DNA of 46,402 nucleotides from Candidatus Nomurabacteria bacterium GW2011_GWA1_36_15. GTDB taxonomy: Bacteria > Patescibacteriota > Minisyncoccia > Phycocordibacterales > UBA9973. The translations under genes were made by a program, and so were the position numbers. The stretch covers positions 1-46,402 of the forward strand of contig LBRM01000015.1 of the NCBI GenBank assembly GCA_000991415.1, read 5' to 3'. A model generated the notes under the pieces. The model saw only the letters and a list, made by a program, of their open reading frames with translations, made no database searches and was not told the DNA's origin. Shown here piece after piece: positions 1-46,402 of this stretch (positions within the stretch are counted from its first letter, which is position 1; the number at the start of each line of letters is the position of its first letter).

Positions 1-1326
1 CCTGCTCTATCTCTTTTTAATGATAACACTATAGGAAGTGAGAATTGTGAATATACTCAAGATTTTGCATTTGGAAAAAATTGTTATATGTGTATGGTAG
101 CTTGGAGAATTCAAGATTGTATGTATGTTTGTTATTCAGCTGATACAAAAGATACTGTTGATTCAATGGATATTTTAGGAACCGGTGAGGGACTTTATGA
201 ATCAATATTCGATGAAAAATGTTTTGGTTGCAGAAATGTTTATTACTCTTCAGCTCTTATAAATTGTTCCTTTTGTTATGATTGTAGTGGATGTGAATTT
301 TGTTTTTTATGTGTTAATTTGCGAAATAAAAAGTATTGTATTAAAAATGTACAATATACAAAAGAAGAATACGAAAAAATTTTAGCATTTTATGAACTTG
401 AAACTTTTGGCGGAAGTGAAAAAGCAAAAAGAGAATTTGAAAATTTTATATTAACCAAGCCCAGAAAATACGCATTTTTTAGAAACTGTGTAAATTGTAT
501 TGGAGATAAGTTGACAAATAGTAAGAATTCGAAATATGTTTTTAACACAAGAAAAGCTGAGAATAGTAAATATTTAGAAAATGGTGACACGCAAAAGGAT
601 AGTTATGATTTATGTATTGGAGGAGAATTATCAGAATGTTATGAAGGATTAACTCCAGATCACTCAAATCGAGCTTTGTTCACTATTTACACATGGAAAA
701 GTGTTAATATTTTGTATTCTGAGTCGTGTCAATCTTCGAAGAATTGCTTTGGTTGTGTGGCATTGAAATATGGCGAATATTCCATTTTTAATAAACAATA
801 TACCAAAGAAGAATATTTTAAGTTAAAAAAAAAGATAATAGAACATATGAAAAATGGAGGGGAATGGGGAGAATTTTTTCCAATGAAATATTCACCGTTT
901 GCGTATAATGAATCGATGGCAAATTTATCTTTTCCAATGACAAAAAATGAAATAATAAATTCAGGACTTTGTTTTCAAGATAATTTACAACAAACAAAAG
1001 GAAAAACAACACTGAAAGAAATTCCAGATAATATTAATGATATTTCAGATAATATTTTGAATGAGATTTTAGAATGTACTAAATGTAAAAGGAATTATAA
1101 AATTACTCCAAATGAATTTTCTTTTTATAAAAAATGGCGGATTCCTGTTCCCAGAAATTGTTTCTTTTGTCGTTTAGAAAAACGTTTTTCACTTCGTACT
1201 CTATCCAGTGTTTGGCACCGAAAATGCATGAAAGAGGGATGTAAAAATGAATTCGAAACAGCTTATGCGCCCGACAGGCCGGAAATTATTTATTGTGAAA
1301 ATTGTTACCAAAAAGAAGTGTATTAA
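1..1326 (+). CDS. Cys-rich zinc-ribbon-like protein of a family common in CPR genomes (often auto-annotated 'caib/baif'); 5' truncated by window edge
   Basis: Frame 1 is open from base 1 (PALSLFNDNTIGSENCEYTQDFAFGKNCYMC...) into the listed ORF. Many CxxC pairs and repeated units NLRNKKYCIKNVQYTKEEYEK / ALKYGEYSIFNKQYTKEEYFK. Confidence 0.7.
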   Translation, partial: PALSLFNDNTIGSENCEYTQDFAFGKNCYMCMVAWRIQDCMYVCYSADTKDTVDSMDILGTGEGLYESIFDEKCFGCRNVYYSSALINCSFCYDCSGCEFCFLCVNLRNKKYCIKNVQYTKEEYEKILAFYELETFGGSEKAKREFENFILTKPRKYAFFRNCVNCIGDKLTNSKNSKYVFNTRKAENSKYLENGDTQKDSYDLCIGGELSECYEGLTPDHSNRALFTIYTWKSVNILYSESCQSSKNCFGCVALKYGEYSIFNKQYTKEEYFKLKKKIIEHMKNGGEWGEFFPMKYSPFAYNESMANLSFPMTKNEIINSGLCFQDNLQQTKGKTTLKEIPDNINDISDNILNEILECTKCKRNYKITPNEFSFYKKWRIPVPRNCFFCRLEKRFSLRTLSSVWHRKCMKEGCKNEFETAYAPDRPEIIYCENCYQKEVY

Positions 1327-1368
1327 ATAGTTGAAAATAAGCTAAAAATATAGTAAAATACTCTAAAT

Positions 1369-2922
1369 ATGCCGAAGCCAAATCGAGTGCAAATAATTAA
1401 ATATGGCCCACCTCCACCAGAATTGCCGGTGTTTGGTAAAGTTAAACCCGAGGAGGTTTCTTTTATTGGGCGCACGAATTATGTTGCTTCTCTTGAAGAA
1501 AAAAAATTTATTTTTGGTATTAAACGTATAGATCGTAGACGACATCTTTATATTGTTGGAAAATCAGGTGTTGGGAAAAGTAAATTACTTGAACTTTTTA
1601 TGCGTCAAGATGTAACGTATAACCATGGCCTATGTTTTATTGATCCGCACGGCGATGTGATAGAAGCAATGCTTGATTATATACCTAAAGAACGTGTAGA
1701 AGATGTTTGTATGATAGACCCTGGGGATGTTAATTTTCCAGCGTCCTTTAATCCACTGGCTAATGTTGATCCGCTATTTAAATTTCAATTAACTCAAGGA
1801 TTGATTGAAGTTTTACAAAAGCAATTCGGAGCCAACTGGACCCCTCGTTTGGAACACGTTTTTCGTTTTACTTGTTTGGCTTTGCTTGACTATCCACACG
1901 CTACCATGCGCGGAATGATTTCAATGTTAACAGACAGAAATTACAGACAAAAAGTAGTGGAATACATTACAGATGACATGGTTAAAAGATTCTTTGCTAT
2001 AGAATTTGCCGATTGGTCTGAAAAATTTGATACAGACGCTATTATTCCGCTGGTAAATAAACTTGGACAATTTTTATCTGATCCATTACTACGAAATATT
2101 TTCGGTCAAAAACAAAATAAAATAGATATTAGTGAATTAATGGATCAAGGTAAAATAATCTTTATAAATCTTTCAAAAGGACGTATTGGAGAAGAAAATT
2201 CCAGTTTTTTTGGTTCAATGTTTTTGACAAAAATAAAGCAAGCAGGAATGGAAAGAGCAAATATTCCTGAAGAAGAACGCAGAGATTTTTATTTATATAT
2301 AGATGAGTTTCATAATATTGTTACCCAAACATTTGAAAATATTTTATCAGAAGCTAGAAAATATGCCCTAAATCTTACCATTGCTCACCAATATATTGGT
2401 CAGCTTATTCCTCAAGTTCAGCACGCAGTACTTGGAAATACAGGGAGTTTGATTTGTTTTAGAGTTGGAGGAGAAGATGCGGTAAAATTAAAGCCAGAAT
2501 TTGCGCCTATCTTTGATGTGAAAGACATGATTAATCTTGCTGTTGCAGAATTTTATATTAAAATGACAATCGATGGAGAATCTTATGATCCATTTTCAGC
2601 AGAAACTCTTAGAGTTTTGCCTCCAACTCATCCCTCATATCATGAAGAAATTATTGCAGCTTCTCGTAGAAAGTATTCAATTCCAAAAGATGATGCGGCA
2701 AAATTGATTGCCGAAGAAGAAGCTACGATTATTCGAAGTGCGGAAGAGAAAGCAATAATTGAAGGAAGAGCTAAAAGGCTTGCCCGTGAGGCTATGCCCG
2801 AGGGAAAAGAAAAAGAAAAAGAAAAAGAAAAAGAAAAAAAGGAAGAGACAGAAGATAATAATGATATAAATGAAGAAGATCTCAAAACAAAAACTTCACA
2901 AGAAGCTGAACCAATGATATAA
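1369..2922 (+). CDS. VirD4/TraG/TraD-like P-loop ATPase (type IV secretion coupling-protein family)
   Basis: Walker A GKSGVGKSKLL, FIDPHGD, Walker B-like FYLYIDEFHNI, TraD/TraG-type C-terminal region; low-complexity (KE)n tail. Confidence 0.75.
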   Translation: MPKPNRVQIIKYGPPPPELPVFGKVKPEEVSFIGRTNYVASLEEKKFIFGIKRIDRRRHLYIVGKSGVGKSKLLELFMRQDVTYNHGLCFIDPHGDVIEAMLDYIPKERVEDVCMIDPGDVNFPASFNPLANVDPLFKFQLTQGLIEVLQKQFGANWTPRLEHVFRFTCLALLDYPHATMRGMISMLTDRNYRQKVVEYITDDMVKRFFAIEFADWSEKFDTDAIIPLVNKLGQFLSDPLLRNIFGQKQNKIDISELMDQGKIIFINLSKGRIGEENSSFFGSMFLTKIKQAGMERANIPEEERRDFYLYIDEFHNIVTQTFENILSEARKYALNLTIAHQYIGQLIPQVQHAVLGNTGSLICFRVGGEDAVKLKPEFAPIFDVKDMINLAVAEFYIKMTIDGESYDPFSAETLRVLPPTHPSYHEEIIAASRRKYSIPKDDAAKLIAEEEATIIRSAEEKAIIEGRAKRLAREAMPEGKEKEKEKEKEKKEETEDNNDINEEDLKTKTSQEAEPMI

Positions 2923-2938
2923 TATCTAAATAAACATT

Positions 2939-4042
2939 ATGAATAAAGATTATTATGACATTTTAGGGGTAAATAAAAATGCGTCAAAAGATGATATAAA
3001 AAAAGCCTTTTATAAGTTGGCGCATAAATATCATCCTGACAAAAAAGAAGGTAATGAGGCAAAGTTCAAACAAGTGAATGAAGCTTATCAGGTGCTTTCG
3101 GATGATTCTAAACGTTCAAAATATGATCAATTTGGATCTGGTTTTGAGAATGTGCAACAGGGATATGGAGGTCATGGTCAAAGTGGTTTTGAAGGTTTTG
3201 ATTTTAGTAACTTTTCTGGAGGATTTCAGAATAGTAATGCTGATTTTGATTTTGGAAACTTGAATGACATCTTCAGTGATTTTTTTACAGGTGGAACAGG
3301 AAGAGGTAGAGCCCAAGCAAGACGTGGACGCGATATTTCTACTGAAATACAAATTTCTTTTTCTGAATCTGTTTTTGGAACTAGTAGAAAAATTTTAATT
3401 ACTAAAACATCAAATTGTAATATTTGTAATGGTTCTGGTGCAAAACTTAACACCAAAATGGAAATCTGTAAATATTGCAATGGTCAAGGAAAAATTCGTG
3501 AAGCTAAAAGAACGATCCTTGGAACTATTTCTAGTACAAAAATTTGTGAAGAATGTTTGGGATCTGGAGAGGTGCCAAAAGAAAAATGTGAGACATGTAA
3601 AGGCAAGGGAGTGTTACGTAAAGAAGTAGAAGTTTCTATAAATATACCAGCTGGTATTCGTGATGGAGAAATGATTAGAATGGCCGGAGGTGGTGAAGCT
3701 GTTTCTAAAGGAACAGCTGGGGATCTTTATATAAAAATAAATGTTGCTTCACACGCAGTATTCAAACGCGAAGGGAATGATCTTGTAATGAATTTAGACT
3801 TAAAACTATCAGATGCTCTCTTGGGCACAGAATATCCTATCCAAACTTTAGATGGACAGATAAGTGTCAAAATTCCGGAAGGTGTATCCATCAATGAAAT
3901 TCTTCGTGTTAAAGGAAAAGGTATACCTATTTCAAAAAACAAACGCGGTGATTTGCTAATTAAACTTAAAATAAAACTTCCGGGGAAATTATCTCGCAAG
4001 TCTCGCGAACTTATTGAACAACTCAAAAAAGAGGGGATATAA
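2939..4042 (+). CDS. dnaJ: Chaperone protein DnaJ
   Basis: J domain with HPD (YHPDKKEGN), G/F-rich region, four CxxCxGxG-type motifs, C-terminal substrate-binding domain. Confidence 0.95.
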   Translation: MNKDYYDILGVNKNASKDDIKKAFYKLAHKYHPDKKEGNEAKFKQVNEAYQVLSDDSKRSKYDQFGSGFENVQQGYGGHGQSGFEGFDFSNFSGGFQNSNADFDFGNLNDIFSDFFTGGTGRGRAQARRGRDISTEIQISFSESVFGTSRKILITKTSNCNICNGSGAKLNTKMEICKYCNGQGKIREAKRTILGTISSTKICEECLGSGEVPKEKCETCKGKGVLRKEVEVSINIPAGIRDGEMIRMAGGGEAVSKGTAGDLYIKINVASHAVFKREGNDLVMNLDLKLSDALLGTEYPIQTLDGQISVKIPEGVSINEILRVKGKGIPISKNKRGDLLIKLKIKLPGKLSRKSRELIEQLKKEGI

Positions 4043-4092
4043 ACAATAAACAAAATAAACAAGGTTGAACCTTGTTTATTTTGTTTATTGTT
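4042..4092. repeat. Perfect 25-bp inverted repeat with 1-nt centre; RAYT-associated palindrome and likely dnaJ terminator
   Basis: AACAATAAACAAAATAAACAAGGTT g AACCTTGTTTATTTTGTTTATTGTT; overlaps the last base of the dnaJ stop codon. Confidence 0.9.
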
Positions 4093-4106
4093 GCTACAGT
4101 ACACTG

Positions 4107-4793
4107 ATGAGTAGAAATGTAGAGTTTTCTGTCGGTGAATTTTATCATGTTTATAACAGAGGTGCCGATAAAAGAACAATATTTAATAAAGCAAATGATT
4201 ATTATAGATTTCTGATTCTTTTGTATTTATGCAACAGTGATTTGAAAGTAGATTTAGGAGATTATTTAAGGCAAGGTCAAACCTTGTCGGATCTTTTGGA
4301 TTTGGAAAGAAATAATACACTAGTTGAAATTGGTGCTTACTGCTTAATGCCTGACCATTTTCATATTTTAATTAGTGAAAAAAGTGAAGGAGGAATTAGT
4401 TTATTTATGCAAAAATTAACAACTGCTTATACTATGTATTTTAATAGAAAATATAAGCGGAATGGCGCTCTGTTTCAAGGAAGATTTAAAGGTAATCATA
4501 TTGAGAAAGATAATTATTTAAAATATTTGTTTGCTTATATTGAATTGAATCCGATAAAGTTAATAGAAAAAAATTGGAAAGAATTAGGAATTAAAGATTT
4601 ATTGAAAGCTAAAAAATTTTTATTGGATTATAAATTTTCAAGTTTTTTAGATCACTATGGTTTAAGCAGGAAAGAAAAAATTATTTTAGATACGAAAAAT
4701 TTTCCGCAATATTTCGAAACCCATAGGAAATTTGAGGACTTTTTAGATGATTGGCTAAATTTTAAAGAATTAAAGAATTCTGACAAATCCTGA
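4107..4793 (+). mobile_element. REP-associated tyrosine transposase (RAYT, IS200-like Y1/HUH)
   Basis: N-terminal FYHVYNRGADKRTIF, HUH-like MPDHFHILI, catalytic region AYTMYFNRKYKRNGALFQGRFKGNHI. The track start (4065 TTG) lies in the palindrome; ATG 4107 (MSRNVEFSVGEFYH) is more plausible. Confidence 0.85.
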
Positions 4794-4809
4794 CAAGGTT
4801 GAACCTTGT
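4793..4809. repeat. Palindrome ACAAGGTTGAACCTTGT at the 3' flank of the RAYT gene
   Basis: Identical to the core of the 5' palindrome (4059-4075). Confidence 0.85.
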
Positions 4810-4836
4810 TAATTTCTATGTATCACAAAAAAATCT

Positions 4837-5730
4837 TTAAGAAAATAGTTTTTTCTTGAATTTGTGTGTCATGATTTTATAGCAAAGCAGGGCAGCCCCA
4901 AATTCTGTAAGAACTGAATCACGTTGTGGACAAACTTCCACAATATCTGCGCCAATTACATCTTTTTTCTCAAATAATTTTTCTAGTAAATTAAGAGTGT
5001 AGTTCCAATCGAGTCCTGCTTGAACTGGAGTACCAGTACCAGGCATAAAACTCGGATCTATGCCATCTACATCTAAGGAAAGATAAACCTTTTTAGTTTT
5101 AACTGATTTTATAATAGTTTCAATTTTTGGTATTTTATTGTTTTTAGTCCACGGGAAAACAGTGATCGTCTTTTTATTTTTTTCTTCAAAATTATATTCA
5201 TATTTCGAAAAAGTTCTGATCCCCACTTGTACTAAATTAAAACCGAGATCGTAAGCTCTACGCATCACGCATGAGTGTGCGTATTTATTGTGATTATTAC
5301 TATAATCACTGTTATCATCGCGCAAGTCTTGATGAGCATCTATTTGAAATATAGTGATATTTTTGGGATTTTCTTTTTTTACGATTGCTTTTAAAGCTCC
5401 GAGAGACACGATATGTTCTCCTCCCAGCATAATTATAAATTTTCCATTATTCAATAATTTATAATATTCAAAGCTTATTTTTTTAACTGCTTTTTCCGGG
5501 ATAAGTTTTTTGAGATTAAGTATTTCTTTATGGACAGTTTTTATTATTTTTGCCGGCTCACAACGTAATTTAACATCAAAAAGTTCTAAATTATTATTTA
5601 GACAGCTTAATATTTTCTTGGGAGCCTTAGAAGTGCCTCCCATAAAAGAAACTCCGTTTTCATAAGGAGCACTTAGAAGCACTACATTTGCTTCTTTCAT
5701 ATTTTTTGTGTTTACAATTCTATCTATCAT
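4837..5730 (-). CDS. speB: Agmatinase/arginase family ureohydrolase
   Basis: GGEHIVSLG, QIDAHQDLRD, SLDVDGIDPSFMPGTGTP metal-binding motifs. Confidence 0.85.
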   Translation of the reverse strand: MIDRIVNTKNMKEANVVLLSAPYENGVSFMGGTSKAPKKILSCLNNNLELFDVKLRCEPAKIIKTVHKEILNLKKLIPEKAVKKISFEYYKLLNNGKFIIMLGGEHIVSLGALKAIVKKENPKNITIFQIDAHQDLRDDNSDYSNNHNKYAHSCVMRRAYDLGFNLVQVGIRTFSKYEYNFEEKNKKTITVFPWTKNNKIPKIETIIKSVKTKKVYLSLDVDGIDPSFMPGTGTPVQAGLDWNYTLNLLEKLFEKKDVIGADIVEVCPQRDSVLTEFGAALLCYKIMTHKFKKKLFS

Positions 5731-5740
5731 AATGATTAAT

Positions 5741-7120
5741 TTAAATTTTATTTATTTCTGGTCCAGATGAAGTGTCATCAATAGAATAACCTGCTTCGCC
5801 AGTTACTCCACGAATTCTATCACTTTCTGCCCAATCATGTTTTTTTCGCGCTTCCTCGCGTTTTTCCACTAATTTTGTAATTTCTTCTGGAATTGTTTCT
5901 TCCTTTAAATTTTCAAAACCGAGTCCTAGAACTTTATCAAAATCCAGGATAGTTGCCTTTTTATCGGCAGGAGAAATACTTTCATTTTTTATTATATCCC
6001 AAAGAAGAGGTAAGGCCCTAGGAGTATCTAAATCATCTTCTAAAAACTCTCTAAACTTATTCTGATATACTAGATTTACTTTTCCTACCTTATCCCCAAG
6101 CCCAAGATAGAGCTTGTAAAGGCGTTTTAGAGCTATTTCTGCCCCTTCTAGGACCTCCCAGTTGAAATTTACCTTAGTACGATAATTAGCCATTAAAAGC
6201 CAAAATCGGTATGCAATAGGACTAATATTTTTGCCTTTTAGACTTTTAATTTGTAGAAAATTACCGGTTGATTTTGCCATTTTTTCACCTCCGGTATCGA
6301 CAAATTCACTATGCATCCAGAATTTAACAAATGGTTTTTTATCTGATGCGCATTCTGATTGAGCTATTTCATTCGTATGGTGTATAGGAATAAGATCTAT
6401 TCCTCCCGTGTGAATATCAAATTGTTCACCCAAAAAATTCATACTCATTGCGGAACATTCTATGTGCCAACCGGGGAAACCTTTTCCAAAAGGGGATTCG
6501 AAACCAATTTTTTCATTGAATTTCCATAATGCAAAATCTTCCGGATTTTTTTTCTCGGAATTTTCTGCTACTCTGGCTCCTTCTTTATTCCAATTTCGTT
6601 TACCACCCCAAAGTGCTCCGTAATCTGGCATTTTTAAAATATTAAAATAAATTCCATCGCTTGTTTTGTAAGTAAATCCTTTAGCTTCTAATTTTTTTAT
6701 GAGTTCTATATCTTCTTTTACATAATCACTAGCAAAATACAATCCATTAGGCATTTCAATATTTAATGTTTTTAAATCTTCCTTAAAACTCTCTGTGTAG
6801 AATTCTGCAAGTTCTCTCATGTTTTTTAATGTTAATTCTTTTCCTTCTCGCAAAAGTCCTTTTGTCATTTTATCCTCGCCCGAGTCTGCATCACTAGAAA
6901 GATGCCCGATGTCCGTGATATTCATTACTTGCTTTATTTTAAACCCATTATATTTAAGAGTACGGCGCAAGATGTCAGCAAAAACATAGGAGCGCAGATT
7001 GCCTATATGGGTATAATTATAAACCGTCGGACCACAAGAATACATTCGAACTTCGTTTGAATCTATAGGGGAAAATATTTCTTTTTCTCTTATTAGAGTA
7101 TTGTAAAATTTTAATGACAT
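5741..7120 (-). CDS. cysS: Cysteinyl-tRNA synthetase
   Basis: MYSCGPTVYNYTHIGNLRSYVFADILRR, GFPGWHIECSAMSM, KMAKSTGNF (KMSKS-like). Confidence 0.96.
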   Translation of the reverse strand: MSLKFYNTLIREKEIFSPIDSNEVRMYSCGPTVYNYTHIGNLRSYVFADILRRTLKYNGFKIKQVMNITDIGHLSSDADSGEDKMTKGLLREGKELTLKNMRELAEFYTESFKEDLKTLNIEMPNGLYFASDYVKEDIELIKKLEAKGFTYKTSDGIYFNILKMPDYGALWGGKRNWNKEGARVAENSEKKNPEDFALWKFNEKIGFESPFGKGFPGWHIECSAMSMNFLGEQFDIHTGGIDLIPIHHTNEIAQSECASDKKPFVKFWMHSEFVDTGGEKMAKSTGNFLQIKSLKGKNISPIAYRFWLLMANYRTKVNFNWEVLEGAEIALKRLYKLYLGLGDKVGKVNLVYQNKFREFLEDDLDTPRALPLLWDIIKNESISPADKKATILDFDKVLGLGFENLKEETIPEEITKLVEKREEARKKHDWAESDRIRGVTGEAGYSIDDTSSGPEINKI

Positions 7121-7125
7121 TTTAA

Positions 7126-8148
7126 TTACGAAACCATACTTTGTTTAAATTCATTCCTGTATATGGAAATAAGAGTATAAAGCAAACTTATGGTTAAAGG
7201 TCCCACCAAAATGCCGACGGGACCTAAAAGCGAGATTCCGCCCAAAACAGAAAATAAAATCAAGAGAGGAGGTAGATTTATTTTACTGCCTACAATAACT
7301 GGACTTAACAAATTATCAATCATACCTACAATTACTACTGCCCAGGCCAAAAGTCCGATAGCCTCTATTGTATTACCCGTGACAAAAAGAAATATTATAG
7401 CCGGTACAGAAATAATGGCAGTACCAATACTAGGCACTAATGAAGTTATAATAGTTACTAATCCCCAAAGTGCGGGATTGGGCACTCCAAACAAGGCAAG
7501 ACCTAGGCCCATTAATATTCCCTGAATAAAAGCAACCAGAAGATATCCTTTAATAATACCATTGACTGCACGTGAAAGTTTTTTCATTATTTTTTCATCG
7601 TCAGCATCTGAGAGCGGACTTAGGACAACTAACGCTTTTCTCCAACGCGCACCGTCCTTTAAGAAATAAAAAATAGATAAAAGAGTAAGAATAAAAGAGA
7701 ATAAGGTAGATAAGGTGGAGGTGAATACACTGGCTATATTATTTGATATAAAAGAAATAAAATTTGAAATTTTTTCATGTAAGTCAAAAGATATTCCCTC
7801 GGGCAGTACTTTATTTACAGAATTATTAATTGAATCTATAAATGATAAAGAATCGACATTACTGACAATCATTTGGTAGGCATCCTGACTTTGATTAAAA
7901 ACTATGATGCCGATACCAAAGAGAGGAACTCCGATTATGATAATAAAAAAAAGTACAGTCAGAAAAGCTGATAACCAACTCGGTATTTTTCTTTTATTGA
8001 ACCATTCATAAAGAGGATAAAGCACTATGGAAAAGGAAACACCGAGCACTAGCACTATCCAAAAAGGACGAAAAATAAAAAAAGAAAAAATAAAAACAGC
8101 GAATAGTAGACTGAAAAAAAAGTACCTTTCAATAATTTTTGTTTGCAT
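7126..8148 (-). CDS. AI-2E family transporter (PerM-like)
   Basis: Multi-TM protein with characteristic PNPALWGLVTIITSLVPSIGTAI and LLSPVIVGSKINLPPLLILFSVLGG. Start moved to ATG 8148 (MQTKIIERYF); TATAAT lies 9 nt upstream. Confidence 0.85.
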   Translation of the reverse strand: MQTKIIERYFFFSLLFAVFIFSFFIFRPFWIVLVLGVSFSIVLYPLYEWFNKRKIPSWLSAFLTVLFFIIIIGVPLFGIGIIVFNQSQDAYQMIVSNVDSLSFIDSINNSVNKVLPEGISFDLHEKISNFISFISNNIASVFTSTLSTLFSFILTLLSIFYFLKDGARWRKALVVLSPLSDADDEKIMKKLSRAVNGIIKGYLLVAFIQGILMGLGLALFGVPNPALWGLVTIITSLVPSIGTAIISVPAIIFLFVTGNTIEAIGLLAWAVVIVGMIDNLLSPVIVGSKINLPPLLILFSVLGGISLLGPVGILVGPLTISLLYTLISIYRNEFKQSMVS

Positions 8149-8175
8149 ATAGGTTTTATTATAGCAAAAACCATG

Positions 8176-8216
8176 CCCCATACCAAGCTTGCTTTGGTGT
8201 GGGGTTGCTTTTTTGT
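8176..8216 (+). terminator. Hairpin plus T-tract in the leader upstream of rplU (attenuator/terminator-like)
   Basis: CCCCATACCAA gcttgct TTGGTGTGGGG (11-bp stem with one T.G) followed by TTGCTTTTTTG; lies between divergent genes. Confidence 0.6.
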
Positions 8217-8239
8217 TAAATTTTGTTAGTATGATTTAT

Positions 8240-8557
8240 ATGAAATTTGCAGTCATACAAACTGGCGGGAAACAATATAAAGTCTCTAAAGACGAGTTGC
8301 TTTCTGTTGAGAAGATGAAAGGGGAATGGAAGGTCGGAGATAAAATTTCTTTTGATAAAGTTCTCTTAGTGGATGATGGCAAAAATACTACCATAGGTAC
8401 GCCTTACATTCTAAACGCAAAAGTAGATGCTGAAATTGCAGAAATCGGCCGTTCTAAAAAAATCATAGTTGTAAAATATAAACAAAAGTCTCGTTATCTT
8501 CGCCGCAACGGCCATCGTCAGCCATTTTTTAAAGTAAAAATACTTGGAATAAAATAA
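8240..8557 (+). CDS. rplU: 50S ribosomal protein bL21
   Basis: MKFAVIQTGGKQYKVSKDELLSVEK ... KYKQKSRYLRRNGHRQPFFKVKI. ATG 8240 chosen over the track start. Confidence 0.95.
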   Translation: MKFAVIQTGGKQYKVSKDELLSVEKMKGEWKVGDKISFDKVLLVDDGKNTTIGTPYILNAKVDAEIAEIGRSKKIIVVKYKQKSRYLRRNGHRQPFFKVKILGIK

Positions 8558-8579
8558 TCCGCCTTATCAGCGGGTTGTT

Positions 8580-9152
8580 TTATTGTCTATTTTTGAGAGC
8601 ATTTTTGAGAGTATCGTTATCGGAATATTCAAGTTCGGTACCGGTAGAGAGACCTTTTCCCAAGGAAGATATTTTAATACTCAAAGGTTCTATGGTGCTT
8701 TTTAGTTGATTTCTGACGTAGAAATCGGTGTGATTACCCTTCTTCTCATTTTTTATTTTTTTTATTAATTCATTAATTCTTACTCTTGAACTTGTATTTT
8801 TTTCAACAATAGGCACCAGTCCTCCCAGAATAAAATATTTACCATTATAAATTCTGCTTTTATTTACGCTCTCCAAATCGGAATCTTTTTCAACAATCAT
8901 CAAAGTAGAGAAATCAATATTGGGGTCTGCGCAGATTTCACACTTTTTTTCTTTTTTAGAAGCAGATATAAAAAATTTAAAACATTCAGAACATTGCACT
9001 GTATCCTTTTTTAATTCTTTAATTAAGGCGGATAAATTTTCGGGGTACTCTCCGTTTTTTGACATTAAAAAATAGACAAAACGTTTCGCCTGCCTTTCTC
9101 CAATACCAGGAAATTCTTTAAAAATTTCAGTTAATTTTTCTATAACGTTCAT
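8580..9152 (-). CDS. recR: Recombination protein RecR (shortened Toprim)
   Basis: FPGIGERQAKRFVYFL, zinc finger CSECFKFF..KKCEIC, ILGGLVPIV, LGKGLSTGTELEYSDNDTL. Confidence 0.9.
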   Translation of the reverse strand: MNVIEKLTEIFKEFPGIGERQAKRFVYFLMSKNGEYPENLSALIKELKKDTVQCSECFKFFISASKKEKKCEICADPNIDFSTLMIVEKDSDLESVNKSRIYNGKYFILGGLVPIVEKNTSSRVRINELIKKIKNEKKGNHTDFYVRNQLKSTIEPLSIKISSLGKGLSTGTELEYSDNDTLKNALKNRQ

Positions 9153-9157
9153 AACTC

Positions 9158-10549
9158 TTAAAATTCTTCCAAGTCCTCGCTTATTTTTGATGCAGAAAAT
9201 TCGCTGAGATTACTTTTTTCGAGATTTAAGAAAGTGGTAGTTTTTTCATCGAAATAAAGTTCCACTTTTCCAGTTGGACCATTGCGATGTTTTTCAATCA
9301 AAATCTCAGCGATATTTGTTTTTTCGGATTCATCTTTATTTTTATCTTCTCTGTGAATAAACATCACCACATCTGCATCCTGTTCTATAGAGCCCGAATC
9401 GCGAAGGTCGGAAAGTCTTGGCTTGCCGCCACGCGACTCTACTGCGCGGGAAAGTTGTGAAAGAGCCAGTACCGGTACATTCAGTTCTTTAGCTAAGCTT
9501 TTTAATGATCTTGAAATTTCTGTTACTTGATTAACCATTGAATCGTAATTTTGGGAAGTAGTCATAAGTTGTAAATAATCAACCACGATAAGATCCAGTC
9601 CTTTTTCGGCTTTTAATCTACGAGAAAGAGCTTTCATTCGCACTATGGAATTGCCTGGTTGGTCATCAATATAAATTTTAGCTTTGGCCAGTTTGTCTAG
9701 TGAGTCACGAAGTTGAGAAAATTCTCGATCAGATGATAAACGTCCAGTACGTAAATTCCAGGCATTTACTCGCGACTGAGCTGAAAGCATTCTGTCTACT
9801 AATTGTTGAGAAGACATTTCCAGGGAAAATATTAATACTGACTTGTCATGAGTGATTGAAGATATGCGAGCAATGTCAAGGGCAAGCGTAGTTTTACCCA
9901 TAGAAGGCCTGGCGGCGATAATAATCAAATCAGATTTTTGCAGACCTGAAAGAGCATTGTCTAAATCTCGAAAACCAGTTGGTAGTCCTCGAAGCATGTC
10001 TTTATGTTCATGTAATTTTTCAAGACGTTCCCATGCTTCTGGCAGAGCGTCTTTTAAATTTATGAATTTCTGACTTTTAGGAGAAGATATCACGCTGAAG
10101 ATTTTCTTTTCTGCCATATCCAATATGTCGTCCATATGATCATCACTCTCTTCAAAACCAAGTTCAGAAACATAATCAGCTGCCTCTATCAAACTTCTCA
10201 GAATATATTTTTTTTGCACGATTTCGGCATAATGTTTGATATTAGTGGAAGAAGGCACTACGTTTACTATTTCTGCTAAATATTGATTACCCCCGACTTT
10301 TTCAAGTGATTTTTGTTCGATTAATTTTGTAGAGAGAGAAAGCATATCGATCGGTTCATTTTTCAAGGATAAATCAAGCATCGTCCTGAAAATTATTTTA
10401 TGTTTTTCAACATAAAAAGAATCTGGATTTAAAATATCCTCCACTTCATGAATAGCATTTTTGCGGAGCATGATAGACCCAAGCACCGCTTGTTCCGACG
10501 GGATACTTTGGGGTGGAATGCGTACATCAGTTTTCATTGTTTTTACCAT
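9158..10549 (-). CDS. dnaB: Replicative DNA helicase DnaB
   Basis: PPQSIPSEQAVLGSIM, ARPSMGKTTLALDIAR, VVDYLQLM, LSQLSRAVESRGGKPRLSDLRDSGSIEQDADVV. Confidence 0.97.
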   Translation of the reverse strand: MVKTMKTDVRIPPQSIPSEQAVLGSIMLRKNAIHEVEDILNPDSFYVEKHKIIFRTMLDLSLKNEPIDMLSLSTKLIEQKSLEKVGGNQYLAEIVNVVPSSTNIKHYAEIVQKKYILRSLIEAADYVSELGFEESDDHMDDILDMAEKKIFSVISSPKSQKFINLKDALPEAWERLEKLHEHKDMLRGLPTGFRDLDNALSGLQKSDLIIIAARPSMGKTTLALDIARISSITHDKSVLIFSLEMSSQQLVDRMLSAQSRVNAWNLRTGRLSSDREFSQLRDSLDKLAKAKIYIDDQPGNSIVRMKALSRRLKAEKGLDLIVVDYLQLMTTSQNYDSMVNQVTEISRSLKSLAKELNVPVLALSQLSRAVESRGGKPRLSDLRDSGSIEQDADVVMFIHREDKNKDESEKTNIAEILIEKHRNGPTGKVELYFDEKTTTFLNLEKSNLSEFSASKISEDLEEF

Positions 10550-10625
10550 TAGGGCTATTTTAGCACAGTAAAAAAATAGTCAAAGTTAAAAAATGCATAA
10601 TATGTTATTAAAATGGGGACAATTC

Positions 10626-10655
10626 TTTGCAGAATATGCCTTTGCAGAATATGCC
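10626..10655. repeat. 15-bp tandem duplication TTTGCAGAATATGCC x2 upstream of trpS
   Basis: Two exact consecutive copies directly upstream of the trpS -10 element. Confidence 0.95.
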
Positions 10656-10676
10656 TTTTTCCTGTAATATTAATGT

Positions 10677-11627
10677 ATGTCAAAAAAGATATTATTGTCA
10701 GGGGTAAAACCGACAGGGGCGCCGCATATCGGCAATTATTTTGGTGCCATGAAGCAATTCGTAAATCTTCAGAATGAATACGAGGCCTATATTATGATAG
10801 CTGACTATCATGCCTTAAACTTTATCCAAAATGCTGGAGAAATGAAAAAGAACATAATTAACGTTCTTTTGGATTATCTGGCCATCGGTCTTGATCCCAA
10901 GAAAGTGACTTTATTTAAACAATCTGATGTAAGTGAACACACAGAACTGACTTGTATTTTTGACACTATTACTACTATGCCGTATTTAATGCGGGCTCAC
11001 GCTTATAAAGATGCGGAAGCAAAAAATAAAGAAATATGTGTCGGCACCTTTAATTACCCAATGCTGATGGCGGCCGACATTTTGCTTTATAGTCCGGATA
11101 TCGTGCCAGTGGGACAAGATCAGAAACAACATGTAGAAATAGCCCGCGACACAGCAGAAAAATTTAATCGTATTTTCGGCCAGACTTTTAAAATTCCGGA
11201 ACCGATGATTATGAAAGATATGGAAGTAGTGCCGGGATTGGATGGACGTAAAATGTCCAAGAGCTATGGAAATATTATTCCTTTGTTTGCGGAATACGAA
11301 GAAATAAAAAAAGCTGTTATGTCAATTGTAACTGATTCTGGTGAAGGAATACCAAAAAACGTTTATGCTATACATAATTTATTTCGTCCCGCCTCTGAAC
11401 TTTTACCGCTTTATGAGAGTAAGGCAAGCAAATATAAAGAATTGAAAGAAATATTAATTGAAGATATAGAAAAATTTACCGCCCCTTTGAGAGAAAAGCG
11501 AAAAGAGCTTGCTAAAAATATTCCTAAGGCGTTTTCAATATTAGAAGCGGGCGGTGAAAAAGCAAAAAAGATTGCTTCAAGAAAAATGGAAGAAGTGCGA
11601 GAAAAAATTGGGGTTAAAATTTATTAG
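10677..11627 (+). CDS. trpS: Tryptophanyl-tRNA synthetase
   Basis: SGVKPTGAPHIGNYFGAM, PVGQDQKQHVEIARD, GRKMSKSYGN. Confidence 0.96.
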   Translation: MSKKILLSGVKPTGAPHIGNYFGAMKQFVNLQNEYEAYIMIADYHALNFIQNAGEMKKNIINVLLDYLAIGLDPKKVTLFKQSDVSEHTELTCIFDTITTMPYLMRAHAYKDAEAKNKEICVGTFNYPMLMAADILLYSPDIVPVGQDQKQHVEIARDTAEKFNRIFGQTFKIPEPMIMKDMEVVPGLDGRKMSKSYGNIIPLFAEYEEIKKAVMSIVTDSGEGIPKNVYAIHNLFRPASELLPLYESKASKYKELKEILIEDIEKFTAPLREKRKELAKNIPKAFSILEAGGEKAKKIASRKMEEVREKIGVKIY

Positions 11628-11659
11628 GAATATATTAATTTTTTTGTGTTAGAAAATAT

Positions 11660-13138
11660 ATGAAAAACAGAGTCTATATTAAGGATTTAAAAGATAACAT
11701 AGACAAAGAAGTAATTATCGCTGGATGGGTAAATGTCAGGCGCGATCAAGGCAAGATGATATTTTTTGATATGCGTGACATGACAGGTTTGATACAATGC
11801 GTGGTATTGCCAAACCGAATGAATATTGAAAATTCCTCAGCAAAAAATTCTGACGCCTTCGCCCTCGGAGACACAGGACATGGAACCCACGACGTTGAGA
11901 ATTCTTTGCTGGGGAATTTAGTAAAAGAAATCCGCCCGGAATGGGTCTTAAAAATTACAGGTATTGTAAACAAGCGTCCGGATAAAAATGTAAAACAAGA
12001 CACATTAAACGGAAATGTAGAACTTGAAGTTATAAATATTGAAATTCTAAATAAAGCGGAAACCGCTCCTTTTCAGGTGAATGAAGATACCTTAGGAGTT
12101 AATGAAGACCTTAGAATGAAATACAAATATTTAGATCTGCGAACGGAAAGAATGCAGAAAAATATCCGTATGCGGGATAAAATAATTTCTTTTTTCCGAG
12201 ATTATATGCATAAAAATGGCTTCACTGAAATTGAAACCCCTATACTTATGAGAGGCACTCCCGAGGGATCACGAGAATATGTTGTACCATCAAGACTTTT
12301 TAATGGACAGTTTTATGTATTGCCGCAATCACCTCAACAATTCAAACAACTTTGTATGGTTGCCGGTTTTGAAAAATATTTTCAAATTGCGCGTTGTATG
12401 CGTGATGAAGATACCAGAGGCGACAGACAACTTGAATTTACTCAACTTGATTATGAGATGTCTTTTGTTAGTCAAGAAGAAGTGTTGGCCTATACTGAAA
12501 TTATGTTTATAGAACTTATAAAAAGTGTTTATCCCGAGAAAAAAATTACCCAGATATCTTTTCCTCGATTGAGCTATGCTGAATCGATGAAAAAATATAA
12601 ATCAGATAAACCGGATTTGCGAGAAAATAAAGAAGATCCGAATGAATTAGCTTTTTGTTGGGTCTTAGATTTTCCGATGTTTGAAAAAAATGACCAAGGC
12701 GAAATTCAAGCGGTTCATCACCCATTTTGTTCAGTAAAACCAGAAGATAAAGAAAAATTTATGAATGGAAAAGATATTTTTTCTATTCGGGCCAATGCTT
12801 ATGATTTGGTATTAAATGGATATGAATTGTCTTCCGGTTCTATTAGAATTCATGATCAAGTGGAACAAAAACAAGTTTTTAATCTGCTTAACATTTCGGA
12901 AGAAGAACAAAAAAAGAGATTTGGACATATGCTGGAAGCCTTTACTTATGGAGCGCCACCCCATGGCGGTTTTGCGCCCGGTATTGACCGCATTGTTATG
13001 ATTTTACAAAATGAACCGAACATTCGTGAAGTGATTGCTTTCCCGAAGACGGGTGAGGGAAGAGATTTGATGATGGGATCTCCTTCTGAAATTTCTGACG
13101 AACAATTGAAAGAATTAGGGATAAAACTGGTGAAATAA
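11660..13138 (+). CDS. aspS: Aspartyl-tRNA synthetase, lacking the GAD insertion
   Basis: OB-fold, ETPILMRGTPEGSREYVVPSR, QSPQQFKQLCMVAGFEKYFQIARCMRDED, GIDRIVMIL. SDKPDLR is followed almost immediately by ELAFCWVLDFPMFE. Confidence 0.95.
   Translation: MKNRVYIKDLKDNIDKEVIIAGWVNVRRDQGKMIFFDMRDMTGLIQCVVLPNRMNIENSSAKNSDAFALGDTGHGTHDVENSLLGNLVKEIRPEWVLKITGIVNKRPDKNVKQDTLNGNVELEVINIEILNKAETAPFQVNEDTLGVNEDLRMKYKYLDLRTERMQKNIRMRDKIISFFRDYMHKNGFTEIETPILMRGTPEGSREYVVPSRLFNGQFYVLPQSPQQFKQLCMVAGFEKYFQIARCMRDEDTRGDRQLEFTQLDYEMSFVSQEEVLAYTEIMFIELIKSVYPEKKITQISFPRLSYAESMKKYKSDKPDLRENKEDPNELAFCWVLDFPMFEKNDQGEIQAVHHPFCSVKPEDKEKFMNGKDIFSIRANAYDLVLNGYELSSGSIRIHDQVEQKQVFNLLNISEEEQKKRFGHMLEAFTYGAPPHGGFAPGIDRIVMILQNEPNIREVIAFPKTGEGRDLMMGSPSEISDEQLKELGIKLVK
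11842..11906. repeat. In-frame palindromic element inside aspS (family C)
   Basis: AAAAAATTCTGACGCCTTCGCCCTCGGAGACACAGGACATGGAACCCACGACGTTGAGAATTCTTT aligns with the reverse complement of 37996-38062, including the 16-nt identical run GCCTTCGCCCTCGGAG. Confidence 0.8.
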
Positions 13139-13144
13139 TTTTTA

Positions 13145-13501
13145 ATGAGTTATATAATCGCAGGCAGAATAATCAGGGGAAGCAAATACGGCCAGAAAAT
13201 TGGTTTCCCGACTGTAAATCTGGATAGAAGAAATTTTTTAGGAATAAAAGAAAAACCGGCATTCGGCATATATGCCGGTTCTGTTATTTTAAACAAGGGA
13301 AAGTATAAAGCCGGAATAGTAATTGGTCCGTTGGATAAAAAAGGCTTGCCTAAAATAGAAGCGCATTTGGTTGGTTTTAAGGGAAATCTTTATGGCAAGA
13401 AAGTGGTACTCAAAGTTGGTAAGTTTATAAGAAAATTTAAAAAATTCAAGACTGAGAAAGAATTAATAATACAAATTAAGAAAGATTTAAAGAAATGTTA
13501 A
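13145..13501 (+). CDS. Stand-alone riboflavin kinase domain (RibF C-terminal domain-like)
   Basis: GRIIRGSKYGQKIGFPTVNLD, FGIYAGSV, IEAHLVGFKGNLYGKKVVLKVGKFIRKFKKFKTEKEL; no FAD-synthetase domain. Confidence 0.85.
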   Translation: MSYIIAGRIIRGSKYGQKIGFPTVNLDRRNFLGIKEKPAFGIYAGSVILNKGKYKAGIVIGPLDKKGLPKIEAHLVGFKGNLYGKKVVLKVGKFIRKFKKFKTEKELIIQIKKDLKKC

Positions 13502-14391
13502 AACAATACACCGGTCCTTTATTAATAATCATTGCCGCGTTATTGTGGGCGTTTGACGGTGTCATTCGCCGCTATCTTTACGCTCTTCCGCCCATTACTA
13601 TAATTTTCTTTGAGCATTTATTTGGTCTTATAATTTTATTTCCTTTTGTTTATAAATATATTTTAAAAACGAAATTTACTAAACGGGAATTTTTCTTGGT
13701 AATTTTAGTATCTATTTTAAGCGGACTTTTGGGAACATTATGGTTCACCACGGCTCTTCTGCAGGTACATTCCATCTCTTTCTCGGTGGTGTTTCTCTTA
13801 CAGAAACTCCAACCGATTTTTGCCATCACTACGGCCAGAATTTTCTTGAAAGAACAATTAGATAAAAGATATATCAAATGGGCGTTACTTGCAATCTTTT
13901 CAGCTTTTTTTGTGACCTTTCCAAACGGGTGGATTAATTTTCAGACAGGCGAGGGGACCATTATTGCCGCTTTATATGCTCTTGGTGCTGCTTTCGCTTG
14001 GGGTTCGTCAACAACATTTTCCAAAATGCTTTTGGGGAAAATAGATTTCAAGGTCAGCACTTTTTACAGATTTTTTGTCACAATATTAATAGCTTTACCA
14101 TTATTATTTTTGTTTGGTAATACGAATGGAGGAGGTTTGTCTATACCGAATTTGTCTCAGTTTGCTCTTTTAGCGCTTATCGCTGTTTCTACTGGCATGG
14201 TTGCATTACTGATTTATTACAAAGGACTTGCGAAAACTCCAGTTCATATTTCCACCATTTTGGAACTGACTTTTCCTTTTATCGCCATCTTGATAGATAT
14301 GCAGTTGTATCACACAGTCCTTTTGCCTTCACAATGGATAGCCTCAATAGCGCTTGTTTTTAGTATACGCGAAGAGAATAAAATTTTGTAA
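13495..14391 (+). CDS. EamA/DMT family transporter
   Basis: About 10 TM segments with two EamA-like repeats (ALLWAFDGVIRRY..., GAAFAWGSSTTFSKMLL...). Confidence 0.85.
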   Translation: MLKQYTGPLLIIIAALLWAFDGVIRRYLYALPPITIIFFEHLFGLIILFPFVYKYILKTKFTKREFFLVILVSILSGLLGTLWFTTALLQVHSISFSVVFLLQKLQPIFAITTARIFLKEQLDKRYIKWALLAIFSAFFVTFPNGWINFQTGEGTIIAALYALGAAFAWGSSTTFSKMLLGKIDFKVSTFYRFFVTILIALPLLFLFGNTNGGGLSIPNLSQFALLALIAVSTGMVALLIYYKGLAKTPVHISTILELTFPFIAILIDMQLYHTVLLPSQWIASIALVFSIREENKIL

Positions 14392-14424
14392 AAAAAGATT
14401 TCATTCTGGCTGCTAAAATTGACA

Positions 14425-14432
14425 TGTATAAT
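14425..14432 (+). promoter_or_regulatory. Extended -10 promoter (TGTATAAT) for the 14549 gene
   Basis: TTGACATGTATAATTAG; about 110-nt leader to ATG 14549, which has an SD-like GGAGG. Confidence 0.5.
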
Positions 14433-14548
14433 TAGTTTATAAAGAAGATTCCTATCTTTTGACATTTTCTTAAGAAGATGTATTATTAAGCTAAATAAAT
14501 AATCTTTGTTCTTTAATAATTTTTAATAAACAAGAATTGGAGGACTAA

Positions 14549-14851
14549 ATGGTCACTGATTTTTTGAAGGAATTAGTTTCCGCGATAGAAACTATCTCAG
14601 AAGAGACTATTCATCATTTTAGTCTCTCTCTGCCAGCGGTGGGGGAAGGGGAAAAAACCACCGGAATTCTAAGTGAAGAAGGTAAAAAGATCTATTCTTT
14701 ATTAATACTTAAAGAAAATGAAATAGATGAAGAAGATCTTTCTATCTTAGAAAAAGGAGAGGATTCTTCTTCAGTGGAAGAAGATAATCTTGAAGATTAT
14801 AGAAGAATAATAAGGTTAGAATATGTAAATATATTATTTAATCTTAATTGA
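14549..14851 (+). CDS. Small acidic hypothetical protein with SD
   Basis: GGAGGACTAAATGG start context; 100 aa, Glu/Asp-rich; followed by a terminator. Confidence 0.6.
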   Translation: MVTDFLKELVSAIETISEETIHHFSLSLPAVGEGEKTTGILSEEGKKIYSLLILKENEIDEEDLSILEKGEDSSSVEEDNLEDYRRIIRLEYVNILFNLN

Positions 14852-14878
14852 TTTGATAGATTTCTTTAAAGCCTTTTG

Positions 14879-14909
14879 AAAAAGCCCCAAGCTTCTCAAA
14901 GGGCTTTTT
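14879..14909 (+). terminator. Rho-independent terminator
   Basis: AAAAAGCCC caagcttctcaaa GGGCTTTTT. Confidence 0.85.
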
Positions 14910-14971
14910 CGTTTATAATCCTTTATCTGATAAATTTTTGAATTTTTTCTAAAAAGGTATATAGTATAAAG

Positions 14972-16390
14972 ATGATAATTACTTTTAAAAATAAAGCAAA
15001 AGAGGTAAAAGGCGAAGCTCTTTTGGTGTCTGTTAGCCCTAAAAATAAGGATGAAATAGTAAAGGACCTGTCTGCGCAGGCAGGAAACGGAATAAAAACG
15101 CTTTATTTGAAATGCGACGAAAAAATGAATTTACGCAAACTTTTTTTGCTAGTGCGTAAGATGGTAATAATGGCAAAGGGAATAAAAGCGGAAAAAATTG
15201 CTTTTAATTTTTCTGATTTTAAATTTAAGGGTTTGAAAATCAATAACGAAGAACTGGCAGAAATTATTGGTTCTCAGCTTGATTTTGCCAATTATGAATT
15301 TTTAGAATATAAAACGCCGACTGAAGAAGGTTTTAATCTTGTTAAAGAAATAATTATTTGCGGTATAAACAAGAAGATACAAAAAGAAATTTTAAAAGGT
15401 CACACCATAGCGCAAGAAGTAAACAAAACTCGCTCTCTGACAAATATGCCCGGAGGAGATATGACCCCTCAAATTTTAGCCAGAAAAGCAAAAGAAGCAG
15501 TGAAAGATTTGCCGGTAAAAATTACAGTGCTCGGCGAAAAGGAAATGGAAAAACAAAATATGCAGGCCATACTTTCTGTTGGTCGCGGATCAGATGAGGA
15601 ATCCAAGTTTATTATTATGGAATATACAGGCCTGCCTGCGCAGACAGGGGATAAAAAAGGGGAAAAGCCTATTGTGCTTATTGGTAAGGGTGTCACTTTT
15701 GATACTGGTGGAATAAATTTGAAACCATCAAACAGTCTGCTCGGTATGAATATGGATATGTCTGGAGGCGCGTCAGTCATCCACGCCTTAGCTCTAGTAG
15801 CAAAAATGAAATTAAAAAAAAATGTTATTGGTTTGATTCCCTCGGTTGAAAATATGGCTTCTGGAAAAAGTTATCGGCCCGGAGATATTGTCCGTTCTAT
15901 GTCTGGCAAAACGATTGAAATTTTAAATACTGATGCAGAAGGGCGAGTAATTTTAGCGGATGCATTAACTTATGCTCAAAAATATAATCCGGAAGTAGTG
16001 ATTGACATAGCCACCTTAACTGGCGCGGCTGTGGTTGCCCTTGGTGAAAGAGCTTCAGCCATTTTTACAGAAGATAATAAATTAGCCAAAACGCTTGAAG
16101 AATTAGGAGAAAAAACAGGGGATTATGTTTGGCGTTTACCTTTATGGGAGGAATATGAAAATGAGATAAAAGGAACTTTGGGTGATTGGACCAATATCCA
16201 CAATAAAGATTCCCGTTATGGCGGAGCGATTTATGCAGCCATATTCTTATATCAGTTTATAAAAGGCTACAAATGGGTACATTTAGACATTGCCCCCCGT
16301 ATGACCGCAATGCAGGGCGAAAACCTTGCCCAAGGTGCCCTAGGCTCTCCTGTAAGGCTTTTATATAAGTTTATTGAAAAATACAAATAA
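14972..16390 (+). CDS. pepA: Leucyl aminopeptidase, M17 family
   Basis: GKGVTFDTGGINLKPS, MDMSGGASV, NTDAEGRVILADAL, DIATLTGAAVVALG. Confidence 0.95.
   Translation: MIITFKNKAKEVKGEALLVSVSPKNKDEIVKDLSAQAGNGIKTLYLKCDEKMNLRKLFLLVRKMVIMAKGIKAEKIAFNFSDFKFKGLKINNEELAEIIGSQLDFANYEFLEYKTPTEEGFNLVKEIIICGINKKIQKEILKGHTIAQEVNKTRSLTNMPGGDMTPQILARKAKEAVKDLPVKITVLGEKEMEKQNMQAILSVGRGSDEESKFIIMEYTGLPAQTGDKKGEKPIVLIGKGVTFDTGGINLKPSNSLLGMNMDMSGGASVIHALALVAKMKLKKNVIGLIPSVENMASGKSYRPGDIVRSMSGKTIEILNTDAEGRVILADALTYAQKYNPEVVIDIATLTGAAVVALGERASAIFTEDNKLAKTLEELGEKTGDYVWRLPLWEEYENEIKGTLGDWTNIHNKDSRYGGAIYAAIFLYQFIKGYKWVHLDIAPRMTAMQGENLAQGALGSPVRLLYKFIEKYK
15067..15084 (+). repeat. 18-bp palindromic element CCTGTCTGCGCAGGCAGG inside pepA (family A)
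   Basis: Encodes DLSAQAG; same sequence at 22098-22115 and reverse complement at 15631-15648. Confidence 0.9.
15631..15648 (-). repeat. Family A palindrome, opposite orientation, inside pepA
   Basis: CCTGCCTGCGCAGACAGG, the exact reverse complement of 15067-15084; encodes GLPAQTG. Confidence 0.9.
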
Positions 16391-16462
16391 AGAGTCCAAA
16401 ATAAAAACTCTTTACTTGGCATACTTTTTATAAACCATTAAGAAAATAAAAAATAAAATAAG

Positions 16463-16597
16463 ATGAAAAATTATGCAAAAGTAGGGAATAGAAAAGGCAA
16501 ACCAGGATATCGCACCCCTTCCACTTTCCGGGCCAGAAAAAATTTCCAAGTGGGGAGGATTAAGGTTGGGGATAAAAGGGGAATAGAAAATTTATGA
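16463..16597 (+). CDS. Possible small basic protein (44 aa), ATGA-overlap with the next ORF
   Basis: MKNYAKVGNRKGKPGYRTPSTFRARKNFQVGRIKVGDKRGIENL; the stop TGA overlaps ATG 16594. Confidence 0.3.
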   Translation: MKNYAKVGNRKGKPGYRTPSTFRARKNFQVGRIKVGDKRGIENL

Positions 16598-16899
16598 AAA
16601 ATATATTTGAACAACTTACAGATTTATTGAAAAAAGACGAGCGTCTTGTTTCGCAAGACAGCATACTTATGAAAAATCTAAAATTTACAAATCTTGCGAT
16701 ATTTATAATCTTTTTGGGAATTGCCTTAATTGAAGTTTTTCAAAAACAAAATTGGCTAAAAGTTGCACTCTTTTTAGCTTTAGGAGTAATATCTCTTTGG
16801 GCAGATTTTCGAAAAATTAGAATGATAATAAGAATATGTTATAATATATTTATTAACAGTAATTTTCGCCAGAGGCGGATCAGCCTTAGGCTGAAATAA
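16594..16899 (+). CDS. Hypothetical small membrane protein (possibly decayed); 3' end runs into a palindromic element
   Basis: Two predicted TM helices (FTNLAIFIIFLGIALIEVF, VALFLALGVISLWADF); C-terminal residues encoded by the repeat at 16867-16893. Confidence 0.4.
   Translation: MKNIFEQLTDLLKKDERLVSQDSILMKNLKFTNLAIFIIFLGIALIEVFQKQNWLKVALFLALGVISLWADFRKIRMIIRICYNIFINSNFRQRRISLRLK
16867..16893. repeat. Double-hairpin palindromic element (family E)
   Basis: CGCC aga GGCG gat CAGCC tta GGCTG. Confidence 0.7.
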
Positions 16900-17086
16900 A
16901 AACCTTACTATTTGATAAAAATAAATTTGATTAAATCAAGATATATCAATTTTGATTAAATTGGCCTGTGGTTTATATTTAAGAGGATCATGTTGAAATT
17001 TTAACTGAAAAAGGTAAATATTTTGCATTAAAAATTAAAGAAAAATAGATTGAGATTTAGTTTGTTTATTATGTTATAATAAGAAT

Positions 17087-18325
17087 ATGTCAAAGAACTA
17101 CTTAAAGAAAATTTTAAATATAAGCGAACCCTACTTAAAAAAATCTTTTTCAAAAGGGAGACTTGAGGAGTTTTTTGATGCAATAAATTTTATTTATAAT
17201 TTTAAAAAACGCGAAGATATAGTAAAGAATTTTTCTGACAAATATATAGAGTTTATAAAAGAAGATTACCAAAGACAATATCAAGGAACTAATGAAAAGT
17301 TAAATAATTTTTTAGAAAAAAAAGATGATGGTGTAAAAATAGTCTGGGGAGATTGTTACAATACAATGAAAGCTATGAAATCAGAATCGATTCATTGTAT
17401 GGTTACCTCTCCCCCATATTATAATGCCAGGGACTATTCTAATTGGAAAAATATGGATGATTATTTTCGTGACATGCAAAATATAATAAAAGAAGCTTAT
17501 AGGGTTTTAGATAATCATAGAGTTTTTGTCTTTAACGTAGGAGATGTTTTTGATAATGATAATTTAAAAACCGAATCAGTTTGGGGAAAAAGAAGATTAC
17601 CACTTGGTGCTTATTTTATAAAAATATTTGAAGAGGAAGGTTTTACCTTTGTTGATGATTTTATCTGGGATAAAGGGGAAGTGCAAAGCGAGAGGCACAA
17701 AAATGGTGATAAGCCATATCCATTTTATCAATATCCCGCAAATTGTTATGAACATATTTTAATTTTTCATAAACATAGATTAGATGAAACTCGTTATCCT
17801 TGTCCAGTATGTGGTACATTAAAAGTTAATGGTAATACACAATCAGAAATAGGATTACGAAGTTGGGAATGTAAAAATTTTGAATGTTTTGAAAGAAGTA
17901 AAAGTAATAGGGGGAAAAGATTTTCATTAAAAACCCTTACTACACAATCTCATCAGGAAAAAGAATACGGTATTCCAGAAGAATTTATTAAAAAATGGCG
18001 TAGGGATATAATTAAATTTTCACCCGTTATAAAAATTAATTCAAAAGGTGAAAATACTCTAGGGCATACAGCACCTTTTCCTGAAAATATTCCTGAATTT
18101 GCTGTAAGGATGTATAGTTATAAAGGTGAAAAAGTTTTAGATCCTTTTGGAGGAAGTTTTACTTCTATTATTATAGCAAAAAAATTAGACAGAATTGGAA
18201 TTGGAATTGAACTGAATAAAAGAATGTTTAGAGAAGCAAGTTTAAAAAATATAAAAAAAAATTTATTGACTTTGTTTGATAAAAAAGATATAAAAATATC
18301 TGAATATGATCATGAAAAACAATAA
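17087..18325 (+). CDS. DNA methyltransferase (SPPY-type, N4-cytosine/N6-adenine) with zinc-ribbon insertion
   Basis: Motif IV TSPPYYNARDY precedes motif I VLDPFGGSFTSIIIAKKL (beta-type order); insertion CPVCGTL...WECKNFEC. Confidence 0.88.
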   Translation: MSKNYLKKILNISEPYLKKSFSKGRLEEFFDAINFIYNFKKREDIVKNFSDKYIEFIKEDYQRQYQGTNEKLNNFLEKKDDGVKIVWGDCYNTMKAMKSESIHCMVTSPPYYNARDYSNWKNMDDYFRDMQNIIKEAYRVLDNHRVFVFNVGDVFDNDNLKTESVWGKRRLPLGAYFIKIFEEEGFTFVDDFIWDKGEVQSERHKNGDKPYPFYQYPANCYEHILIFHKHRLDETRYPCPVCGTLKVNGNTQSEIGLRSWECKNFECFERSKSNRGKRFSLKTLTTQSHQEKEYGIPEEFIKKWRRDIIKFSPVIKINSKGENTLGHTAPFPENIPEFAVRMYSYKGEKVLDPFGGSFTSIIIAKKLDRIGIGIELNKRMFREASLKNIKKNLLTLFDKKDIKISEYDHEKQ

Positions 18326-19040
18326 AAAATCTACTGTTAATTTAAGCACCAAGCATTTTTCTAGATATGGAGAATTCCTAGTTTCTTTTGAATTATCTAA
18401 ATATGGATGGAATGTATATAATCCAGTTTATGATGAATATATTGATTTGCTCATTCATAAACACGTTTGTAATAATTGTGGAAAAAATTGGAATCTCACA
18501 CCAGCTTTAGTCTGTAAAAAATGTGGTAAAGACTTTTCTAAAACTCAAAAGAATAAAATTGTTGCAAAAAAAATATGTCAGAATTGTAAAACTATAATGA
18601 TAGGCAATAAGACTAGATGTACTAAATGTAAATCGGAAGACTTAATAAATATACCAAGTTGTGATAAATGTGGAGGAGAAGTAGAAATGTTCGATCATTT
18701 TTGTGAATGTGGAAGCAAAAAATATATTACAAAATTTAGAACAATTCAAGTAAAAAGCTCTCGTATTGAATATAAAAGTGGTAAATCAAAGAATACATAT
18801 GCAGTAGATATGAAACCCAGAGATTTAATAAAAGATGAATTTCATTTCTATATTTGGTGTTTGATAGACGATGATGACCGTTCCCACTTTTTAGTTTTGT
18901 CAGTTAAAGAATTTGTAAAAATGATGGGTGAATCAATTAAAGGAATTTCTTTTTTTAAAGACCAAGATCGGCAGCATTTTAGTAGTAAAGATTTTGGTAG
19001 ATGGAAAGTATTTTTAAATAAATTTAATAAATTAGAATAA
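18306..19040 (+). CDS. PD-(D/E)XK-like nuclease with three tandem zinc ribbons, putative restriction endonuclease
   Basis: RYGEFLVSFELSKYGWNVYNPVYDEYIDLLI ... TIQVKSSRIEYKSGK (E-D-QxK pattern); CNNC/CKKC, CQNC/CTKC and CDKC/CEC pairs lie between D and QVK; overlaps the MTase gene by 20 nt. Confidence 0.65.
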   Translation: MIMKNNKKSTVNLSTKHFSRYGEFLVSFELSKYGWNVYNPVYDEYIDLLIHKHVCNNCGKNWNLTPALVCKKCGKDFSKTQKNKIVAKKICQNCKTIMIGNKTRCTKCKSEDLINIPSCDKCGGEVEMFDHFCECGSKKYITKFRTIQVKSSRIEYKSGKSKNTYAVDMKPRDLIKDEFHFYIWCLIDDDDRSHFLVLSVKEFVKMMGESIKGISFFKDQDRQHFSSKDFGRWKVFLNKFNKLE

Positions 19041-19102
19041 ATAATTTTTTAATGAGTTTATGTATTAAAATATGCTATAATTGTTTATATTATTAATTAA
19101 CC

Positions 19103-19136
19103 AAGCCGCCTATGCTTTAGCTACGGCGAGCCGAAG
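19103..19136. repeat. Palindromic element in the 5' leader of the zinc-ribbon gene (family D)
   Basis: AAGCCGCCTATGCTTTAGCTACGGCGAGCCGAAG; CGCC/GGCG and GCT/AGC pairing; related to 37491-37524. Confidence 0.6.
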
Positions 19137-19145
19137 AAAAATCAT

Positions 19146-19331
19146 ATGGAATTAAAAGCTTTATGTATGAAGTGTAGAGATGCTAATAGAAAGCCAACCA
19201 TGCAGACGATGACAAACCCTATCGTTACAAAGAATGACAAGGGACGATATTCAGCTAAGGGTACTTGTGCTAAGTGTGGAGGCAATATGTTTAAGTTTCT
19301 TTCTCAAGCAGATGCAGAGAAATTGGGCTAA
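19146..19331 (+). CDS. Small zinc-ribbon protein (DUF5679-like)
   Basis: CMKCRDANRKPTMQTMTNPIVTKNDKGRYSAKGTCAKCGGNMFKF; extended -10 TGCTATAAT at 19074-19081. Confidence 0.65.
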   Translation: MELKALCMKCRDANRKPTMQTMTNPIVTKNDKGRYSAKGTCAKCGGNMFKFLSQADAEKLG

Positions 19332-19355
19332 TTATTAGTTTAATAAAACAAATAC

Positions 19356-19415
19356 ATGGCAAAAGGAGACGGGCATAGAAAAGAAAAAAAGAAACCAAAA
19401 AAGGCAAAGAAATAA
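19356..19415 (+). CDS. Very small basic peptide MAKGDGHRKEKKKPKKAKK
   Basis: 20-codon ORF directly downstream of the zinc-ribbon gene; resembles short conserved KEKKKPKK-type peptides. Confidence 0.45.
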   Translation: MAKGDGHRKEKKKPKKAKK

Positions 19416-19452
19416 TCAACAAGGAAAAACTTTGACCTATTTTGCTTAAATA

Positions 19453-19541
19453 AAAAAAGACTTCATAAGTTTGGGTACAAATGAAGTCTAAATGGGTTTA
19501 GAGGAGTAAATAGTGAGGGGTACTATCCTTTTTTTATTTGA
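19453..19541 (+). ncRNA. Possible small structured RNA between 19415 and the metK promoter
   Basis: AGACTTCAT...ATGAAGTCT 9-bp hairpin, then AGGAgtaaATAGT/ACTATCCT pairing followed by a T7 tract; TTGACC/TAAATA-like promoter upstream. Confidence 0.3.
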
Positions 19542-19639
19542 TTTTTATCTAAAAGAACAATACTTATTTACCTGTATAGTATATCATACCTTGTTTAATT
19601 TGTCAAGTAATAAAAAAAAGATATTATGATACAATAGAA

Positions 19640-19733
19640 ATACAAATAAATAGTTTATATCAAGAGTGGTGGAACCCTCCTTCATTAAAACTACGGAACG
19701 GAGAACGAGAATTGGGAGGAATTTTTATTTTTT
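19640..19733 (+). promoter_or_regulatory. Structured metK leader, candidate SAM-responsive element
   Basis: AUAUCAAGAGUGGUGGA resembles the SAM-I 5' core; CCCUCC 19675-19680 complements the SD GGGAGG 19714-19719; alternative hairpin CUCCUUC/GAAcGGAG. Confidence 0.45.
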
Positions 19734-20669
19734 ATGCAAAAGACAGCAGAATTTGTCAGTCCCAAACATCCGGATAAAATTTGTGATTTTATTGCGGATA
19801 GTATTTTAGACGCTTATTTAGAAGGTGATAAAAACAGTCATGTAGCCATAGAAGTAATGGGCGGACATAATTTAATAACCATAAATGGCGAAGTAACTTC
19901 GAAATCGAAACCGGATGTTGAAGCTATAGTAAAAAAGATTGTGGGTAATGATTACAAAATTATTTCAAATATAGCTTTGCAAAGTGCAGAAATTAAACAG
20001 GGAGTAGATAAGGGCGGGGCGGGAGACCAAGGAATTATGAAAGGTTATGCCATCTCGAAGACGAACACTTATATGCCTCTTGAATACGAATTAGCCAGAA
20101 ATTTATGCCAGAAAATATTTGAGGTATATCCTCATGACGGAAAAACCCAAGTGACCATAGAAGGAAATAAAGTTATCACTGTGGTAGCGAGTTTCCAAAA
20201 TACAAAGAATGAAGAACTTTTAAAACTGGTAAAAAGTATTATTAAAGCAAACAAATATTTGATAAATCCGGCGGGAGAATGGAGACATGGCGGGTTTGAT
20301 GCAGACACGGGCTTATCCGGGAGAAAGCTGGTTATAGACAGTTATGGTCCTGAGATACCCATTGGAGGCGGTTCCTTTTCCGGCAAGGATTATACAAAAG
20401 TAGATAGGTCTGGTGCTTATATGGCCCGTAAAATTGCAGTTGATTTATTAAAAAAGAATAAGGCGAAAGAAGTTTATACAAAACTTGCCTATGCCATAGG
20501 TAAAAGTGACCCGGTCATGGCGGTAGCTGTGATAGACGGGATAGAGGAAAAAATTACCGGTTATGACCTTAGTCCTCAAGGAATATATAAGTATTTAAAA
20601 TTAGGTAAAGTGAAATTTGCTGACACTTGTATCTGGGGACATTTTGGTAGAGGTTTTGAATGGGAATAA
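19734..20669 (+). CDS. metK: S-adenosylmethionine synthetase (compact, 311 aa)
   Basis: FVSPKHPDKICDFIADSILD, GAGDQGIMKGYA, GGFDADTGLSGRKLVIDSYG, GGGSFSGKDYTKVDRSGAYMAR. Confidence 0.95.
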   Translation: MQKTAEFVSPKHPDKICDFIADSILDAYLEGDKNSHVAIEVMGGHNLITINGEVTSKSKPDVEAIVKKIVGNDYKIISNIALQSAEIKQGVDKGGAGDQGIMKGYAISKTNTYMPLEYELARNLCQKIFEVYPHDGKTQVTIEGNKVITVVASFQNTKNEELLKLVKSIIKANKYLINPAGEWRHGGFDADTGLSGRKLVIDSYGPEIPIGGGSFSGKDYTKVDRSGAYMARKIAVDLLKKNKAKEVYTKLAYAIGKSDPVMAVAVIDGIEEKITGYDLSPQGIYKYLKLGKVKFADTCIWGHFGRGFEWE

Positions 20670-20721
20670 ATTTTCTTTAAGAACTATCGCTAAAATATCA
20701 AAATAAGTATATAATATAAAG

Positions 20722-21453
20722 GTGAATCCTACGGAAACTGAAACATATCAAATTAAAACCGATGCTTTTGAAGGGCCGTTTCATTTATTGCTTTCTTTAA
20801 TAGAAGAAAGAAAATTTTTTATTAATGATTTGTCTTTAGCGCAAGTAACGGAAGACTACTTGAATTATGTTAATAAATTAGAAAAACAAGATCCGTCTGA
20901 AATTTCAAGTTTTATAGTGGTGGCGGCTACTCTTATTTTAATAAAGTCAAAATCACTTTTGCCTAATCTTAATTTAACTGCTGAAGAGGAAGGCGATATA
21001 CGTAATCTAGAAGACAGATTAAAATTGTATGAACTTTATACTAAACTTTCGATAAATATTAAAAATGCATTTGGTAGAAAAATAATTTTTGCGCCCTTGG
21101 AAAGAAAAAATGATTTTCTAGTATTTCTACCAGATGATCAAATTACAAAGGAGAGCATGATGATTTTTGCCCGCGATGCACTGGGCAAAGTTCCTAAAAA
21201 AGTTTTTTTGCCGGAAGTGGAAGTTAAAAAAGTGATAAGCATAGAAGAAATGATTTCTAGATTAACGGAAAGGATTGAAAAAACCCTGGAAGTAAGTTTT
21301 AAAAATTTTTCCGGAGTGGCAAAAACACGAGAAGAAAAAATAATTGTAATTATCGGTTTTCTTGCTATGCTGGAACTTGTCAGGCAAGGAATACTGCATG
21401 CGGTGCAGGAGAATATTTTTGAAGATATTATTATTAAGAAAAATAGTGAGTGA
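20722..21453 (+). CDS. scpA: Segregation and condensation protein A
   Basis: FEGPFHLLLSLIEERKFFINDLSLAQVTEDYL; C-terminal winged helix; GTG start. Confidence 0.93.
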   Translation: MNPTETETYQIKTDAFEGPFHLLLSLIEERKFFINDLSLAQVTEDYLNYVNKLEKQDPSEISSFIVVAATLILIKSKSLLPNLNLTAEEEGDIRNLEDRLKLYELYTKLSINIKNAFGRKIIFAPLERKNDFLVFLPDDQITKESMMIFARDALGKVPKKVFLPEVEVKKVISIEEMISRLTERIEKTLEVSFKNFSGVAKTREEKIIVIIGFLAMLELVRQGILHAVQENIFEDIIIKKNSE

Positions 21454-21471
21454 AGCGAATATATTTTTCTA

Positions 21472-21528
21472 ACCCTATTAAATAAATTTTGCTTTCGCAA
21501 AATTTGTCCAAGGGACATTTAACAGGGT
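21472..21528. repeat. Cloverleaf/three-way-junction palindromic element (family B) between scpA and scpB
   Basis: Outer ACCCTatTTAAAT / ATTTAAcAGGGT, hairpin AAATTTTGC tttc GCAAAATTT, hairpin TGTCC aa GGGACA. Confidence 0.75.
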
Positions 21529-21567
21529 GATGATTTTTATACTCACTACGTTTGTTAAAAATCAATC

Positions 21568-22143
21568 ATGCATTTAGAACAAAAAATTGAAGCAATACTT
21601 TTTTTTAAGGGAGAGCCGATGTCTAGAAAAAAATTGGCGGAATTTTTGGGCGTAGGGCAGGTGGAAATAAACGAAGCCCTAGAAAAATTAAAAGAAAATT
21701 TGAAAAATAGGGGAATAGTATTGCAAGAAAAAGAAGATGAAATTGCGTTGGGCACGGCCTCGGAACTTTCCAAGCTTATAGAAAAATTGCAAAAAGAAGA
21801 ATTGAATAAAGAACTTTCCAAAGCAAGCTTGGAAACACTATCTATTATTCTTTATAAAAATGGAGTAAATCGGTCTTTAATTGATTATATACGGGGGGTA
21901 AATTCCAGTTTTACCTTACGGGCGCTTTCTATCAGAGGATTAATAGAGAAAAATTTGGACCCTGAAGACAATAGACGCTATATTTATAAACCTACTTTTG
22001 AATTGCTTTCCTTTTTGGGCGTAAAGTCGGTGCAAGAATTGCCGGAATATGATGCAGTGAATAAATCAATAGAATTTTCTGCTCAAAATTTAGCAGACCT
22101 GTCTGCGCAGGCAGGAGAGTTAAAAAACGAAACCAATGCCTGA
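21568..22143 (+). CDS. scpB: Segregation and condensation protein B
   Basis: KIEAILFFKGEPMSRKKLAEFLGV, SLETLSIILYKNGVNRSLIDYIRGVNSSFTLRALSIRGLIEK. Confidence 0.93.
   Translation: MHLEQKIEAILFFKGEPMSRKKLAEFLGVGQVEINEALEKLKENLKNRGIVLQEKEDEIALGTASELSKLIEKLQKEELNKELSKASLETLSIILYKNGVNRSLIDYIRGVNSSFTLRALSIRGLIEKNLDPEDNRRYIYKPTFELLSFLGVKSVQELPEYDAVNKSIEFSAQNLADLSAQAGELKNETNA
22098..22115 (+). repeat. Family A palindrome inside the scpB 3' end
   Basis: CCTGTCTGCGCAGGCAGG, identical to 15067-15084; encodes DLSAQAG. Confidence 0.9.
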
Positions 22144-23023
22144 AAAAAATAATTTCTTATTTTTTATTTTAATTATTTTTGCCTTAGAGGCAATTTTATT
22201 TTCTATTGGAAACGAGAAATTGGATACCGCCTTTTTAAACAAAGAAAATAAATTTGTAAAAATACAAAAGGCGCTGGCAGATATTCCCATGCAAGCCGAA
22301 GCGTTTTCTGTTCATGATGAAACTTTAAATAGAAAAATTTATGGGAAAAACGATGATACAGTAATGCCTCTCGCTTCTTTAGCTAAGATTATGACTATTA
22401 TCACTGTTTTAAATAATCGTAATACGAACGATACTATATTAGTTTCTGCAAGAGCAATCAAGGAAGAAGGGGATTATGGTTTGTTTGTGAATGAAAAATT
22501 TAAAATCGGAGATCTTGCGAAATTTACTTTGATAGGTTCTGCTAATGATGGTGCTTATGCTCTTTCTGAAAATAGAAATAATCTTTTGGAAAAGATGAAC
22601 AGTAAAGCGCGAAAAATCGGTATGCAGAACACTTTATTTTTAAATTTCACGGGATTAGATATTAATGAAAATTTTTCCGGGGCTTACGCATCTGCCCAAG
22701 ATGTTAATGTTATGACTATATACGCCCTGAAAGCGTATCCAGAAATTTTTAAGGCTAGTGTTCTGTCTGAAATAAATGTAAAATCCGAATCTGGTTTTGA
22801 CCATAATATAAAAAATACCAATGATGTTTTAAAGAAAATTCCTAATCTATTATTTTCCAAAACAGGATTTACTCCGCTAGCCGGAGGTAATTTAACCATA
22901 ATATACCAGAACGAATATAAACATAATATTGCTATTACCGTTCTTGGTTCGACGCCAGAAGGCAGATTTTCTGATATGGAGAAAATTATAGATACATTGT
23001 ATAATTTGGGATATGGAAGCTAA
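22136..23023 (+). CDS. D-alanyl-D-alanine carboxypeptidase (peptidase S11 family)
   Basis: SxxK PLASLAKIM, SAND, KTG SKTGFTPLAGGNLT; N-terminal membrane anchor. Confidence 0.85.
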   Translation: MPEKNNFLFFILIIFALEAILFSIGNEKLDTAFLNKENKFVKIQKALADIPMQAEAFSVHDETLNRKIYGKNDDTVMPLASLAKIMTIITVLNNRNTNDTILVSARAIKEEGDYGLFVNEKFKIGDLAKFTLIGSANDGAYALSENRNNLLEKMNSKARKIGMQNTLFLNFTGLDINENFSGAYASAQDVNVMTIYALKAYPEIFKASVLSEINVKSESGFDHNIKNTNDVLKKIPNLLFSKTGFTPLAGGNLTIIYQNEYKHNIAITVLGSTPEGRFSDMEKIIDTLYNLGYGS

Positions 23024-23040
23024 AAAGGTATAATCTCTTT

Positions 23041-24093
23041 ATGCTTTTAAATTTAGTTAAAATTTTTTTACCAATGATGCTGGCCTTCTTGATGGGGCTT
23101 TTTATTACTCCATTCGCCACTCATTTTTTCTATAAATACAAAATGTGGAAAAAATATTCCCGGAATGGTGTCACTTTGACAGAATTTCAAAAAATTCATA
23201 ATGAAAATGAGGAACTTAAAACCCCTCGAATGGGTGGAATAATAATTTGGATTTCAATACTTTTTTCAACTTTGATTTTTTATTTAATATCGATTTTATT
23301 TCCTTCCGCAGTTACTGAGAAGATAAATTTTTTGAGTAAAAATCAAACTCTCATACCTCTTTTGGTTTTACTTTTTGGTTCCTTTTTAGGGCTTTGGGAT
23401 GATTTGATACAAATTTATGGCAAGGGGAAGATTGCCCATGATGATGTATCTTGGCGTAAATGGAAAGTATTTTTAGTGCTTTCTATTTCTTTTTTGATCG
23501 GACTTTGGTTTTATTATAAATTGGGAATGATATCTATTCATGTTCCATTTGGTGGAGATATGTATTTAGGTATTTTGATTATTCCATTTTTTATTTTAGT
23601 TGCCTTGGCAACTTTTTCAGGCGGAGTGATTGATGGCTTGGATGGACTCTCCGGCGGAGTGTTGGCTTCAATTTTCGCCGCATACTCGGTCATAGCATTT
23701 ACCAATAATCAAATAGATATAGCTGCATTTTCAGCAGTTGCTACGGGGGCTATATTGGCCTTTCTTTGGTTTAATATTCCACCAGCCAGATTTTATATGG
23801 GAGAAACAGGCATCATAGGACTCACTATTACTCTGGCTACTCTGGCATTTTTAACTGATTCAGTTTTAATCCTTCCTGTTGTAGCCATGCCTCTTGTAGT
23901 AAGTTCCGGTTCTGTTATTTTGCAAGTTATTTCAAAAAAATTGAGAAATGGAAAAAAAATATTTCGACTGGCACCTATTCATCACCATTTTGAGGCCTTG
24001 GGTTGGCCGTCTTACAAAGTCACTATGCGTTTTTGGGTTTTATCTGTTGCTTTTTCTATTATTGGCATAATTTTAGCAGTTATCAGTAGGTAA
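23041..24093 (+). CDS. mraY: Phospho-N-acetylmuramoyl-pentapeptide-transferase
   Basis: TPRMGGIIIW, DGLDGLSGGV, FMGETGIIGL, HHHFEALGWPSYKVTMRFW. Confidence 0.95.
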   Translation: MLLNLVKIFLPMMLAFLMGLFITPFATHFFYKYKMWKKYSRNGVTLTEFQKIHNENEELKTPRMGGIIIWISILFSTLIFYLISILFPSAVTEKINFLSKNQTLIPLLVLLFGSFLGLWDDLIQIYGKGKIAHDDVSWRKWKVFLVLSISFLIGLWFYYKLGMISIHVPFGGDMYLGILIIPFFILVALATFSGGVIDGLDGLSGGVLASIFAAYSVIAFTNNQIDIAAFSAVATGAILAFLWFNIPPARFYMGETGIIGLTITLATLAFLTDSVLILPVVAMPLVVSSGSVILQVISKKLRNGKKIFRLAPIHHHFEALGWPSYKVTMRFWVLSVAFSIIGIILAVISR

Positions 24094-24094
24094 A

Positions 24095-25047
24095 ATGAAA
24101 GAAAAAAAAATTGATAGATTTTTTTTAATAATAGTTTCTCTTTTGATATCCATCGGAGCGGCTATGTTTTTTTCTGCATCTTTGGGAGTTTTAGCCAAAA
24201 GCGGGGAGACTTTTTATTCAGTACTTTTTAGCCAATTAATTCTCGGCTTTGGCTTTGGCTTTCTTGGTATGTATTTTGCTTTAAAAGTAAATTATAAATT
24301 CTGGCGCAAATATTCTTTTTATATTTTTTTAGGATCAATCATTCTTACGGCTGCGGTTTTTATTCCTTCCTTGGGATGGAGTCATCTGGGAGCAGAGAGG
24401 TGGATTCAACTTGGACCATTAAGATTCCAGCCAGTGGAAATTTTAAAATTTGGATTTATAATTTATCTAGCTGCTTGGCTTTCTTGGGCCAAAAACAGAG
24501 TCCAAGATTTTAAATTTGGCATTCTTCCTCTTTTTATATTGCTTACCATAATTGCTGTCATTTTGTTTAATCAGCCAGACACCAAAAGCTTTATTTTGAT
24601 TGCCGTAACAGGATTTTGTATGCTTTTTATTTCTGGTGTGTCCACCAAATGGATTGCTTTACTAGGGGTGGGATCTTTAGTAGCTCTTGGATCTCTCGTT
24701 TTTTTTACTCCTTATCTTCAAGAGCGGGTAAAAACTTTTATTGATCCATCCCAAGACCCTCGGGGATCTTCTTATCAAATACAGCAATCCCTGATAGCTA
24801 TTGGTTCAGGTGGAATCTTTGGCAGGGGATATGGTCAGAGTATTCAAAAATTTAGTTATCTGCCAGAACCGCAAGGGGATTCTATTTTTGCCGTTTTGGG
24901 CGAAGAATTAGGTTTCGTGGGAAGTGTTTTCCATTGACAGGGGTGCCATTAGTTTTTATGAGTCATGGAGGTACTTCGCTTATGGTGTATCTTATGGCCG
25001 TGGGTATAGTGTTTCAAATATCAAAATTTCAACATAAAAATAATTAA
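24095..25047 (+). pseudogene. ftsW: SEDS-family FtsW/RodA, disrupted by internal deletion and frameshift
   Basis: Frame 1 ends GEELGFVGSVFH* at 24937. The C-terminal signature LTGVPLVFMSHGGTSLMVYLMAVGIVFQISKFQHKNN* continues in another frame (24934-25047). Roughly 60 residues are missing between them. Confidence 0.8.
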
Positions 25048-25055
25048 TCAAAATC

Positions 25056-26186
25056 ATGAAAATAGTATTCACAGGAGGAGGAACAGGAGGGCACTTTTAT
25101 CCGATTATTGCTGTTGCTCAAAGAGTCAACCAAATAATAAGTAAAGAGAATATAATAGGAGCCAATCTTTATTATCTTTCTGATAGTCCTTATGACAAGG
25201 AAGTACTTTTAGAAACCGGACTTTTGTATGAAGGAGTAAAGGCTGGGAAAATGCGTACTTATTTTTCTTTAAAAAATTTCTCTGATATTTTTAAAATGTT
25301 TTTTGGTACCATAAATGCAATATATAAGATGTTTTCAATTTATCCAGACGTGGTGTTCGGTAAAGGAGGTTATGCTTCATTTCCGGCTATTTTTGCAGCC
25401 AGGATTCTATGTATTCCCGTTTTAATCCACGAATCGGATTCTGTGCCCGGCAGAGTAAACAAATGGGCTGGGCATTTTGCTAAAAGGGTGGCCATTTCTT
25501 TTGAAGAAACAGCTGACTATTTTCCCCCAAAATCAGTGGCATGGACAGGACATCCGATAAGAACTGAAATAGAACATCCTGCCTCTCCCAAAGAAGCGTT
25601 TGAATATTTTAAACTAGAATCAAGCTTGCCAGTTGTTTTAATTTTAGGTGGTTCTCAAGGCGCAGAGCTTATAAACAACACAGTACTTGACGCCTTGCCG
25701 AGACTTATTAAAAATTTTCAAATTATACATCAAACAGGAGTAAATAATTTTAAAAGTGTTGCTGGACAAGCGCAAGTAATCCTCGCCTCTAATCAGGAAA
25801 AAGTAAGATATTTACCTTTTGCTTTTTTAAATCCTCTGGCTATGAAAATGGCGGCCGGAGTAGCGACAGTTATTATTTCTAGAGCAGGATCAACTATTTT
25901 TGAAATAGCATCCTGGGGGATTCCGTCAATTATTGTTCCGATTACTACTACTAATGGCGATCATCAAAGAAAAAATGCTTTCAACTATGCTCATGTCGGA
26001 GCTTGCACTGTCATTGAAGAGATGAATATGACGGCTAATATTTTAAGTTCGGAGATTGAAAGAATAATAAACGATAAAGCAATTTGGAATAATATGGCAA
26101 ATAGTGCCAAAGCTTATAATAAGCCTGATGCTGCCTACAAGATTGCCCGTGAGCTGGTGGATATAGCTTTGAACCATGAGAAATAA
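25056..26186 (+). CDS. murG: UDP-GlcNAc:undecaprenyl-PP-MurNAc-pentapeptide GlcNAc transferase
   Basis: FTGGGTGGHFYPIIAVA, VFGKGGYASFPAI, GGSQGAELINN, SRAGSTIFEIASWGIPSIIVPI. Confidence 0.95.
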   Translation: MKIVFTGGGTGGHFYPIIAVAQRVNQIISKENIIGANLYYLSDSPYDKEVLLETGLLYEGVKAGKMRTYFSLKNFSDIFKMFFGTINAIYKMFSIYPDVVFGKGGYASFPAIFAARILCIPVLIHESDSVPGRVNKWAGHFAKRVAISFEETADYFPPKSVAWTGHPIRTEIEHPASPKEAFEYFKLESSLPVVLILGGSQGAELINNTVLDALPRLIKNFQIIHQTGVNNFKSVAGQAQVILASNQEKVRYLPFAFLNPLAMKMAAGVATVIISRAGSTIFEIASWGIPSIIVPITTTNGDHQRKNAFNYAHVGACTVIEEMNMTANILSSEIERIINDKAIWNNMANSAKAYNKPDAAYKIARELVDIALNHEK

Positions 26187-26202
26187 GTGTTAAAATAGAT
26201 GG

Positions 26203-27510
26203 ATGAAAGAAAAAGTTATCACAAGATTTGCCCCCAGTCCGACGGGCTATTTGCATTTGGGGGCATATAGGACAGCTATTTTCTCTTATCTTTATGCTAA
26301 AAAACATAATGGTGCTTTCGTGCTTCGGATAGAAAATACTGATAGAGTAAGATCCACAAAAGAATATGAAGAAAATATAATTGAAAGTCTAAAATGGCTT
26401 GGACTTTCTTATGATAGATTTTATCGACAATCTGAACACGTGGAGACTCATAAAAAATATCTTGAAAAAATGATAAAAGAGGGGAATGCTTATCTCTCTC
26501 AAGAAGAAGCAAAAGATGGAAGTAAAAAAATGAAGGAAATTATCCGATTTAAAAATCCCAATATTGATATCAGCTTTGAAGATGAAATAAAAGGCAAAGT
26601 TGTAATGAATACTAAAGATTTGGGAAATTTCGTAATTGCAAAAAATTTAAATGAACCGTTATTTCATTTGGCAGTAGTAGTGGACGATTTTGAAGCAGGC
26701 ATTACTCATGTAATAAGAGGAGAAGACCATACTTCCAATACTCCGCGACAAATATTGATTCAGCGAGCTATAGGTGCCCCGACTCCTGTATACGCGCATT
26801 TGCCGTTAGTCTTAGGCCCAGATAAATTAAAGCTTTCTAAACGTCGAGGAGCACAACCCATCAATTATTATAAAGAAATGGGATTTCTTCCTGATGCAAT
26901 TTTAAATGGGGTGGCATTTATCGGCTGGAATCCAGGCACTGATCAGGAAATTTTTACTCACGATGAATTAGTGAAAGCTTTTGATTTTTCCAAAGTGCAA
27001 AAAAGTCCGGCTATTTTTAATGAAGAAAAATTAGAATGGTTTAATAAGGAACATATTAAAAAACTTTCGGTAGAAGAATTAAAAAATAAAATTTTTGAAT
27101 ATTTGCCAAACAATTTGAAAATAGAAAGAATTATTCCAATTATCGCCGAAAGAATTTCCAAATGGAATGATGTAAAAGATATGGTGACAAGAGGGGAGTT
27201 AGATTTCTTTTACAAAGAACCCAAATATGAAAAGGAAAAGTTAATTTATAAAAATTCTTCTTTAGAAAAAACCGCCAGTAATTTAAAAGAAAGTGTGATG
27301 GCCTTAGAAAAATTAAGTGAAAAAGATTTTACAAAAGAGAATGTAAAAAATATTTTGATGAAAATAACAGATAGATTAGAAAGCAGGGGAGAGTTATTGC
27401 ATCCTGTTCGATATGCCCTTTCTGGGCTTGATAAATCTCCCGACCCATTTGTTATAGCCGAGGTTTTAGGAAAAAATGAAACTTTATCACGACTACAAAA
27501 AGCAATCTAA
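26203..27510 (+). CDS. gltX: Glutamyl-tRNA synthetase
   Basis: FAPSPTGYLHLGAYRTAIFSYLYAKKHNG, VIRGEDHTSNTPRQILI, KLSKRRGA. Confidence 0.96.
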   Translation: MKEKVITRFAPSPTGYLHLGAYRTAIFSYLYAKKHNGAFVLRIENTDRVRSTKEYEENIIESLKWLGLSYDRFYRQSEHVETHKKYLEKMIKEGNAYLSQEEAKDGSKKMKEIIRFKNPNIDISFEDEIKGKVVMNTKDLGNFVIAKNLNEPLFHLAVVVDDFEAGITHVIRGEDHTSNTPRQILIQRAIGAPTPVYAHLPLVLGPDKLKLSKRRGAQPINYYKEMGFLPDAILNGVAFIGWNPGTDQEIFTHDELVKAFDFSKVQKSPAIFNEEKLEWFNKEHIKKLSVEELKNKIFEYLPNNLKIERIIPIIAERISKWNDVKDMVTRGELDFFYKEPKYEKEKLIYKNSSLEKTASNLKESVMALEKLSEKDFTKENVKNILMKITDRLESRGELLHPVRYALSGLDKSPDPFVIAEVLGKNETLSRLQKAI

Positions 27511-28750
27511 AGCATTTTCTTTATTTTTATTGGGAATTTTGTTAGTGATTCCTTTTGTTTTTTCTTCTGCCCAGACAGCCCAAGAACTAAATGAAAAAAT
27601 AAATCAAAAAAATGCGGATATAAATAAGCTGGAGAAAGAAATAAAATTATATCAAGCAGAAATTGATGACTTAGGAAAACAAAAAAATTCTTTGGACGTT
27701 TCTTTAAAACAACTGGATTTAACCCAAAAAAAATTAGTGGCTGATATTGCTGTTACTCAAAATAAGATAGATAAAACAAATTTCAAGATAAAAGAATTAA
27801 GTTTAGAGATAAATAATAAAGGAGATATTATTTCAAATGATATAGAAGCTATATCTTTAGCTATTAGAAAAATGAATGAGCTCGAACAGAATGATGTGTT
27901 AGCGACCATCTTATCGGAGAATGATTTTACCATAATTTGGAATGATATAGATAATATGGCTACGGTCAGTGACAAGATCAGAGAAACAATAATTAATCTA
28001 AAACAGATAAAAAATGACTTAGAAGATACCAGAAAAGAAACAACAGATGCCAAGAATGAATTATTAGCTTTAAAATCTAAACTAGCCGACCAGAAAAAAA
28101 TAGTAGATCAGAATACGGCAGAAAAAAAGAAATTATTGACTCAAACAAAAAATAGCGAAGCCAATTATCAAAAATTATTAAAAGATAGGCTGGCTAAGAA
28201 AGATGCATTTGAAAAAGAACTTGAAGCGTATGAATCGCAATTAAAATATATTTTGGATCCTTCCTCTCTTCCGGGAAAAGGAGTATTGTCTTGGCCCTTG
28301 GATTATATTTATATAACCTCTCCTTTTGGTCCCAGGGCTGGCGGAATTCATCGGGGAGTGGATTTCAGAGCACCTGTCGGCACACTCGTTAAAGCTATGT
28401 CAGATGGTGTAATAGCGGGAATAGGCGATACAGACACGCAATGTTCAGGGGTTTCTTACGGACGTTTTATTTTAATAAAATATAATAATGGCTTGGCTAG
28501 CACTTATGGTCATTTATCTCTTATAAAAGTTAAAAAAGGACAGAAAGTGTCAAGAAATCAAGTCATTGGTTATACGGGAAATACCGGCTATTCTACCGGC
28601 CCTCATCTTCATATTTCAATTTATCCTGAAGATGCTGTTGACGTAAAAAGTCTCCCAAGCAAATCTTGTCCCGGGAAAGTTCTTACTCAACCAATAGCGG
28701 CCACCAACGCTTACCTGGATCCGATGTATTATTTGCCTCCTTACAAATAA
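27476..28750 (+). CDS. M23 family metallopeptidase with coiled coil (EnvC-like)
   Basis: Signal/TM, long coiled coil, TSPFGPRAGGIHRGVDFRAPVGT...GHLSLI...GNTGYSTGPHLHISIY. Confidence 0.88.
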   Translation: MKLYHDYKKQSKAFSLFLLGILLVIPFVFSSAQTAQELNEKINQKNADINKLEKEIKLYQAEIDDLGKQKNSLDVSLKQLDLTQKKLVADIAVTQNKIDKTNFKIKELSLEINNKGDIISNDIEAISLAIRKMNELEQNDVLATILSENDFTIIWNDIDNMATVSDKIRETIINLKQIKNDLEDTRKETTDAKNELLALKSKLADQKKIVDQNTAEKKKLLTQTKNSEANYQKLLKDRLAKKDAFEKELEAYESQLKYILDPSSLPGKGVLSWPLDYIYITSPFGPRAGGIHRGVDFRAPVGTLVKAMSDGVIAGIGDTDTQCSGVSYGRFILIKYNNGLASTYGHLSLIKVKKGQKVSRNQVIGYTGNTGYSTGPHLHISIYPEDAVDVKSLPSKSCPGKVLTQPIAATNAYLDPMYYLPPYK

Positions 28751-28765
28751 AATTTAAATGAACAG

Positions 28766-28791
28766 TTTTTATTGCCAAGTAACAATAAAAA
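28766..28791. terminator. Hairpin downstream of the M23 peptidase
   Basis: TTTTTATTG ccaagtaa CAATAAAAA. Confidence 0.5.
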
Positions 28792-28808
28792 TAGTAAAAT
28801 ATAGTCAA

Positions 28809-28949
28809 ATGAGAAGTAAACAGAGCGGATTTTTAAAATTGATAATCTTTATAATTGTTGTTTTATTTTTAATAAAATATTTTAATGTTTCTGTATCTGA
28901 TATTCTTGATTGGTTTAAGGCATTATTTAATATAGCGTTTTTTAACTAA
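28809..28949 (+). CDS. Small single-TM hypothetical protein
   Basis: MRSKQSGFLKLIIFIIVVLFLIKYFNVSVSDILDWF; TAAAAT lies 8 nt upstream of ATG 28809. Confidence 0.5.
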   Translation: MRSKQSGFLKLIIFIIVVLFLIKYFNVSVSDILDWFKALFNIAFFN

Positions 28950-28956
28950 AATTACA

Positions 28957-29280
28957 ATGATAAAGATTGGTGAAAAAAAAAGAGGAATAAGCATTATTGG
29001 AGTTTTATTTTTGGGGTTTGTTCTTCTTTTAGTGCTCAGTTATTTTAAAATAAGCATCAGGTCAGTAATAGAAAATCCTGAAGCGCAAGATAATATAAAC
29101 TACGTCGGGGGAGGGACTAGAAATTTGTGGAATGATTATCTTAAAAAACCCACCTCTTATCTTTGGAATAATGTTTTCGTAAATATTTTTTGGCAATCTT
29201 TTATTAATAATATGGAACGGATTAGAGATGGCCAGCCGACAGATTATGAAACTGCTGCTCCTACTGTTAATAGGGAATAG
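28957..29280 (+). CDS. Small membrane-anchored hypothetical protein
   Basis: 107 aa with one N-terminal TM (ISIIGVLFLGFVLLLVLSYFKI). Confidence 0.5.
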   Translation: MIKIGEKKRGISIIGVLFLGFVLLLVLSYFKISIRSVIENPEAQDNINYVGGGTRNLWNDYLKKPTSYLWNNVFVNIFWQSFINNMERIRDGQPTDYETAAPTVNRE

Positions 29281-29342
29281 CTTTTTTCTTTATATATTGA
29301 AATTAACACTATGTCGCACAATATATCTTTTCCGACATATAA

Positions 29343-29747
29343 TCATTTACACGAGCTGGAAAGCTCATAACCGGCGCTTTGAGCTTCTGTAGAGGTTGCA
29401 AAGTATATCCTATTTTCTTGTTTGATAGTTTTTCCGGCAGAACAACCTAGAGAATAATATTTAGTTCCCCTATTTGAAGCAAAAAAATTTCCCAAAATTG
29501 ATTTTTGAGAATTTTGTAAAATATTTGAATTTGAGGACAAATCAATTGAATTTTGGTTTATAGACTCCAAGGTATTAGCTTCTTGGTTTGAATATTCTAT
29601 TTTTATACCAGAATTAGCATTGTCTTTTGATAATCTGCCTAATTCAAATGAACCTAAACCGACTAAAATAATAATGATAATGACCAAAATATCTTTACCT
29701 TTATCACTTTCTATCCAGTGTTTTATGAGTGGCTTGATTTTTTCCAT
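29343..29747 (-). CDS. TM-anchored protein with Ada-like metal-binding C-terminal motif
   Basis: ILVIIIIILVGLGSFELGRL TM; FFASNRGTKYYSLGCSAGKTIKQENRIYFATSTEAQSAGYELSSSC. Confidence 0.55.
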   Translation of the reverse strand: MEKIKPLIKHWIESDKGKDILVIIIIILVGLGSFELGRLSKDNANSGIKIEYSNQEANTLESINQNSIDLSSNSNILQNSQKSILGNFFASNRGTKYYSLGCSAGKTIKQENRIYFATSTEAQSAGYELSSSCK

Positions 29748-29802
29748 ATAATTGTTTATACTTGTAATTACCTCATTATAAGTAATTTTAAATATTTAGT
29801 CT

Positions 29803-30075
29803 ATGGCACATAGAAAAGCCGGTGGAACAGCCAAAAACTTAAGAGATTCAAACCCCAAATACCTTGGTACTAAACTTGCAGATGGCCAAAAGGCGCAATC
29901 AGGCTCTATTATCGTTCGTCAACGCGGTACGGTCATTGTGGCGGGTAATAATGTATCAATGGGCAGAGACCACACCCTTTTTGCTTTAAAGTCTGGTACG
30001 GTCAAATTTGGCTCTAGACGCAAGACTTCTTTTAACGGCAGAACAATAGCGAAAAAAGTGGTAAATGTAGTTTAA
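29803..30075 (+). CDS. rpmA: 50S ribosomal protein bL27
   Basis: [43 protein letters not shown]. Confidence 0.96.
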
Positions 30076-30085
30076 ATATCAACTG

Positions 30086-30112
30086 AAAATCCCCTGCCGA
30101 GGGGATTTTTTA
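30086..30112. terminator. Bidirectional terminator between rpmA and rplI
   Basis: AAAATCCCC tgccga GGGGATTTT. Confidence 0.85.
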
Positions 30113-30574
30113 TGCTCTTTCTACGATAAGCTTGAATGAAGATTTTTTGCTTACCCCGCCGTCGGCGGTGGTTTTTATAACAATCGGGATTTCAAATTCC
30201 CCTATTTCTTTTATTTGTTTTTCTAGAACAATAAATTTTTCATCTATTTGAGCATGATATTCTTTTTCCATAGCCTTTGCCAACATTTTTTCGTGAATAG
30301 CAGAAAAAAGATGGCCTTTTTCATCCGCTTTTGCTTTTATGGTGATAATTTTATCTTTTATTTCATCTAAATTTTTGATTAGGAGATCTTCCCGTACTTC
30401 CCTTTCAATAACTATTTCTTTTTTTCGTCTCTCAATTTCCGCCGTGGCTTCGGCAGTTGCCTTCACGGCCCATTTTTTAGGAAACAAAAAATTCACGGCA
30501 TAACCGTCGCTCACTTTTTTTATGTCGTATTTTTTACCTACTCTGGGTATGTCCTGTAAAAAAATCACTTGCAT
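30110..30574 (-). CDS. rplI: 50S ribosomal protein bL9
   Basis: MQVIFLQDIPRVGKKYDIKKVSDGYAVNFLFPKKWAVKAT. Confidence 0.93.
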   Translation of the reverse strand: MQVIFLQDIPRVGKKYDIKKVSDGYAVNFLFPKKWAVKATAEATAEIERRKKEIVIEREVREDLLIKNLDEIKDKIITIKAKADEKGHLFSAIHEKMLAKAMEKEYHAQIDEKFIVLEKQIKEIGEFEIPIVIKTTADGGVSKKSSFKLIVERA

Positions 30575-30577
30575 ATT

Positions 30578-31822
30578 TTATTTTTTCGGCCAGTTGTTTA
30601 ATAATTCTACCGCCTTATTCAACTGCGGATCTATTTTTTCTTCAAGATCTTTCTTAGTAATGAGTATTTCATAATCAGGAATCAGACCTTTTTCAGAAAT
30701 AGAATTACCATCAGGGGTCAGCCATTTAGCCACTGTAATTTTCAAAATTGTATCCGGGGTTACTTTTACAACTTCTTGAACAGAACCCTTACCATAACTT
30801 TTTTCCCCTATCAAAAAAGCTTTTTTATAATCTTGCATTGCCCCAGCGAAAATTTCGGAGGCTGAAGCAGAACCATTATCTATTAAAATAGCAAACTTTA
30901 ACTTATCAGAAAAAATATTATAACCCTGACTCCTATATATTTTAGGATTTGTGTTATTTCCATAATCTTCTGTTACCACAGTTTTACCTCCTTCCAAAAA
31001 CCAACTAGACATGCTGACAGCCGCGTCTAAATATCCTCCAGGATTTCCTCTTAAGTCAAGCAGTAATTTATCAGATTGAAATAAGGAGAATTCCTTCAAT
31101 GCTTTGCGAAAAAGATTAGCCGAATTAGCAGAAAAACTATAAAGTTTTATGACAAAAATACCGTCTTTTCTTAATTCTGTATCAAGAGTAGGTATGTTAA
31201 TAATATCTCTCACAATTTTTATTTCCTTCGGTTCTTTATCTCCTTCATGTAAAATTGTGAGTGCTACCGTTGTGCCTACCTCTCCCCTGATTAATTTTAT
31301 TGCTTTTTCTACACTTAAACCAGAAGTGGTCAGATCATTAATTTTGAGAATTTTATCGCCTGATTTTATATTAACTCTATAAGCAGGAGTGTTTTTGAGA
31401 GGAGCAATTACCGTAAGCGTTTTATTTTTTACGCCGATTTCTATGCCAACTCCTCCAAAATTTCCCTGTATATCATCTTCAAATAACTTTGCTTCGTCCG
31501 GTTTGAAAAATACACTATAGGAATCATCTAAAGAATCTACCAGCCCCGAAATAGCCCCGTAAATCTTATCTTCATCACTTATTTTGCTAGCATTTGGATA
31601 TTTCTCATTAATATTGTTCCAGACTTTCCAAAATGGAGAAAAATCAGCTTCTGTGGCGACGGCAGTTTCTTTTCCCAATAAATTTTCTACTTTGCTAATC
31701 TCCGGTCTTTTATTAAATCCTATATAAACACCTAAACCAAAAAAAAGGGCTACGAGCAGTATAGTAGCAAAGGCGCGTCTTGTTTTAAAATATTCTGAAA
31801 TGAAATTGTTTTTAAAAGTCAT
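30578..31822 (-). CDS. S41 family C-terminal processing peptidase
   Basis: PDZ domain GVGIEIGVKNKTLTVIAPLKNTPAYRVNIKSGDKILKI; LLDLRGNPGGYLDAAVSMSSWFL; DNGSASASEIFAGAMQDY; GEKSYGKGSVQ. Confidence 0.92.
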   Translation of the reverse strand: MTFKNNFISEYFKTRRAFATILLVALFFGLGVYIGFNKRPEISKVENLLGKETAVATEADFSPFWKVWNNINEKYPNASKISDEDKIYGAISGLVDSLDDSYSVFFKPDEAKLFEDDIQGNFGGVGIEIGVKNKTLTVIAPLKNTPAYRVNIKSGDKILKINDLTTSGLSVEKAIKLIRGEVGTTVALTILHEGDKEPKEIKIVRDIINIPTLDTELRKDGIFVIKLYSFSANSANLFRKALKEFSLFQSDKLLLDLRGNPGGYLDAAVSMSSWFLEGGKTVVTEDYGNNTNPKIYRSQGYNIFSDKLKFAILIDNGSASASEIFAGAMQDYKKAFLIGEKSYGKGSVQEVVKVTPDTILKITVAKWLTPDGNSISEKGLIPDYEILITKKDLEEKIDPQLNKAVELLNNWPKK

Positions 31823-32082
31823 TAAAATTGTTCTTTGTTTAAATCGGCAGGTTCTTGGGGTTTAATTTGATTTTCCTTGAAGTTATTATTTTCAGAAAAA
31901 TTATCAAAAGTTTTTTCTGCTGTCTCCCCTGCTTTGAAATCCTTGTATAGCATATAAGTAAGATAAATGAGTCCTAAACCGGTGACAGAAAACAAAACAT
32001 TCTTTAGAGAATATGGAAACCCTAAATATGGCAATATCGTCACCCAAACACTTAAACCGAAAATTATTTTTACTTTACTCAT
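31822..32082 (-). CDS. Small membrane hypothetical protein
   Basis: Start moved to ATG 32082 (MSKVKIIFG), which has TATAAT exactly 6 nt upstream; two TM segments. Confidence 0.5.
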   Translation of the reverse strand: MSKVKIIFGLSVWVTILPYLGFPYSLKNVLFSVTGLGLIYLTYMLYKDFKAGETAEKTFDNFSENNNFKENQIKPQEPADLNKEQF

Positions 32083-32148
32083 TTGTCTATTATAGCGTAA
32101 AAGCCTATAAAAAATCAAGAACAAACGAAAACTTTATTCTTGATTTTT

Positions 32149-33666
32149 TTAGAAATATTCCGGAGTATTTATAGACATCCAATCCAAAAGCTGGCGCATT
32201 ATGGAAGAAGCACCTACGCTATTTGAAGAAGGACCGGCTTCCATCATTATGCTGAATGCATATTGTGGGTTTTCATACGGGAAAAAGCCGATAATCCAAG
32301 AATTAACTTTATTTTTATTTACACCTAACTGCGCCGTACCGGTTTTAGCAGCTACTTGCACATAAGATACGTTAAGCAATGAAGAAGTTCCCACCAAAAC
32401 ACTCTGTCTCATTCCTTCATGAACAACGTCAAAATATTCTTTTTTAAAATCTATCTTTAAAATATTCTTCTCTTTTTCTATGTCTCCTAAAATATAATGA
32501 GGAGTAACAAGCGAACCATAATTTGCCATAGCGGATACTGCCCGGGTCATTTCCATAGGAGTTACCTGAAAACCATATTGTCCAATGGCTGTGTGATATG
32601 TATCTCCTATGCGCCACAGTTCACCATTAAAGTTTTTTATTTTCCATAAAGGACTGGGAATTACGCCTCCTTTTTCATCCGGTAAGTCAATACCGGTTTT
32701 CTCTCCAATGCCAAAAAGTTTGGCGTATTTTTCAATATTTACTATACCCATACCTTTTTGCTCTTCAAAACCACCTCCTATTTCATAAAAATAAACATCA
32801 CTTGATACAGCTAGAGCCTCTCGCATATCTACCCATCCGTGTGCCTTCCAATCTTTAAAGACAGTTTTTTGGTCGGGGAAATATGGATTGGGGATGGAAA
32901 TAGAGCCTGTAGACAATATTTTTTTATATGGATCAATTATACCTTCTACCAATGCTCCGAAGGCAAAGAAAGGTTTTACAATAGAACCGGGTGTATAAAG
33001 ACCAGATATGGTTCTATCCAAAAAAACTTTTCTTTTATCATTTAAATAACTTTCAATTTTTTTTGTATCTTGCCCTAAAGAAAGAATTTCAGAATCATAT
33101 TCTGGAAAACTAACAGAAGCTAATATTTCTCCATTTCTAATGTCAATTAATATTCCTACTCCGCCTGTAAAAAAATTACTTTGTGCTAAATTTTTAATTA
33201 AAGTATGTAATTCTGTTTGAATACGTGAGTCAATAGTAGTTATTATATCAGTACCACGTTTGGGAGCATTAACAATATTCTCTGAATGGATTTCTTTACG
33301 CGCATCTATTTCTACTATTTTTGAACCATTTTGACCCTTTAGTAGTTCATTATATTGTTTTTCTAATCCATCTTTGCCAATAAATTCACTTTGCCAATAA
33401 TTTCCCGCCTTATCTTGCATTGGATAACTTACATAACCTAAAAGGTGCGAAAATCCAGGTGCTAAATATGTACGGATAGCAATGGGTATATTTACTTCTT
33501 TTTTATTCCAAGCGAGTTCTATCATATTTCTGTCATAAATAATTCCCCTGTCACTGAAAATGATTTGTTTTTCTAAGACATTATTTTCACTTCTGTTCAA
33601 AAATGCTTCACCTTTTTGTATTTGAAGATATTCAAGTCTAGTTAAAAATGTTCCTAAAAATAACAA
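32149..33666 (-). CDS. mrdA: Penicillin-binding protein 2 (MrdA-like transpeptidase); true N-terminus lies further upstream
   Basis: SxxK TPGSIVKPFFA, SxN SSDVYF-type region, KTG AAKTGTAQLG. The same frame is open upstream (..NNNRIIEKENFVEPDEIFLDSKNLQNFDRQQFEGRIERPISKKTISLIGVFF) into the next gene without ATG/GTG/TTG. Confidence 0.88.
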   Translation of the reverse strand: MLFLGTFLTRLEYLQIQKGEAFLNRSENNVLEKQIIFSDRGIIYDRNMIELAWNKKEVNIPIAIRTYLAPGFSHLLGYVSYPMQDKAGNYWQSEFIGKDGLEKQYNELLKGQNGSKIVEIDARKEIHSENIVNAPKRGTDIITTIDSRIQTELHTLIKNLAQSNFFTGGVGILIDIRNGEILASVSFPEYDSEILSLGQDTKKIESYLNDKRKVFLDRTISGLYTPGSIVKPFFAFGALVEGIIDPYKKILSTGSISIPNPYFPDQKTVFKDWKAHGWVDMREALAVSSDVYFYEIGGGFEEQKGMGIVNIEKYAKLFGIGEKTGIDLPDEKGGVIPSPLWKIKNFNGELWRIGDTYHTAIGQYGFQVTPMEMTRAVSAMANYGSLVTPHYILGDIEKEKNILKIDFKKEYFDVVHEGMRQSVLVGTSSLLNVSYVQVAAKTGTAQLGVNKNKVNSWIIGFFPYENPQYAFSIMMEAGPSSNSVGASSIMRQLLDWMSINTPEYF

Positions 33667-33785
33667 GAAAAAAACGCCAATAAGAGAAATAGTTTTTTTG
33701 GAAATTGGTCTTTCTATTCGGCCCTCAAACTGCTGACGATCAAAATTTTGCAGATTTTTAGAATCAAGAAAAATTTCGTCAGGTT

Positions 33786-34040
33786 CTACGAAATTTTCTT
33801 TTTCAATAATTCTATTATTATTAAGGACAAGAAAGAAATAATAAGGGAAACAAAAAATATGCCTAAAAATCTGACTTCTCTTACTCCATAAAGTAAATCA
33901 GAAATGAAAAACAAAACAACACCTTCCCAAAAGAAAGAGAAATAAGTCATTGCTCCCAATACCAATATCACAGATAGCCAGAAAGGTAGATAGAGAATCG
34001 AGAATAATATTAATAAAGAGATAAAAACTCGGAGTATCAT
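33786..34040 (-). CDS. Small multi-TM protein in mreD position
   Basis: 84 aa, hydrophobic, directly upstream of PBP2; TAGAAT 6 nt before ATG. Confidence 0.55.
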   Translation of the reverse strand: MILRVFISLLILFSILYLPFWLSVILVLGAMTYFSFFWEGVVLFFISDLLYGVREVRFLGIFFVSLIISFLSLIIIELLKKKIS

Positions 34041-34082
34041 AATTCTATTCTACACGCTTAAATTTAAAATACAAATCTTATT

Positions 34083-34958
34083 TTAAAAGATTTTCTTCCA
34101 AATAAAACGTAAAATAAAAAAGACGATAACAATTAGAAAGCCGTAAAATAAAATTTTGTTATTTAAGATAAGAGAGAAAATGGTAAGTAGAAACACTTCT
34201 ACATACTTTAACGGTTTTAATAGCGGATTTGTTTTAGTATTTTCCTTAGATGTTGTTTTTTTAGCATCTAAAATTTTAATTTCACTTTTTATTTCTTCCT
34301 TTTTATTGTCTGATGCAATATTTGTATTTATCCTAAATTCTTCCAAGGTGCTGACAGTAGAAACTATCGGTTCAGCGATAAAATTTGGTGTTTTCTCTTC
34401 TATTATTTTTTTTATATCTGAAACGGTTGTGCCGGTATTTGTTTCAGAATTTACTTCAGGGTTCTCTTTAGAAATTATCTTTTTTGAAACTGTACGTGAA
34501 TTCTTTTCTGTTTCATTTTCGGCCAAATAAACTTCTTCATACTTCCCTTTTGATACCAGAAATTTTGCATTTTCTATTTTGGCAAAAATAGTATGATCGC
34601 CGACTGTTACAGTCCAATCAATGGATATATCGTTTGCTGTTTTGGCAGGCAGAGTAAATTCTTTTTTACCCAACAAAACTGTTTTATCAAAAAAGATTAC
34701 AGTACCGGACAGTTCCCTACTATCAGGATTAAAGATAAAGGTATAAATTTTAATCTTATCCTCTTCTTCAAACGGATCTTGAGAATACCAAATATTTCCT
34801 GATACAAAACCAGTGTTAGAATCTTGAGCAAATATTTTTTGAATTGGTAATAGAGAAAATATTAAAAATAATATAATTCCAATTTTTTTCAGTTCATATT
34901 TTACTTTTTGGTAGTGTAACTGCTTATAATTCTGACATTGTCTAGTTTCACTTTTCAT
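34083..34958 (-). CDS. Hypothetical secreted/membrane protein with N-terminal signal and C-terminal TM
   Basis: IGIILFLIFSLLPIQKIFA signal; beta-rich domain; C-terminal KILFYGFLIVIVFFILRFIWKKIF. Confidence 0.5.
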   Translation of the reverse strand: MKSETRQCQNYKQLHYQKVKYELKKIGIILFLIFSLLPIQKIFAQDSNTGFVSGNIWYSQDPFEEEDKIKIYTFIFNPDSRELSGTVIFFDKTVLLGKKEFTLPAKTANDISIDWTVTVGDHTIFAKIENAKFLVSKGKYEEVYLAENETEKNSRTVSKKIISKENPEVNSETNTGTTVSDIKKIIEEKTPNFIAEPIVSTVSTLEEFRINTNIASDNKKEEIKSEIKILDAKKTTSKENTKTNPLLKPLKYVEVFLLTIFSLILNNKILFYGFLIVIVFFILRFIWKKIF

Positions 34959-35336
34959 TTATTTATGTCCCTGACTATATCTTTCTTTGGTCTGTCTGTC
35001 CAGCCAAAGAATAGTAATTTTTTGAACAATAAGTGCCTGGAATTCTTTTCGAGAGATATTGTTTGAATTTTTTACATCTTGTCGATATGCTTCGAGATCA
35101 TTTTGGGTAATTGAGTTTATTTCAGGACTGTTTACTTTTCTCCACATAAAGGCATCAGTTTCTGTAAGATCTTCAACATTTTTTATGAAAAGAAGTTCAT
35201 ACATTCCGTTTATTTCTTCCTTTTTCCTTTTGGCAATGAGAATATTTATTTCCTTATAAAAATCCTCCATCTTTAAAATGGATTCCTTTTTCTGTCCTTT
35301 TTCTATAGGATTTTTTGATAATTTTTCTGATGGCAT
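34959..35336 (-). CDS. Hypothetical protein
   Basis: 125 aa; TATAAT exactly 6 nt before ATG. Confidence 0.5.
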   Translation of the reverse strand: MPSEKLSKNPIEKGQKKESILKMEDFYKEINILIAKRKKEEINGMYELLFIKNVEDLTETDAFMWRKVNSPEINSITQNDLEAYRQDVKNSNNISRKEFQALIVQKITILWLDRQTKERYSQGHK

Positions 35337-35381
35337 AATAGGATTATACTATATTTTATTTGTTATGTCATATCTATATTT

Positions 35382-35735
35382 TTAATAGGCATTTTTCATG
35401 ATTTTTTGCATTATTTCTTTTATTGTTTCTTCATCTATATTTTTACCTAGAGTATTTATTTCATTTGCTAAATCATTAAATATTTTTACCCTTTCAGTAA
35501 ACATAAGATTTTTCTCATCTTGGGCACTGATTGTTTCCTTTTTTTCCTTACGACTTTTTTCTAAGTATTCTTCAACAGCCGGTATTTTATAACCATTCCT
35601 TAAAAGTTCACGAACACCTTCTATACCACTACTTGATAATGTAATATTTATCGCTATGAATTCATTAGAATAATCCTTAAAACAATCCTTTATTCTTTTT
35701 TCTGCTGTATTTGATATAAATCTTTCATTGTTCAT
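35382..35735 (-). CDS. Hypothetical protein
   Basis: 117 aa; TATAAT exactly 6 nt before ATG. Confidence 0.5.
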   Translation of the reverse strand: MNNERFISNTAEKRIKDCFKDYSNEFIAINITLSSSGIEGVRELLRNGYKIPAVEEYLEKSRKEKKETISAQDEKNLMFTERVKIFNDLANEINTLGKNIDEETIKEIMQKIMKNAY

Positions 35736-35760
35736 AATGATATTATAGCAAATTTGCTAG

Positions 35761-35831
35761 CTGAGGGGGAAGGGATCGAACCTTCATACCAGGATTCAAA
35801 GTCCTGTGTCCTACCGTTAGACGACCCCTCA
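35761..35831 (-). tRNA. tRNA-Gln (TTG), CCA not encoded
   Basis: TGAGGGG TC GTCTAACGGTAGGAC A CAGGA CTTTGAA TCCTG GTAT GAAGG TTCGATC CCTTC CCCCTCA G. Confidence 0.9.
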
Positions 35832-35860
35832 ATATATTAACTTCAATTTTCAAAATAAAC

Positions 35861-35884
35861 ATCCTACCGTTAGGTGTTCTCCCA
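35861..35884 (-). pseudogene. Possible 5' tRNA(Gln)-like fragment
   Basis: TGGGAGAACACCTAACGGTAGGAT resembles the acceptor and D-arm of the adjacent tRNA-Gln (shared CTAACGGTAGGA) but has no anticodon or T arm. Confidence 0.45.
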
Positions 35885-35892
35885 ATGTTTTA

Positions 35893-36942
35893 TTAAACAA
35901 CTTCTTTATCTTTACTTATTATTTTTACTAATGCAAGTTCTAGAGGAAGTTCAGAAACAAAAGCACGATCTATATCACTATATGCTTCAAGTAAAACAGA
36001 TAATGCCTTAGAACGGAGTAATCCTTCCTTATCATCTTGCACTAAACCCTTCAAAAATTTCAAATCTTCTTCCCCTAAATCCCCTGCCATTTCTTTTTCT
36101 AATTTGGGTGCATATTTTAAAATTACCGCTATTCGAAATTTTTCAATAATAAGTTTGGAATAAAGTTTCATGTCTAAATTTTCTGCCGCCGCTTTCCTGA
36201 TGGTCATAATTCCATCTTCCAATTTTTTCTGAGCGATAGCGGAAATAAAATCATTCACTAAAATTGTTTTTGGCGCACCGGTTATTTTTTCTACATCCTC
36301 TCTTTTTATTTTTTTAGTTTTGGAGAAATTTAAAACTTTTTGAAGAGTACCCAAAGCATCACGAAAAGATCCATCACCTAATATCGCTATCAATTCAGCA
36401 GTGCTATTGTCCAGCTCAAAACCTTCTTTTTTGGAAACTTCTAAAATCATATTTTTAGAAATCAAGTCAGAGGCTTTTCTAAAAGTAAAAACTTGGCAAC
36501 GAGAGATAATTGTTTCCGGTACTTTATGGATTTCAGTGGTAGCTAAAATGAAGATAACATGTTTGGGTGGTTCTTCTAAGGTCTTAAGTAAAGCGCCCCA
36601 AGCATCTTTAGAGAGCATATGTACCTCGTCTATAATATAGACTTTGTATTTTGAATCAAATGGTAAGACTCTAGCGCCATCCCGAAGGGCTCTAATGTCT
36701 TCAATTCCCCTGTTGGAAGCAGCATCTATCTCATATAAGTCATTTTCTGAAACCCCTATTTCTTTTGCGAAAATTCGGGCTACGGAGGTTTTACCTGTGC
36801 CACGGGAACCGACAAAAAGATAAGCATGAGAAACTTTATTAGTTTCTACAGAAATCTCTAAAACCTTTACTATGTGATCCTGTCCTAGAACCTCACTAAA
36901 ACTTTTAGGCCTGTATTTTCGATATAAAGCTAAATCATGCAT
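35893..36942 (-). CDS. dnaX: DNA polymerase III subunit gamma/tau (zinc module absent)
   Basis: RKYRPKSFSEVLGQDHI, GSRGTGKTSVARIFAKE, YEIDAASNRGIEDIRALRD, IIDEVHMLSKDAWGALLKTLEEPP. Confidence 0.95.
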   Translation of the reverse strand: MHDLALYRKYRPKSFSEVLGQDHIVKVLEISVETNKVSHAYLFVGSRGTGKTSVARIFAKEIGVSENDLYEIDAASNRGIEDIRALRDGARVLPFDSKYKVYIIDEVHMLSKDAWGALLKTLEEPPKHVIFILATTEIHKVPETIISRCQVFTFRKASDLISKNMILEVSKKEGFELDNSTAELIAILGDGSFRDALGTLQKVLNFSKTKKIKREDVEKITGAPKTILVNDFISAIAQKKLEDGIMTIRKAAAENLDMKLYSKLIIEKFRIAVILKYAPKLEKEMAGDLGEEDLKFLKGLVQDDKEGLLRSKALSVLLEAYSDIDRAFVSELPLELALVKIISKDKEVV

Positions 36943-36949
36943 GTTTCGA

Positions 36950-37972
36950 TTATATCTCTTTTAAAAATAAAAGAAAATCTTTTACTATTTTTTCCACCTC
37001 TTTAGCATTTTTGGTTTCCATTAATTTTGTCCGCAATTCTTTTGCTCCCTCAAAATCTTTTACGTAAGTCTTATAATGTTTTTTCATTACCGCGAAATTT
37101 TTGTATTTGCCAAGTAATTTCTCAAAAAGTTTCGTGTGTTCTATTAAGACTTTTAATTTTTTTATAACGTAGTTTTTAAATTTTAAGGGACTTCGTTTAG
37201 CAAACAACCACGGATTTCCAAAAATCGCTCTACCTAACATTACTCCATCGCAACCAGTTTCTTTTATTTTTTGTTTGGCTTCTTCTAAATCCAAAACATC
37301 TCCGTTACCTATTATCAAAGTTTTCTTATTTATTTCATCTCGAATTTCGACAATTCTTTTCATTAAATCCCAATGCGCTGGAACATTAGACATTTCTTTA
37401 CGGGTGCGTAAATGTACAACTAAGGCCGCTAAATTTTCTTCAAGTAAACTCCTTATCCATTTTTCATCTAGTAAATAGTTTTTGTTTTTACTTGCCCGTC
37501 CGAAGCTTTTAGGCGGAGGAGAGTTGTAACCAATACGAGTTTTGACAGAAATAGGTAATCCGTTACTGCCCTCACAAGTTGCTCGAATAATTTTTCTTGC
37601 CAATTCCGGATTTTTTATCATAGCAGCGCCAGAATTTTGTTTCTCAACTGATTTATCAGGACAACCCATATTTATGTCTATGCCGTCAAAACCCAACTTT
37701 CCACAAAGGGCTGAAGCCTTTTTCATATTCTCTACATTTGAGCCGAATAATTGTGCCACTATTGGGTGCTCTTTTTTAGAAAATTTTAAATCAATTAAAA
37801 GTTTTTTTTGCGCTTTGGAGTGTGCTAGACCGTCTGCAGAGACAAATTCGGTCCAAAAAACATCAGGTTTACCATATTTAGCTATAATCTGCCTAAAAGC
37901 ACAATCCGTAACATCCGACATCGGTGCTAAACAAAAAAATGGTTTATTTAATTTTTTCCAAAAATTGTTCAT
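36950..37972 (-). CDS. dus: tRNA-dihydrouridine synthase
   Basis: LAPMSDVTDCAFRQI, DINMGCPDKSVEKQNSGAAMIKNP, VKTRIGYN, IGNGDVLDLEEA, GVMLGRAIFGNPWLF. Confidence 0.93.
   Translation of the reverse strand: MNNFWKKLNKPFFCLAPMSDVTDCAFRQIIAKYGKPDVFWTEFVSADGLAHSKAQKKLLIDLKFSKKEHPIVAQLFGSNVENMKKASALCGKLGFDGIDINMGCPDKSVEKQNSGAAMIKNPELARKIIRATCEGSNGLPISVKTRIGYNSPPPKSFGRASKNKNYLLDEKWIRSLLEENLAALVVHLRTRKEMSNVPAHWDLMKRIVEIRDEINKKTLIIGNGDVLDLEEAKQKIKETGCDGVMLGRAIFGNPWLFAKRSPLKFKNYVIKKLKVLIEHTKLFEKLLGKYKNFAVMKKHYKTYVKDFEGAKELRTKLMETKNAKEVEKIVKDFLLFLKEI
37491..37524. repeat. Palindromic element inserted in frame in dus (family D-like)
   Basis: CTTGCCCGTCCGAAGCTTTTAGGCGGAGGAGAG encodes the extra segment SPPPKSFGRASK between GYN and the LDEKWI helix. 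Confidence 0.55.
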
Positions 37973-37995
37973 AATTTTTAAAAAATATAAAAATA

Positions 37996-38062
37996 AAAAA
38001 TTTTAAGAGTCGTGTTGGTCCCCTGTCCTTATGCCTCCGAGGGCGAAGGCTCAGAAATTTTT
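37996..38062. repeat. Palindromic element, family C, intergenic copy
   Basis: AAAATTTTAAGAG...CTCAGAAATTTT ends form an imperfect inverted repeat; the reverse complement aligns with aspS 11842-11906. Confidence 0.8.
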
Positions 38063-38081
38063 TGATTTTTGTATTTTAACC

Positions 38082-38978
38082 CTATTTAAATTTATAGTAA
38101 ACCTTATTCCCAAATCGAAGATCAATTTTAATAAGTGAAGAATATTTCGTTTTAAATTCTGTTTGCAACGGTTCCGTGAACAAAACTGACTGCAAATTTT
38201 CCACGATTTTATCAAAATTATCATTTGCTTTAAAGATTATGAATGGACCCGATTGAGCTGTAGTAGAAGAAAGAAATATTTTTATATCTCCATCATCTTG
38301 AATATAAAATATTACCGGTTTTATGCCTATTCTTTCTAATGTTTCTTTTAGTGAAATTAATTTTCCGAAATTTGCTTGATAGAAATAAAAACCTAAGGGG
38401 CCGTTTCCATCCTCGGCTGTAGCCTTATAGACGGAGCCATAGAATTTTAAATAAACTTCTCCTGAGAAATAAGGAGCTTCATCAAATATATAGCCGCCCT
38501 CATCTAGAAAATAACATTTTTCTTCATCTGGGAGTTTATTTTCTGAATTGTCTAATTTGGGTGGCACTATACCACAATATGTGTATAGTGCCGTTCGTTC
38601 TGTAACAAAAACTTCTAAATTTTTTATATTTCTATTATTTACAAAGACTTCTTTAATTCTTTTGAATTTATTTCTTAAATCAATTTCTATTTCGTGTTGA
38701 GGATAAATTATAAAATTGGTTTTCGGGAAAAACCAAAGATAATTACCGGCAATTTTTTCTTTTACTGCTTCTTCTATTGTTTTAGTTTCTACTACTTTAT
38801 TACCTGTAATTTGAATGTTATCTATATTAAGTTTTTCCCATTTGGCAAGAAAAGATAGCCCAATAAAAATTAAAAGAAATAAAAAAATTAAAAAGAATAT
38901 CTTTTTTCTTAAAATTTTACGTTTTTTCTTTTTTAAACCCGAAAGACGTGGAGAATTTAAAACACTTCGACTTTTCAT
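38082..38978 (-). CDS. FtsQ-like POTRA-domain membrane protein
   Basis: Basic N-terminus, TM IFFLIFLFLLIFIGLSFL, then IDNIQITGNKVVETKTIEEAV POTRA-like and FtsQ-like downstream region. Confidence 0.65.
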   Translation of the reverse strand: MKSRSVLNSPRLSGLKKKKRKILRKKIFFLIFLFLLIFIGLSFLAKWEKLNIDNIQITGNKVVETKTIEEAVKEKIAGNYLWFFPKTNFIIYPQHEIEIDLRNKFKRIKEVFVNNRNIKNLEVFVTERTALYTYCGIVPPKLDNSENKLPDEEKCYFLDEGGYIFDEAPYFSGEVYLKFYGSVYKATAEDGNGPLGFYFYQANFGKLISLKETLERIGIKPVIFYIQDDGDIKIFLSSTTAQSGPFIIFKANDNFDKIVENLQSVLFTEPLQTEFKTKYSSLIKIDLRFGNKVYYKFK

Positions 38979-38979
38979 A

Positions 38980-40290
38980 CTATTTTATGAAATTCTTTCC
39001 GTTCATATATTTTTTTAGAACTTCCGGAATTTTTACTGTACCGTCAGCTTGCTGATAATTTTCTAAAATAGCAATCAATGTTCTACCCACAGCACAAATA
39101 GTAGCATCATTCATATGAACTAATTCTATCTTTCCATTAGTACGTTTAACCCTAGTATTTAATCTCCGTGATTGAAAACTTGTCATTAAATCCGCTGTGT
39201 GTGTTTCCCGGTATGCATTCTGCCCAGGCATCCAAGTATTAATGTCAATTTGACGAAAATCTGGTTTACCCATATCCCCTGTGCAAATTAAAACAACCTG
39301 ATAAGGAAGTTTAATCATTTGTAAGAAATATTCTTGAATAGCCACCAAGAATTCTTGTTCCTGAATAGAATTTTCAGGTAAACAAAAAGTTTCCATCTCC
39401 AGTTTTTCAAACTGATGCATTCGCAATATTCCTTTTGTGTCTTTTCCATAGGAGCCCGCCTCTTTTCTAAAAGCCGGAGAATAACCGACATAACGTATGG
39501 GCATTTCCTTTTCGTTCAAGATTTGATTCATATGCATAGGTCCGAGAGTATGTTCCGCGCTCCCGATAAGATACATATCATCAATTTCCAAATGGTATTT
39601 ATCCTCCTTGGGTTCAAGTCTGGCCATTTTTAAATAGATATTTGGTTTTATCATAAAGGGAGGAATGACAGGAATAAATGGTTTGGGATTTATATTTATA
39701 TTTTTTTCCTTGGCGATTTTTTCCAAAGTTTCTGTATTAGTTAAAATTTCGAGTAAAAAATTAAGTAAGGCAAACTGCAATAAAACTAAATCGCCTTTTA
39801 AATAAGTGAATCTTGCCCCAGAAACTTCTGCGGCGGTTTGGTTATCTATCATTCTGAGCTTCTCCCCTATCTCGCAATGTTCTTTAGGAGTAAAATCGAA
39901 TGTTGGTTTTTCTCCCCAGCTTCTAATCACAACATTTCCCGATTCATCTGGTCCTTCCGGCACATCGGGAGAAGTGACGTTTGGAACTTGTAACATAATC
40001 TTTTGCCACACTTCAATTGTCTTTCTTAGTTTTTCTTCTTTTTCTTTTATATCTTCTTTTACAGTACGCATTTCTTCTATAAGCTGTATTTTTAGCGCAC
40101 TATCTTGATCCCGGGAAATATCATTGGAAACTCTATTAACTTCGCTTCTTAAATCTTCTACTTCTTTTAATTCTTTCAAACGCTGATCGTCTAGCATAAT
40201 AAGCTTTTCGATATCAACATCCACACCTTTCTTTTTTGCTCCTTCTTGCACTATATTTTTATTGTCTCGGATGAATTTTATATCTAACAT
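38980..40290 (-). CDS. serS: Seryl-tRNA synthetase
   Basis: MLDIKFIRDNKNIVQEGAKKKG, TAEHTLGPMHMN-like region, FRKEAGSYGKDTKGILRMHQFEKLE. ATG 40290 has TATAAT 6 nt upstream. Confidence 0.95.
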   Translation of the reverse strand: MLDIKFIRDNKNIVQEGAKKKGVDVDIEKLIMLDDQRLKELKEVEDLRSEVNRVSNDISRDQDSALKIQLIEEMRTVKEDIKEKEEKLRKTIEVWQKIMLQVPNVTSPDVPEGPDESGNVVIRSWGEKPTFDFTPKEHCEIGEKLRMIDNQTAAEVSGARFTYLKGDLVLLQFALLNFLLEILTNTETLEKIAKEKNININPKPFIPVIPPFMIKPNIYLKMARLEPKEDKYHLEIDDMYLIGSAEHTLGPMHMNQILNEKEMPIRYVGYSPAFRKEAGSYGKDTKGILRMHQFEKLEMETFCLPENSIQEQEFLVAIQEYFLQMIKLPYQVVLICTGDMGKPDFRQIDINTWMPGQNAYRETHTADLMTSFQSRRLNTRVKRTNGKIELVHMNDATICAVGRTLIAILENYQQADGTVKIPEVLKKYMNGKNFIK

Positions 40291-40296
40291 TCTTTT

Positions 40297-40320
40297 ATTA
40301 TATACAAATTTTGATATAAT
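40297..40320. promoter_or_regulatory. Compact divergent promoter pair serS/dprA
   Basis: TATAAT (-) 40302-40297, 6 nt from serS ATG; TATAAT (+) 40315-40320, 6 nt from dprA GTG; only 36 nt between the start codons. Confidence 0.75.
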
Positions 40321-40326
40321 TACAAA

Positions 40327-41187
40327 GTGCAAATTAGAAAACTGCCAAAAGAAAAATTTCCCGAAGCACTTTTAGAAATTCCTCAACCCCCCGAAGAACT
40401 TTGGATTATAGGCGACCTACCTAAAGATAAATTAATTTATTTATGCGTGGTCGGTTCACGGAAATTCACTTCTTATGGACGAGAAAGCTGTGAAAAAATA
40501 ATTGCTGGACTGAGAGGATATCCCATAGCCATCGTTTCTGGTTTTGCCTTGGGTATAGATACCATAGCCCATAAAAAAGCAATGCAAACGGGGCTGAAAA
40601 CCATAGTTTTTCCCGGATCGGGACTTTCCGACGAGGCGATGTATCCAAAAACAAATGTCAGGTTAATGAGAGAAGTAGTAGAAAGTGGCGGATGTTTAAT
40701 TTCGGAATTTGAACCGGATTTTAAAGCGACTCAGTGGAGTTTTCCAATGCGCAACAGATTAATGGCCGGAATTTCCAAAGCTGTCCTTATTATAGAAGCA
40801 GAAGAAAAATCTGGAACCCTGATTACTGCCCGTCTGGCTACAGAATACAACAGAGATGTATTGGTTGTACCTGGATCAGTTTTTTCTTCTAATTCCAAAG
40901 GCACTAATAAATTGATACGCCAAGGCGCGACGCCAGTAACTTGCGCAGAAGATGTACTAGAAGCTTTAGGTTTTGAAAAACCAAAAGACAAAGAAAAACA
41001 AGCAACACTATTTTCCGATTTATCTCCAGAAGAGAAAAAAGTAGTTCTATTGCTTCGCGAAGCGATGCCTCGAGATGATTTGATTCGTGCTATGGAAATG
41101 CCAACCCCAAATGCAAATGCGATTCTTTCCATAATGGAAATAAAAGAATTAATAAAAGAAGAGATGGGAGAAATTAGATTGGCCTAA
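40327..41187 (+). CDS. dprA: DNA-processing protein DprA/Smf
   Basis: VVGSRKFTSYGRESCEKII, IVSGFALGIDTIAHKKAM, SEFEPDFKATQWSFPMRNRLMAGIS, EKSGTLITARLA. Confidence 0.93.
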   Translation: MQIRKLPKEKFPEALLEIPQPPEELWIIGDLPKDKLIYLCVVGSRKFTSYGRESCEKIIAGLRGYPIAIVSGFALGIDTIAHKKAMQTGLKTIVFPGSGLSDEAMYPKTNVRLMREVVESGGCLISEFEPDFKATQWSFPMRNRLMAGISKAVLIIEAEEKSGTLITARLATEYNRDVLVVPGSVFSSNSKGTNKLIRQGATPVTCAEDVLEALGFEKPKDKEKQATLFSDLSPEEKKVVLLLREAMPRDDLIRAMEMPTPNANAILSIMEIKELIKEEMGEIRLA

Positions 41188-41222
41188 TTTGCAAAAAAAA
41201 ACTATTTCGTGTAATACTTGAG

Positions 41223-41303
41223 ATTAGGTTCTAGTTTCTAGGTTTTAGGTTCTAGTATTTTAATTATTATCTAGCAACTAATCACTAGCATCTGGCACCT
41301 AAT
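41223..41303. repeat. Nested inverted-repeat element upstream of topA
   Basis: ATTAGGTTCTAGTTTCTAG (41223-41241) versus CTAGCATCTGGCACCTAAT (41285-41303), 14/19 in inverted orientation; internal TTAGGTTCTAG / CTAGCAACTAAT. Confidence 0.65.
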
Positions 41304-41307
41304 TTTT

Positions 41308-43479
41308 ATGAAATTACTAATTGTAGAATCGCCATCAAAAGCAAGAACTATAGAAAAATATTTAGAAGGCGCTTTCACTGTGCGTGCATCTGTTGGACAC
41401 ATTCGTGATTTACCAAAATCAAATAAAGAAGCTATAGATATAGAAGGTGGATTTATCCCGTATTATGAAATTTCTAAAGGTAAAGAAAGAGTGGTGCATG
41501 AACTTCAGTCATTAGCAGAAAAAGCAAGTGAAATACTTTTAGCTACAGACCCTGACCGCGAAGGAGAGGCTATTGCCTGGCACATCGAAGAATTATTAAA
41601 AGCAGACAAAAAAATAAAAGCGTCAACCAAACGCGTAGTTTTTTACGAAATAACCAAAGAAGCAATTCAAAAAGCATTAAAAAACCCCAGAAATATTGAT
41701 ACAGCTTTAAGAAAAGCACAGGAAGCAAGGCGCGTTTTAGATAGACTTGTTGGCTATGACCTTTCTGGACTTATTTGGAAAAAAGTACGTTATGGGCTTT
41801 CGGCAGGACGAGTACAATCTCCTGCCCTTCGTATAATAATGGAACGTGAACGAGAAATTCGCGCTTTTGTTTCAGAAAAATACTGGAAGATATTGGGTCT
41901 CTTTGAAACACTGAAAAAAGGAAAATTGACTCTTTTTTGTTCAGAAGAGCCTAGGGATGAAAAGTTAGTTGAAAAAATATTAGAAGAAGGTAAAAAAGGA
42001 AATTGGTTAGTGAAAGAAATAAAAGAATCAGAACAAAAACGAGTGCCTCGGGCCCCTTTTACTACCTCTACTTTACAACAAACTGCTAGCTCACGGCTTG
42101 GTTATTCACCTTCCAGAACAATGCATATCGCCCAAAAACTTTATGAGGCTGGGCATATCACATATATGCGAACAGACAGTACTAATTTATCCTCAGTTGC
42201 TCAAACACAGATAGTATCTTTGATTCAGAAAAAATATGGGAAAGAATATTCCCAACCGAGAATTTATAAAACTAAATCAAAAAATGCCCAAGAAGCGCAT
42301 GAAGCTATTCGTCCTACCCATATAGAGAAGGCTGATGCAAAATTATTGAAGATAAAAATAAGTGCAAACATTACTGAAAGTCCTTCAGAGTCAGAATTTC
42401 CTGATTTTTCTGCCACTGGTTCCAGAATTCTTTTTGCTGGATGGTTGCAAGTGGATAAGGGCAGTGTAGGAGAAGATATAGAATTACCAGAAGTAAAAAT
42501 TGGAGAAAAATTAAAATTACTTAATCTCATAGAAGAAGAAAAATTAACCGAACCGCCCAACAGATACAGTGAAGCAGGTTTAATAAAAGAACTTGAAGCC
42601 AGAGACATTGGCAGACCGTCCACTTACGCTTCTATCATGAAAACGTTGGAGGATCGAGAATATGTCAAAAAAGAAGGTAAAACTCTTTTCCCTACCGATG
42701 TCGGTGAAGTCGTTTCCGATTTTTTGGAAAAACATTTTGCCAATTATATTTCCGATACTTTTACTGCCGAAATGGAAGATGAGTTAGACCAAATTTCTCG
42801 GGGTGAGCGTGAATATGAAAAAACACTCCAAGATTTTTATGGACCATTTTCAAAAGATATAAAAATAAAAGAAAAGTTAGAAAAAGCGACAAATTTAGGC
42901 GAAGCGCCGGAAAATATTAAATGTCCCAAATGTGGAGGCAAAATGATTATAAAACTTTCTCGCGGAGGCAGGTTTTATTCTTGCATCAGATATCCAGATT
43001 GTGTTGGGGCTTTAAAACTTGATGGCATAGAACTGGAAGGTCCCAAGGAAACAGGAGAAAAATGTCCGAATTGTGGAGACCTGCCTCTTGCATCGGGCAA
43101 GGCGGGAAAAAAAGGAAAATTGGGAGGTGGTAGACTGATCGTGCGTGAAAGGCGTGATGGAACAGGCACTTTTATTTCCTGTTCACGATATCCAAAATGT
43201 AAATTCATAAAAAAGGATGAAACGGAAGAAGCTAAGAAAAGGACAGGTATTATTTGTCCCCTATGTAAAAAAGGTGATATTTCGGAACGACGTGGAAGAT
43301 TCGGAATATTTTATTCTTGTTCCAATTATCCTGATTGTAAATATGCCATAAAGGCAAAACCTACGGGTAAAATATGTAATAAGTGTGGCTCTTTAATGAT
43401 GCAAGGGACGAAAACTATACCTGAAAGATGTAGTAATAAATCTTGTCCCGACCATAACCCTCACAAATTAATGAAATAG
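41308..43479 (+). CDS. topA: DNA topoisomerase I
   Basis: LLIVESPSKARTIEKYL, ATDPDREGEAIAWHI, YDLSGLIWKKVRYGLSAGRVQSPALRII, YMRTDSTNLS, C-terminal CxxC zinc fingers. Confidence 0.95.
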   Translation: MKLLIVESPSKARTIEKYLEGAFTVRASVGHIRDLPKSNKEAIDIEGGFIPYYEISKGKERVVHELQSLAEKASEILLATDPDREGEAIAWHIEELLKADKKIKASTKRVVFYEITKEAIQKALKNPRNIDTALRKAQEARRVLDRLVGYDLSGLIWKKVRYGLSAGRVQSPALRIIMEREREIRAFVSEKYWKILGLFETLKKGKLTLFCSEEPRDEKLVEKILEEGKKGNWLVKEIKESEQKRVPRAPFTTSTLQQTASSRLGYSPSRTMHIAQKLYEAGHITYMRTDSTNLSSVAQTQIVSLIQKKYGKEYSQPRIYKTKSKNAQEAHEAIRPTHIEKADAKLLKIKISANITESPSESEFPDFSATGSRILFAGWLQVDKGSVGEDIELPEVKIGEKLKLLNLIEEEKLTEPPNRYSEAGLIKELEARDIGRPSTYASIMKTLEDREYVKKEGKTLFPTDVGEVVSDFLEKHFANYISDTFTAEMEDELDQISRGEREYEKTLQDFYGPFSKDIKIKEKLEKATNLGEAPENIKCPKCGGKMIIKLSRGGRFYSCIRYPDCVGALKLDGIELEGPKETGEKCPNCGDLPLASGKAGKKGKLGGGRLIVRERRDGTGTFISCSRYPKCKFIKKDETEEAKKRTGIICPLCKKGDISERRGRFGIFYSCSNYPDCKYAIKAKPTGKICNKCGSLMMQGTKTIPERCSNKSCPDHNPHKLMK
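43080..43106. repeat. Imperfect palindrome inside a topA zinc-finger region (family A-like)
   Basis: CCTGCCTCTTGCATCGGGCAAGGCGGG, read as DLPLASGKAG; compare family A DLSAQAG. Confidence 0.4.
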
Positions 43480-43521
43480 CTGAAAATACTATTTATATTG
43501 CATTCGTTATATAATAGCGTC

Positions 43522-44991
43522 ATGGTAGAAATAAAAGAAATAACTGACTTAATGGCTGGAGGAATAAATAAAAAAGACGAAGAACTGATAAAGAAAGCTT
43601 ATGAGTTTGCAAAACGCGCGCATGAAGGACAAAAAAGAATGAGCGGAGAATTATATTTTGCTCACGTTTTTGAAACTGCCAAAATATTGGCTAAATTTGG
43701 AATGGATGTTCAAACCATAGTGGCTGGACTTTTGCACGACGTTTTAGAAGATACAAAAATCACTGAAGAAGAAGTAAAAAAAGAATTCGGAGAAGATATT
43801 GTTTTTTTGGTTAACGGAGTAACAAAGTTGGGAACTTTGAAATATCGCGGACATGAACGGCACGTAGAAAGTTTAAGAAAATTTTTTGTAGCCATGACGA
43901 ATGATTTACGGGTGGTTATTATAAAATTTGCCGATAGACTTCATAATTTAAATACTCTTCAATTTTTGCCAGAGGAGAAAAGGTCCAGAATAGCCATGGA
44001 ATCGATTGAAGTTTATGCTCCCTTGGCCAATCGTCTTGGCATGGGGAAACTCAAAGGAGAAATAGAAGATGCTGCCTTCCCTTTTGCATATCCAGAAGAA
44101 TATGCCCAAATAGAAAAAATAATAAAAGACAGAAAAAAACTTTACGAAAAAAATCTAGAAGAAATATATAAAGAACTTGAAAAAGAATTGAGCAAAAACA
44201 GAGTTAAGGTGGTTGAGATCAATTATCGAATGAAACATAAATATAGTTTATGGAAAAAACTCCTGAAGCGTGAAATGGATATAGAAAAAATATATGATAT
44301 AGTTGCGCTCCGTATCGTGGTGGAAAACGTGGAAGAATGTTATAAAGTCTTGGGAATAATTCATTCTATCTGGAAACCATTACCCGGCAGAATAAAAGAT
44401 TATATTGCTGTGCCTAAACCCAATGGTTATCGTTCCATTCACACCACTATTTTTACTGGCTCAGGTGGCATAGCAGAAATTCAAATAAGAACCAAGGAAA
44501 TGCACGCCGAAGCAGCTTACGGTATCGCGGCCCATTTTGCTTATAAAGAAAAACATAAAAAAAATCCCGATGAAAGATCCAAATTCAAATGGATAGAAGA
44601 ATTAAAAGATTTTAATTATGAATTAGATAAACCTCAAAAATATTTAGAACATTTAAAAACCGATTTCTTTAATGATCGCATTTTTATTTTCACTCCTAAG
44701 GGCGATGTTATCGATTTACCGGAAGATTCAAGCCCGATAGATTTTGCCTATTCCATCCACTCGGATATCGGCGATCATATTTCTGGAACAAAAGTGAACA
44801 ATAAAATAGCTCCCATTCTTTCAAAATTGAAAAACGGGGATATCGTAGAAATCATAACTAAAAAAGACGCTCATCCTTCTGGTAAATGGTTAGAATATTC
44901 AAAAACAAATATTGCAAAAAAGAATATAAGATCTTATCTGGAAAAAAATAGTCTGCTTTCCAGGCTTAAATCCCTCGGCCGTAATTCATAG
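43522..44991 (+). CDS. RelA/SpoT homologue (HD, synthetase and TGS domains)
   Basis: HDVLEDT, RLHNLNTL, KPNGYRSIHTTIF, TPKGDVIDLPEDSSPIDFAYSIHSDIG. ATG 43522 has TATAAT 6 nt upstream. Confidence 0.93.
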   Translation: MVEIKEITDLMAGGINKKDEELIKKAYEFAKRAHEGQKRMSGELYFAHVFETAKILAKFGMDVQTIVAGLLHDVLEDTKITEEEVKKEFGEDIVFLVNGVTKLGTLKYRGHERHVESLRKFFVAMTNDLRVVIIKFADRLHNLNTLQFLPEEKRSRIAMESIEVYAPLANRLGMGKLKGEIEDAAFPFAYPEEYAQIEKIIKDRKKLYEKNLEEIYKELEKELSKNRVKVVEINYRMKHKYSLWKKLLKREMDIEKIYDIVALRIVVENVEECYKVLGIIHSIWKPLPGRIKDYIAVPKPNGYRSIHTTIFTGSGGIAEIQIRTKEMHAEAAYGIAAHFAYKEKHKKNPDERSKFKWIEELKDFNYELDKPQKYLEHLKTDFFNDRIFIFTPKGDVIDLPEDSSPIDFAYSIHSDIGDHISGTKVNNKIAPILSKLKNGDIVEIITKKDAHPSGKWLEYSKTNIAKKNIRSYLEKNSLLSRLKSLGRNS

Positions 44992-44997
44992 TTTAGT

Positions 44998-46008
44998 CTA
45001 AATACTAAAATTAGAAATATCATAAAGTTTGGAATCATCCTCCTTTATTTCATTTTTTGTCCTGTCATCTTCGCCTGCCAATGGGAAAGAAGCTGGAGTT
45101 CCTGATGAATCTTCTTCATTTTTCTGGCCAGAATTATTTTTGTTTATAAAATTCTGAAGCATTTCTTCAGGTTTTTTCTCGCTGGTTGATTTATTTATTG
45201 AATCTAAAATTGTGCGCAAATCTTCAATTGAGAAAAAATCTATTTTAATCTGTCCCCCTAATTCTTTTCTGTCTATATGAACGCGAGTGCCCAATTTATC
45301 TTGAAATTCTTCTTCTAGTTCTGTTATCTCCGGATCTGGCATAAATTCTTTTTTGCGCACGCGGTCATAAGCTATTTTCCTGGCCAACCTTTCTGCTTCA
45401 CGCACAGTTATTTTTTTGTATAAAATTTCTTTAAATAGAACCATTTGTTCTTCGGGATGATCTACCAGCATTAATATTGGTCGGGTATGACCTTCGGTGA
45501 TTTTACCTTCTGATAAAGCGCTTAATATTTCTTCGGACAAAGATAAAATACGCAAAGTATTAGAGACATATTCCCTGCTTCTGCCTATTTTTTTTGCAAT
45601 TTCATTATGAGTAAATTTGAATTCTTCCACTAAACGAGAAAAAGCGCGAGCGCGATCGACAGAATTCAAATCTTCACGTTGTAAGTTTTCTATGATTGCG
45701 AGTTCAAGCTTCATCATAGAAGTATCTCCTACCCGAATAATAACAGGCACTTGTGATACTTGAGCTAATTTAGCAGCACGCAGTCTGCGTTCTCCCGCTA
45801 TCAATTCATATTCAGTGGTAATACCGCCGTCATTTTTTTCTACTTCTACGCGAGAAACCGTCAAAGGTTGAAGCACTCCATATTGTTTTATGGAATCAGC
45901 TAAATTCTGCAAACGAGTCTCATCAAAATCTCGCCTAGGTTGATATGGATTTGGTTTTACTTTATCGGTATCAATCCAAAAAATTGAATTTGAATATAAA
46001 CTAGACAT
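44998..46008 (-). CDS. parB: ParB/Spo0J chromosome partitioning protein
   Basis: NPYQPRRDFDETRLQNLADSIKQYGVLQPL, ELIAGERRLRAAKLA, ENLQREDLNSVDRARAFSRLV, HTH IAKKIGRSREYVSNTLRIL. Confidence 0.95.
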   Translation of the reverse strand: MSSLYSNSIFWIDTDKVKPNPYQPRRDFDETRLQNLADSIKQYGVLQPLTVSRVEVEKNDGGITTEYELIAGERRLRAAKLAQVSQVPVIIRVGDTSMMKLELAIIENLQREDLNSVDRARAFSRLVEEFKFTHNEIAKKIGRSREYVSNTLRILSLSEEILSALSEGKITEGHTRPILMLVDHPEEQMVLFKEILYKKITVREAERLARKIAYDRVRKKEFMPDPEITELEEEFQDKLGTRVHIDRKELGGQIKIDFFSIEDLRTILDSINKSTSEKKPEEMLQNFINKNNSGQKNEEDSSGTPASFPLAGEDDRTKNEIKEDDSKLYDISNFSI

Positions 46009-46081
46009 CAATTCATTTTAGCATATTTTTCTAAAATAAAAAATTGATTTTAAATGAAAATTCAAGTAATATTTAGAAACT

Positions 46082-46168
46082 GCCCAGGTGGCGGAATTGG
46101 TAGACGCGATAGACTCAAAATCTATTGATGGCAACATCATGAGAGTTCGATTCTCTCCCTGGGCACCA
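46082..46168 (+). tRNA. tRNA-Leu (CAA), CCA encoded
   Basis: GCCCAGG acceptor pairing with CCTGGGC, anticodon arm ATAGA CTCAAAA TCTAT, variable arm, T arm GAGAGTTCGATTCTCTC, ACCA end. Confidence 0.93.
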
Positions 46169-46402
46169 CGAAAGAAATTGCAAGTTTGAAGGGTTCGCCT
46201 CGCTTCGCTCGGCGACTAATTTGTATTGGGTTTTCGGGGTAAAAACGAATTTGCGATTTTCTAAAACATGGTTCGAGCCGATTGTTTTCAGAAATGTTGG
46301 CAATTCCGAAAGATTATTCTCCTCAATCAATTTCGCGGCTTGATTCAAGGATAAAACGAACTCACGAGCCGGTTCGAGCCAAGACAATCCTTTTGTCTCA
46401 AA
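46115..46402 (-). CDS. C-terminal part of a site-specific (serine-type) recombinase; 5' part beyond window edge; 3' end overlaps tRNA-Leu antisense
   Basis: Open to the window end: FETKGLSWLEPAREFVLSLNQAAKLIEENNLSELPTFLKTIGSNHVLENRKFVFTPKTQYK, resembling recombinase C-termini; the final CPGRESNSHDVAINRF is tRNA antisense. Confidence 0.5.
   Translation of the reverse strand, partial: FETKGLSWLEPAREFVLSLNQAAKLIEENNLSELPTFLKTIGSNHVLENRKFVFTPKTQYKLVAERSEANPSNLQFLSWCPGRESNSHDVAINRF

What the first reader, a model, noticed from the sequence alone, without database searches (positions are those of the whole stretch)
19597..19734. metK leader with a SAM-I-like 5' motif and two mutually exclusive pairings that could switch SD access
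Seen: metK has a promoter-like TATGAT/TACAAT (19625-19635) and then about 95 nt of leader, whereas most genes here appear leaderless. The leader contains AUAUCAAGAGUGGUGGA (19657-19673), matching the 5' conserved stretch of SAM-I riboswitches. The rest of the SAM-I core (GGGACUGGCCC..., GGUGCUAAUUCC) is not recognisable. CCCUCC (19675-19680) is fully complementary to GGGAGG (19714-19719), the only SD-like sequence before the ATG. The same CUCC can instead form CUCCUUC (19677-19683) with GAAcGGAG (19696-19703). Inference: a minimal or divergent SAM-sensing, or otherwise metK-autoregulatory, RNA acting on translation.
Basis: partly seen in the sequence, partly recalled or inferred. Interest (0 to 1): 0.75.

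Follow-up and report, generated by a model that had tools for sequence, protein, structure and literature searches.

The report
Broken SAM-I riboswitch before metK
The stretch in front of the SAM-synthetase gene metK is the front half of an ordinary SAM-sensing riboswitch that took up a short palindrome and then lost its ligand-binding half and terminator in a deletion of about 100-120 bases, so the gene has probably lost SAM control.

Summary
Related Nomurabacteria carry canonical SAM-I leaders before metK (Rfam RF00162, up to 73 bits). Two of them, L059 (genome G037) and L092 (G014), have a full SAM-I aptamer plus the same ~31-nt palindrome in the P2 arm that the window has. Aligned to L059, the window matches through the promoter-proximal leader, P1 5' strand, J1/2, P2 5' strand, palindrome and P2 loop (AATTGG). 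It then jumps straight to the 3' arm of the old terminator (GGAATTTTT), which now serves as the Shine-Dalgarno (SD) region. Missing are 91-127 nt (121 against L059): P2 3' strand, P3, J3/4, P4, P1 3' strand, antiterminator and terminator 5' arm. The window scores 7.6 bits with a clade-specific SAM-I model, against 40.8 and 45.9 for the palindrome-bearing relatives. No other SAM-I was found in its genome. It is predicted only weakly, vanishes when 30 nt of coding sequence are included, and cannot be tested for conservation. Most likely metK is now expressed without SAM control: a modest, well-documented case of riboswitch erosion.

The parts
19628..19635 (+). extended -10 promoter element TGATACAA/T (TACAAT at 19630-19635)
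   Evidence: sequence; aligns with TATGCTATAAT-type elements at the same distance before the aptamer in relatives; no good -35 hexamer at 16-18 nt from this -10
19644..19657 (+). conserved pre-aptamer stretch AAATAAATAGTTTA (ACAANTAAATAG in relatives); probable 5' end of the transcript nearby
   Evidence: multiple alignment of leaders; transcription start inferred, not mapped
19658..19672 (+). SAM-I remnant: P1 5' strand, J1/2 and P2 5' strand (TATCAAGAGTGGTGG)
   Evidence: exact match; aligned with L059, L092, L063, L104 and others
19675..19705 (+). inserted palindrome in the P2 arm (CCCTCCTTCATTAAAACTACGGAACGGAGAA, boundaries to within a few bases)
   Evidence: same insert at the same place in L059/G037 and L092/G014, absent in other leaders; hairpin -5.7 kcal/mol here, -9.9 in both relatives
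19707..19715 (+). SAM-I remnant: P2 terminal stem 5' strand and pseudoknot loop (GAGAATTGG)
   Evidence: alignment with L059 and others
19715..19716 (+). deletion junction (to within 1-2 bases): 91-127 nt present in relatives are missing here, 121 nt against L059
19717..19733 (+). 3' arm and U tract of the ancestral terminator (AGGAATTTTTATTTTTT), now the SD region of metK (GGGAGG 19714-19719)
   Evidence: alignment; the same arm pairs with TTCCTC/TTCCTG in many relatives; no terminator found here
19734..20669 (+). metK, S-adenosylmethionine synthetase, 311 aa
   Evidence: Pfam N, M and C domains; up to 84% identical to Nomurabacteria homologues; dN 0.13 against dS 1.35-1.89

Best explanation
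The metK leader is a SAM-I riboswitch broken in this lineage. Its ancestor had a SAM-I aptamer with a transcription terminator / SD-masking platform. A short palindrome entered the P2 arm next to the kink-turn, as still seen in two relatives. A single internal deletion of about 100-120 nt then fused the P2 loop to the 3' arm of the terminator (shown by alignment). With the SAM pocket, P1, antiterminator and terminator stem gone, the leader should neither bind SAM as SAM-I does nor terminate. metK is then read from the retained extended -10 promoter and translated from the leftover AGGA/GGGAGG SD, without SAM feedback (inferred).
For: 15 of 80 same-genus genomes hold SAM-I above the Rfam cut-off, and 14 of 16 metK loci scanned score above it. 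L059 and L092 carry the same palindrome in a full aptamer and score 40.8 and 45.9 bits with model R1, built without them, against 7.6 bits for the window. Alignment scores far exceed shuffles. The deletion is defined against seven leaders. Many relatives can form an antiterminator (GGAAAGATA with TATCTTTCC) and a terminator (TTCCTC with GAGGAA, then T6) that share a strand; the window has no terminator. No SAM-I hit elsewhere in the genome at E up to 10. metK itself is constrained.
Against: Only one genome shows the deletion, so an assembly error cannot be excluded. Loss of control is inferred; no expression data. CCUCC:GGAGG could still modulate translation.
Confidence: 0.87

Rival explanations
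1. The shortened leader has become a new, simpler regulator: the palindrome's CUCC pairs either with its own GGAG or with the SD, and a ligand, temperature, protein or small RNA shifts the balance.
For: CCUCC:GGAGG (5 pairs plus U-G) and the competing hairpin both exist; for the leader alone the SD pairing has probability 0.50. A window-specific C and the junction together extend the match.
Against: SD pairing falls to 0.04-0.05 with 30-60 nt of coding sequence; fold z-score +0.91; the hairpin is weaker than in relatives; the leader DNA gave no second similarly shortened leader in 397 genomes of the order, so there is no conservation or covariation to support it.
Confidence: 0.08
2. A still-working minimal or divergent SAM riboswitch.
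For: The SAM-I 5' strand is intact and the gene is metK.
Against: The 3' half of the aptamer is deleted; no SAM-clan Rfam match; 7.6 bits with the clade model.
Confidence: 0.02
3. Assembly artefact: the genome really carries a complete SAM-I with palindrome and the contig lost about 120 nt.
For: Draft genome of 22 contigs; palindromic stretches can trouble assembly; only one genome shows the deletion.
Against: The window has its own further changes in the palindrome that weaken the hairpin, as expected for relaxed constraint; I saw no long direct repeat at the junction in L059 that would drive a collapse.
Confidence: 0.05

Closest known systems
SAM-I / S-box riboswitch (Rfam RF00162) upstream of metK
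   Same: Location, promoter spacing, P1 5' strand, J1/2, P2 5' strand, P2 loop and the terminator 3' arm/SD are homologous to those of relatives.
   Different: P2 3' strand, P3, J3/4, P4, P1 3' strand, antiterminator and terminator 5' arm are missing; no SAM pocket.
SAM-I leaders with a P2 palindrome in L059 (G037) and L092 (G014), Candidatus Nomurabacteria
   Same: Same palindrome at the same place (18-nt core CCTTCRTTAWAACTACGG).
   Different: Those two keep the whole aptamer and terminator; in L059 a 211-aa reading frame of unknown kind also lies between the riboswitch and metK.

Membership tests
SAM-I riboswitch (RF00162) | covariance-model match above the gathering score (44.4 bits) | tested here: not met
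   No match in the window or own genome at E up to 10; 7.6 bits with clade model R1
SAM-I riboswitch (RF00162) | conserved 5' strand of P1, J1/2 and P2 | tested here: met
   TATCAAGAGTGGTGG exact at 19658-19672, aligned with relatives
SAM-I riboswitch (RF00162) | four-helix junction with P3 (GCAACC...GGUGCUAA) and P1 closed by GAUA | tested here: not met
   segment deleted; SAM binds at the four-helix junction that includes P1 (PMC3656099)
SAM-I riboswitch (RF00162) | kink-turn in P2 and pseudoknot of the P2 loop with J3/4 | tested here: not met
   the 3' strand of P2 and J3/4 are deleted; K-turn conservation from PMC2258182
SAM-I riboswitch (RF00162) | expression platform switching with P1 | tested here: not met
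   no terminator; the 5' arm present in relatives is missing
SAM-I riboswitch (RF00162) | specific SAM binding | not testable with these tools
   needs in-line probing or calorimetry
other SAM-clan riboswitches (SAM-III/SMK, SAM-IV, SAM-VI, SAM-SAH) | Rfam covariance-model match | tested here: not met
   Rfam scan of 19400-19900 to E = 10 gave only a chance snoRNA hit elsewhere

The most novel reading that the evidence does not exclude
After losing its SAM pocket the leader was re-used: the inserted palindrome's CCUCC and the SD formed at the deletion junction make a new translational switch for metK built from riboswitch debris.
Probability: 0.07. Interest if true: 0.6.

Novelty: new member of a known kind. 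Interest (0 to 1): 0.3.

Why it matters
It shows the steps by which a riboswitch can be lost in a reduced Patescibacteria genome: intact SAM-I, SAM-I with a palindrome in P2, then a deletion that keeps promoter and SD. It also warns that a perfect 5' riboswitch motif can be a relic. If metK really runs unregulated here while sister genomes keep SAM-I, the pair is a natural experiment on how much SAM feedback matters to such bacteria.

Tried and rejected
Rfam scans of the whole window and of the leader to E = 10 found no SAM-clan match, and RF00162 found nothing elsewhere in the genome. A search for other shortened leaders with the leader DNA in 397 genomes of the order (which left out G037 and G014) gave only short partial matches; an exact search of viral contigs gave none. 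The idea that the palindrome is an abundant repeat of this genome was not supported: one exact and one near copy. The idea that it was inserted once in a common ancestor is not supported by the metK tree, where L092 groups with insert-free L094, but support around the window is weak. The reading frame between riboswitch and metK in L059 looked HNH-like by eye, but Pfam gave no significant match. Paper searches found no account of SAM-I loss or SAM-I in Patescibacteria in the library.

Full report
The window lies in a 617-kb draft genome (22 contigs, 96% complete) from a genus of Patescibacteria; the nearest named metK homologues belong to Candidatus Nomurabacteria. metK at 19734-20669 is a 311-aa SAM synthetase with the three Pfam domains, up to 84% identical to relatives, and evolving under constraint (dN 0.13, dS 1.35-1.89).

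TATCAAGAGTGGTGG occurs once without mismatch (19658-19672) and GGGAGG precedes the ATG. The stated pairing CCCUCC:GGGAGG is not fully complementary when read antiparallel; shifted by one base, CCUCC (19676-19680) and GGAGG (19715-19719) form five Watson-Crick pairs plus one U-G. The pairing is predicted with probability 0.50 when the leader is folded alone and 0.04-0.05 when about 30-60 nt of coding sequence are included. The leader as a whole folds no better than shuffles (z +0.91).

Rfam shows no SAM-family RNA here or elsewhere in the genome. The same genus does carry SAM-I: 15 of 80 genomes above the gathering score. Of 16 metK loci from named genomes, 14 score above it, up to 73.4 bits; the two that do not are L059 and L092, which hold the palindrome. 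A model built from 27 SAM-I leaders without these two and without the window gives L092 45.9 bits, L059 40.8 bits and the window 7.6 bits.

The alignment is decisive. L059 reads AAATAGTTTATATCAAGAGTGGTGGAATCCTCCTTCGTTAAAACTACGGACGGAGAACGAGAATTGGCTCG...; the window reads AAATAGTTTATATCAAGAGTGGTGGAACCCTCCTTCATTAAAACTACGGAACGGAGAACGAGAATTGG and then GAGGAATTTTTATTTTTTATG. In relatives AATTGG is followed by 91-127 nt (121 in L059, 106 in L092) before GGAATTTTT or GGATTTTTT. That segment holds the 3' strand of P2, P3 (GCAACC...GGTGCTAA), J3/4, P4, the P1 3' strand (GAAAGATA) and the 5' arm of the terminator. Local alignment scores are 125 (L059) and 99 (L092), against shuffle maxima of 30 and 26.

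The relatives' platform is readable: in many of them GGAAAGATA can pair with TATCTTTCC (antiterminator), while TTCCTC or TTCCTG pairs with GAGGAA or CAGGAA followed by about six T (terminator, which also covers the SD). This fits the standard SAM-I scheme in which SAM-stabilised P1 lets the terminator form (PMC3656099). The window keeps only the terminator's 3' arm and T-rich tail, and no terminator is found. Standard SAM-I control therefore cannot operate. That metK is now expressed without SAM feedback is inference.

The palindrome has the form of a short hairpin repeat. Variants (CCCGCCTTCGTTAAAACTTCGGCGGG) occur elsewhere in the genus, but in this genome there is only one near copy besides the leader. 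It sits in P2 close to where SAM-I has its conserved kink-turn (PMC2258182). In L059 the opposite strand of that region is also shortened (CTCG--CACC against CTCGGCGACC), so the insertion may have weakened the aptamer before the deletion. That is inference. In the metK tree L092 groups with insert-free L094 and L096, not with the window, though support near the window is weak. Two insertions at one place, exchange between lineages, or loss in L094 are all possible.

Several riboswitch-less metK genes in sister genomes have a -10-like element directly before the ATG (for example L078, L084, L096; seen by eye), so complete loss of the leader seems to have happened elsewhere. The window looks like an intermediate state with promoter and SD kept.

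Limits: the deletion is seen in one draft genome, reads were not available, no start site is mapped, and SAM binding was not tested. A new use of the leftover leader is possible but has no support beyond one short complementarity.

Noticed in passing
19455-19606, minus strand: Candidate small RNA divergent from metK: promoter-like TTGACA-17-TATACT with TG (19606 to 19578) and a hairpin AGACTTCAT...ATGAAGTCT followed by seven T. Relative L063 has a similar promoter stretch (28 nt, 86%) and its own hairpin with T tract. No Rfam family.
   Followed up: partly
L059:2360-2995: A 211-aa reading frame without a significant Pfam match lies between the SAM-I riboswitch and metK in genome G037.
   Followed up: partly
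L064:2776-2901 and L068:2819-2944: Other palindrome-like stretches sit in different arms of SAM-I (P4 in L064, P3 in L068), so riboswitch stems in this group seem to tolerate such inserts.
   Followed up: no
19105-19140: Palindromic CGCCTATGCTTTAGCTACGGCG just upstream of a 61-aa DUF5679 reading frame (19146-19331), of the same general form as the leader insert.
   Followed up: no
L092 and L094: L092 has the P2 palindrome but its metK groups with insert-free L094, which suggests repeated insertion at the same place, exchange of leaders, or loss.
   Followed up: partly
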